A stretch of 64,000 bases of DNA from contig NC_080577.1 of NCBI RefSeq assembly GCF_029962835.1, forward strand, positions 5,952,001 to 6,016,000. Reading direction: 5' to 3'. This document shows positions 1 through 64,000 of this stretch, piece by piece. The translations under genes were made by a program, and so were the position numbers. This DNA comes from Magnolia sinica (Eukaryota; Streptophyta; Magnoliopsida; Magnoliales; Magnoliaceae). Position 1 is the first letter of the stretch, and the number at the start of each line of letters is the position of its first letter. A model generated the notes under the pieces. It was not told where the DNA came from, ran no database searches, and saw only the letters and a program-made list of their open reading frames with translations.

Positions 1-3000
1 TTCTTCCAGGTGAGTTGAAACATATCACTCATATTTTAGAAAGGTGGGAACATATCACATGTAACTTTGCTGATTTGATAAAATAGTTATACAAAAATTC
101 AATCGGGCACCACAAAAAGATATAGGCCTCACCTATCATATAACTAACCTAAACAGAACCATAATCCATTTCAAAAAAAAAAAAAAAAACAGAGCCACAC
201 ATCTGGACAACCAACACAACTTGACAAACAGACTAGCCTTTGACATCAACACGACCATTACTAGACAAAGCATAATCGAAGCACCACCACCACCTGCGAC
301 CCATAGATCACAAAGCCACCACAGACCAGCTCAATTAGGACAGCACACAGCCCCTCATTCAAGATGATCTTGAGTCGACGGAACGATCATGGCGAGCTAC
401 AGATATCTTGCTAGGCAGAAGGGGCATCAATTGATTTTGAAGATCTTGAGCATAAGCCTACTGCGATGATGCTGAAACGTCCACTACATGTGTAGCCCGC
501 CTCTGAGACAACAACCAACCGCAACAAACAATCTGCCAGTAAAATACAGTCAACTACCCAAACCGCCAGCATAGACCAGCCCTTAACTCGCTATTTCACA
601 ACAAGCCCTTACAACCGAGCACAGGTCTCTGTTAACAACAGAACCAATCCATCAACAAACACCGCCATCCAACACAAAGAGGCTGAAAGAAGATACACTT
701 AGCTGGAACATCAGCCTCATCATGGACTCAATATTCAGAAGGCTGACATTAACAACACTACTCACCAAATACAACAGAACAGCCTCTGTTCTTTTATGTT
801 ATTTAGAGGCAAGGATTCAGTGACTAGGTGACGCAGGGAGGGACGTGGTAAGGTTGATCACCGTCTTCCTTAGGGAATAACTACTCCGAATCCATGGAGT
901 TCTCTAGACTCCTTACAGAGCTTCCTCAAATTTATGAGGGAGAAAATTAGAAATAATTTCTAATAAATTCGAAATAAATTAATTGATGAATAAAAATGAA
1001 ATTACAATCCTTTAAATAAAGAACTCAAACCTAGGATGAAGTTTTAAACTCACAAACTCCAACTCAAACTCCCTACGGCCACCATTCCTACTAGACTTCA
1101 TGGTTTTCGGCCAAAAATAGTTAAAGTGTCCAATTTTGGCCTAACCACATTATTCTCTTAACTTTTCTAAGCACTTTTTAAGTTGGGCATGACTCCTACA
1201 ACTCAAAGGACCAAAAGTTATATGCCAGCTAAAACTTACTATTTATAGTAAAAATGAAAATAAAATGGACTTTTGACCATCGATCTAATGGAATCTAGCG
1301 AATTCAGTGGTTGGCTAAAGTAGCTTCTCTTACCCCAAAATCATATATGATATGTTCAAAAACTCATTTCGGTTTGCGAGATACGACTGTTTTAAGGTTC
1401 TGATGGTCTTGATCATGTCTGCATCCGATCGGGCCTTCTCTGGTCCATCTTTGCCATGAAAGTGTCCGCTACCCGCTCTACATCACTAGGTGAGTAGCCA
1501 AACACATTGTCACAAGCTTTTTCTCATGCTCTAGTTCTCTAGTCAGTGAGATAATTTGTGTCCATATATAGTTCTAAAACTTAGTGACTCGACTCGAAAC
1601 TCAGCCAAGTCAACTCGACTCAGCGGGATTTCAAGCCGAGTCATCAAGAAACTTGGTCGTGAGACGGACTTGGCTCCGACTAGGAAAACTCAATTGACTC
1701 AGCAGTGACTCAACCCAAGTCACCCAATTTGCAAAAAGGGCCAATGGGATTCGTCGAACTCGAAACTTGTAACAAGAGAAGCAAAAGCCTTAACCAGTGC
1801 ACCACAAACTAAGCAGTTAATTTAGTATTTTATATTACTTATACCAGTGTAAAAAAGTTGAAAAAATATAGAAACTGAATTATTTTAAATATTATAATTA
1901 TTAATCTCGAGTCGATCCCAATCGAACAACATTGGAACAAGTTGAGTTTTTGGCTTTTTAAAGTGTGATGTGATCTAAAAGTTGCCAATTGTTTGTTGTC
2001 TTAGTCCATCATTGTTCATGATAGCAATGTTGCATCTCTATTACTATTGATTTTGTTACTAACAAAATCTGGACTATCCTCTGCTTGGATCTTGTAACTC
2101 TGAGCAGATCCAATGAGGGTGATCAAAAATTCTCTACACATCATCGCGTCCGTTGCTCTCTGGATCTGCATCCACGAGCAATAAGCCTCTACGTGCTCGG
2201 ACGGGTCGCCAGACCCAGAGTACTGGATGACGGGAGGTATCCGGAACCTCTATGGCATCACCTCGCTCATGATTGCAGAGGTGAAGGGAGGTTCAGTCTC
2301 TTCCATCATTGCTTGAACGGCAACGGCAATAGACGAAGGCTGCTGATTCTACTGTAGTATCAGAACCGAATTATTAAGTTCTACAAACCGTGCCTCCCAC
2401 AGATCTTTGTTTTCAGCCACTATCTCTAATGGAGCTTCTACCTCAGGAGTCCTCCCTCCCTTCTCCTCTCTAGCTTATGACAGAGATCCGATGGTGCCAA
2501 AGCCGAGGAACCGAAGCATTCATCGATGCCCGGGTCATTGTGTTACAAGCCGAAACTTGATTTTGGGTCGAGGGAGGATTTTGTACTGAAGCTGGAACCC
2601 GAGTGGACTGATATTGTGACCCTTCGGGTCTCATACTCAGCGGCGCAGACTGGACTTCCACCGCCGGTCCGACTGTTTCTTGAACGGGATGCGACTGTTG
2701 CTCCTGTCGTTATTTCATTTGATTAATTTTGCGTGTAGGGCTTGTATCTCGCTTTGCATAACTCAATACTTACTTGCTCGATTGCAAGAGTGCTGGGAAG
2801 GTCCTGGAGCTGACTCGGCGTGAAGTAATGAGGAAGACCGAGTTTGATCATTTGGCTCCGGCTTCATAGCTGCGGATTTCTTCTTTCCTCTTGCCATTGT
2901 AACGGAATATAGGAAACTGACTTTTTATATCAGTTTTCCACAGACGGCGCCAGAAATGTTGTTGACAAAATCTGAACTACCCTCCGCTCGGATCTTCTAA

Positions 3001-5386
3001 CTTCGAGCCGCGTATGAACCCTGAACGTATACAACACTGGTGAACAAAGGAGACCCTGGCTTGTATGGGGACCCTCCGATGCCTAAGTTAGGTTAAGAGA
3101 ATCTGGGTCTAAGTTAAAGTGTAGAGGGAGAGTGCGAGATATTGCATACCTGTTTCCTTCCCATAAGATACTATTTATACCCCCTCGCCTAAGGTGGGCA
3201 TGTCCGCATAACTCGGCGCATCTTAGGGCATGATGGGCATGTCTGCCTAACTAGGCACATCTTAGGGCATTTGTCTTATCTTGCGGGTGATTCGGCTACC
3301 TAGTTGTCGTATGGTCGTGCAGACGTGGGTGGTTGAGTAACCGTCGTCAATCGTGCGGTAGTGGGACACCTCATGGCCTTCCTCATTAGTAGATCACTCC
3401 GAGCTGACTGCCTCGGCCTCGGATCATTCCAGAATCCCACTCATCCTAAGTCGACATCCCTGGCCCTAGATCACTCCGCCTAGGACCTTGGAGCGGAAGC
3501 GTAACCGATGTCAAATTGGAAGTCCTTCGCTCAACTATCCTAGTAACTCTGAGTTTAGTCTTAAGCCTCAAGTCGGCTCTGAATAGCCTTGGAGCTCGGA
3601 GTTGAAACGTCTCCAATCTTCCCCTAACAGATTTCATCACTAGATCCATTAGATTTTCTCCTCATTGCCTTTCTTCTTTTAGGCATGATCATATTTTAGT
3701 CTTCTAGTTGCTTTCATGAATGGTAGTTTCTCATTCCGTATAGTGTGGAAGTAGGTGCCTCCAATGCCCTTTTGACTGGTTCATGTAGGCAATACTTGGA
3801 TCTGTGGTTCTAAAAGTCACTGAGCCGACTTGAAACTCTGCCGAGTCCTTTGGAAACTCAGGCCTGTGACTAACACAGCCTAGACTTGGGAAGACTTTTT
3901 GAGTGTACTGGGACCTCTAAAAGAGGTAACAACACCCTCTACCACAACGTTACATAGCAGATTGTTGTTAGATCTCTTCTTTTATAAGAAAAGGTCTCGA
4001 GTCCAACCGGTTGGAATGTAATTTATGGTCCATGCATGCAGTGGATATCTCCTAATCTATGAAGTTTATATAAAATCCAGACCTTCCAATAAGTTGGTTC
4101 TACCAGGATTACCTAATATACTGATAAGGAGAGGCATATGATAGAAAATAATATCGAGCCTCTGGTAAATATCAAAACACAATTGTGGACCACTCAATGA
4201 GTGGATGTGGCTAACCTATTGAATGGTTTGGATATTGCTCACACCTTGAAGTTAACCTGCCGGATGGATCGTAACTTGCGGTCTAATCTGTTGGATTTGA
4301 GACCCTATTTAACAATACTTATTAAACTATCTTAAGTGGGGAAATGGTACTATTGAGGTCGACCCCTGGGAGCTTCCCATGAGGTCGATCTCTGTGGCCC
4401 CAGTGTGATGTGTGATGGACATCCACACTGTGCATTTGGTAGGTCCCTTCTTAGTCATAGGATGTGCCAAAAATTAACCAATTTGAAACTCAGGTGAGCC
4501 ATTTCATCTAAAATTACGAGAAATCATTCCTGAAACATTTAAAAGTACTTGATGGGGCCCACCTGAGTTTTGGAATGGCCTAAAATTTGGTGTAGCTAGC
4601 CCCTCATCCAAGTGGAATACACACAATGGATGGGCTGGATGTTTAATCCGCATCTCACTGGGTCATATATAAAGCCAGGAAGGTCTCAATGGGTGGGTAG
4701 CCACTCTCAACTGTTGTCTGTGGTGTGGCCACATAAGTCATGAACTGGCCTGATTTTTTAGCCCATAGCCTATTATGGAGGGATGCATCTGATTGGTTGG
4801 ATGGATGTCCCTCACACATCAGAGTGAGCCCCATAGAGCTCGACCTTAGCTTCCCATGAGATCAACCTCATAGTAACTTTTATGTAAAGATTGAATTTGA
4901 TATGTTTGAATTAATTTAGTATTTATAGAATATAATAACAAAATCAAATCCTTGGTATATGGAATTGACAAGAGCAAAAGAGAAAAAAAAACAAATAATA
5001 CAGTTTTTAAAATAGAGTTAGAAATAAGGTAAGGTAAACGTGGTTAATGTTTATATTCAATATTTTCACTCTTAAGTATCTTATAAGTAGAACTATCATA
5101 ATTTATAATTATAAAACATCGAGTCCAGTTTTTGGGTTTTAAACTTAGGATGTGAGGATTCCAACGCCCGCAATGACTAAGGCTACAACAATCAAGATGC
5201 AATGACCAGATTGTAACAATGTTTCCAACTAGTAATGGAGGACTGATCAAGAATTTTGTATTACTTGCAGGAAGCTCAGTGGGATTTAAGAATTGGCTCC
5301 GCATCACTTTCGCCACTGAGCCATCATCTCTTGAAGAAGGTCTTCGGAGACTGAAATCCTTCTGCCAGAGGCTTGCAAAGAAATAA
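1..5386 (+). CDS. TAT: Tyrosine aminotransferase, copy 1 (3' end only)
   Basis: This is the end of a plant tyrosine aminotransferase, a cytosolic PLP enzyme that converts tyrosine and 2-oxoglutarate to 4-hydroxyphenylpyruvate and glutamate. Bases 1-9 are the tail of the penultimate exon (codons ending CTT CCA G, then a GTGAG donor). The last exon is 5271-5386, after a TTACTTGCAG acceptor, and ends in TAA. It encodes the family C-terminus with the motifs [10 protein letters not shown] and EPSSLEEGL. The exon has the same length (116 nt) and phase as the last exon of the copy at 46714-46829. The intron between (10-5270, 5.3 kb) is 3.7 kb longer than its counterpart at 45104-46713. The excess is a solo LTR, a short LTR element and a MITE. 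The rest of the gene lies left of the window, so whether it is functional cannot be judged. Confidence 0.88.
829..1485 (-). repeat. Solo LTR of a Ty3/Gypsy family, inverted
   Basis: Read on the minus strand, this 657-bp segment matches the LTRs at 34474-35190 and 40824-41546 along most of its length, including the Met-rich block near its start and the R/U5-like end. It begins and ends with the TG...CA type termini seen in those LTRs. It is flanked by a perfect 5-bp duplication, CTAGG, at 824-828 and 1486-1490. No internal domain is present, so it is a fossil left by LTR-LTR recombination. It lies in the last intron of TAT copy 1. Confidence 0.88.
1577..1760. repeat. GACTC-rich degenerate repeat
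   Basis: The motif GACTC and its complement GAGTC recur many times in this stretch, for example GTGACTCGACTCGAAACTC. A shorter echo lies at about 3808-3890. No terminal repeats or target duplication could be assigned. It is probably a decayed dispersed repeat within the intron. Confidence 0.4.
2054..3629 (-). mobile_element. Short LTR retrotransposon fossil with TGGCGCC primer site
   Basis: On the minus strand this element has a full LTR (plus coordinates about 2957-3629), a primer-binding site TGGCGCCGTCTGTGG at 2938-2952, about 0.85 kb of internal DNA and a short remnant of the other LTR (about 2054-2105). The outer ends are flanked by a perfect 5-bp duplication, GATTT, at 2049-2053 and 3630-3634. 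I associate this primer site with plant Tat/Athila-type Gypsy elements, but no pol domain is present to confirm the lineage. It is clearly incomplete, lies in the last intron of TAT copy 1, and is absent from the matching intron of copy 2. Confidence 0.75.
4346..4877. mobile_element. Palindromic MITE (GTGGGCCC type)
   Basis: The two ends are inverted repeats: GGTACTATTGAGGTCGA at the left, and TCAACCTCATAGTAAC at the right. The interior is itself a loose palindrome, with a block about a dominant CCCCA-GTGTGATG motif on one side and its complement (CACATCAGAGTGAGCCCC) on the other. It has no coding potential. No clear target duplication is visible. The matching intron of TAT copy 2 lacks it. 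Confidence 0.6.
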
Positions 5387-6463
5387 TAAGCAAAAAAAAA
5401 AAAAAAAAAAAAAAGGTGGGGATGGCAATGACTCGAAGTCTTTCTTGCATTAGTGTTGTTGCATATTTGTAGAATGCTGTTAGGCTGTTGAGGGATAATG
5501 TGTTATCTGTTTCTGTGTTTATGAGATGATACAATAGTTGTTTGTGGGGCCCACCATGGTGTATGGATGACATCTAATCCATCCAATAGGATTGGTGGAT
5601 TATAGAAGACTAATCCTAATGAGCTGGGTTTAAAATCAAGTGAAAATGGCTAACCTAGTAATCTAATTAAGCTTAAAATGTCTTTTTCGGAATTACCAAA
5701 GCCCAACAAGTGTTTAGGATTGATTAAGTGCGATCTGCTGATCCAATGGTTTGGATTGTCCAACCTGTTTTGTTACGGAACTGTGTACCATCCACGGTGG
5801 TGACCCACCAGATGAACTATCCAAAACTTGCGTTTGTCTTGGCCTCGCATGTTGGATGGACAAGTGGCGCCCATGATCTGGCGATCCGGACTTCTAACTG
5901 TCAGGGAATTCCCCTAAAATCCATGAACGGTCACACGTGCCAATACATCACATGAGCGGGACATCCCAGACTTGCATAGGTGAGCCCTTTTGTGTAGATC
6001 AGGTGGCATTCACTTATCAGATAGGTGACAAGTGTACGATGAATATGAACCTTAACAATTTCTTATAATGTGCATTATTGCTTTAGTACATGTGGGGCCC
6101 AGTTGATGAGCTAAATGGCCTGATTTTTAAGCCAGGTCTTCTAAACCATGGAGCCCACCTGACACAAGTGAAAAGGCCCATAAAGTTTCTGGTGAATGAA
6201 AACAGTAAGCACAGGGTGAAAGGTCCATAAAGTTACATATGAATGAAAACAGAAAGACAACAAAAATGGACGGATAAAATTTCAACAGGACACGAGTCTA
6301 AAAGTGTAAGCAGAACCAAAACTCCAGTGGGCCACACCACACAAAACAGCGGGGATTGAACGCCCACCATTGGAAACTTTGTTTGGGCCACAGAGTTTTT
6401 ATATCAAGATGATATTTGTGCCTACGGTTTATCCGAGTGCTAATAATCCTATGAATGGTTTGG
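5387..6463 (+). other. Downstream flank of TAT copy 1, duplicated at 46830-48000
   Basis: The stretch starts with the 3' UTR (AATAAG followed by a long A run near 5394-5415) and can be aligned in pieces with 46830-48000. Shared blocks include GGGATAATGTGTTATCTGTTT near 5490 and 47030, and a block at 5960-6180 matching 47700-47910. It contains MITE-like segments with GTGGGGCCCACC. No gene is seen. From about 6290 it is one half of a palindromic MITE, which the Copia element at 6469 interrupts. Confidence 0.65.
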
Positions 6464-6468
6464 ATAGC

Positions 6469-6892
6469 TATTGGACATAGGCCAGTGGGGCTCACTAGTG
6501 AGCAATCACTAATGGGTGCGTCCCATGAGTTTAGGCCTGATATAGTTTTCAAATTCAAGTTTAAATAAGATGAAAAGATAGGGATAAAACCAGATAACTT
6601 CTGGTCTCATCCAAACTCTCATCCCAGTGATTAATGAATAACAAGAGTAAAAGAATAGGAAAAGTAGTATATTGAAATTTGTCCATTTACTTTATCCTTG
6701 CGATGATCTAAACCATAAATCATAATCCGAGGCCATCTATACCATAGAATCAGAGGAGTGATTAGACTCATCTGCTCCAGTAATGAATAGGCGGGCCGTT
6801 AAATCTAGACTGTTCATCTTCAACTTTGTAGAGGTTCTATATCGTGTAGATCGTCAAATCTTGAAGGCTCACACTTCCCCACTTTTTTTTCA
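6469..6892 (+). repeat. Copia 5' LTR
   Basis: This 424-bp LTR aligns with the split 3' LTR (18034-18267 plus 28042-28274) and, inverted, with 13932-14407. It ends TTTTTCA just before the primer site, and ATAGC precedes it as the target duplication. Confidence 0.85.
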
Positions 6893-6893
6893 G

Positions 6894-6905
6894 TGGTATC
6901 AGAGC
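6894..6905 (+). other. Copia primer-binding site (tRNA-Met type)
   Basis: TGGTATCAGAGC lies one base after the 5' LTR. It is the standard plant primer site complementary to the 3' end of initiator tRNA-Met. Confidence 0.85.
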
Positions 6906-7185
6906 AAATCAACGGTGGATCTCTGATTTATTATTTTCATCACGAAACGTAAGTGGCCCTCCTTTTTTTTCTAACGTCAGAATTCCTTTCAAATAATCTG
7001 CTTTGGACAAGATTCTTGCTCATGGCTTTTGTATGGTGTCAGATCAGATCAGTGTGCGCACTGTGACTCTCAACGTACATATATGCACCGAATTTGGGCC
7101 ATGCATACACAGATGCATGTGCACGTGTAAAATTTGGACTCTTGGATGTGCATGCTGTGGGCAATGCCCACTATCACTGGCACGG

Positions 7186-7690
7186 ATTGGATACTGACAA
7201 GGTCAGTAGCGAAATCGCTATAGAAGTGACATCACCAAGCTCCATGGACCCCACCATGATGCATGTACTGTATCCATACCGTCCAACCATTTGGAGAGAT
7301 AATTGTATGGCATTCCAAAAAGAATGAGATAGATCTAAAGTTCAATTGGACCCCACCTTAGAAAACAGTGGGGATAGTGACATCCACCGTTCAAAACTTC
7401 TTAGGGGCCACAATAGTTTCCGATCAAGCTGATATTTTTTTTTCTCACTTCATCTATCTCTATGTTAACTCATGAATAGGTTGGATCTCAAAAATACATC
7501 ACGGTCGGCCTTATAAATGTTTCAACAGTGGGTGGACTGCTCCCACAGTTTTCTACGGTGGGTCCACTTGAACTTTAGATCTATCTCATTCATTCTTTTT
7601 GTAATGCCATAAAACGATCTCTAAAAATGGTTGGACCGTATGGATACAACACATGCATCATGGTGGGGTCCACAGAGCTTGTCAGTATCT
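7186..7690. mobile_element. Palindromic MITE (GTGGGCCC type)
   Basis: Terminal inverted repeats GATACTGACAAG (near 7189) and CTTGTCAGTATC (near 7678) enclose a palindromic interior. GGACCCCACCATGATGCATG near 7247 is mirrored by CATGCATCATGGTGGGGTCC near 7651. No coding potential and no clear target duplication are visible. Confidence 0.7.
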
Positions 7691-8095
7691 AAATACGATG
7701 ATGAACGGTCAATTAGCATCATTATTTTGAAAATGATCTGGATTCCATACATGCAGGCCATGTGTACGGTGAATTAGCATCATTATTTTGAAAATGGTTA
7801 CTGTCTAGGGAATGAAGCCCACCGTCAAAATATTTTAATCTATTACTCTGGATTGTCATCAGGGGAGTTATTCGATGCCATGGCCTTCCCACGTGCCAAC
7901 ACACTAGCCATTTTCGAATATTCGGTTGGATCTTTCCAATTTCCTTCTGAGTGTGCTGCAGTTTGAGCCGCTCATGAAATTTAAGACCACCTCAGTGGCA
8001 CTTAAACGCACTTGCAATCTTCAATATACATACATGCATTCTGCGTATCTGCATTGTACACGTGGTAAACATGCATTGGACTCACCGGCTACATC

Positions 8096-8326
8096 GTGCC
8101 CCATGATCTCATTGACTTTGCCAACATTCCCGAGGGTTTGTGTTGGAGTCATATTCCTAGATTAGAGTTGGACGGCTCAGAAATTGATAGATTCGCTGAG
8201 CCCAAGAGTGTCGGTGGAAGTTCTCTTGAGCGCGAGAAAGTTCGTGCGCTGTTACAGCGTGCAGAAGCTTTTGCCTCCGGTTCGATTGTGAAGGTCAAGG
8301 TGGGGTCCACCGTGATGATTTGTTGA
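8096..8326 (+). pseudogene. Coding-like fragment of unknown origin
   Basis: The frame reads through 76 residues of balanced composition, including LDGSEIDRFAEPKSVGGSS and LEREKVRALLQRAEAFASGS. This looks far more like real protein than the surrounding repeats do. The stretch ends near GTCAAGGTGGGG, which resembles an exon end with a GT donor. I do not recognise the family. It may be an exon fragment of a host gene carried in by a transposable element. There is no start context, promoter or neighbouring exon that I can identify. Confidence 0.35.
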
Positions 8327-9394
8327 TAACTCCACTCCCTTCATCAGTTTTGTAGGATAATATTAGGCCATGGCCCTGAATTTTAGGTGGGTCTATGGTT
8401 TGGACAACCCACATATGGAGCAGAGAGATGGGATAAAACCCATTAACGCCGCAACCTATCCTCGAATGTCCGTGGAAGGATACTATTCAATTTGGGTTGG
8501 ATAGGTGGGGTCTATTTATGATGCCTTCTCAGGGATCCACTCGGTTCATTAGTTTCTCTGTATCATGTCATGAAATGGGGTTAAAAATGAGGCAGATCCA
8601 CTAATCAGGTGGACCACTACAAACAAAAGATCTCAAGCCACCCTTCATCACATCTACCATGTGTATAATAATAATAAAATATTCAGGCTACTATACTTAA
8701 TGAGCCACACACGTATGGTGAATTTGGACAGTTAATTTATTTGGCCTTCTTGTATGTGTCTCGAGGGTATGCTGAGAGTGTAGACTAGCTGATGAACGGC
8801 TTGGATCTCTGATATATGCGCCATCCAAGTGTTGGGAGTTGGGCTTGCATGGTGGCTCTGACGTGGGCCCAATTCCATCTAAACCCACATCAGATTTGGG
8901 GTTGTAAGTCCTTTTAAGCAATATTGGGACAGTTTGTATGCCACTATTGTACTAATGGGTCTATGTTTTGATGATCCAAATCGTTAATATCGCTGGACCC
9001 ACTTTCGGATTGCCTATGGGCAGATAATCTTCCGCGTAAAACAAATTCCAGACTCTTTGATAAGCCAAATTAAATTATTAGGTCTGAAGTTTGGCCTTAG
9101 GTGATAAAACTGAGGGGCTCACCTGATATACGAAGTGGATGTCACAATCACACTTAGTGAGCCCACCGTGAGGTGTATTACATCCAGTCCATCCATTTAT
9201 TACCAAATCTCATGATAAGCCTTCAGCCCAAAAACATATTCAAGATATATTTGTATCATGAAAGTTATCATTTAAGGTGAGCCATACATTCTTTTTGTTA
9301 GATAAGCAAAATGTATATTTCATGTGTTTTTTTATTATTACATGTACATATACATGCGTGTGAATGTGGTTTCTTTTATATCATTATATTCATT

Positions 9395-9540
9395 GTTGAT
9401 CAAGAAATCATTAGTGATCGAAACGATCATCAACCATGATGATCAATGTTGATGATAGGATCCATCATCAACAATGATCATTAACGGTAATGATCGAATC
9501 CATCACTAATGGTCATGATCACTGGTGATGAGAGAACTCT
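9395..9540. repeat. GATCAT / ATGATC iterated cluster
   Basis: Short direct and inverted copies of TGATCATCA-like words fill about 145 bp (for example CATGATGATCAATGTTGATG and CATCATCAACAATGATCATT). The word occurs in both orientations, so the stretch could fold into many alternative hairpins. No terminal repeat was found. Confidence 0.55.
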
Positions 9541-9848
9541 CTTTATACCTAAGCACTTCATTTTTAAATCTGATGAAAATGTTTATATATGTGATAGAAT
9601 TAGGCTTAATGATTAGATTTAAGCCCATTTTTCATTAACAAATAGAAAACTTAGTGATAGAATGCTCCCTATATATAAAGGTTATGCATAACCTGAGTGA
9701 GAGTTAATTCTCCTCCACAAAATGATGCATGCAACCAAGTAATGGAAGGTTGTACATTATACAAATATATTCTTATAAAAGCATCAAATTCATCTTTAAA
9801 ATAAAAAAAAAAGAACTTGATTAATCTACACCGCCCATTCGGGTATGT

Positions 9849-9984
9849 GGACTTTCAAATCTCGTTAAGATGTGTTAACTACTTTTATACTTTGAAATTT
9901 TGAATAACACGTAGAAATGTTGATGATTAGTATCAATACCTTAGATCATGGCTAAGTAGTGATACTTGATGCAATGTAGAGATG
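9849..9984 (+). repeat. 136-bp direct repeat, left copy
   Basis: It is about 95 percent identical to 13669-13804. The right copy runs straight into the start of the Copia gag region. This left copy ends exactly where the block at 9985-13668 begins. It is probably the Copia 5' leader. Confidence 0.75.
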
Positions 9985-11209
9985 TCACGCCCCAAACTCG
10001 GAAACCGGGCTCACAAAATTTCCGATCGCCGAATCCGGCGCCGACAGCCTCCGTAGAACCCCATTCTCAGCTCATAGTGCCCATTTACCAGGTTCCAATC
10101 CTGGAATGCTACGAGGAGGATTTTCAACATCAGTTTGATTCGTAATAAGCATAACTAAAGGCATAACCCACAAACAACAACCAAAAACTCCATCACATTT
10201 CCACTATAATCAAAAACTTTACAAGTACAATGAGCATAAGGGAAATACAATGAGGATGAACAAAATTCCAAAATGATCTTGCCACGCGCCCAAGCCTCAT
10301 CGCTGACGCGATGCATAAGCTTAGCGAAAGCTTAGAGGGTGGTGAAAGTGTGTGTTTAAGGTGGTAACGTAGTTATGCAGTATCAGAGTAATGTGGAACA
10401 TACTGATGAAAGCCAAAAATACCATAGTCGTACTAAGGCCATGCGGTGCAAAGCATGAATGATGTCGGCCATACTAAGGCCATGCAATGCGAAATGCAAC
10501 TCAAGCATACAAATCCTTATCTAAGTCCACATATCAATACAGCTCAAAAATCTGGAATATCACCGGGGTCTAGTATACTCCAACCAGATTGGCCGCACCC
10601 TCTTCCAACCGACCATAACACAATGGAAAGCGCGACTGTCTAGTAATCGGCACTCGGCGCTCATGCACCCACTCGATCTAGACGTTGGAGCAACCTCATG
10701 GTACCATAAGGGTTTAGGGACTTTCACCCAGGGATATCTATAACACCCCATGTAGAAACGATTTGGTATCCAATCCCTTATGCCAACCACGATACGTGCA
10801 GGCACGATGTCGCTAGGGCGTACGGTAACCATATCACACAATGTGAATGCATGAATCATACTATCTAATCATGCATCAAACCTGTATCGTGCACTCATGT
10901 AGGGCAACACCCCCTGTCGGGAGCTCCTAAACAATCGCCCGAAGGCATATGCTATGATCAGTCATTTCTCATATCAAGCATACGTATGATGCATATGATC
11001 ATGAATCATGGAACTAAACATGTTATATGGGATGGACGATGTTCATAACGAAGATGGGCCTAGACAGCCTACACATCACACGTATGGGCCTTAGGAGAAG
11101 TCATAATGCGGACATTTAACCAACACTATACTTGCAATGGGGACGTCAAACCGCCATTGCTCCCAAGGTATAGCCCGTCGTAAACATCATTACATAAATC
11201 ATGTTGGGA

Positions 11210-11660
11210 TTGCACATTGCAATGGACCTTAGGTATATCCCATTGGGCCTTCAATACATCAAATGGGCCGTATCATATGGGCCTCATATTCATCAAATGG
11301 GCCACATCAATGGGCCGCACCAATGGGCCTTATGTACATTGCAATGGGCCATAACCCGTGGGCCTTAGAATGCATCAAATGGGCCTAATCTTATAGGCCT
11401 TATGTGTATCAAATGGGCCACACCAATTGGGCCCCATATATACATCAAATGGGCCTCAACCCATTGGCCCCATTACATCTTAATGGGCCTCGACCCATGA
11501 GCCCCTAATGCATCAAATGGGCCTCGACCCATGGGCCTTACATATAAATCAAAGTGGGCCTCAACCATGGGCCACAAGTAAGCTGAGATGGGCCTTAAAT
11601 ACATATCAAAGTGGGCCTCGACCACGGGCCACAAGTACTGAGATGGGCCTCCCATCACCA
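11210..11660 (+). repeat. Degenerate tandem array carrying about 20 TGGGCC motifs
   Basis: A unit of roughly 25-40 bp, approximating CATCAAATGGGCCTCGACC, is repeated with variable spacing. About 20 TGGGCC or close variants lie in 450 bp, nearly all on the same strand. TGGGCC is also the core of plant site II elements, but here the repeat is more likely satellite-like than regulatory. Confidence 0.7.
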
Positions 11661-11733
11661 GCAACTTATATATAATAAAATATATATAATATATATATAA
11701 CACATACAATATTATACAAAATATAATATTATG

Positions 11734-11734
11734 T

Positions 11735-11773
<39 letters not shown>
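11734..11773. repeat. (AC)n-(AT)n microsatellite
   Basis: A run of AC dinucleotides passes directly into AT dinucleotides. It lies just downstream of the TGGGCC array. Confidence 0.85.
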
Positions 11774-13668
11774 AATATACATACACACACGTACACACCC
11801 ACACATGCACGCAAACATCACAGTGGCCTCAACACAAACACACACAGTGGGCTCCACCGTCCGCCTGGACGGTGGCAGCAAAACACAAATACCACTGTGG
11901 GCTCTATGTGGGGCCCACCATAATGTTTATATTTCATCCAACCCATTGGTAAGGTCAAGTAGACCTAGATGAAGGGTGAAAACAAATTTCACCGTGATCC
12001 AAAACTTCTGTGGGCCCAAAAAGGGTTTCAAAGGTAGAGGTTCAATCCCACTGTTTCATACGGTGTGGGCCACCTGAGCCTTGGATAGTCCTGAAATTTA
12101 GATGGTGGTCCACTTCCCTTAAGGCCCACCATATGAATGGATTGGATGACAAATAAACATCAAGGTGGGGCCCAGCTGCTGCATTTCTGACACAGCAGCA
12201 GCAGCTGCTGTGTAGCTTGTTTTATTTTATTTTTTTTTAAGAAAAGATGATTTCCTGTAGTTTTTCACAGGTGGGGCCCACGTCCGATAATCCACTCCGT
12301 CCAATGGCCCTCCATAGCTCAAGACAAGCAAAAGAAGCCCAATATTGGGCATATTTCGACGTATGAAAATATCAGGGAAGGTTTCAATGGTGAAAACCAC
12401 TGTTTGCCATGCTATGGCCCGCCTGAAAGTCTGATCGGTCCCATTTTTCGGCTCAACGCCTAAGACAAGCTTGGAAGAGGAATGGACGGCGTGGATTAAA
12501 TACCTACATCAAGGTGGGCCCTATAAAAGTAGGCCACCTCAAATGCACGGTAACAAGCTAACATTTATGCTTTCCCTTCTTGTCCAGCGTCCAGGGACGC
12601 TGGACGGTTTGGCAGCCCACATACGTTGGGGTGGGCCTTGCTTAGGTGGGCCATCAAATGATGGATGGCGCGGGTACTACACATATAAGGTGGGCCCCAC
12701 TTATAAATGGGCCGGATAAAATACCTACTTCATGGTGGGGTCCAACTTAATGGGCCACGCAACTTCATTATCACCACACATAAAAAGAAAGGAAGTAGAG
12801 AGGGAGAGAGAGAGAGTGTGACCCGCGTGATGGAGGGACCCCGGCACTATGGGCCCTCCCTTGCACTAAATTATACATCAAGTGGGTCCCATTACATGTG
12901 GGTCCATGAAATCGAAATCCAACGGTGGAGATCCCTTCTCCACTAAAATAGACGGTCTAGATGACCCTAAGTATGCAAGAAAATAAACATCATGATGGGG
13001 TCCATGGAGAATGGCCCCATCATGGAATGATCATAATGATCCAAGTGGGCCATCGGCCACATCTTAGGGTCTAAAGTGAGTCCAAACCATTGATCGGTTG
13101 GCCTCACTTGGCCCATCTTAAAAACATCAAAAACTACCCTATCAAAGCACCCACCGCTTGATCTTCTTGCTCCCTTGACTTCCTTAGCTCCTTGTGCTTC
13201 TCTTTGATGGAGGAAGATGAGAAATGGATGGCTAGGATGGGAGATCTAGGAATGGAAAGGTGGGCCACACTTGTAGCTTGGAAGAGTTGGAGGGCTCATA
13301 CGTATGGGATTTTTTTGCTTACTTTGGGAGAGTTTGAAAATGAGAGAGACTTGTAAAGGGAGAGAGAAAGAGGGAGTGATGGGTGATGGAGTGATGGATG
13401 TGGTGGTGATGGGTGTAAGAGGCTCTTTTTTGACTTTTGTGGTAAAAGTTTAAGAGAAGGTATGGGTTGTAAGAAACTTTTTGACTTTGGGGCTTGCTTG
13501 GGAAAGGGTGAAAGGTGATGTGTACTTTACATGATGGGATTGATGGGTTGATTGATTAATGTGACACCTTATAGAGATTCTCTCAGAATTTGCACGTGCG
13601 GCGTTTTCCTCGCACCGAACGCTGGCCCACATCTCCCGACCAGGGCATCGCATCGGCGAGCGAGTCGC

Positions 13669-13804
13669 GGACTTTCAGATCTCGTTAAGATGTGTTGATT
13701 ACTTTTATACTTTAAAATTTTGAATAACACGTAGAAATGTTGATGATTAGTATCAGTACCTTAGATCATGGCTAAGTAGTGATACTTGATGCAATGTAGA
13801 GATG
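13669..13804 (+). repeat. 136-bp direct repeat, right copy
   Basis: This is the partner of 9849-9984, of equal length. It leads directly into the Copia gag start near 13802, so it is the copy still in its original place. Confidence 0.75.
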
Positions 13805-13865
13805 GTCACCAAAGCGTTAATCGCTGAACAGCTCAAAGGACAACAATTTGACGGTAACAACTATG

Positions 13866-13925
13866 AAGACTGGTCCTGCGCGGTGCAAAGCCTTATGGAC
13901 GAGGATGACATATCGCATACACTAA
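13866..13925 (+). repeat. Gag segment duplicated on both sides of the inverted LTR
   Basis: About 58 bp, containing GACTGGTCC, GGTGC and TGGACGAGGA in the same order, recur at about 14408-14466 with roughly 80 percent identity. The two copies flank the inverted LTR. Confidence 0.7.
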
Positions 13926-13931
13926 TACCAC

Positions 13932-14407
13932 TGAAAGAAAGTGTGGAAATGTGAGCCCTCAAGATCTGACAGTCTACATGATATGGAACCTCCACAAAGC
14001 TGAAGATGAATGGTCTAGATCCAACGGTCCACCTATTCACTACTGGAGCAAATAGGTCTAATCAATCCTCTGATTCTACGGTATAGATGACCCCGGATTA
14101 CGATCTATGACTTAGATTGTCCTAAGGACAAACTAAATGGACAAATTTTAATATACCACTTTTCCTATTCTTTTACTCTTGTTATTCCTTAATCATTTTT
14201 TACGAGAGAGCCTCATCTTATTTATAAAAAAGGATGGGAGTTTGGATGAGACCAGAAATTATCCGGTCTTATCCCTATCTCCTCATCGTATTCAAACTTG
14301 AATTTGAAAACTATCTCTTAACGGAAGAGGCCGGAAGAGGCTTAAACTCATAGGACCCACCCACTAGTGATTGCTCACCAGTGGGCCCCAATGGCCTATG
14401 TCCAACA
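13932..14407 (-). repeat. Inverted Copia LTR inserted within gag
   Basis: Read on the minus strand this matches the Copia LTR from TGTTGGACATAGG to its TTTCA end. It carries the LTR TATA region as well. It has no matched 5-bp duplication. Instead the flanks carry the 58-bp gag duplication. It may be a solo LTR or a rearranged piece of the same family. Confidence 0.8.
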
Positions 14408-16837
14408 TAGACTGGTCCCGCATGGTGCGAAGCCTTCTGGACGAGGACAACATATCACATGCACTCACGCTATGGATATGTGTATCTCATCCCATACAAA
14501 TCTGAGGCTTTTCATTGTTTTCTTAAATATAAAACTGTGGTGGAAAATCAGCTTGAGAAAAAAATTAAAATCATTCGATCTAATAAATGTGGCGAGTATA
14601 CATCTGAAACGTTTAAATCATATTGTGAAAACGTTGACATTGTTCGGCAGTACACAATGGCTTACACTCTACAACAAAATGGTGTTGCGGAGAGAATGAA
14701 TATGACACTATTAGACATGGTTAGATCGATGATGGCACAAGCCAATCTCTCTACCACATTCTAGGGAGACGCACTGTTAACAGCCGTCTACGTCCTTAAT
14801 AAAGTCTCATCCAAATCCATTCCTAAGACCTCATATGAGATGTGGTCTGGGAGGATTCCTTCTTTAGCCAACCTACGCCCTTGGGGATCTTCGGGATATG
14901 TTTTGCTGCATGCTCCGCATATAGTAAACTTGATAGTAAAACCATTGAATGCGTGTTCATAAGGTACCTTATGCATTCAAAGGGATATGTTCTAGTTTAT
15001 GAGAACCATCGACGATGGATTGATATAGAATCTCGTGACGTGACCTTTGTCGAAGATAGATACCACAGCCGAATGAAGCAAAAGATTCCAGTAGAACTCT
15101 TTGAAATACTCAATGTATCTCAGGAGAGTGAGAGTTCTGCTTCTCAAAATAATGATGCTCCTATACTTCGTCAGGACAGTGGGAGAACATCTCACCAGGC
15201 TCTTAAGTTACATCGAACCGAAAGAGGATTGATTCCCCGAAGATACTTTGATATTGAGGGGAAGACATTCTCTTGTGTTGCGGTTGATAATGATGAGTTT
15301 AATTCGTATAAGAATGCATTATTATCTTCAAAATCAGCCGATTGAGTGACTGCTATGGACGAAGAGATAGCTTCTATGGAGAAGAATAAAGTCTTGAAAC
15401 TTGTTGATCTGTCTTCCAATCACAAAGCAATAGGTAATAAGTGGATAATAAAGATCAAAAGAAAGTCAGATGGTACAGTGCACAAGTATAAAGTACGAGT
15501 AGTTGCTAAAGGTTTTACACAAAAAGAAGGTATTAATTACGAGAAAAGTTTTTCACCTGTTGCAAAGTTCTCCTCAATTCGCATGATCTTGTCCATTGTC
15601 ACAATTTTAAACTTAGAGTTATATCAGATGGATGTAAAGACCGCATTTTTAAATGGTGACTTGGATGAAGAGATATACGTGCAATAGCCCATGGGTTATG
15701 AGGACAAAAAGCATCCAAAGAAAGTCTGTAAGTTGTTGAAATCTATCTATGGGCTAAAGCAATCTTCAAGACGGTGGTACATGAAGTTCCACTTAGCCAT
15801 CACTATTTTTAGATTCACGATGAGTGAAGAAAATCATTGTGTATACATGAAACGGTCTGGAAAATCTTTTCTGATACTATCTCTATATGTAGACGATATC
15901 CTGCTAGCTAGTAATAACATGCAATTGTTGATATTGACTAAAGATTGGGTATTCTCAAACTTTGAGATGAAAGATCTCGGTGAAGCCAACTTTATTCTTG
16001 TAGTAAAAATCATCAGGGATCGCCCTAAGAAATTTTTAGGCTTGTCTTAGGCCACCTATACATAAAAGATCTTAAAGCAATTCAGGATGAAAAATTCAAA
16101 AGTTGTTGAAAACCATATGGATAAAGTTATCAAGTTAGACAGAAAATCATGTCCCCAGACTAAAGCTAAGAAATTGGCTATGTCCTCAGTAACTTATGCA
16201 AGTGCAGTAGAGACCTTAATGTATACTATGTTTTGCACCAAATCGGATATTAGCTATGCAGTTTGAATAGTTAACCGTTAGCAGAGTAACCCAGGACAGT
16301 CTCATTAGCAAGCCGTCAAACGTATATTTCACTATCTCAGAGGAACAAAGTACTTAATATTGTGTTATGAAAGCACAAGCCTCGAGCAAAGGATATTCTG
16401 ATGCTACTTGGGGTAATGACGCTGACGAGGGAAAGTCTATTTCAGGATATGTATTCTTACTCAGAGGAGGAGCCATCTCATGGTCGAGTAAGAAACAGAC
16501 ATCCATAACTCTTTCATCTATGGAGGCCAAGTACATTACATGTTGTGCTGCAGTTCAAGAGTGTGTATGGGTTCATAGATTTTTACTAGGTTTGGGTATT
16601 ATACCGAGCGTTCGTCAGCCTATATCGCTGAAGATAGACAATACTTCTGCCATTAACTTGGCGAAAGACCTTAAACACCACCAGAAGTCCAAGCACATTG
16701 AGATCAAGTATCATTACGTCCGCGATCAAGTGAGAGATAAGAAGGTCGCCCTCAGCTACATTCCTACTAAGGAGATGATGGTTGATCCCATGACGAAACC
16801 TATAACCAGAGATTTATTTCAAGTTCACTTCAGGTAG

Positions 16838-18033
16838 ATAGGATTAAGGAAAACTTGAGCGATATACTAGTTTTTAAGTACCTTTCATCTTTCATTAATG
16901 AATAACACATTCCATTTATTCAATATTGAACACTAATATAAACTAGATAAGTAGATCATCAGCATTTACCTTGAGATTTGTAGGATTTCTATTTTTGTCG
17001 GTAGGCCGGTCACCCACATGCATAAGTAAACCAACCTTGAATGTACAAGAGAGGTACATTTGGGGCCATGTTCATACGTTGAGATATGGACTTCTCTTTA
17101 TTGTGAATAATAAAGGATGAAGATATGAGTGAATCATATCCGCCTACAATATTAAAATATTGAAGATGAGACTGATAAAGTCGAACAATATAATCGCACC
17201 ATTCATTTCATGCGATCAATGTTATGGCCTGAATTGATAGTCATATTGTGAGGTTATGAGATGATTCGTATCTCATGTAGAATAACATGCGTATTGTAGA
17301 CCTGACATACATCTAGTATTGTTTACTTTACGACGTAAATTGTAGCCACGTGTTAGGACCTTACCTGCAGATTGCTTTAATTCAATCTAATCATTGTAAC
17401 GTGCGAGTAGTCAATCCCGTAGATGACTCTTTGTGTCCTTAAGTACTCTCCTCTTATGTATAGGAGGATGAGATTAAGTGTCACTACTTTAGTGTACTAT
17501 GACGAAAGGTCTTTGATTGGCCAAACTTAATTATGCTAGGAAAGTTGCTTGATTGATTCCAAATTACACATTTGCGTCAGGAAGATCCTGCAACAGTTAC
17601 ACTAAATACGCACTTAAAGACTTATCCGTTGGCAGTGTCGAGTTGTTTTTATTAGACTTTTGTAAATAATATTTTTTCTTAAAAGCATATATATGTATTA
17701 TTTTAAATTGGTTTTAGTTGAAGTTTGTGTAAAATCGAGCTTTCAGAATAACTCGATAAGTTGGATAAATGTGTACGTTGGCTGAGTACTTAGATTGGGA
17801 GTTAACTCCATCCGGTGTGGTCATGTGGACTAGGACAGGCATTGCAAAGCTTAGGTTATTGAATACTATATAGGTGGTCACTTAATGCTTAAACACCTGT
17901 GAGAAGATTACGGTAATCCAGCTGGTCCTACGCCTTTGATTCTTTTGATTGCGATGTTTGGTTTTAATTGTTATTAGGCGAGTTAAATGGACAAGTTTTT
18001 TGTCCCTATCCCACAATGTGATTGAGTGGGAGA
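16838..18033 (+). other. Copia 3' untranslated region
   Basis: About 1.2 kb between the end of RNase H and the 3' LTR. I see no gene or further repeat here. It ends with a purine-rich tract (GTGGGAGA near 18026-18033) immediately before the LTR, as expected for a polypurine tract. Confidence 0.6.
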
Positions 18034-18267
18034 TGTTGGACATAGGCCAATGAGGCCCACTGGTGAGTAATCACTAGTGGGTGGGTCCCATGAGTTTAAG
18101 CCTCTTCCGTTAAGAGATAGTTTTTAAATTCAAGTTTGAATAAGATGAGGAGATAAGGATAAGACTGGATAACTTCTGGTCTCATCCAAACTCTCATCCC
18201 TTCTTATAAATAGGATGAGACTCTCTCGTGAAAAAATGATTAAGGAATAATGAGAGTAAAAGAATAG
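18034..18267 (+). repeat. Copia 3' LTR, first part
   Basis: It starts TGTTGGACATAGG and contains a TATAAATAGG box at 18205-18214. It is cut at 18267 by the insertion of the long LTR element and continues at 28042. Confidence 0.85.
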
Positions 18268-21200
18268 TGTAACATCCTGGATTTTTCACTGTTTTGGATT
18301 TCCAAAAAATCCTTGAAATTTTCTTCTATAATTAGTTTATAATATCACTTACTGACCATTAAAACTCAATGTTAATTGTATAACTAAATTAAAGATCTAA
18401 TCGAAGCTGAGTCAGATAAGGCCCGGATCTTGACTAATAGACCAAATCAACTCCGTTACTCTTTTAGCCTAAAACCGATGATTTAGAGTAACCATGAGCA
18501 AATCTCCACTTTCACTAGTTATAAATGGGTCACACTATGAATATAGTTAATCCAAACCCTAATCATTGCCCACGAGAAATCTCACTATTAAATTCATTCC
18601 AGAAATGCCCCGATTCTCCGAACAAGCTCTAGACCGCTCGTTGATGGGCCACTAGTTCCAAAACTATAAAATAATGTCCGTTTTATTGGGCTTGACGTCC
18701 ATTGTGGGAGTCGGACCTGGGTACCACCCAGAACCGCTCAACTTGAGCCAAAGGACGAGTGCATGAGAAGCGCAAATACCCCAAAGAAAGGAGCTGGAAC
18801 TTAAGTGAATTGGGTCATCCACTCTTATGTAAAGTTGAGGATTTCGGACCTTCGGTTTACGACCAAACTTCACACGTGGAGTGAGGATATTTTCCTGCTC
18901 ATATCCGTATAGCCACAGCCCCGATTGACCATCGACAACCATTGAACAGACTTCTATCATATCTGTCGATCGGCACATCCAAATGGCGGGCCGATCATAT
19001 CCATATGTAGATCATCATTAGGGTTAACTATCCTATGATGTATATTGACTTGTACACCCCATAGTAGGCCCTAGAGGCTAAAAAAACTCTCCTATAGGGT
19101 TAGTATAATAAAAACCCAACACTTAGGGCCATTGGCACCAAATCTGACATTATAAAAGGGCCTCATTTGGGGCACCCCTCTTCCCATACGATTTTCCATC
19201 TTCAAAGGAGAGAAAGAGGGAGAGAGTAAAGAGAGGAAAGAGAGCAAGGAGAGAAAAAGAGAGTGAAGGAGAGCAAGGGTGGACCATAGATCGAGGTGGG
19301 CCCAAGGGGAACTCAATCTTGCAACTCCCTATCCCTTCTCCAAAGAAAAACCCTACACCACAACCACAAGAATCGTTCCATTTATCGTCTAGGTAAGATC
19401 CCTCATCCTTTTTTCTTAAAACTCTTGTGTTAAGAAGAGATTGGCATGGATTTCTAGCATGCAAATGTGTGCTTTAGGGATTCCAGCCGATCGACCCCAA
19501 ATCCACCCTCATAGGTCGTTTCTAAGATCTCAACGATTCATAGGTGCGGACTATTATCCTTAGGTGGTCTAGCACCAACTATACTATGAGCCTAATGATT
19601 TTGATTGCTTGAATGATATATTTGAAAATTCTAGAGAAAACCTAGGAATTGTATGTTTAGTTTGAAATTGCACGAAATGGTATGTTTGTTTAGTTCTCAC
19701 ATGATGTTGTTCTTGCCTCTCACATGATTTACTACAATAGTTGAATATATGTCCATGTCTTGATTGATTCCTCATATGATGTGCCCTATAACATGTATGA
19801 TTCATTGATTCTTGTGCATTTTGATTCTAAGGGATGTAGGAAGTGCTTAACTTCCTCACCAACCCACACCACACACACACACACACCTTGTTCGTGATAT
19901 TCTTAGCTTTGCTTGCTAGGAGAAATTGGAATTGTATGCTGAGAAAAATGAGAACATGATGTTGTTTATGCTAGTTGATACATTGATAGTTGACATGTTA
20001 TGGATCACCATCCAAACCTTTGGGTTGGTTAGGAATATGAGGAAGTGAAGGTGGTCCCGCTGGTAGGACTATCCTAAGGTTAAACCCATGGATTTGGGGG
20101 AGTGCATGCAGGTGACAGTAGTTAGACTACCTGGGTCACTTGTACCCGATGTCGTCTGTCACGTGTTTGCCTGACTCAAGTAGTTTAACCTATTTACTGA
20201 CCAACCTTGATTGTTAACCCTATTTGCTCACATATGTATGAAACCTGGAATACCCTATAACCGTTGTAGCCCATCGATAATCAAATTGAAACTAATCCAC
20301 CGCCTCGTGAGCCGGGCATGGTGGAATGGGACACTGTGTCCGAAGTGTCGGCCTACGCTGGGGTGCCGCACCTCCCCGTAGTGACTGCGAGCAATCCCTT
20401 TCTCTCGGCACTCCCCATGTGCTTGAAGTTGGGGATGGGGAACCCAACGGGATTAAGGACCGCAAGGTCCCAGTCTCAGACGTTGGAGGGCCTTGGCCTC
20501 ACCACCAGCTCAAGGCATTGATACGTGGGGTGTATCAGATTCTCCAACCTTCTGGATGAATGAACTTAACTAAGAACTCGGCTAACACAACCACATTGCA
20601 TCGCACTAGTTAGGGTGGTGACTCGGCAGTCGAGGTCGCTCTAAGGGAGTATTGGTCATATGCGATCGTTAGATGGAGTCGCTCTAGTGAGAGTTGTGGC
20701 GAGGGCATGCATCATATCATCCGTCATGCATGTGCATTAATAAGATTAGTTAGGTGTTTATAATTAATTATTTTTCATTAAATTCATATTATAACTGATG
20801 CTTGTTACAACTTAAGACTAATAACACCTACTGAATTAATCACTCACTCTTACTCTAGGATGGTGTTTTAAAACACCAACCAGACTCTTCCATAGGTGCA
20901 GGTGATGCAGAGCATGAGGAGCCTGGCGGCGTGAGTCTTAAAGAGGAGGACGAGCTGTCCTACTTCCATCTGATGGACGGTTCTCCATCGGCCTTGTAGA
21001 CAGATTCGGATCGCTGGGGGTTAGACTCAGCTCATTATTCATTTTGGACATATTTTTGTGATTTTATTGGGCAACACCTTGTGCGACCCTTTTACATTCT
21101 TTTAGTTGTGTATATATATTTAGCCTATTTCATTTCAGTAGACTGGTTGTGGTTGTGTTTCATGCTTTAAGAAATTTCATACTGCGCATTTAAACCTGAT

Positions 21201-21290
21201 TAATCATAAAACAATAAAATTGATTATAAGTGACACATGGAAACTTGGGAGTCGAATGTATGCATGACTCCCAATTTTCAGGGCGTTACA
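18268..21290 (+). repeat. 5' LTR of the LARD-like element
   Basis: 3,023 bp, colinear with 24955-28036. It contains GA-rich DNA near 19200-19280 and a TATAAAAGG box near 19152. Confidence 0.87.
19152..19160 (+). promoter_or_regulatory. LTR TATA box
   Basis: TATAAAAGG lies about 880 bp into the 5' LTR and is conserved at 25862-25870 in the other LTR. A GA-rich leader follows in both. This is the likely promoter of the element. Confidence 0.55.
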
Positions 21291-24200
21291 AGATGGTATC
21301 AGAGCAATAGTTTGGAATCCATTGGGTCATGGGTCATGAACTCACTAACGCGTCCGCTGACTTGAGAGGATACACAATATAAAACACAATGGGGACTTAG
21401 AACGCTAGGAACCATCCCAGGCCCTGAACCAACAATTGTAGACGGAGGGTAGGACTTCCAAGGAGTTAAGAATGGGTAGCGAGAGAGGGAATAGTGACGC
21501 TAGAGAAGGAGATGCGAGAGTCTTACAGTGCCACGACCCATTCCCGGGCAAGAAATTGAGAACTTGACGGTAAGATTCGATTCGATTAACTAGGAAATAT
21601 AGCTAGTTTAGTCCACCAAGTTCCTAGGGCCCATTGGGCCAACTGAAATAGGTGGGATCAGGGTGAATGAATTTTAGAGTAACGATAAATGCTGGTAAGG
21701 TATTGTCCCTGGGATGAGTGCATCCCATGTTCTATAATGCCTCGTTGGGATGTATTCAATTAAGGGTAAATCCCGGGTCTTCCTTCCCAATTATGCTTAA
21801 AAATTCGTCATCCTAGGATTTGAAAATCCCACATTACACCTTCCAACGCAAGGCTCATTTAGCAAAGCCTATGAAGTAAATTTGAGTCTCATCCCACACT
21901 CGTTCCAGACGTGCCATTCCCAATCTTGAGCTGGGATTGGCATTGTAATCCCATTTAATATAGCTTAATATCACTGGCCAAATAGGCCTAAGTCCAAATT
22001 CCCTCTCTCCCATCTATCTTGTTAAAATCTTCACCTACCTTCACTCTGTTCTTTAAGTTTTCCCAGTACATTGATAGGAACGAGCTGGGAATTGAGTGAT
22101 CAAACGATCGGAGCCATCGTCCTAGTCCAAATGACCTAATATTGGACCAAATTTGATAGTTCCGACCCATTCGGGGATGAAGACAGAGGTGAGCGAAAAT
22201 TTACCGAAATTAGTAAAACTGTAGAAAAATCAGATTTTGACTGCTAACCGGGGGGAATCTTACAAAACCACTTGGCTCATTGCATAAATCGGCTTCTCCT
22301 ACCCCAAATTCATATATGACATGTCGAATAACTCATTCTAGTTTGTGAGATATGCATGTCGGAAGACATCGATCGCCTGAGAAGCCAAAGGGCCCACGTG
22401 ACCCCCGCCTGGGAAGCTAGAGGCCCGCGTACCCCCCACCGACCGGCATTGCCTCCGCAGCCCACGTTGCCCCTATCAGCCCGCATTGCCCCCGTCGGAT
22501 TTTCCTGCGAATTTGAGTCCACTTCAAAAATTCATATCTCATTCGTTACAACTCCAATTTAGGTGATTCAAAAGCCAGATTGAAACTTGATGAGTATAGT
22601 TTTATATAAAAATAATTAAAAAAATAAAATAAAAACTATAATATAGTTAAAATTAAGATATTTTACCAACTATGTAAAAATTATTAATTTCGGACAACTA
22701 TTGCTCCTAGAATTTTAATAATTTATCTACAAATCTAAATGATATGAAATTTTGTGATATGACTTAAAGATTGATGGTAAATTTTCATAAACATTTTAAA
22801 AATAATTCAGTTACTAAAATTATAAGAAACAATACAAGATGGGTCCCCTCCTCCCTTTCAATGTACACACGAGTTGGGCCCATTTCCCTTGCTATTTAGG
22901 ACTATCTAGAGTCCATAAAACCTATCTCTACTACTCCCATTACCCTCCACCATCTCTTGTAAACCCTAGAGAAAACTCTTCCTCTCTCAATCTCAAAACC
23001 CAATCCCCAACCCCACCATCTTCTTCTTCACTCTAACCCATCTCAATCCCCATTCTCTCAAGCCCTTTCCAAACTTTTCTCAATCTCATTTCTTCAACTC
23101 ATTCATAATAACTTCTCAACTTCCATCCCTCAAATCCATTTTCTTAAATTCATCTCCAAATTCATCTCACTCAACATCTCCAAACCTATCTTTTCTTCTT
23201 CTCCAAACCCATCATCAAAAACTCATTACTACAATCATTTCTTCTTCTTTTCTTTCTTCCAAAGGCAACCATTAAACTAGAATATGATCATCTAAAACTC
23301 AAATGGGTCATCCTATGGAATAGTTGAGAAGGAACATCCACTGTCAGTTATATATGGGGCCTACCATGGTCTTTATCTGCCACCCAATCTATTCATCTAA
23401 TGTGCTTCATCACAGATAGGTGATGTTGCTCTAAATGAAAATAAATAAACTGTGATTCCATATACACATCCCCATCTGAATATTGTGTTGTCTATAATTA
23501 AAGATACTTTGTAGCCATGGATATTCAATGCTAGATTTTAGTACCAATGTTGGGTGTGGAAGTGGCTAGGAAACGGATCAATCATGAAGACAGATGGTTG
23601 ACTGTGGATAGATTTAGGTTTGGATTATTAGTTTCCTGTTGAACTGCCTTAGGAATTAACTGTTGGCCGGATGGTTGACTAGTGAAGAGTTTGCTGAAAT
23701 AGGAGCTAATAAGCAAGTTCCAGGACAGGCTATGGGTGTTGAAAATAGTTCTAGAAGCAGAAACTAAACAACAAGCTGAATCTACTAATGGGTTTTGTTG
23801 CAAACACAAAATAGGTTATAATGAATTGAATTTAAACAGGTCTGCAGTAGAAACCAAATGTGCAGTGAAAGATAAGAATGTTTATTTCTAATAATACTAG
23901 GAATCATCCTATGATTAGACTAATTTTTATATATTTTTCTATTTTAAGTAGTTTTCAACGCAATCGAATTAGGACCCTTGAGTAGGATTGGGTTTCATAG
24001 TTTAAGGCTCCGAAAGTTTGTATTAAAGGCAGACTATAGTAAAATATGTCAAGTTTTTCTATTCTGTTAAAGATTTAAGGTTCGTACCACATTGAGAAGA
24101 CATTCTTCGTCTTTCCTTTTCTGTATCCTTCTTAATGTTATTAGCACTTCAAACCTCTAAAATACCGTAGAACTTTCGATTCTTCCTTCCCTCTCGAAGT

Positions 24201-24954
24201 TTAGGAAACTGAAGTGCAATCTGCTCCTAATCCACTAGACATGAGATCGAAATGGTGATATACATATAAGATTTTATACTATTAGAAACCTTTTTAGGAT
24301 AATCATTTGACCATAAGCACCGTGGGAGATTTAAATCACTAACTTAGACAAGAATTAAAATGAGAACTCTCTCGGATCAAGACCCAAAAGATAACCTTGT
24401 AAATAGGAGATTTAAACTTTTCAATAATGGTCATTCCCTAAACATTTAGATTGATCAGACTACGAAATTACAGAAATATACACCTACGAAGCATTCGCGG
24501 CTTGACTCAATTCTTAATCCTAAGCGACTACCAATGGACTCACTACTTTAACCGAGCAGAAGACTAGGATCCACCAGGACGAAGAAGGGATACGATGAGC
24601 CTTCTACCCTTGTCAGGTAGATGATCGACGTATCGAGTTCAAGCCCTCCACAACCGTCTCTCCATATTAGTCTAACATTGAAAACAAATATTTTTACTCT
24701 AGATAGAGAAAAACCGTCGCGATAAATCTAAATCTTTAAAAATAAATAGATAAATAAATAAATTTTAGTAAACCATCAGGGTAAAAAAGTTTTAAGAGAG
24801 GTAGACTAAAATGAGCCAACCTAGTATAGATAGTATGTACCCTACCACGCATATAAACTTGAAATCAACAAACCTAGGCAAATGAATTAATGAAACCTTT
24901 ACTTACTACCCTTAGGCAATTTCGAGGACGAAATTGTTTTTAAGGGGGATAGAG
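21291..24954 (+). other. Interior of the LARD-like element, no coding domain
   Basis: It begins with the primer site TGGTATCAGAGC at 21294-21305. No gag, protease, RT or integrase signature is visible on either strand. At about 22285-22355 a stretch resembles, on the minus strand, a conserved piece of the Gypsy LTRs at 829-1485 and 34474-35190 (the block around CCCCAAATTCATATATGA). The stretch at 22920-23260 is C/T-rich. Confidence 0.7.
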
Positions 24955-27817
24955 TGTAACATCCCGAATTTTTTACTGTTTTGAATTTCCAAAAAATTCT
25001 TGAAATTTTCTTCTGTAATTAGCTTATAATATCACTTACTGACCATTAGCACTCAATGTTAGTTATACACAGCTGCTACCAGTAAGAACCGCACAAGTCT
25101 GATTAATCAACCGTAGGAAGCCAACGAATCCGCCTGGATCTTGACTAATAGACCAAATCAACCCCGTTACTCCTTTAGCCTAAAACTGATGGTTCAGAGT
25201 AATCATGACTAAATCTCCACTTTCACTAGTTATAAATAGGCCATACTATGAACATAGTTAATCCAAACCCTAATCATTGCCCACGAGAAATCTCACTACC
25301 AAATTCATTCCAGAAATGCCCCGATTCTCCGAACAAGCTCTAGACCGCTCGTTGGTGGGCCACTAGTTCCAAAACTATAGAATAATGTCCGTCTTACTGG
25401 GCTTGACGTCCATCACAGGAGTCGGACCTGGGTACTGCCCAGAACCACTCAACTTGAGCCAAAGGACGAGTGCATGAGAAGCGCAAATACCCCAAAGAAA
25501 TGAGCTGAAACTTAAGTGAATTGGGTCATCCACTCTTATGTAAAGTTGAGAATTTCGGACCGTCGGTTTACGACCAAACTTCACACGTGGAGTGAGGATA
25601 TTTTTCTGCTCATATCTGTATAGCCGCGGCCCCGATCAACCATCGGCGACCATTGAACAGACTTCTCATCATATCTGTCAATCGACGCATCCAAATGGCA
25701 GGCCGATTATATCCATACGTAGATCATCATTAGGGCTAACTACCTATGTTGTATATTGACTTGTACACCCCATAGTGGGCCCTAGAGGCTAGAAAGACCC
25801 TCCCATAGGGTTAGTATAGTAAAAACCAAACACTTGGGGCCATTGGCACCAAATCTGGCATTATAAAAGGGCCTCATTTGGGGCACCCCTCTTCCTATAC
25901 GATTTTTCATCTTTAAAGGGGAGAAAGAGGCAGAGAGTAAAGAGAGAAGAGAGAGCAAGGAGAGAAAGAGAGAGTGAAGGAGAGCAAGGGTGGACCATAG
26001 ATCGAGGTGGGCCCAAGGGAAACTCAATCTTGCAACTCCCTATCCCTTCTCCAAAGAAAAATCCTACACCGCAACCACAAGAATCGTTCCGTTGATCATC
26101 TAGGTAAGATCCCTCATCCTTTTTTCTTAAAACACTTATGTTGAGAAGAGATTGATATGGATTTCTAATATGCAAGTACATTATTTTAGGATTCCGACCG
26201 ATCGACACTGAGTTCGGCGCTCGTAGGTCGTTTTTCAAGTCTTCAACGATCCACAGGTGCGGACTATTATCCTTAGGTGGCCTAGCACTAACTATACTAT
26301 GAGCCTAATGATTTTGATTGCTTGAATGATGTATTTGGAAATTCTAGAGAAAATCTAGAAATTGTATTTTTAATTTGAAATTGCACGGAATTGTATGTTT
26401 GTTTAGTTCTGACATGATGTTGTTATTGCCTCTCACATGATTTGCTACAATGGTTGAATATATGTCCATGTCTTGCTTGATTCCTCATATGATGTGCCCT
26501 ATAACATGTATGATTCATTGATTCTTATGCATTTTGGTTCTAAGGAATGTAGGAAGTGCTTAACTTCCTCACCAACCCACACCACACACACACACCTTGT
26601 TCGTGATATTCTTAGCTTTGCTTGCTAGGAGAAATTGAAATTGTATGTTGAGAAAAATGAGAACATGATGTTGTTTATGCTAGTTGATACATTGATAGTT
26701 GGCATGTTATGGATCACCATCTAAACCTTTGAGTTAGTCAGGAATATGAGGAAGTGAAGGTGGTCCTGCTGGTAGGACTATCCTAAGGCTAAACCCATGG
26801 ATTTGGGTGAGGGCGTACGGGCGACAGTAGTTAGACTACGTGAGTCGCTTGTACCCGATGTCGTCTGTCACGTGCTTGCCTGACTCATATGGTCTAACCT
26901 ATTTACTGACCAACCTTGATTGTTAACTCTGTTTGCTCACATATATATGGAACCTAGAACACCCTACAACTGTTGTAGCCATCGATAATCAAATTGAAAC
27001 TGGTCCACCGCCTTATGAGCCAGGCATGGTGGAATGAGACACTATGTCCGAGTTGTCGGCCTACGCTTGGGTGACGTGCCTCCCCGTAGTGACCATGAGC
27101 GATCCTTTTCTCTCAGCACTCCCCATGTGCTTGAAGTCGGGGACGAGGAACTCAACGAGATCAAGGATCGTGAGGTCTTCGCCTCACACGTTGGGGGGTC
27201 TTGGCCTCACAATTAATTCAGGGCATTTGATACATAGAGTGTATCAGATTCCTCAGCCTGTTGGATGAATGGACTTAACTAAGAACTCGGCTAACACGAC
27301 CGCATTGCATCGCACTAGTTAGGGTGGCGACTCGGCAGTCGAGGTCGCTCTGAGGGAGTGTTGGTCATACGCGATCGTTAGATGGAGTCGCTCGAGGGAG
27401 AGTTGTGGCGAGGGCATGCATCATATCATCCGTCATGCATGCGCATTAATAAGATTAGTTAGGTGTTTATGATTGATTATTTTTCATTAAATTCATATTA
27501 TAACTGATGCTTGTTACAACTTAAGACTAATAGCACCTACTGAGTTGATCACTCACTCCCACTCTGAAATGGTGTTTTAAAACACCAACTAGACTCTTCC
27601 ATAGGTGCAGGTGATGCAGAGCATGAGGAGCCTGGCGGTGCGAGTCTTGAGGAGGTGAACGAGCTGTCCTACTTCCAATTGATGGACGGTTCTCCACCGG
27701 CCTAGTAGACAAATTCAGATCGCTGGGGGTTGGACTCAGCTCATTATTCATTTTGGACATATTTTTGTGATTTTGTTAGGCAATGCCTTGTGTGACCTTT
27801 TTGCATTCTTTTGGTCG

Positions 27818-27867
<50 letters not shown>

Positions 27868-28036
27868 CGTCTATTTCATTTCAGTAGACTGGTTGTGATT
27901 GTGTTTCATGCTTCAAGAAATTTCATACTGCGCATTTAGGCCTGATTAATCATAAAACAATAAAATTGATTATAACTGACACCTAGGAACTTGGGAGTCG
28001 AGTGTATGCATGACCCCCAATTTCTAGGGCGTTACA
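24955..28036 (+). repeat. 3' LTR of the LARD-like element
   Basis: 3,082 bp, colinear with the 5' LTR. It has a second TATAAAAGG box at 25862-25870. It also carries a (TA)n tract near 27820-27866 that is much shorter in the other copy. Confidence 0.87.
27819..27866. repeat. (TA)n microsatellite
   Basis: About 20 TA dinucleotides inside the 3' LTR. The same place in the 5' LTR (near 21110) has only a few, so the expansion came after insertion. Confidence 0.85.
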
Positions 28037-28041
28037 AGTAG

Positions 28042-28274
28042 GAAATGTGGTATATTGAAATTTGTCCGTTCAGTTTGTCCTTGGGATGATCTAAGCCATA
28101 GATCATAATCCGGGACCATCTTTACCGTAGAATCAGAGAGGTGATTAGACTCATCTGCTCCAGTAGTGAATAGGCAGGCTGCTGGATCTGGACCGTTCAT
28201 CTTTAGCTTTGTGGAGATTCCATATCGTGTATACCGTCAGATCTTGAGGGCTCACACTTCCGCACTTTATTTCA
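28042..28274 (+). repeat. Copia 3' LTR, second part
   Basis: It continues the LTR cut at 18267, matching 6660-6892, and ends TTTCA at 28274. It is followed by the ATAGC target duplication. Confidence 0.85.
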
Positions 28275-28279
28275 ATAGC

Positions 28280-28553
28280 ATGTAAACATCATGTGGGAGT
28301 TTTTTATCTATCTGATTTTTATCTCGTGTCCTGTTGTAGTCTTGCAAAACTCATGGACGGAGTGGATTTGTCATGGATATTTCTATGGCCCAGCGTCATG
28401 TTTAGATGCCATCCAACCTGTTGATACCCGTACCAAGGGCAAATAATTTAAAACTTCCGTGAGTCTGGTTGTGTTTACAACCATTGACTTCAATCCTCTC
28501 TCGTTCGGCCCACTTTAGTTTTGGATTTTTATTGGCTCATGTTTTAGAATAGG
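28280..28553. other. Right half of the MITE interrupted by the Copia element
   Basis: The sequence resumes the palindromic repeat left at 6463. CTCGTGTCCTGTTG near 28331 is the inverse of CAACAGGACACGAG near 6283. No gene is present. Confidence 0.55.
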
Positions 28554-29030
28554 GAGCGGATTAAGTGAGACCCGCGCCTCACCCAAGATGGTGTGACCCT
28601 TACCATGGGGCCCACCTTGATGCATATATTATGTATCAACGCCGTCCATCCATTTTTCTAGATCATTTTAATGTATAATCTCATAACTGAAGCAGATCCA
28701 ATTATCAGGTGGACCATATCATAGGAAAAAGTGGTGATTGACCATTAATGGGCCACAAGTTTTGGATCAAGCTGAAATTTATTTTTTCCATTCATAAAGT
28801 AATATGTGACGTTATAAACAGGTTGGATGGAAAACAAACGTTACGGTGGCCCCTGAGAAGGTTTCAACATGGGAGTCATTATCACCACTCTTCCTGCGAT
28901 GTGCTACACTTGAGCTTTGGATTTTCCTTATTTTAGGGCTCATACTTTAAAATGACTTCTAAAAGTAGATGGATGGTGTGGATAAAAACCATATAACATG
29001 TTGGCCCCACACAGCCACTGCTTGGACAGA
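28554..29030. mobile_element. MITE, GCGGATTA family, one end decayed
   Basis: The left end AGCGGATTAAGTGAGACCCG closely matches the left end of the element at 50512. The interior shows the GGGGCCCACC-TGATGCATAT and mirrored GGTGTGGATAAAAACCAT arrangement. No matching right terminus was found. Confidence 0.55.
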
Positions 29031-30039
29031 TTATCGCCCAGGTACGTAGGAGGACGAGGCAATCTGCTTTCCATCCAACCACGTAATTATTTTTCTTACA
29101 TAGCGTCGGTGATTGGTGGGTATTCTTGTAAATTTAGGAAAAATTAAAATTTTAAAAAAAAAAAAAAAAACCCACTCCCCACAATCACTTGATTAATGAG
29201 GCATCTTAATAAAAATGTGATTTAAAAAGATACTGGGATGTAAAAATCTCAAAACTATAAACTGAATCCAAAACTTGTGGGAGACCAAAAAGTTTTTAAC
29301 AGCCGGTGTTTAATGACTATTATTTCATATTTGGATCTATCTTCTTTTTATGATTATGCCGTTGAAATTATCTAGAATATATATATACACACACACATAC
29401 GGAAACGCTCACCTGCGAACCAGTCCGTACGTACCACGTACGAACTTTTTTGAGAACCCATCCTACGTGATGTGGATCCAAAATCTGAACCGTTCATGTA
29501 AAGAAACACCTCGTGAAACCCCCCAGGCCCAACTTTTACTTTGATCTAAAACTTTGATGGCCCATGAAAAATGAAAACAGTTTCCTCCCTTGATTTTCAT
29601 TTCTCTTTGTTATGGCCCACCAGAATTTTAGATCAGGGTGAAAATTTGTCACATGAGGTTTCATGGGATTCCACATCACATGGACCGTTCAGATTAGACA
29701 CCCATGACACGTGTACAAAGGTGCACACGTGCATAGGTGCGCAGGGAAGCATGACTCATACATATTCACACACAGGCAAAAGGCGTGGGCAAAACGGAAA
29801 TCATCTGAAAAAAAATAAATAAAAGGTATGGGCAAGACGGAAGCGGATTTGGAAAGCATTTCCCCGTAAGTTCATGAGCTGAAAACTTGAGTAGGGCACC
29901 GGGGAGTTTTTGAGAAAACCACTCCATCCGTCCATTTTTTGAGATCACTGTCAACTAAGGGAAGTTTCAGCAATAGGAATTTTCCTATCCACTTTTAAAT
30001 TTAGCGTGGCCCATAGGGCCTTCCATCCTTTTTATTTTT
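29031..30039. other. Non-genic interval with MITE-like remnants
   Basis: It holds an A-rich tract (29150-29170) and a loose palindrome at about 29395-29750, in which CTACGTGATGTGGATCC is mirrored by GGATTCCACATCACATGG. No gene is seen. Confidence 0.45.
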
Positions 30040-30574
30040 GGGAACGGATTGGCTACTTCCCCCTGACACCAGCCCCATGGCTAGTGGTCGGTGCTCTGTG
30101 AGCCCCACCTAGATATACTTGTTTCATCCATTCCGTTCATCTATTTTTACAGATCATTTTAGGCTTGATACAAAAAATGATAGGGATATAAATCTTAGGT
30201 GGGCCACACCACAGGACAAAAATAATGAATGGATATTCACAATTAAAATCCTCCTAAGGCCCACTATACTGTTTATTTGACATCCAATCTGTTGATTTGG
30301 TCATAAAGACCCAGATGAAAGGAAAAAATAAATATCAGCTCGATCCAAAACTTTATGGCCCCAAAAATGTTTTTAATGGTCAAAATTCATTCAACACTAT
30401 TTCCTCTAATGTGGTCTACTTGGGATTGAGATATAATTAATTTTTTTACATATCATAAAATGATATATAAAAATATATGGACGGCATGGATGATACACAT
30501 ACATCATGGTGGGCCCCACGGAGCACCGAGCACCAGCCAATGGCTGGTGTCAGGGGAGTAGCCAATCCGTTCCC
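30040..30574. mobile_element. Mutator-like MITE with 9-bp target duplication
   Basis: The terminal inverted repeats GGGAACGGATTGGCTACT and AGTAGCCAATCCGTTCCC are perfect at the tips and extend inward through CCCTGACACCAGCC and its complement. The flanks carry an identical 9-bp duplication, TTTATTTTT (30031-30039 and 30575-30583), the size made by Mutator-type transposases. The 535-bp interior is the palindromic GTGGGCCCCACC repeat seen across the window and has no coding potential. This copy gives the best evidence for the family's class. Confidence 0.88.
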
Positions 30575-30583
30575 TTTATTTTT

Positions 30584-33120
30584 GGTCTAAAATCTTAAAA
30601 CGAGTTTTAAAAAAATTGAGTAAAAAGAGTAGATTTCTAACAAACATCATGATGATCCCCCGCCTAGACTTCCAAGCGTAAGGATCTTTCAAGAGGAAAT
30701 GGAAGCCCTACCGATCACAATACTCACATGATATAAATCTTTTTTTTTATAATCATATGCTGAAATGTTCTGAACAAAATCTGCTTCATTTATATAATAA
30801 AATGCAAGCATCAAGGTGGGCCCAAGGCAACCCTACCGTAAGGGCCGCTGGGTGCCACAATATGAGTTGGTGGTGCCTCTGATGTCTGTTGATGTCAATA
30901 AATTCTACGGGCCATTGTGTCTTATATTCAAACGGTCGGTTCGTTTGGAGATAATTTTTTAAGACTTAGAACCCAAAAATAAGCCAGATTTAAATCTCAA
31001 GTAGACCACACCATAGATTGAAGGGAGAATTAAGCGGCTACCATTGAAAATTTATTGGGGGCTCACAAAAGTTTTGGCACAATCTGATATCTGTTTTTTC
31101 CCTTCATACAATGTGAATAGATTAGATGGCAAATAAATAGTATAGTGGGCTCCGTAGGTATCATCGACCCTACTGCTGTATGTGGTGGAGTCCTCTTGAG
31201 ATTTGGATCTACCTCAATTTTTATATTCGCGCTTTGAAATGTTAAAAGGCAGTGTATATAACATATACATCATAGTGGGGACTACAGACTTGGTAACTTT
31301 AACACACCACCGAGTTCAATGGTGTCAGCACACCACGCAATTCACTTTGGGTCAGGTACCACTTACCCGTGCTCCTAGCACGGCCAAGAGCGGATTAGAT
31401 ACTGAACACTTCAGTAGCCAAGAGGTTACTAATGCTCTTTCGTTGAAGCTCCATTAAACGTCTCTCTCCATTTGGCAGTGCACACATGGGACCACCTAAA
31501 CCCTTAGGCCACTTTCAAATCATTTCTTTTATCGGCTTCCCTTGCTGAAGCGACGTCACCACTTTCCGTCGGTGCCACCATGATGTATGTATTGTATCCA
31601 CACCGCCTATACATCCCGCGATCCAAAGAGTGAGAAAGATCTAAATTTCAAGTGCACCCACCGCATAAAATAATAGGGATTCAACGCTTACCATTAAAAC
31701 CTTTTTGGGCCACAAAAGCTTTTGATCAAGCTAATATTTATGCTTTACCTTGTTTCATGTTTTTTTTAACTTATAAAAAAGTTGGATCTCCAATAAATAT
31801 CATGGTTGGCCCCGAGAAGGTTTCAACTATGGCTGTCACTATCCCACTTTTTTCCCTGGCAGGGTCCACTTGAACTTTAGCTCAGCCTAATTCTTTGGCT
31901 CACTCTCTAAAATGATTTCTCCAAATGAATGGATGGTGTGGATACAAAACATACATCATGACGAGCCCAAATAACATGGTGACATCACATCAGTAGCCAG
32001 ATTCCTTGCGATAGCCAATTGGCTTCGCCGATTGCGGCCATAGCCATCAGCATGAACTTCCTTCAACGGCAAGCTAGGAGGGACACACTATGATGTTTGT
32101 GAGAAATCCACTCCGTTCATCCTTCTTTCCATATCATCTTATAATGTAGGCCCAAAAATGAGGCAGATGTAAAACTCATGTAGGCTGTACGGCTGGGAAC
32201 AGTAAGTGGGGGAATTCTTGTCGTTGAAAATTCCCTGGGTCCACCATAATGTATATATGCCATCAATATGGTTCATGAGGTTATTCTTACAGGGATGAAT
32301 TGAAATTATAAAAACATTATCATAATCTAAAACCTTTGCGGCCGCTTGAATGTTTAAATGGTGAAAGCTGTTTAAATGACGGAAACTCAATCCTAACCTT
32401 TTCCTACCGTGGCCCACTCGAGGTTTGGATCAATATCATTGTTAGGTCCACGTCTTAACATGATCTAAAAAAAACTGATGGCAGGGTTAGATTTATCAAA
32501 AACATCACTGTGGGCGCCACCTAGACATGTTATCACGTTTAATACTCTATATGTGACGGCATTTTAGTAATTCAGGATGGGATTTTTGATTTTTATTTCT
32601 TTAGATTATATAGAGTAGGGAAGTGGGCTGGCTGCTCAACCCGATGGTAGCGAGTCTCATCAGACGCCATGACGTACTATGGACCCCACCATGATGTATG
32701 TGTTGTTTCCAAACCATCAATTCATTTGGAGAGATCATTTTAGTGAGTTAGCCAAAAGAATTAGGCAGATCTAAAGTTCAAGTGTACCCCACCGTAGAAA
32801 ACAGTGGGATGGAGATGGCCACCGTTGAAGCCTTCCCAGGGCTGACCATGATGTTTATTTGAGATCTCACGTTATAAGTTGAAAAGGACATGGAGTAAGG
32901 TAAAGCATAAATATTACCTTGAGCAAAAGCTTCCATGGCCCAAAGAGATTTTAATGGTAAGCCTTCAATCCCCATTGTAACCTGCAGTGGGGCGCAAAAT
33001 TGGGATCTTTCACGTTCTCTGGATTATGCCCTAGAATGATCTCGTGAAATGAATGGGCGGTGTGGATACCATACCTACGTCATGATCCAACGGAGAGTGC
33101 ATTTACCATTTCGTGGTCGA
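30584..33120. other. Run of decayed GTGGGCCC-type MITEs
   Basis: At least four further copies can be made out, at about 30800-31300, 31560-31990, 32080-32530 and 32660-33090. Each has a left half with CCACCATGATGTATG or a variant and a right half with its complement (CATACATCATG). Their outer termini are eroded or different, and no target duplications were found. No gene is seen on either strand. Confidence 0.55.
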
Positions 33121-33369
33121 GTGCGTACACTGCCAAACGGATAGAGAAGTCTGACAGAGCTCCAGCGGAACATTGATTGTAAGGCAACGGACTGTTGGCG
33201 TTCAATCAATCTTATTTCACGAGGCTACGGAAGTGTTGACTACTAATCCGCTCCCAGCACCGCCACTGACAACTGGAGCCAGTGCGCAAAGCACCTGCCT
33301 GCAATAGAGAGATAGTGTTTGAGAGAGTGAGACTGCGCTACAGAGAGTGAGAGTGAGCGTGAGAGAGAG
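33121..33369 (+). promoter_or_regulatory. Promoter and 5' UTR region of TAT copy 2
   Basis: This is the only non-repeat DNA between the MITE run and the TAT start codon. The last 70 bp are rich in GAGA (for example GTGAGAGAGAGATG at the start codon), typical of a plant 5' leader. No convincing TATA box was seen. Confidence 0.4.
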
Positions 33370-36300
33370 ATGAAGAACGGAAGAGTTGGAGAGAAGGGGT
33401 GGAATTTCGAGGCCAACGATGTGCTGGCGAACGCAGCGAAGGTTACCATTAGAGGAACGCTGGAGACGATCATGAGCAATATCGACTGTGGAGAAACGAG
33501 GTCCACCATCTCTCTTTGCCTCGGCGATCCCTCCGTCTACCCTTGCTTCCACACCACTCCCATCGCCGAAGATGCTGTCGTCTCCGCCCTCCGTTCCTCT
33601 CAGTACAATGGCTATGCTCCGGTTGGTGGCGTTCTTTCAGCCAGAAGGTAACCGAAATAGAAAGGAAAAAAAAAATCCTACATTTTGGAAATCGGATTGC
33701 TTTTTTTCCCACATTTTGGAAATCGGATTGCGTACTGAGTAACTCAGTATGCTCTTATCGTACTGAGTAAACTCAGTTGGGCCCACCTTGAATGTATTTG
33801 GTCTATCCACGCTGTCCATCCATTTTTCCATCTAATTTAAGGGGTTGATCCCAAAATTGATGCATATCCAAAGATCAAGTGGATCATACCACAGGAAACA
33901 GTTGGGATAATGATTTCTACCGTTGAAACCTTTCCAGGCCCCACGGTGATGTTTATTTGTCATCCAACCTATTTATAAGATCATAAAGACATCAATGAAG
34001 GGAAAACACAAATATAAGCTTGATCCAAAACTTCTGTGGCCCCCAAAAATTTTTCAACGGTAGATGTTCAATTCAACTGTTTCCTGTGATGTGGTCCATT
34101 TGAACTTTCTATATGCTTCATTTTTGGGTCTCAGGCCCTAAAATTATCTGATAAAATTGATGGAAGGAGCGGATCAGATACATAAATCATGGTGGACCTC
34201 ACAGAGTTTACTCAGTACGCTAAGCGTAGTGAGTTACTCAGTACGCAATCCGCTTTCCAAAATGTAGGATTTTTTATTTTATTTTTTTGGATTTTCCATA
34301 AGGCTTTGATTTCAGCTTTCCTTCCATCTACGTTATTGGTAGAGATGGCAGAAGCAAAACAAAATAAAATCGGAACTACCTTTTTCTTGTTCTTCTTATG
34401 AATCGACTGCCGTAGGATCTATACTCTTGGAAAATTAGCCTTGTGTTGGAAGTGTGAGATGGGATTACAAATCTGATGTAAAGCGGGTCGCGGACAGTTT
34501 CATGGCCAAGATGGATCAAAAAAGGCCCGGTCGACCACAGAAGTGATCCGGACTGTCGGACCTTAGATCGGGCGTATCTCACAATCCGGAATGAGTTATC
34601 GGGCGTAAAATATATGATTTTGGGGTAGAACGAGCTACTTTAGCCAACCAACCCCTCTACACCGGGTTGCGCAAGCCGGATTTGCGAAATACCGGTCATT
34701 TCCTTATTTTGATTCCGTTTTTACTATACATAGTAAAATTTAGTTTGATTATAACTCTTCATCCGTTGGGCTTTAGGAGTTGCGCCCAACATGAAAAGAG
34801 CTTTAAAAAATTAGGAGAACCGCTTGGTGAAGCCAAATAGGACACTTACTATTTTTGACCGAAAACCTTGCGCACTAGTAGACATCACGACCGTCTATAA
34901 ATAGTAAGTTTACTATTTATAGTAAGTTGCGAATTCAAGGAGTTTTAGTTGTAGCTTGCTTCTGATTTATCTCTCATTGCTTGGTATCCCTATTTAAAGG
35001 ATTGTGAACTCATTTATTTCATTCATTAATTAATTTCGAATTTTATAGAATTTATTTTCTATTTTGCTTGTTTTCTTTCTCGTGGATTCGAGAAGCCTCT
35101 GTGAGGAGTCTAGAGAAGTTCCGTGGATTCGAAACAGTTATCCTCTTGAGGGAGACAGTGCTCGACCTCATCACATTCATCCCTGCGTCAATTGGTATCA
35201 AAGCGAGGATTCCCCTCGGGCCGATGACAAATAACGAAGGTATGAGCCAAAATCCTATGGACGGTGATCCAAGGATTCGTGATCTTGTAGAAAGAATGGA
35301 AGCTTTCACCGGAACAGTCAGCTGACCATGCAAGGGCTGCAGGCAACCCTCGACAGTTTTGTGGATGTGTTACTTTCGCTCTGAGCCCTAGGCAGTGCTC
35401 CACCACCTATGGTTGCTCCACCACCCGTGGTTGTTGTACAGTACAACCTTGATTTCCGTAGAGTGCTACCAATGGCAAACCGTAGGGCTACACCAGATGA
35501 TTCAAGTTCTAGCGACGAGGACCTTAATGAAGGTTTTGCCTGACGACTAATCCATGGAGGCGATCATCTAGATCGTGCTGAAAGAGGCTATCGAGGCAAG
35601 GTTGAACTTCCTGGTTTTAATGGTTTATTACGCATAGAAGATTTCCTCGATTGACCAGCTGAGGTAGAAAGATATTTTGATTATATGGACATGTCAGATC
35701 ATAAAAAGGTAAAATTGGTAGCGTTTAAATTAAAATCCGGTGCTTCTGCATGGTGGTAGCAATTGCAACTCTCACGAGCTCGCTAAAACAAGGCGCCCAT
35801 CTCATCATGGCCACGGATGAGACGTCTTCTTTGATCACGATTCCTCCCAAGTGATTATGAGCAGATATTATTCCAGCAATACCAAAATTGCCTACAAGAA
35901 AATCGAATTGTCACAGATTATACTGAAGAATTCCAGCGGTTGGTCATACGAAACGATTTTGTCAAAATCTGAGTCACAGAAGGTGACACGATTTATAGGT
36001 GGGTTGCGACAGACAATTTAAGACCGAGTTCAGATGTACCTAGTCGGGACCGTGGATGAAGCAGTTCAATTGGTGGGTAGGGCAGAAACAAAACTTGCAA
36101 GAGTTCCTACTCGACCCTATCATTCAACTCAACCCCCCATGACGGGTCCCATGCAAGATCCAGTGCTGGCACGAGGAAAAGATCCAATAGGAGAACGTCT
36201 TCAACCTCCTGCAATCGCAAACCGTGATACGGGGAGCGGCTCATCCAGACCTCAACATGCAGCACCCACAATAGTGGGCCCGAGTAAGATTCTAAATCCT

Positions 36301-39300
36301 TATGCTCAGCCAAGGTCGAACAATTGTTACCGCCGTGGCCAACCAGGCTACTTATCAAACACCCGTCATCAACGTCCCGCAGCACACTTGACCATAAATG
36401 AAGGGGACACTGAGTATGAGGCCAAAGAAGAAGACTCTGGTTTTGATGAACATGAACAAGCCACTGAAGAAATAACAGATGGCGAAGAAATGACGGGTGA
36501 GGATTGTGGCGAATCTCTAATTGTGAGGCAATTACTGTATACCCCACGAAAGGAATTACATCCATAGTGACATAATATATTCCGTACTTGGTGCACTGTC
36601 AACGGAAAGGTCTATGATGTGATCATAGACAGTGGTAGTAGCGAGAACATCATCTCAAGGGTGATGGTGGACAAGTTGCAGCTACCAACGACAAAACATC
36701 CTTCCCTGTACTCAATTGGCTGGGCAAATGGTCTTCCCCATAGGTTTGCTCTCTATAGGTGAGGGTTCGATTCCTCTCCTTGGCTTTACCCGATACACGT
36801 GGTTGTGGGTGATTACGTGTATCTGCAGGAATTAGTCTCACTTCAAAATAGAGGTGGGGACACCCTGTGTCTTCAAAAAAAAAAAAGTAAACGAGACCAA
36901 GGTAACTGAGCAATGCATTATCTCGTTTTCAATTGGCAAAAATTATAAGAATCAAATACTTTGCGACGTGGTCGATATGGAAGCATGCCATATGTTACTC
37001 GGTCGACCCTGGCAGTCGGACCATGATGCGACCCATCGAGGACGAGACAATGTCTACATATTCGTTAAGAATAGTAGAAAAATAATCATTGCCCCTATGG
37101 CACCAGAGAACCACCCTGAAGCCTCTAAAGTGGAGGGGAGTTCCCTCTTGACCATTTAGGATTTCATGGAGGAATCCAAGGAAACCGGCGAAGTATACGC
37201 TGTAGTGGTGAAGGGCGAGGAATTAGAACCCTCGAACATCCCTCCAAATTTAAGACTATTGCTAAACGAATTCAAAAAAGTTCGGCCTGAAGATTTACCT
37301 AATGGATTGCCCCCTATGAGGGACATCCAACATCACATAGATCTCGTCCTTGGGGCTAGCCTGCCCAACCGCGCTCATTATCAGATGAGTACAAAGGAGT
37401 GTGAGATACTTCAAGGGCAAGTGGAGGAATTGATCTGTAAGGGTCTCTTGAGAGAGAGTATGAGCCCATGTGTCGTACCAGCATTGTTAATGCTAAAAAA
37501 AGATAGAAGCTGGTGCATGTGTGTCGATAGTCAGGCAATCAACAAAATTACTTTCAAATATCGGTTCCCAATACCACAGTTGAACGACATGCTCGATATG
37601 CTAAAAGGGGCCAAGGTGTTCTCTAAACTAGACCTAAGGAACGAGTACCATCAGATTAGTATTCAACCTGGTGGTGAGTGGAAAACGACATTCAAGACCA
37701 AGGAATGGTTGTATGAGTGGCTGGTCATGCCCTTCGGTCTATCGAATGCACTAAATACTTTTATGCGTTTGATGAATCAAGTTTTAAAACCGTTCATTGG
37801 CCGATTTGTGGTAGTATATTTTGATGACATACTGATATATAACCAGGATGAGACAGAGCACAGGAAACATCTCAAGCAGGTGTTGCAGGTCCTACAAATT
37901 AACAAGTTGTACCTCAACTTGAAAAAGTATAGTTTTTGAACGAACAGCCTGTTGTTTTTATGATTTGTTGTAACGTCCACAGGCATCCATGTGGACGATG
38001 CAAAGGTGCGAGCCATTAAGGAATGACTGATCCCGACAAACATTCATAAGGTAAGGAGTTTTCACGGGTTAACGACCTTCTATCGTCGATTCGTGCGAAA
38101 TTTTAGCACAATAGTCGCGCCTATTACAGATTGCACGGAAAAAAGACCGTTTCAGTAGACCAATGAAGCTGATAAGAGCTTTCATGAGGTCAAGCGTCGT
38201 TTGTCTCCAACACCAGTCTTAGTGCTTCCTAATTTCAACAAGCTATTTGAGGTTGAGCGTGACGCTTCATACGTCGGAATTGGAGGAGTATTATCACAGA
38301 AATATAGGCCGGTAGCCTTTTATAGTGAGAAGCTCAGCGATGCCCGAAAGAAGTAGTCGATTTATGAGCTTGAGTTGTACGCAGTTTTTTTTTTTTTGAA
38401 AGATGAGAAGATTTTATTAAGAAGAAGAGAAAAGAGAAAAATAAACGAGGAGGCTGCTGAGAAAGCAACCCTCAGGTTACACGCCCAAAAAATAGAGATC
38501 CTGACCCAACAGGTCCTTAACATTCAGAGCCCATTCAATGATGAGACGAGTAGCCGATGATGCCACGAACCCAGCTGAATTAGAAAGGTTTCTAAAGCAT
38601 CTATTGTTTCTTTCCTTCCACACAGACCACCACACTGCAAGGACCGCCATTCTCCAGATGGTTGTTTTCGTCTTACCCAAATACATCCCATGCCACGCAA
38701 GAAGAAACTGATCTGCATCCCTTGAGAAACACCAAGGTATGTTAAAAGAACTCATAAACTTAGCCCAGATGGAATGGACGAACTGACAGTGCAGTAGAAG
38801 ATGATCTACTAGCTCTCCCAATAGCATACAGTAAAGGCAAATATTTGGGATGATCATTCCTTTCTTCCTAAGGTTGTCGATGGTCAAAATTTTGTTTTTC
38901 CCTACCAGCCATCCGAACACCAGAATTTTAGGAGGGGCCTCATATTTCCATATGAAAGAGTGATTAAATTGCAACACTGATGCTTGCTTGCGCAGCTGGT
39001 TGTAGAGAGAGTGGACTGAGAAGCAGGACGATTTTTCTGGTTTCCAGTATACTTCGTCTTTTGAGGAAGTAGAAGGAGCAGAATTATAAAGGCATTCTAA
39101 CAGGCCTGTATACTTCGAAATCTCCCAGTCATGTAAGCTTCTTCTACAGCTGACATTCCAGACGATTCCCCCCAGAAGTGTGGAGGAAATCAGCAACGAA
39201 CCCATTTTCCGTCGTGATCCGATAGGAGAGGGGGAATCTAAGTTTTAATTGTTGATCTCCTATCCAATCGTCGTCCCAGAAGCGGATTTTTTTATCATTG

Positions 39301-42300
39301 CCTGCATTATCTAAGTTGTAGGCAATTGTTCAGGCGCCGCGACATTGGCAGCATTATCTGATTCAAAGAGAGTTTGTTCTATACACTGACCATCAAGCAT
39401 TAAAGTTTATTAATAGTTAGACTAACGTGAATCGTGTGCATGCTAGATGGGTTGCATTTTTATAGGAATTCACGTTCGTTCTAAAGTACAAGTTAGGGCA
39501 GCAGAACAAGGTAGCTGATGCACTTAGTTGTCGTGCATCACTACTTGTTATGATGAGCAACAAGGTGGCCGGCTTCGACTGTCTCAAGAAGCTGTATGTT
39601 GAGGACGAGGACTTCAAAGATTCTTGAATGAAGTGCCAAGAAAGTCACCCCAATGACCTTCATATATAGGACAGTTTCCTCTTCAAAGGGAATCGATTAT
39701 GCATCTCCCAAAATTATCTGAAAGAGCAGATTATTCAGGAGCTACATGGAGGTGGCCGTCTCGGTAAACACCTTGGGCGAGACAAGACGCGAGCTCTTGT
39801 GGAAGAGCGGTATTACTGGCCGTAATTGGTACGTGATGTGGGAAAAGCCATACAACGTTGTCATGTTTGTCAGACCTCCAACGGGCAATCTCAGAATACC
39901 GGCCTTTACACCCCATTACCTGCCTGACGGTCCTTGGGAGGATTTATCTATGGACTTCGTGCTTGGTCTCCCACGAACACAACACGGCATGTATTCGGTG
40001 TTCTTGGTGGTAGATCGTTTCTCTAAGATGATGCACTTTATCCCTTGCAAGAAGACCCTCGATGCAACACACGTGCGAATCTATTATTCAAAGAGGTCGT
40101 ACAGCTACACGAGGTCCCCAAGACCATTACTTCTGATCATTACACGAAGTTCATTAGCCACTTTTGGCGGACTTTGTGGACTCGATTCGATACACGACTT
40201 CAATTCAACAGCGCCTACAACTCACAGACTGATGGGCAGACCGAGGTTATAAATTGCACGTTAGGAAACCTCTTTTGTTGTATTTCAGGAGAAAAACCGA
40301 AGCAGTGAGATTTGGCCTTGTCTCAAGCAGAGTTTGCATTCAACAACATAGTGAACCGCTCGACAAGGAAATCACTGTTAAAAATTATCTACGAACGAGT
40401 GTCTCGCCACACACTTGACTTGGTCCCTCTGCCTAAGCTTCCAAGCACGAGCATTGCAGCAGAACATATGGCAGACAAGATCATGGGCATCCATGCGGAA
40501 GTGCAGACTAAACTACATGCCTCAAACAAGAAGTACAAGGAACAAGCGGACAAGCATCGGCGATAGAAAGTGTTCGAGGTGAGCGACTGCGTTATAGTCT
40601 ATCTATGCAAAGAGAGATTTTCAACCGGAACGAATAACAAGTTGAAGATTAAGAAGATTGGATCTGTCCCAATCATCCAAAAGATCAATGGCAATGCTTA
40701 TGTTGTTGATCTTCCAGATGACATGGCAATCTTACGGACTTTCAACGTCGCGGACTTAACCGAGTATCATGAACCAAAGCAGGACGAGAACTCGAGAACG
40801 AGTTCTTTTGAAGTGGAGGAGACTAATGTACTGCGGGTCGCGGATAGTTTCATGGCCAAGATGGATTAGAAAAGGCCCGGTCGATGGCAGAAGTGATCCG
40901 GACCGTCAGACCTTAGATCGGCGTATCTCACAATCCAAAATGAGTTATTAGGCGTAAAATATATGATTTTGGGGTAGAACGAGCTACTTTAGCCAACCAA
41001 CCTTGTTATGCCGGGTTGCGCAAGCCAGATTTGAGAAATACCCTTGGATCGATGGTCGTTTCCTTATTTTAATTCCGTTTTTACTATAAATAGTAAGTTT
41101 TAGTTTGATTATAACTCTTCATCCGTTGGGTTTTAGGAGTTCCGCCCAATGCGAAAAGAGCTTAGAAAAATTAGGAGAACAGCTTGGTGAAACTAAATAG
41201 GACACTATTGTTGGCCGAAAACCTTGCGCACTCGTAGACATCACGACCGTCTATAAATAGTAAGTTTACTACTTATAGTAAGTTGCGAATTCTAGGAGTT
41301 TTAGTTGTAATTTGCTTCTGATTTCTCTCCCATTGCTTGGTATCCCTATTTAAAGGGTTATGAACTCGTTTATTTCATTCATTAATCAATTTCAAATTTT
41401 ATAGAATTTATTTTCTATTTTGCTTGCTTTCTTTCTCGTGGATTCGAGAAGCCTCTGTGAGGAGTCCAGAGAAGTTCCGTGGATTCGGAACAGTTATCCT
41501 CTTGAGGGAGGTGGTGCTCGACCTCATCACGTTCATCCCTGCATCAAAATCCCATGGATGATGAATTTTTTCTTTATCCAAGTTCAATCCAAGTGTAATT
41601 TGAAAGTAAATCCTGGGATTTATTTTTTAATGCATGCATTCCAAACATGGTATTAGAAAACATGAGATACACCCAATCCAAGGACAATACCTTACACATG
41701 CATTTATTGTAACTTTTATAATTCCATCCACCTTAACCCCACCTAATGCAGTTGGCCAAACAGGCCCTTATGTTCTAAAAAATGCTTTCTTGAGGCTTGG
41801 AACAAAGCGAAACTTACTATGCTCTTTTTCCTTATTTTATAGTGATGTCTATTATCTTCTAGCTTTCTTCGTTAAAGAGATGTTTCTCTATAACAATCTT
41901 TATATGTTAATTTGTATGTTATTTCATTTACAATCTTATAATATATATTTTTAATCATTTAATTACTCATGCTATCATACAAATATCCTTAAGGTCCACT
42001 ATCCTAGGGCCCACAACATCCAACAGTCATGATTGATTAATCCAAAAACAAATTTAATTCTTTAATTTTACAAAGCTTGCATATGATGGGAGAGATCATG
42101 CGAAGGAGAGTGACATCTAGGTCAGTGACATCCTCTCCTAGCCTTCATTAACAATAAAGAAAATTGTATAATTACACCAATGCCATTGGACCCAAGTGGA
42201 CCTCATACACAAACTAGCCTAATAAGACATTAAACAGATTTCATTGGAATTTGAGGTTGAGGGCTCAAATTTATGATCTAAGCCTTTCTCTATATTTATG

Positions 42301-45300
42301 TTACATTGTGATGATTTTACCACTTTTGGCAGGGCGATTGCTGAGTATCTCTCTCATGATCTTCCATACAAGCTTTCACCCGACGATGTTTTTGTCACAG
42401 TTGGTTGCGGTCAATCGACTCATATAGCATTATCAGTCCTTGCTCGCCCTGGTGCAAATATCTTGCTCCCTAGGCCAGGATATTCATATTATGAGGCACG
42501 TGCAGCTTTCAGTGGAGTCGAGGTTCGGCATTTCAATCTCATTCCAGAGAGGAATTGGGAGGTCGATCTTGATGTTGTTGAATCCTTGGCAGATGAGAAA
42601 ACCATCGCGATGGTACTCATAAACCCTGGAAATCCTTGTGGGAATGTCTTCACTTACCAGCACTTGGCAAAGGTAAGACTTGTAAAATCTACACTCTATC
42701 TTGTCTATGAATTTTAGTTTTGAATTCATTGAAAGGATTATGGGAAATGTTCATGATCGCCGTTGTTTTGCATTTAGGTTGCTGAGACTGCAAAGAAGCT
42801 GGGAATTCTCATTATTGCTGATGAAGTTTATGGCTATTTGACATTTGGGAGCAACCCATTTGTGCCAATGGGAGTGTTTGGATCGGTTGTTCCAGTTCTA
42901 ACGCTTGGGTCAATATCCAAGAGATGGATAGTGCCCGGTTGGAGATGTGGTTGGCTTGTAACAAGCGACCCTAATGGCATCTTAAAAGAAACTAAAGTAC
43001 CCATTACTCCTTTTAACTACCTTCTCTTTATATATATATGCACACCTGACTTAGAACCATGTTTTAACTTATCTTGCTTTTCTTTTTCTTAGATTGTCGA
43101 TGGCATTAAGAACTACCTCACCATCTCTTCTAATCCTGTTACCTTTGTTCAGGTATGTGTCTTTAGATGCCTGTTTTATTGAATACTAATCTAATTCTTA
43201 TCCGGACAAATAAAGCATCTAAGACTGGATTTCTTTGTGTCCTCTAAGTTGTTAGAAGAAGTATTCCTGCTTAGCTTTAGGCTCATGCACCAACTTCTTA
43301 TAGTGCATGTCTTATATCATCAATTAGTAGATTGTGTTTCACGCATATACTAATATATAATTCATAAATAAATAATAAAAAATCTACATTAAAAAATAAA
43401 ATGAAAAAGAACATGTTGATTATATTAATAATTATACTTCATTATGAGTAGGGACCATGGTATGTTATAACGACTGTTACGGGCCCTAAAGGCCGTTACA
43501 TAAAGTTAACGGTGACAATCATTACACGTTATAGGGTTGTAAAGGTCGTGATGGGGATTACGAAAAAAATGACCTGTAAAGTCCATTACAGCCCCCATAA
43601 TGGCCCATTACTCCACCTATAAAGGTTGTAACAGCCCCATAACGGTCCATGACAGGGCCAATACAAGTTTTTTGGGTTTTGTTTTTCAATAAAAAAGAAA
43701 TAGATCATAACGGTCGTTATGGGGGATTGACTAACGTTCCAACCTGTATTATAAAAGTAACTGTGGTGGCCGTGATAGCTACTGTTATCGTTATGGAATA
43801 CCTTGGTAGGGACACTATTGGTAGTAACTCTTTGTCATGGGCAGGGACGTTAGCTGCTAATTCTTTATCTTTACTTAGACAAACAGGCTTTTTTTTCTCT
43901 TAAAACTAACCCCTAACAAAACTTAAAAGCACCATGGAACCAAGCCATATTTGCTAGAGATTTGGCTAGCCTGTGAAGATGCTAGAGATCGGAGATGAAT
44001 CTTTTAATTTTAGCTTTTAAAAAATATCTCAGAAAACTTTGTTTGACATTCTCATTGCATTTGTTAACTAGGGACCTATTTACAATTTACGTACATGTTC
44101 TCTCCTCTTCATGCCGATATTGTATTTGCTATTCCAATTTGTATGAAATTGATGGTCGGGTGAACTTTTTTTTCCAAACGGTGTTTTTCAATTTTCAGAA
44201 ACTTTAATGTGTACATGTATTATTGATGAGAGCTTTCATGCGTTAAACTGGAGATGTGATCATTTTCATTTTGTCACTTCATGTTCTTCGCATCAGAACT
44301 CTTGTGTACAGCTCGTCTTCTTCTACATATCCATCTTCATACCTGAATTTGTTTTTGGCTAAGTAACCTGACTACACATCAAGATGTATCGAGTTTTTGA
44401 ACTAAGCTATGACTAATGTGCCATTCCTCTTGTTCAAGCACTACATTACATTGTTATTTGAAGGCATTGTGCTGTGTAATTATGGTTGTGAGATTTTTAT
44501 GTCGTAGACATCTATTGCTATAAGCTTTATAGACACGGATTGCCTACAATTAAGGTGCAGCCCTTAATATGGTATAATGAAAATGGGTCATATGCGCCTA
44601 TTAGATATGGGCTCTACAATGAAAAGCAGAGATTCTCTCAGTAAAATGATATTTTTCCCTTTTCACTACGAGGCCTGCATCTGACAGGGCCACTTCAAGT
44701 GCTGCAGGAATCCAGATGTAGGCAATCCACTTTCAAGTTTTATCATGATGTCTAATATGTTAAATATATTAGGGCGCAATTCCTCAAATCCTTGGGAGTA
44801 CAGGAGAGGATTTCTTTAACAAGACCATTGATATTCTAAGGCAAGCGGCAGATATTTGTGTCGAGAGAATAAAGGAGATTGATTGTATTACTTGCCCATG
44901 CAAACCAGAGGGATCCATGTCTTTTATGGTGAGGACATAGGAAAAATTGGTGTTCTTTGCACTTGAAAATAATGAGCCTGAGGAAACTTTCTCATATTCT
45001 GCAATGCAGGTGAAGCTGGATGTGTCACGTCTGGTAGACATTTTGGATGATGTGGACTTCTGCTGCAAGCTGGCCAAAGAGGAATCGGTGCTCATTATTC
45101 CAGGTGAGTTGAGACTCAATAGCACTCATATTTTATAGTGGAGAAGAAAATTAACTTTTTCTATATAAAAAGGTAAGAGCACATGCCCTGTGACTTTGTT
45201 GATTTGATAAAACAGCTGTACAAAAATTCAGGCAGGTGCCACAAAAAGATACAGACCTCGCCTATCATATATCTTGTCCAAACAGCACTATATTATACAT

Positions 45301-46829
45301 TTTGAAAAAAAATAATATAAATAAATAAATAAATAAATAAAACAAAGCCACTACAAGCACACAAAGCGAACCACAAACAGAGCCACATCTGGACAGAGAA
45401 CTACCAACACAACTGGACAAACAGACCAACCCTTTAACATCAACACAATCATATCTAGAAAAAACACAATGAAGCACCACCACCACCTGCGACCCATACA
45501 TCACACAGCCACCACAGACCAGCTCAATTAGGACAGCACACAGCCCATCCTTCAACTCTGACCCCTGCCCTGATAATGCATATGCAGCAGCCTCAACAAT
45601 TGACAGGATCATCTTGAGTCAATGGAATGATCACAGCGAGTTACAGATATCTTGCTAAGGGGCATTAATTGATTCGAAGATCCCGAGCAAATGCCTACTG
45701 CAATGATGTTGAAACAGCTGCTACATGGGCAGCTAGCCCACCTCTGAAACAACAGCCAGCCGCAACAAACAATCTCCAACTACAATACAGTCAACTACCA
45801 AAACCGCCAGCATAGACCTGCCCTTCAACACACCATTTGGCAACAAGCCCTTACAACTTAGCACAGCTCTCCATGAGTGGATGTGGCTAACCTATTGAAT
45901 GGTTGGACATTGCACGCACCTTGAAAGGTGAAGTTAACCTGCTGGGTGGACCATAACTTGCAGTCTAACCGGTTGGGGATGAAATCTTCTCATTATATAA
46001 TTCTTATGCTAAACTATTTTAAATATTTTAAAGTACAAATATCATTGTTTATAATTATAAAATCTCGAGTTGAACCTGGTTAAGTTTTGAGTTGAACTGA
46101 CTGAATGAACATTGACTCGAGTTTTGGGGTTTTTAAACTATACTTGGAGGTGAGGATTCCATTGCCTGCAATGACAAAGGCCGCAACAATCAAGATGCAA
46201 TGACCAGATTGTAACAATGTTTCTTTGATGCATGGCCGAACTTGATAACATGACGATTTGGAGAATTCTCCAGTATTTTCTATATCTTTACTTCAGAAAA
46301 GGTTTAAATAGTAAATTGCAATGCTATACATGGAAATGAAATTGATTGGTATACAAGGTCAGTAAATTAATCAGTATAATTAAAAGGAAGGATTGATTCT
46401 CCTCTCTAAGAATTGAAAGATTACATTAATCACAACTATCAGAACAGAAATGCGAATATTCTGTTCAATCAAAAGGAAAATGACCAGATTGTAATGTCAT
46501 TTCCTAGCATTCAGAACGAGGAAACAGCCTTCAAAATGCAATTCCTCCCTCTGACACCTGTCTTGGAAATTAAGGCAATTGCAATTTAGAGGCTAGTATG
46601 TCCACTAAGTAATGTAATTGCAATTCAGTCGTTGAAAACTGCGCATGCTGCGGCTGAAACTACTTGCTGGTCGAAGAATGGAAGGCTGATCAAGAATTTT
46701 GCATTACTTGCAGGAAGCTCAGTGAGATTTAAGAATTGGCTCCGCATCACTTTCGCCGTTGAGCCATCTTCTCTTGAAGATGGTCTTCAGAGACTGAAAT
46801 CCTTCTGCCAGAGGCATGCCAAGAAATAA
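33370..46829 (+). CDS. TAT: Tyrosine aminotransferase, copy 2 (7 coding exons)
   Basis: The product is a 420-aa class I/II PLP aminotransferase, the usual TAT length. It transaminates tyrosine to 4-hydroxyphenylpyruvate in the cytosol. The product feeds tocopherol, rosmarinic-acid-type and benzylisoquinoline pathways. Coding exons are 33370-33647, 42333-42672, 42778-42996, 43093-43152, 44773-44928, 45010-45103 and 46714-46829. All introns are GT-AG and the frame closes without a stop. Motifs in order are [12 protein letters not shown] (about residue 50), [10 protein letters not shown] (100), [10 protein letters not shown] (190), [13 protein letters not shown] (215), [15 protein letters not shown] with the PLP lysine (250), and [19 protein letters not shown] near the C-terminus. 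One oddity is [10 protein letters not shown] where the family usually has GC-x-QAI. Intron 1 is 8.7 kb because of nested retroelements. Intron 4 holds a hAT-like element. The start codon follows a GAGA-rich leader. Confidence 0.93.
33671..34275. mobile_element. Palindromic MITE in TAT intron 1
   Basis: Long imperfect inverted repeats begin AATCCTACATTTTGGAAA at the left and end TTTCCAAAATGTAGGATT at the right. They continue inward through CGGATTGCGTACTGAGTAAC and its complement. The left terminus is partly doubled: CATTTTGGAAATCGGATTGC occurs twice, at about 33681 and 33711. The interior is the GTGGGCCC type. Poly-A/T at the edges hides any target duplication. Confidence 0.72.
34474..35190 (+). 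repeat. Gypsy 5' LTR
   Basis: It starts TGATGTA, ends CCCTGCGTCA, and has a TATAAATAG box at 34895-34903. The solo LTR at 829-1485 belongs to the same family. Confidence 0.88.
36716..36886 (+). mobile_element. tRNA-derived SINE inside the Gypsy element
   Basis: A box B-like GGTTCGATTCC at 36764-36774 lies about 35 bp downstream of a box A-like TGGCTGGGCAAATGG. The segment ends in a run of 12 A (36875-36886). It sits between the protease-like and RT regions of the Gypsy element. I could not define a target duplication with confidence. Confidence 0.6.
38387..39313 (-). mobile_element. 5'-truncated L1-type LINE, antisense inside the Gypsy RNase H
   Basis: The insert starts with a run of T (a poly-A tail on the minus strand). 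It carries, on the minus strand, a 242-residue open frame (38477-39205) with features of the zinc-binding C-terminal domain of plant LINE reverse transcriptases: [11 protein letters not shown], a CLYC pair, and HLLLHC followed by IWAKF. Near-identical 14-bp duplications flank it, AGTTGTACGCAGTT at 38373-38386 and AGTTGTAGGCAATT at 39314-39327. The lengths of tail and duplication fit target-primed insertion. It is truncated at its 5' end, with only about 0.9 kb remaining. Confidence 0.85.
40824..41546 (+). repeat. Gypsy 3' LTR
   Basis: It starts TAATGTACTG, ends CCCTGCATCA, and is followed by the AAATC duplication. It is colinear with 34474-35190 apart from small indels. Confidence 0.88.
41552..42332 (+). 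other. Remaining part of TAT intron 1
   Basis: AT-rich intron sequence up to the ACTTTTGGCAG acceptor at 42332. It includes TTGGCCAAACAGGCCC near 41751, a motif common at the edges of small hAT-like repeats, but no boundaries could be set. Confidence 0.5.
43456..43805. mobile_element. hAT-like MITE built of GTTAC-type repeats, in TAT intron 4
   Basis: It is flanked by a perfect 8-bp duplication, GTAGGGAC (43448-43455 and 43806-43813). The termini are CATGGTATGTTATAACG and, inverted, CAAGGTATTCCATAACG. The size of the duplication and the CA-x-GG tips fit hAT. The 350-bp interior is filled with words such as CCGTTAC, GTAACGG and ATAACGGTC in both orientations, with no coding potential. Confidence 0.82.
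43814..44772 (+). other. Remaining part of TAT intron 4
   Basis: AT-rich intron sequence ending in TATATTAG at 44772. I see no element or regulatory site in it. Confidence 0.5.
45104..46713 (+). other. Last intron of TAT copy 2
   Basis: The first 0.77 kb aligns with 10-640 of copy 1, and the parts around 45872-46000 and 46140-46230 align with about 4190-4330 and 5140-5215. It thus gives the near pre-insertion form of copy 1's 5.3-kb intron. The stretch at 46230-46660 has no match in copy 1. Confidence 0.7.
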
Positions 46830-46966
46830 TAAGCAAAATACAATTGGTGGAATGGTACTTTCGCTGTTGAGCCATCTTCTCTTGAAGACGGTCTACAAAG
46901 ACTCGAATCCTTCTGCCAGAGGCATGCGAAGAAATAATAAGCAAAAAACAACTGGTGGGGATTGGC
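46751..46966 (+). repeat. 108-bp tandem duplication of the TAT terminal exon end
   Basis: The last 79 bp of the TAT coding sequence, its stop codon and about 29 bp of 3' UTR (46751-46858) are followed directly by a second, diverged copy (46859-46966). The second copy still reads [15 protein letters not shown] and ends in a stop, but lies in the 3' UTR behind the normal stop. Copy 1 of the gene has no such repeat after 5386. Confidence 0.85.
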
Positions 46967-48000
46967 AATAGCTCATTGTCTTTCTTTCTTCAGTGTTGTT
47001 GCATTAGTGTAGAATGCTGTTGGGCTATAGAGGGATAATGTGTTATCTGTTTGTGTTTGTGTTGATGAGCTTATACTATATCTATCAATTAGTTGCTTGT
47101 GGGGCCCACCATGGTGTATGTCTGACATCCAGCGTAGTGAGCCACCAGAGGAACTGGCCAACTCGCGGAGTCTTGGGCTCACATGTTTTGGCCACACCCG
47201 GTGTTATGAAATTTGATGATATCTTGCGTGAAATTAGACTGATTAATCATGAAATTTCATGACATTTGATCCAACCAAACAGACCCTTACACAAGATGCA
47301 GGGTTTTTTAGTTTGTAACAAGTGGTGCCCACGGTTCAATGGTCTAGATCATTGATTTGTTTGGACCAGTGAAGTATGGGCCCCACTTTCACAGACTGAA
47401 AACGTGAGTATATTATGCAATAAAAAAAAAAAGATTGCCTAACTGATCTAAGCCTTCTAAAGCCTTAAAAAGTGGGGCATGGTTGAGAAGATAAAAATGC
47501 AATGTCAACTAGCGAAACCAACAATCTGATGGGCACGAAGTTCCAATGCTGGAATTTTTTTGGGAATCATCTGTCTACGTTGGATCCATCAGATGAATGG
47601 TCAGAATCACTGAGATGTGGGGTCCAGTTGCCATATCTATGAAGATCAGGCAGCCAAAACATGAGTGATCAGGAGCACTTCCAGACCCGGTCACATGCGC
47701 GGGACATCCGGGCCTCGCATAGGTGGGGCCTTTTGTGTAGATCACGTGGCGTCCACTTATCAGATAGGTCACGAATGTACGTTGAATGTGGATCTCGGCG
47801 ATTTCTTATACTCTTTGATTGCTTTAGTACATGTGTGGCCTAGTTCATGAGATAATTGGCCTGATTTTTTGGCCAGGTCATCTATAGCATGGGGCCCACC
47901 TGGCACAGAAGCAAAAATCTCCTAAAGTTAGGTATGAATGAAAACAGAAGGATTTTGACCGTACTATACTTGAGGTATGGTAAAATTCAAGTTTAAGATT
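46967..48000 (+). other. Downstream flank of TAT copy 2, duplicate of 5400-6300
   Basis: It can be aligned in blocks with the flank of copy 1, for example the GGGGCCCACCATGGTGTATG stretch at 47102 and 5548. No gene is seen. The duplication unit therefore extends at least 1 kb past the gene. Confidence 0.65.
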
Positions 48001-49851
48001 TTCAAGGGTACTTTTAAAAGTTTTTCGAAACAAATTGCCCTACATTGGAACCTAGTGACCATACCGAGCTTTTTTTTTGTTTCTTTCTTTCTTTGCAGCT
48101 TTCATAGGGCTTCTTACTCATTTTGAATAAAAACATAAAAAAATTCCAAGGGACCTACCCCCACTCTGTTCAACTATATTTACCTATGTACGTTTACTGT
48201 TGTCATCAACTTCTTTAGTATATGAGCACCAAATTTCTAAAGTTTTTTAAAAAAAAAAAAGTATTGTTTTTTTCCTAAAACCATATTTCTAAAAAATAGA
48301 AGTGATTAATATGTGGAAGACATTTTAACTTAATTTTTTATTTTATTTTTTGTAAAATATCATTTTCTTATAGATGGACGTCACTTTTGGTTGTGGATAG
48401 AGAGGGATGACTATGGTTATTGTTGTCGTGGGAAAAGTAATTTTCAGAATAAATTTGTAGTAAATAAGGATGGTTGTGGTTGTCATGTGAAAAACAATGA
48501 CAATGATAAAATTTAGATTTTGCAATATATTACATTGGTTAAAGCGTTTGTCATGTGTTAAGGGTAAAAGTTAATATATGATAACATCAATCCTTAACAC
48601 ATGACAACCTTGACTCTTGAAAAGTATACTAATGGCTATGAAATGGCTACAGACAAAATCCATAGCTATTGACTTTTTACTAAAGATCCAATCTATAGCA
48701 TTTTTTTTCATTTTTGATAATGAATACATGACAACCTTGATAGATTAACCTCAATCCTTAATGCATGACAACCTTGACCATTACAACCTCAACCCTCAAC
48801 CCTCAACACAAGATGGGTGGAATCTACTCCATCTATTAATCTCAGAATTTTATGAAAGGTTATCTTTAGAAGCATGATCAACATCCGTCAATGACATAAA
48901 CTACATCACAATAAAATAGTTTGTATCGAATAGACACCGTTATAAATTATCAAATTTTGTAGGCAACAAAATATCATATTAGTAAGAAGTTAGCATCTTC
49001 TTGTACAAATTGAAGATTATATAGAAAATAAGTTAATTGGATTTAAACTCTAGTTAGATCAATAATATATCTCATACACATCATTTCTTTGAGATTGAAT
49101 GCTAAGAAGTTGATTTAATACTAAGTAACTTCTTCACTACCTTTATAGATACGAGGGTAGGTAATTTGGTCCCAAAAACTTTCAAAAACATGTGAGATGA
49201 CTACCATTGGAATATTTTAAACTTCCCAATTTTTATGATACTTCAAGGCTAGTACACTCAAAATCCGAAAACAAGACAGATAACAAAAAATCAACGGCTA
49301 AGATGAATCTAACATTCAATGTTTTTCTTACTGGGCGTTGGAATAGTACTCGAGTTGGATGCTACAGTGGTATCGGCCTGTCGTAAAACACTATCCAGTT
49401 TTAACCACCTTTGAATTTGGGAGATTGCCATGAAGCACCATCCATGAGATGAGTCGCGCCAAAAAATCGTTAGTCTATGCCAATCCAAAATTGAAGTGGA
49501 CCACGGAAAAGGAAACACCCTTTAAATTTTAACAGGGCACACCTGCAGTTGTAAAACAGCCTGATTTTTAGCCCAACCCCTCGTCTATGCCTAAACTGAC
49601 TGGATTTTACATATACAACATAGTAGACCACCTACTCAAGTCAATGGTAGGCATGATTCTTTTCTTCTTCTTCTTCTTCTTCTTCCTCTTGACTTTTTTT
49701 CTTTTGGGGGGGAGGGTGGGGCGGATCTTGGAAGGGTTTTTTTTAAAGTGGCGCAGACGTGTTAGATTCTGAGAGCACATTACTGGTCCCACATATGCCG
49801 GTACCAACGTAAAGTTACCGTGGTACCGGGACCATGGAACACGGCCCCAAT
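48001..49851. other. AT-rich intergenic DNA, no gene seen
   Basis: Neither strand has a plausible coding exon. Loosely repeated CATGACAACCTTGA-like words occur at about 48600-48800, and a TTC run lies at 49661-49690. Confidence 0.5.
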
Positions 49852-50437
49852 GGACACGGTTTGGCTAGTGACCTCAACCTGGCTAGCTGATGTTAAACCT
49901 CCAGGGTGCCCACTATGATTTATTTGTTTTATCCATGCTGTCCATCTATTTTGTTGCCAACTCATTTTAGGGCATGAGTCCAAAAATTAGGTAGATCTAA
50001 ATGTCAAGTGAACCACGCACTAGGAAAACAGTGCTGCTTATATGTCTACCATTAAATATTTCTTAAGGCCCCACCATAATATTTATTTGCCATCCAACCT
50101 CTTGATAAGGTCACACGTACCTGACCTCGATGAAGAGAAAACACAGATATTGATCCAAAACTTCTTGCCCCAAAAAGTTTTCAAGAACATTCAATCCCCA
50201 TGGTTTCCCCATCGTGTGGTCCACCTAAGATTTAAGTCTATCATTTTTAAGGCTCATGCCCTAAAGTGAGCTTAAAATTATTATTATTAATTTTTATTTT
50301 TATTTGTTTAAATGAGAGAGAGAAAGAGAGAGTTTGTGTCTGTGGACGGAGTGTATAAAATGCATACACGGTGAAGTCCACATAGCTTTGACACCAGCTA
50401 GCTGGCTGGTGTTTGGGTCTCCACCCAAACCGTGTCC
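49852..50437. mobile_element. Palindromic MITE (GGACACGGTTTGG ends)
   Basis: The left end GGACACGGTTTGG and right end CCAAACCGTGTCC are inverted repeats. Next to them, GGCTAGCTGATG and CACCAGCTAGCTGGC form an inner pair. The interior is the GTGGGCCC type. No target duplication is convincing. Confidence 0.6.
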
Positions 50438-50452
50438 GCCCGAACCATAACG

Positions 50453-50538
50453 CAAGCACATACTGGCAGCGGATTATGTGAGACCCGAACTCACCCAAGC
50501 ACATACTGGCAGCGGATTAGGTGAGACCCGAACTCACC
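50453..50538 (+). repeat. 43-bp tandem duplication at a MITE end
   Basis: Two copies (50453-50495 and 50496-50538) differ by a single base. Each starts CAAGCACATACTGGCAGCGG and contains the terminal sequence of the MITE that follows. Confidence 0.85.
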
Positions 50539-51133
50539 CAAGATGGTGCAGCGCTTACCATGGAGCACACCTTGATGTATGTATTCTATATCCACACCGT
50601 CCATTCATTTTTCCAGATCATCTTAGGACATTAAACCAAAAATGAAGTAGATCCACTCATCAAGTGGGCTATACCGCTATACCATAAGAAACAGTAGTGA
50701 TTGAACGCCCTACCTTTAAAAACTGCCTAGGGCACGCTTTAATGCTTCAGTAATGCTTATTTGTTATCCAATCTTTTGATAAGGTCACATCACATGAGCC
50801 TGAACGGATAAGATCATGTAAGCCTAAATGAAAAGGCTACCTTATTGTTTCCCTAGTGTTTACTCGCTATCCGACCTGTTGGTGAGCTCACATAAGCCCG
50901 AATGAAAGGGAAAAACAAATATCACATTCATCCAAAACTTTTGTGGCTCATTAATGCTTGGTACCACTGTTTCCTATGGTCCATCTGATTATTGGATCTG
51001 CTTCATTTTTGGAATAATGCCTCAAAATGATCGGAAAAAATGGATGGACGGGGTGGATACATAATACATCAAGTGGACCCCACCTAAAGGCCGCGCAGCG
51101 TCTTGGGTGAGTCCGGGGTCTCACCTAATCCGC
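50512..51133. mobile_element. Palindromic MITE, GCGGATTAGGTGAG family
   Basis: The termini GCGGATTAGGTGAGACCC and GGTCTCACCTAATCCGC are inverted repeats, continuing inward through CACCCAAG and CTTGGGTG. The same left end occurs at 28554. The interior is GTGGGCCC type. No target duplication is seen, perhaps because of the 43-bp duplication at its left edge. Confidence 0.7.
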
Positions 51134-51673
51134 ACGACAGGCGGGCACTCGGAAATTACACACGTGGCAAACATTAACGATCTGAATTAGTGCTTTTCCT
51201 GTCAGTATTATTGTGAGGAGACATCCACCATAAACTGACTAAATTTTAGAACCTGTTTCTCTAATTCACAATCACAAAATCAGATTTTGTCAATAATCCT
51301 AACCTCTTATGGAAAACTGTTTGTTGAAATCGGACCATTAGATCTTTTCAATCTAACCATCCGTTATATGTCCTAAATCTGATAGTCAGACGATTTTTAT
51401 TTTTATTTTTTTAAAAAAAAAAAAGGTAAATTTTTGTTAATAATACATGAAAAATGGGACCATAATTTGAACAGTTTATTTTGATTTATTTATATGCCAC
51501 ATATGCAATTTCTACGTGACTGCGTATCACTCACCATACTCCTCCAGAGTTCCAAAGTTTTTCTCGTAAATTAACGGGACTTCCAATTTTTTTACCGTTA
51601 CAAGATCCCGAGCCCACCACTACCTCCGTCCAAATTTTGAAATGAAAAAGAACCCTCCCCCTCTTATAACGGC
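51134..51673 (+). other. Upstream region of the reticulon gene
   Basis: AT-rich DNA with an A-tract near 51413-51424. No element boundaries or further gene are seen. Confidence 0.45.
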
Positions 51674-51680
51674 TATATTT
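51674..51680 (+). promoter_or_regulatory. Candidate TATA box of the reticulon gene
   Basis: TATATTT lies about 110 bp before the chosen start codon. The C/T-rich stretch that follows (51681-51770) looks like a plant 5' leader. Confidence 0.4.
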
Positions 51681-51786
51681 CCAACCCTTCTTGAAGACAT
51701 AAACCCTCGCTAAACCTGTATTCTCCTCCTTCCTTCATCAGAACAGCTTCAATCTCCTCCAATTCCTTCACCAGATGAACCCCACC

Positions 51787-52288
51787 ATGGATTCGACTCC
51801 TCCCTCTCGTCGATCGGAAGCCCGACTAAGAAGCAAATCTGCATCCCGCCTTGCCCAATCCTCGGATGATTTTGGCGAAAATCTTCCTTGCAGTGTCACC
51901 CCATCTCCCCTTCACCTGCCTCTGCAAACTTCCAACCATCCCCTTCCCCTTCAAGAACTCTTCATACACTCTCCTTCCCCTGTCAGAAGATCCAAATCCC
52001 GACATGTCGAAAGAATCGATGCGATAGAGGAGCCAGTCGATCACGTGGGCTCTCGACGGAAATGCAAGAGCAAGACTCTTTCTATGGGCCTGATGGGCTG
52101 TGGTTCTCCAAAGAATGGACGGCGGGCCCGGAGACGAGTGGAGCAAGAGAGTAGAGAGGAGAGGGATTTGGGTTTCGGAGATGAGAATGGGAAGGTGAGA
52201 AAGAGGAGGAGTCGGACGGTGGCTGCCACTCGGAGGGAGAAACTAGTTCCAGCTCCTTCAATTCTTCCTTCTCCGTGTTTGTCGCCAA

Positions 52289-52345
<57 letters not shown>

Positions 52346-55070
52346 CAGACGCATGTTGAATTGGCAGATGCTTATCGGATTCAGGCCGCTCATCGCACAG
52401 GCCACAAGGTGAATGTGCCCAATCCCAAAAATCGGGTTGCCCACTTATTAGGTGGGCCACACGTGCACTGAATGGGAACATCAACCTCGATCTCTCAGGC
52501 CTTGCAGATAGGCATCTGCAAGTAGCATTCCTGTTTTTTTGTTTTTGTTTTTCTTGATCTTGGATTTGGGCTCATCTTGATTTGGGTTTCTTGGATCAGA
52601 AATCGATGATCATCATCATCATCATAGCCTAGATGGAATCAGGCAGCTGATATCAGAGCTGATTATGTGGAAGGATGTCGCGAAATCTAGCCTGTGGTTT
52701 GGATTTGGGTCTCTGTGCTTCCTCTCTTCTTGTTTTGCAAGAGGAATGACCTTCAGGTAAGCAGTCTTCAGGCCCGTTTGGATGTACCCCAGAATGAAGA
52801 ACGGAATGGAATGTGAGCTAGCCCATGAGCATTTTATAGAAGTGGAACCACTTAGCATGTCCGTGTCATGATGCACTCGCTTCTTCAAAATATGCTAGAA
52901 AATGAGAAGGCATTGACAACGTATTAATTCTCATTTGAGGCAGCATTCGCGTCTCCAATCCACATTTGGCAAACATCCGATGTAGTTTGGTTCCAATCTG
53001 GGCTGGGCTTAACGCTTCTATTTTTTTGTCTCTGCAGCATCATCTCTGCTACTTCTCAATTGGGTCTTTTATTTCTTGCTGTTGCATTCTTTTATAACTC
53101 GTTTTCACAGAGGTAGGATGCCAGTTTCTCTATCTCGAATTGTTTCTAGTCTTCCCGTCTCTTTTAGAAGTTTTTGAGATATGATGGATTTTCAGGCATG
53201 AGGATGACCGGAGACGAGAATTCAAGCTGAAAGAAGAGGATATTGTCCGTGCCACTCGAGTAATGCTGCCAGCAGCAAATGCTGCAATTGCAATGACAAG
53301 AGAGCTTTTCTCAGGCGAGCCTTCCATGACTCTGAAGGTAAATCTTGCATCTCCTTACCATTCTTTGAGATTGCTTCAATGGTTTTACGAACATTTTAGA
53401 ATATTTGATTGCAGATGGCACCAGTCCTTGTTCTTGCATCTGAATATGGCCATCTGATGACACTGTGGAGGCTCTCCGCTATTGGTACGATTGAATGCCT
53501 CTAACCAATTTCTCGGAATCTTATGATTAGGATCTTTTTTCATTTCTCTTTTTGGGAAATGCTATAGTGATAGTGCCTAAATTGTGCAGGATTTTTCGTC
53601 AGCTTCACTATTCCCAAACTCTACTCTCGCTACTCTTTGCAGATACATAGGCAAGGTATTGAATCTGGCACTGCATTTCTACTCTTGCCACTCGTGGCAA
53701 TGTGCACGGATGAGATTGACGTCCATTCATCAAATTTTGTGTCGTGGCCCTAAAATCAGACCACTCTAACCATCTGGTAAATCCATCATTATTGTATGAA
53801 GAGGAAAAAATGAATGACCCAAGAAGAAGACCAATTATCCACACATGTGGCCCACTTGATGAAAGGACTGGATCTTGCTCTCCAGTGCCACATTGGCACT
53901 AGAAGCCTAAGCAGGCTTCTTGGGGATAAAATTCACCAAGCAATAAGGATGCTGTCATTTAAGAATCATTTGATGCTTGCAATCCTAACATGAAGAAACT
54001 CTTTCTTGGTTAATCAGTTGACTACCTGAGAAGTCGTGTGGGGGATGCGTGGGCAGCCTGCGCTCATAAGAGAATTGTAGCAGCATCAGCAGCAACAGTA
54101 TTCTGGAATCTCTCGACTATAAAGACACGTATTTTTGCAGGTATTAGGATGCACTCACTTCCTCAACTCCGTTGATCTAGTTGTAGTTTCAAGCAACAGC
54201 AAGCTTGAGTTTCTTCTTGCTATACATTTCAAATTCCTCCAATGGCCAAGTGCCACCTATGCTCGCTGAGAACAGCTGGATAGAGAGTTCAACCACAGAT
54301 TGACCATTGCACAAATTCTCTCGTGAACAGTTGATTACAAGCATCCGATTAAGGGCATGCAGTGGGTGGTGATTGTAGGGCCCATAATTGGATGAGTATG
54401 AACAGGGTGATTTGAGGCCGCGAGCAATCTGCAGTGGAATACCTCGTGTCAATGATCCACACCCAAGGTGGGCCAACTTAGATGGTCCATCGACTCCATT
54501 GATTGGAACAACAGAACTCATCACCAATAGCTTCGACCAATGAGGTTGGCATACACCACGCTTGTGCATGCCTCGGTCATGTATTTATGCATGTGTGTAG
54601 GCACTTGCATGGCTCCAGTGGTTGGAACAACCCATCACCAAAAACAGTAGCTCCAGCAGATGACGCTGTCAGACTACTCAACTCCGAGGCCAAATGAGAA
54701 TGCAAGTGCGCTAAATAATGTTTGTATAGTCATGTATTTATGTGTATGTACATATACCTGTTCAAAAGCATGTTGGTAAGCTAGTTATTTTTATGTATAT
54801 GAACAGATGTATGCATATAAAAGTGACCACATTTATCAATTCACATGTGCATGCATCTGTGCCAACTGATGTGTGATGCTCCTTTCAGCATTTATCTCGG
54901 TGGTTGTAATCCGGTGTTACCAGCAACACCAACCGGACGAAGCAGAGGTTGAAGCAGAACAGCAGTTGGCAATGGTAGTATTGGAGGGAAGACACAAAGA
55001 GGCCCAGCAGCTGGAAATGGTGGTAGCAGAGGGACCGTCGGATGGATCATCACCACGCAAGGAGCAGTAA
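51787..55070 (+). CDS. Reticulon-like protein, RTNLB17-type (8 coding exons)
   Basis: The product is a 438-aa reticulon, an integral ER protein whose paired hydrophobic hairpins bend membrane into tubules. Coding exons are 51787-52288, 52600-52756, 53038-53112, 53196-53337, 53415-53484, 53590-53655, 54018-54140 and 54889-55070. All introns are GT-AG and the frame is continuous. The first 180 residues are a basic, Ser/Arg-rich N-terminus, then a His run from CAT repeats. The reticulon domain starts near LISELIMWKDVAKSSLWFG. Its first hydrophobic hairpin is SLCFLSSCFARG to LGLLFLAVAFFYNS, and the second is LMTLWRLSAIGFFVSFTIP. The tail is acidic and Gln/Glu-rich. I chose the second ATG (51787) because of its CACCATGG context and the family start MDSTPP. 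The ATG at 51775 would add four residues. The gene converges with Di19. Confidence 0.9.
52291..52342 (+). repeat. (CT)n microsatellite in reticulon intron 1
   Basis: About 25 CT dinucleotides begin directly after the exon 1 donor (GTACTCTCTC). If the intron were retained, the frame would read Leu-Ser repeats and stop soon after. Confidence 0.85.
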
Positions 55071-56387
55071 TAGATACTGACTCCCCACATCAAAGACACC
55101 AGTGCATTTGTTCACTGTACTATAATATAAAGACTGTAATGTAATTAGTGAGGAAGACACGTAATAAAACTATAATCAATTTCGGGTAACAGCAAAACAT
55201 GAAGGTACATCTGCAAGCGATAAGCTGATAAGAAAAGCTACTGGGAAATTGTCTCCATGACCATTCCACACTTAAAACAAGACTCATGAAGATGATGGAT
55301 ACTATTGTATTATGTTGTTGTTTCAAAATGGCTCCTTTCGGTGGGGGTTTTTTCATATTTTTCTCAAATGGTGGGAGGTTGCTTTTCTGAAAATTTGCAA
55401 GTACTGCATGTTTGTATGTTCCTGTAAGATAGTTTTCGGATCAACGTTCATCTTGGGTGCGTCTCCATTGATAACCAATGCACCCAGTGCACCAAGCTGT
55501 TGCGTTGCTTGTGGATGAAAACTTTCCTAGTACATCTTTTAGTTGTATCGGGTTTAACATCAACATGGATGCAGAGCGGTTGTAATCATCACCCACTGGT
55601 TTTCCTGTTGCTGGTGCCGATTTTGCTTACACAAGTTTATTTCAGTCGAGCATATGCTGCAACATATTCAGTGGGCCACTTGCCCACCCTTTTTTTTTCT
55701 CATTCAAACCACTGGAAATCTTGTAAAATGAGCATTCCCTGTTTTCCAAATTCATTTCATCCAGTTGCATCACTGCATCAATGAGTTTCTCACGCCTTCA
55801 GTCAAGGATTTCAGGTGGTTCTCCTCTATACCCGTTTGCATAATATGCTTTGTCCACCTGCCATAGCTGGTTTGGGTCCATATTCAAACACATCCCTAGA
55901 GAATTAGAAATTAATGAACCAGTACTTACAGCCCAGATAAGCATTTGAGGTGTGTATCTTCCATTTTGGACTGTACGCTACAGTTAAGATGAACAAGTAC
56001 TTTTTGATAGACAGTCGTTAAAAGCTCCGCTCCACAATGTCTAACATTGGGATCAGATGCGCCCATTTGAACCCAAATACATTTGTTTTTAAATCCAATG
56101 AAGTGGGAAAACAGCTTAAATACATTTTATCTGAGGGACCTGAAACCATTTTTGGTAATTTCAAATGGAACCTGAAACGCTCTAGCAATTGCAATTTGGG
56201 GTCAATCATCACCCTGATTTAAAATGATCCCACTTCCATGTTGAGCATTTTCCTTGTATTTAATTGAGTTGTTACAGTCAAATATTTAAAGGAAGAGGAT
56301 CAAAATCACACTCTAAATCCATTGTTTAGAAATATGTAGTTGACTTCAAGAATCATTGCCTGAAATTGCAATTCATGAGACATCTTG
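55071..56387 (+). other. Reticulon 3' UTR and intergenic DNA
   Basis: An AATAAA at 55163-55168, about 95 bp after the stop codon, is the likely poly(A) signal. No gene or clear element is seen in the rest. Confidence 0.5.
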
Positions 56388-56610
56388 GATCATCATCATC
56401 ATCAGAATCTAAGCCTTATCCCAACTAATTAAGGTTGGATACATGAATCCTCCTCTGCTCTGCCATTCCACTCTATCAAAGGTCATAACTTAAATTAGAC
56501 CATAGGTCGTCAAGTATTTTCCTACTACCTCCGCCCATGTCTTTTTAGTCTTTCCCCCACCCTTTTAAAGCTTTCAACTTGTACCAACTCACTTGGATCT
56601 TCAAATTTTA
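56388..56610 (-). mobile_element. 3' end of an RTE-type LINE
   Basis: On the minus strand the segment ends with TTAGTTGGGATAAGGCTTAG, then GATGATGATGATG. This is a 3' tail I know from plant RTE-type LINEs and from SINEs that borrowed it. Only about 220 bp remain, with no coding part. Confidence 0.6.
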
Positions 56611-56694
56611 AATTTCAAAATTACTCAAAAGAAAAGAAGAAAGATGAGAACCTTTTGTTACACTACTCCATGCACAATAATCCATATCCCTAAG

Positions 56695-56875
56695 GGCCTG
56701 TTTGGATACCACCAAATAAGTTTTTCTACTCACAACAGTAGATGAGTAAGTTATTTGAGATAAGTAAGCTTGGTTTATGATCAATTATAAGTAGCTTTTT
56801 CATTTTAAGTTACTTAATCATTTAAATTTAAAAAGTATAAACCAAGATAAGCTACTTAACTTAGGACCCAAACGC
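56695..56875. mobile_element. hAT-like MITE
   Basis: The left end GGCCTGTTTGGATACC and right end GGACCCAAACGCCCC are inverted relatives. The flanks TCCCTAAG (56687-56694) and CCCCTAAG (56876-56883) form an 8-bp duplication with one mismatch. The interior is AT-rich. Confidence 0.65.
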
Positions 56876-58426
56876 CCCCTAAGTGAAACCAAAATGAAGA
56901 CTGTCAGGTAGCCCAAGGTCCAAGTACGAGCTTTTTGATTGCAATAACTTATTGAAATTAGAATCACCACTTTTAATTGCAAGAACTTATTGAAACTAGA
57001 ATAACTACAGATTTTGGAATCCAACTTCGCCCCCAATGGACCCTCACTAAGTGATGTAGATTATACTCATTCTAATTTGCAGTCTTAAAGAGCCAGATAT
57101 TGTTATTCATGATTAATCTCCACCACCTTCCATGTCAAGATTTGGCGGACAACTCTGCATATTATCTAGAAATCATGCAATTTCAGTACCATGTGGACAA
57201 ATCACTGGTTGACATTATGACCTAGTGAAGCAGATGAATTAGTGCTTGACAATTTTTTCAAGCAGATCATATACATGTCCCAACTATTTAGTATTGCAGT
57301 TTGATCAAGTAGATGCCATCCAAAAATAAATATGATCGATCCTTTGCTCAACCTATGGTAATGACCTGTTTAAGGGTTTAGGGTTCCAGCATCCTCTGAT
57401 CTGATCTGATCATATCAATATCAACTGCGTAGCATTAACAAGCAGGGTCAGTTTTATACATCATTAGTTAAACCATGCAAGAGCAAACATGCTCCAACTA
57501 GTTTATCCATTCAAGACCATGTTACAGTATATTATCAATCAACTCAGGCTCTCTATTTTGTGATCTCCCATGATGGCCAAAAAGAAGGAATAGAAGAAAC
57601 TTGAAGAAAAAGAGCTTGTATTTAGGTAAATTTCTGAACACAGAGATCCATACTTGAAGGCATGTCTGCAACTGAATTTCCGTGTAGATCATGTTTGAAG
57701 GTGTCGTTTGCGCAAAACATCCCTGCAAATGAAATAATTTGCTCGTGAGTTGTACTCAAGGCATCCCTGTAAATGCAGTTCATTTGCTTGAGAAATCTAT
57801 TTGTAACATCCCTGTAAACACCATGCAAGTAACAACGTTTTGAAATGAGACAACTAGCTATGGATCAAAACCAAAATGCCTGGAAGTAACAATGTTTTGA
57901 AACAGGAGACGACTGCCTACAGATCAAAGCCAACATGCCACCACCAATCTGAAGCTGTCACATGCGTCGGTGCTCATTAAAAAGTTGGATTATATGCTAT
58001 CGGGGATTTATATAAGGTTATCCAATTGTTCAAGTGACATGTATTATTACCATCTGATACTGTTCAAAATGCTGTCCAATAGAATCCCAAATCAGGCTAC
58101 AAGATTTTTAATCCAACTTCATGCATTACTAGCAGCTAATAAATTGCATCAAAATAAGTTATCATATACGTATGCGAATTCATGAGAGAGATCAAGATAG
58201 GTCAAGAATCGACTACTTGTAGACCATCCACTTTTTTGGACCTACAACTCCCAAGGGGCAGCAGAAATGGACGTGCGGAACCATGACTGGGTCAAGAGAG
58301 ACATCCAACTTGGGTTGTCCCATATCATACAAGACATAATAATTAGGACCCCAGCACTGCCTTCCGTAGCCAATCGAAATCGCCAAGTAGCCAAGTTTAC
58401 CATTAGATTGCATGTCCTTCCTTCAT
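56876..58426. other. Intergenic DNA and Di19 3' flank
   Basis: No coding exon is recognisable on either strand. The part next to 58427 will include the Di19 3' UTR, but no clear poly(A) signal was found. Confidence 0.45.
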
Positions 58427-61400
58427 CTAGTCGCAGAACAGAGTGGAGAGAAGTAGATCCTGCATGAATGTCGCTCTCACAGTAGCCTGTCTCATCTTCT
58501 GTTCCCTCTCTTCATGACTCAGTGAAGCGTCAAAACTGCAAGTGCAGAAACCAAAATGTTTAAAAAATACCTTCGGTTCTGATTATATCAACATTCGTAA
58601 CCATATGCAAGTAAGATGACTGCTTTGAATGGTTAAGAGCCGGTTCATCTATACCACAGGATTTTGTTGACAAGAAAATGATTTTTTTCTCAAATAGATT
58701 AATTTAGCAAATCTGATAATCAACTACTCAATGTTTTGAACACAAAACATCTCCAACTAGTCGAAAGCTCCTTACCAAAGTATTGCTTAGTCATGTATTC
58801 TCTGACGTTTGGGATCACAATCAACTTAAAAATTATCTAACACACAAACTCCAGCCACCTATGCATCCTATTGAAAATCTATCAGTTCCACTACCAGAAA
58901 GGAGTTAGTCGCATGCATTTGCACAAATACTGATAGAAATTAAACATATTCATCTTCAGACACACTGAAGAAAATTTACTTCCAGAATAACAAGGGGTTG
59001 TTTGGCGAGAGAGTGAAAACTGCAGAATCCCCCTGCCATAAGCTGCAGTGAAAAATATTCATCTCCGGGATAAATATTTTTTCACTGCAGTTTGCATTTT
59101 CTGATGAAGACTGCATAATTGCACATTTGCCTTTTTTGCAACCACAAACAAAAAAAGGTGCAGCCAGGAAAAAAAAAACATATATACCATGTCACTACAA
59201 ACCAAACAAACAGCCCCTAAACTAACGACTACAAATAGAGGTCTAGAACTGCAACCAACTATATATTCTTTTCATTTGAGAGTACAGATCTAAAGTTTAA
59301 TGCATGCAGATTCTCTGGCAGAACTAAGTGCGCTGAGTTACACTCCTACATAATTTTAAAACTGTACCTGCAGTATTTGATGTGCATTCTGTCTTTCAAA
59401 AAAAAAAAGTATTTGATGCGCATTTGATGCAGGACAATTAACCAATTGCTCTAAAAGCTCAAATTGTTAAAGTATGGCGAATTAATCCATTTATCTCATA
59501 GCCCAAGCCCCACATCTCATGGGTTTAGGACCTCGGCCGAACCTCCTTCGTGGGCCCCAAATCACATGGGCCACCCACCCCGAGTGTGTCCCCGCATCCC
59601 ACGGGCTACCCCGCTCGAGCCTGGTATGAAATACGCATTAATCACCCCTGGTAAGGAATCTCAAACACGAGACCTCCCTTGTGGGCCCTAAATCACATAG
59701 GTCACCCCGACCCCACTCGAATCCAATGTGAAAATGTTCTTGAATTAATCACCTTCGGTAAGGAGTCTCGAACACGGGACCTCCAGCTCTGATACCAATT
59801 TAATGCAGGACAATTAACCACTTGCTCTAAAAGCTCGAACTGTTAGAGTATGGCGAATTAATCCCTTTATCTCATAGCACAGGCCCCACATCTCATGGGT
59901 TTAGGACCTCGGCCGCACCCCCTTCGTGGGCCCCAAATCACATGGGCCGCTCACCCCAAGTGTGTCCCCGCATCCCACGGGCTACTCCACTCGAGCCCAG
60001 TGTGAAATACACATTAATCACCACTGGTGAGGAGTCTCGAACACGAGACCTCCCCCGTGGGCCCCAAATCACATGGGTCATTCACCTCGAGTGTGCCCCT
60101 GTATCCCACAGGCGACCCCACTCGAGCCCGGTGTGAAAATGCCCTTGCATTAGCATTTCCTTGAGAAGCATATACATCAATGAGGCTAAACCGAAAAGTA
60201 ATTAAGTAAGACTAGATTGTTCCCCAAATAACAAGGTCCATAACTCCTATGGCTGACAAATTGGCTTCCGAGCTGCCTTCACTTAACAGATTACAAAGCT
60301 GATGACGAAAATCTGTGAAGGTCCCAGGATCATTCCATGATCAAAGGCAAAATACATAAAAACCAAGTACCTTGATTTCCAAATATGCGGAGTTGCCACA
60401 TTCTTTGTGATAGCATCCTCAGAATTGGAAACAGCATATTTTGAAATTTCTTCTGCTTCAGATGAAGGGAAATTCAAACCAAGTTGTGAAAGCAATGAAT
60501 CAGGGACTGCATTTGATGCATTGGTGTTGCTTGAACGATATCCACTGCCACCCAAAAGCACCTGCAGATGGGCCTCACGAAGGTCTCTAGCAAGTAGAGA
60601 CAGTGCCTGACTGTTAGGAATAGCAACTCTACGTAGTCGTCGACGCCTCTGCAAGTGATCTTTAGTCAAAGGAAGAAGCAATAGGATATTAATTTCAATT
60701 CAGGCAACTGGGATGAGCATAGTTCTGAAAATTTTAGAAAAAGAACAAGCAAAAAATGCTTATTTCAAATTTCCTATGGCTATAGCTACAACCACTACAT
60801 AAAAAAGGATATCTTAAACAGGTGACCATGTTGCAGCGTAATATGATTCAGCATATCTCGTGAAACCTTAACAGAGCAAACGGGACAGACCTGCAAATAT
60901 GAAAATAGAACAAATAAATGAGAGGCATGTATCATAATTGAGTCATACCTTCTTTTATGCAAGAAATATCAAAAAGTAAAAAAACCATCAACCTAACTGC
61001 AAATTATTTTTCATCAATCTTTTATATAACTCAAGGTATAGAGAAAGAGACTGCAAAAAAGACTTGCTAAATGTACAATTCTACTTTTATAGAAACCAAA
61101 ACACTTCCTTGTGGTCAAGCTAGAACCCAAAACTGACCAGACAGGATGTTCGCATGGGCATGGTTATGAGTGTTAGAATCTGATACAATTATAGAGTGGG
61201 CAATCCAACACTCAGATGTCAACAGCCATGCACCAATGCACCTATGGTTACATCCAGTGTTCAAAGTATCGATATCGCTACAAGTTTCACTGGCCAGGGA
61301 TATGGAAACAATATCAATATCGTCGATAATATCGCTGATAACTGGAAATGTGGGGAAATATGGGGGAAAATGGTAGAATTTTTAGCGAAACTTCATGAGA

Positions 61401-62158
61401 TGTTAAAATGAACATGTTTGCATATTTAAAAATAAAAAATTTGTAAAAAGAATGCATACATAACAAGTTTCCATTTAATAGAGCCTTCAAAGCATGTGTT
61501 GTTATAAGAAATCAGTCCAACCATCCCATCCGGCCTATTTAACCATCCAACCTTCCATCCTAACATCCATCAATATTGCAAAATATCAACAACACATAAT
61601 ATTTCACCAAGAAATCATCAACAATTGGAAAGGAAATGGAAGATTGTGGTCTCAATATCGCGCATGTTACGATATCGATAATATCGAGATATTATCAATA
61701 TTATCAATGACAAATTGAACGCTACATACAACCATGAACCCATGAAAAAAAAAAGAAATTTGAAATAATTTTTTTCCTAATAAACAAAATTTTAATGGTA
61801 TCAATTCGTTAGCAATATTATTGAAATATCATCAATACACTTATGATACAAGCATTACCTAGAATTTACATAGTCGAAAATATTGATGATATATTGGCGA
61901 TATTGATGCATTGGTAATACAAGCGACAACTAGAATTTACATAGTTGAAAATATTGGCGATCACATTAGCAATATTGATACGTTGGCGATACTTAGCGAT
62001 ACATTGCTAATACCTGGAATTTTTTATACTACCAGCGTTATCGGTATCGCTACCGGTGTTATTGATATCGCTGAGCTGGAGATAAAGATATTATCGGAGA
62101 TAATTTGAACACCGGTTACATCATCTATGGACATACAAAAGGGTCAACGGAAAGATAT

Positions 62159-62203
<45 letters not shown>

Positions 62204-63501
62204 AAAGGCTTTAGAATGAAAAATCATTCCTACAATTTCCCACTGAACAAAACAAAAAAAAAGGTATCCATGCAGTATCTCCACTTTGCAAACTTCCCGT
62301 TAGCCTCAGTTCTATTTAGTTACCTCAGAAGATTTAGTGAACTTTTGTTACCCTTCAGTCTTCACCCATCGAGCCTCCAAAATACCATCCAAAACATATG
62401 TGCCACATCAACAAGGATGCTCTACAGCGGTACCATACAACATAAATGCATAAATATTTGGTAAAATAGATACCTCAAACACCCAAATGAGAACTCGGAA
62501 AGATGGTAAATAATCATCGGTTTTGCCTGCCAACACAAAGCCTCAGCGATCAACAGATCTAGGCTCAGAAAGAAACCATGTGATGGTCAGCCATTCACAT
62601 AAAAAATCACTCATGGCTTTCACGTACACACCTCTACTTGTGCAAATGTACCACCCAAATGGAACATTCTGATTGTAATGCCCTTGCAAGAAAATCAGGC
62701 AAGTCCAACGATCAGATGGACAATGGTGTATTACGCACAATGGATGGTTAAACCATCGTATGGCTGGACCCGATGGATTGTTGGGTGGTCATCTTCATGG
62801 TTTGAACCACAGGACAGACAGCTGAGATGCACTGCACGGATGCCATGTACGCACACGTAGAGGTGTGTGTGTGGAGGTAGGGTGATCGAGACATGTAGGA
62901 TTAGCAAACCTCTCTTTTCCCACACTTGTAAATGAAAAATCGCATTTCGTCAAGATACTAGCTTTATGACCAAATCAAAGGAGATAACGATGCAATTACA
63001 GATATCTGATGTTGTTCCGATCATAACATTAAAATATCCAACAAAGAATTGCTAAATTGAAAAAATCAACAGAACCCAAATGATAAACAATGATTTTGCA
63101 TCATTTGAAGAAAAGGAAAGAGGATTTTATTTATTTATTTATTTATTTTACTCACTGTGGCTTTGGATTCGGAAGGATGTTCCTCTTCGAGATGCGAGCA
63201 TAGAGAGGCGATGTCATAGTCTTCGTAGCAATAAGGGCAGGGGAGATCAGGCCGAGCCTCCTCTTCGACTTCAAAATCATCGATGCACAACCGATCTACG
63301 AACAAAATCAGACGAAAAAATCATCAGAAATGGGGAAAAGATCGGATTTTTGAAGATATCAGATGGACTTTCAAACCCTAGAAACCCTAACAGCAATGAA
63401 AAGGGGGGAGGAGAAGAACCTAAATGGGAGTTTTGGTGGTGCTGCAGCGAGTACTGCCGTTTTGCAGCAGCGAGGCGGGAATTCCAGAGATCAGAATCCA
63501 T
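58427..63501 (-). CDS. Di19 zinc-binding protein (5 coding exons)
   Basis: The product is a 230-aa member of the dehydration-induced 19 family, nuclear proteins that act in drought, salt and ABA responses and are known CPK substrates. Coding exons in order are 63420-63501, 63156-63295, 60813-60890, 60371-60654 and 58427-58535. The N-terminus reads MDSDLWNSRLAAAKRQYS. Two atypical Cys2/His2 units follow: CPYCYEDYDIASLCSHLEEEH (about residue 46) and CPVCSVKVSRDMLNHITLQH (about 76). Next is a basic RRRRLRRVAIPNS that may serve as a nuclear signal, then the Di19 C-terminal region with LREAHLQVLLGG, ending near MQDLLLSTLFCD. The frame closes without a stop, provided intron 3 is spliced as AT-AC. 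Intron 2 holds a MULE-like element and intron 4 a TRIM element. It converges with the reticulon gene. Confidence 0.92.
59425..60146 (-). mobile_element. TRIM element in Di19 intron 4
   Basis: Two direct repeats of about 320-346 bp (59425-59741 and 59801-60146) enclose only about 60 bp. That spacer contains, on the minus strand, the tRNA-Met primer site TGGTATCAGAGC (59786-59797) next to the 5' LTR. A candidate 5-bp duplication, GCATT, lies at 59420-59424 and 60147-60151, but the exact ends are uncertain. This is the layout of a terminal-repeat retrotransposon in miniature, which has no coding capacity. It lies in the same orientation as the gene. Confidence 0.75.
60655..60812 (-). other. U12-type AT-AC intron (Di19 intron 3)
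   Basis: On the minus strand the intron begins ATATCCTTTT, the U12 AT-AC donor consensus, and ends GATCAC. A branch-site-like TTCCTTTGAC lies upstream, its A 11 nt from the end of the intron. No GT donor at that exon end keeps the conserved HGHLFKLQRRRRLRR, which the AT-AC junction restores exactly. It would be removed by the minor spliceosome. Confidence 0.8.
61255..62113. mobile_element. MULE-like element built of GATATCG-type repeats, in Di19 intron 2
   Basis: It is flanked by a perfect 9-bp duplication, GGTTACATC (61246-61254 and 62114-62122). The tips CAGTGTTCAAAG and, inverted, GGTGTTCAAATTATC are short inverted repeats. Toward both ends the element is packed with CGATATCG, GATATTG and CAATATC-like words in both orientations. 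It has no coding potential. The size of the duplication points to Mutator-type transposition. Confidence 0.8.
62163..62200. repeat. (GA)n microsatellite
   Basis: About 19 GA dinucleotides in Di19 intron 2, just outside the MULE-like element. Confidence 0.85.
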
Positions 63502-63804
63502 GGAAAATCGGAATACGGAAAGAGGATTCAAGAAATCTCGATTTCAGGAGAAAGGAGATGAGAGACGAACAAAACGCGATCGATATGGATCGAGATTCGA
63601 TCGCGATTTTATTCCTTCTTCTCTCTCTTTCGTTCTTTTGTATGGTTTTCCCGATTTCTGTTTGGAATTTTGTCTATGTTTTGATGTGATGATGATGGTG
63701 AATGGATGGAGATGCAGATTGGGACGTAGAGAGAGAGAGAGAGAGAGAGAGAGGTCAAAAATTAAATTTTAATTTGGGGAGAGAAGAGGGGGACCCGGAT
63801 GGAC
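63502..63804 (-). promoter_or_regulatory. Di19 5' UTR and promoter region
   Basis: The 300 bp upstream of the Di19 start include a CT/GA repeat (63727-63753). No clear TATA box is visible on the minus strand. The palindromic MITE beginning near 63805 marks the outer limit. Confidence 0.4.
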
Positions 63805-64000
63805 GCGGATTGTGTGCGACCCGAACCGCAGGAACTTCCCGCGGCCGGAAGCTAGGTGGAGCCCGGACGTGGATTGCGTCCTACCCCTGCCCGGACCACA
63901 ATCCGTACGGTCAGGGCTCTGTGGGTACCACCGTGATGTAAGTGTTTTATCCACGCCGTTCATCGCTTTTCTCCTATCATTTTAAGGTACATATATAAAA
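63805..64000. mobile_element. GCGGATTG-type MITE, cut by the window edge
   Basis: It starts GCGGATTGTGTGCGACCC, contains the GGTACCACCGTGATGTAAG and TTATCCACGCCGTTCATC blocks of the GTGGGCCC-type family, and runs off the end of the window. Confidence 0.55.

Follow-up and report, generated by a model that had tools for sequence, protein, structure and literature searches.

A probable U12-type AT-AC intron in a Di19 gene of Magnolia sinica

The window, by which we mean the whole 64,000-nucleotide stretch of Magnolia sinica DNA that was analyzed, carries an intact Di19 gene on its minus strand. Exon joining indicated five coding exons that form a single open frame of 693 nt, encoding 230 amino acids and a stop. 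Pfam analysis of the predicted 230-aa protein detected both zf-Di19 (residues 44–96, 83.1 bits against a cut-off of 27.5) and Di19_C (residues 118–227, 101.8 bits against a cut-off of 29). The joint presence of the two domains places the protein in the Di19 family, and the gene identity given in a preliminary description of this DNA is thereby borne out. A nine-species comparison gives five exons for the majority of Di19 genes (PMC11169598), and Di19 genes are reported to have four introns in Brachypodium and one to four in barley (PMC12109150). The features of the gene are as follows.

63420..63501, minus strand: Di19 exon 1 (coding part), with the ATG start at 63501; joins into the open 693-nt coding sequence
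63296..63419, minus strand: intron 1, GT-AG, 124 nt, phase 1
63156..63295, minus strand: Di19 exon 2, first part of zf-Di19 (exon joining and Pfam)
60891..63155, minus strand: intron 2, GT-AG, 2265 nt, phase 0
60813..60890, minus strand: Di19 exon 3 (VCPVCSVKVSRDMLNHITLQHGHLFK), end of zf-Di19 (exon joining and Pfam)
60655..60812, minus strand: intron 3, AT-AC, probably U12-type, 158 nt, phase 0 (motifs and junction enumeration)
60804..60812, minus strand: putative U12-type 5' splice site ATATCCTTT, 9/9 against the U12 consensus
60665..60673, minus strand: branch-site candidate TCCTTTGAC, 7/9 against TTCCTTRAY, with its A at 60666
60649..60654, minus strand: TTGCAG, the start of exon 4, coding for LQ; its AG, 6 nt past the AC, is the rival AT-AG acceptor
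60371..60654, minus strand: Di19 exon 4 (LQRRRRLRRVAIPNSQ...), start of Di19_C (exon joining and Pfam)
58536..60370, minus strand: intron 4, GT-AG, 1835 nt, phase 2
58427..58535, minus strand: Di19 exon 5, with the stop TAG and the end of Di19_C (ATFMQDLLLSTLFCD) (exon joining and Pfam)

Two of the GT-AG introns contain repeats. Intron 4 harbors two direct 291-nt copies (59414–59704 and 59790–60080) that are 90% alike and 376 nt apart, together with shorter related pieces at 59541–60152; the 291-nt copies resemble a mobile or repeat element that has been duplicated. A (GA)19 simple repeat lies in intron 2 at 62163–62200, with a 21-nt tandem repeat nearby (62029–62072).

Intron 3 starts with ATATCCTTTTTT and ends with TTCCTTTGACTAAAGATCAC, the A of AT being at 60812 and the C of AC at 60655 on the minus strand. 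The preliminary description had placed the intron at exactly 60655..60812 and had reported an AT start, an AC end and a branch-like site whose A lies 11 nt from the acceptor; both statements were confirmed. The U12 donor consensus is (A/G)TATCCTTT, and the U12 branch consensus is TTCCTTRAY. Scored against these consensus sequences, the donor of intron 3 matches at 9/9 positions and the candidate branch site at 7/9. The branch match is imperfect, in that the full TTCCTT run is present and stands one base too far upstream of A60666. The distance of this candidate branch A from the end of the intron is 11 nt, which falls inside the optimum of 11–13 nt that a review gives for the branch-to-acceptor distance of U12-type introns (PMC3584512). 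Pyrimidines make up 65% of the 20 nt before the acceptor of intron 3, versus 70–75% in the other three introns of the gene; it is not clear from these values that a polypyrimidine tract is missing. A second U12-like donor, ATATCCTAT, matching at 8/9, lies inside intron 3 at 60681–60689 on the minus strand, 34 nt before the intron end.

Considered across the whole window, the U12 motifs alone are near chance, and it is their placement at the junction that constitutes strong evidence. The exact sequence ATATCCTTT occurs in 2 copies on both strands of the window against 1.36 expected, with at least 2 copies in 40/100 shuffles, and 38/200 simulated 64-kb strands combined, within 300 nt, a donor with a branch site of at least 7/9 and an AC. 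Motif counts by themselves were rejected as proof of a U12 intron, since ATATCCTTT is at chance level across the window. For the other exact copy, at 16396 on the minus strand, no combination of branch site and AC lies within 300 nt. This copy sits opposite an open frame at 16358–16834 on the plus strand, which we take to be a copia-like RNase H or copia polymerase and in which Pfam found no families. At the junction itself, the probability of an exact donor by chance (45 starts) is about 0.0004 and that of a branch site plus AC (50 starts) is 0.061. The joint chance, computed before requiring an open frame or family residues, is about 2.5e-5 with the 9/9 donor and about 6.5e-4 if an 8/9 donor is allowed.

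Enumeration of splice junctions in the region yielded 4402 pairs that are in frame and open. Exactly one of the 4402, a pair that begins with AT and finishes with AC, keeps the conserved block HGHLFKLQRRRRLRR, which agrees with the earlier statement that no other junction does so; this comparison presumes that the conserved block is real. Restricting the set to the usual terminal dinucleotides and to introns of 60 nt or more leaves 104 in-frame open pairs (33 AT-AC, 32 AT-AG, 24 GT-AG and 15 GC-AG), and within it none of the 39 GT-AG or GC-AG pairs keeps HGHLFKLQRRRRLRR. An ordinary GT-AG intron of the U2 type with shifted ends, in which the AT-AC look would be accidental, is another reading. 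The 24 GT-AG pairs all preserve an open frame, but 0/24 keep the conserved block: joining GT 60826 to AG 60660 replaces GHLFK with DH, and joining GT 60798 to AG 60647 replaces LQR with ISFFM. Moreover, no GT-AG pair explains a 9/9 U12 donor at the exact junction, and we regard such an intron as highly improbable. Gene finders that assume GT-AG would be expected to mis-annotate this Di19 gene, either leaving out LQ or cutting the protein short behind the zinc fingers.

The residues at the junction are further supported by a solved structure. PDB chain 9qt9_C, named 'Protein DEHYDRATION-INDUCED 19', matches the predicted Di19 protein with an E value of 2.2e-32, and the alignment is ungapped through HGSLFKLQRKRK / FKLQRKRK, with 15/24 residues identical around the junction. 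The chain is probably from Arabidopsis, judging from its name and from PMC7618180. It is the one relative found to span the intron 3 junction, a second not having been found. The LQ of the AT-AC junction is thus backed by a DI19 chain, and because 9qt9_C retains LQ, the AC acceptor is favored over the AG six bases on.

That AG acceptor defines the closest alternative, in which the same U12-type donor is joined to an AG six bases further on, giving an AT-AG intron (60812–60649) and the protein sequence HGHLFK/RRRRLRR without LQ, which could be either the predominant form or a minor isoform arising from a tandem acceptor. The variant is in frame and open, with the acceptor ACTTGCAG/AG, and its Di19_C score is slightly higher (102.6 versus 101.8 bits). 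Pfam scores were nonetheless rejected as a test of AC versus AG, because the junction falls between the two models: the zf-Di19 match stops at residue 96, and Di19_C begins at 118, or at 116 in the variant without LQ. By contrast, LQ is retained at the matching place in 9qt9_C, and an intron ending with the AG at 60649 would have its end 17 nt from branch A 60666, outside the 11–13 nt range. AT-AG is also called disfavored in the review cited above (PMC3584512). Taken together, we consider the AT-AG form unlikely. The AC and AG acceptors stand six bases apart in AC/TTGCAG/AGG (60649–60656, minus strand), and this pair could possibly be a tandem acceptor that gives a two-residue LQ difference.

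An intron with AT-AC ends might also be removed by the major (U2) spliceosome. AT-AC introns that are spliced in this way occur in sodium channel genes (PMC2831892), and the U12-type intron of fly Kcmf1-a is reported to be still partly spliced when the minor spliceosome is disrupted (PMC7644725). However, the sodium channel AT-AC introns have G at +5, whereas intron 3 of Di19 has C at +5 of its donor, together with a U12 donor and close branch spacing, and removal by the major spliceosome therefore appears very improbable for this intron. Since gene identity, donor, branch site, spacing, ends and the unique junction agree, intron 3 of the intact Di19 gene is most probably a U12-type (minor) AT-AC intron, to which we assign a probability of about 0.94 on sequence and family evidence. 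The assignment is further supported by the published treatment of Arabidopsis Di19-2 as a gene with a U12 intron. The preliminary description had called AT-AC introns rare, a fair statement given that U12-type introns are reported to be < 0.5% of introns (PMC3584512) and that the AT-AC share of U12-type introns is put at 26% in Arabidopsis and 22% in rice (PMC7367187).

Arabidopsis Di19-2 or Di19 is treated as a U12-intron gene in three papers (PMC3422263, PMC4892727, PMC5853960). Splicing of Di19-2 is described as defective in u11-48k plants (PMC4892727), and Di19 is listed among the genes needing U11/U12-31K (PMC3422263); Di19-2 is also described as 'not significantly altered' in 31k knockdowns (PMC5853960). 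The published data on the sensitivity of Di19-2 to loss of the minor spliceosome are therefore in conflict. The Arabidopsis gene belongs to the same family as Magnolia Di19 and is U12-type by published treatment. Its exon number is reported to differ from five (PMC11169598), whereas the Magnolia gene has five exons, and for this reason the AtDi19-2 U12 intron need not equal Magnolia intron 3. A conserved U12 intron described in plant CBP20, a different gene from Di19, splits that gene into two parts as intron 3 does here (PMC5932401), and minor introns in plants are treated in PMC10639083. No statement of the AT-AC subtype for any Di19 intron was found in the literature searched (subscription papers and databases being outside its scope), and both AT-AC occurrences seen in PMC4892727 stand in reference titles; literature on the U12 intron of At1g02750 was likewise not found in this search. 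Intron 3 of Di19 is not new in kind: its biology is mostly known and largely expected, with Arabidopsis Di19-2 serving as a U12-intron test gene.

In minor splicing, U11 recognizes the donor and U12 the branch site, and U6atac then takes over the donor. Applied to the present intron, the U11 snRNP would recognize ATATCCTTT, U12 snRNA would pair around TCCTTTGAC, A60666 would serve as branch point, and U6atac would then take the donor; we infer that the minor spliceosome acts on intron 3 in vivo in this manner. Splicing would join ...HLFK/LQRRRR..., linking the zinc-finger half of the protein (zf-Di19) to its C-terminal half (Di19_C). When intron 3 is retained, the reading frame closes after residue 105 (...HGHLFKISFFM) at a stop that lies 424 nt ahead of the final exon junction; the predicted product retains zf-Di19, and Pfam finds no Di19_C in it. 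Following the usual rule on stops before the last exon junction, the retained-intron mRNA would be decayed. Failed splicing may thus yield either a decay-prone mRNA or a zinc-finger-only product that lacks the C-terminal end. The end that would be lost appears to match the published KCMF1 pin that enters UBR4. Mutation of this pin in human KCMF1 (L318/F319/V320) is reported to give monomeric UBR4, and these three residues align with TFM of Di19 exon 5 in a C-terminal match of 6.1 bits that is not significant alone.

The comparison with KCMF1 extends to the intron. Among plant proteins, DI19 has been put forward as the leading candidate for a KCMF1 orthologue; it differs from animal KCMF1 in being without the ZZ domain (PMC7618180). 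KCMF1 in human and its fly counterpart CG11984 are tabulated with an AT-AC intron, number 3 of a total of 6 (the species of the intron count not being stated), that is U12 in both species (PMC2831892, Table 2), and this intron and Di19 intron 3 are of the same AT-AC U12 subtype. The match of KCMF1 to the predicted Di19 protein is weak, with a best E value of 0.00016 that rests on the zinc-finger part; the alignment breaks off at query residue 104 and sets NHIT against NHVT, leaving the register at the junction uncertain. It is conceivable, at somewhat less than even odds in our judgment, that the Di19 AT-AC intron and the KCMF1 AT-AC U12 intron descend from a single ancestral intron located where the shared zf-Di19 unit ends, with this rare subtype kept since before the plant–animal split. 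Common ancestry would follow if the KCMF1 intron is a phase 0 intron directly behind the zinc-finger unit.

Two circumstances could have caused such a shared intron to be overlooked. The proposal that DI19 and KCMF1 are orthologues dates from a 2025 paper, in which the plant orthologue is described as 'elusive', and U12DB followed no more than two human–Arabidopsis U12 pairs, EXOSC5 and BRCC3, against twenty in another analysis. The main text of a 2008 paper on shared U12 positions contains no mention of Di19 or KCMF1 (PMC2426677). Pattern searches for further relatives gave 27 matches among viral contigs for the Di19 protein, 7 among viral contigs for the KCMF1 stretch and 486 among genome contigs for the Di19 junction region, and none of these matches encoded a relative. 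What is new here is that plant Di19 shares the AT-AC subtype with animal KCMF1, its recently proposed orthologue. If the intron positions match, the AT-AC intron would be an ancient feature of a ubiquitin ligase subunit that is itself conserved; the minor spliceosome would gate that UBR4/BIG subunit in both kingdoms, and plants, flies and human cells could then be used to test whether minor splicing tunes the complex.

For fly CG11984 (KCMF1), 4/9 probes were up and none were down when a mutant of the U12-type spliceosome was assayed at the third-instar larval stage (PMC2952598, Table 1). The preliminary description had suggested that minor-spliceosome efficiency could limit the output of the Di19 gene; the published results on Arabidopsis Di19-2 and fly KCMF1 do not favor a simple rate limitation of this putative kind.

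Rfam gave no matches at the gathering threshold anywhere in the window. Outside the Di19 gene, the Pfam scan of open frames, which covered 10 of the 30 long frames listed, detected a retroviral polymerase SH3-like domain at 14839–15342 (plus strand, 37.6 bits) and, as a second retroelement piece, a reverse transcriptase domain, RVT_1, at 37160–37936 (plus strand, 95.3 bits). A partial aminotransferase class I/II domain lies at 42277–42714 (plus strand, 70 bits) and is perhaps an exon of another plant gene.
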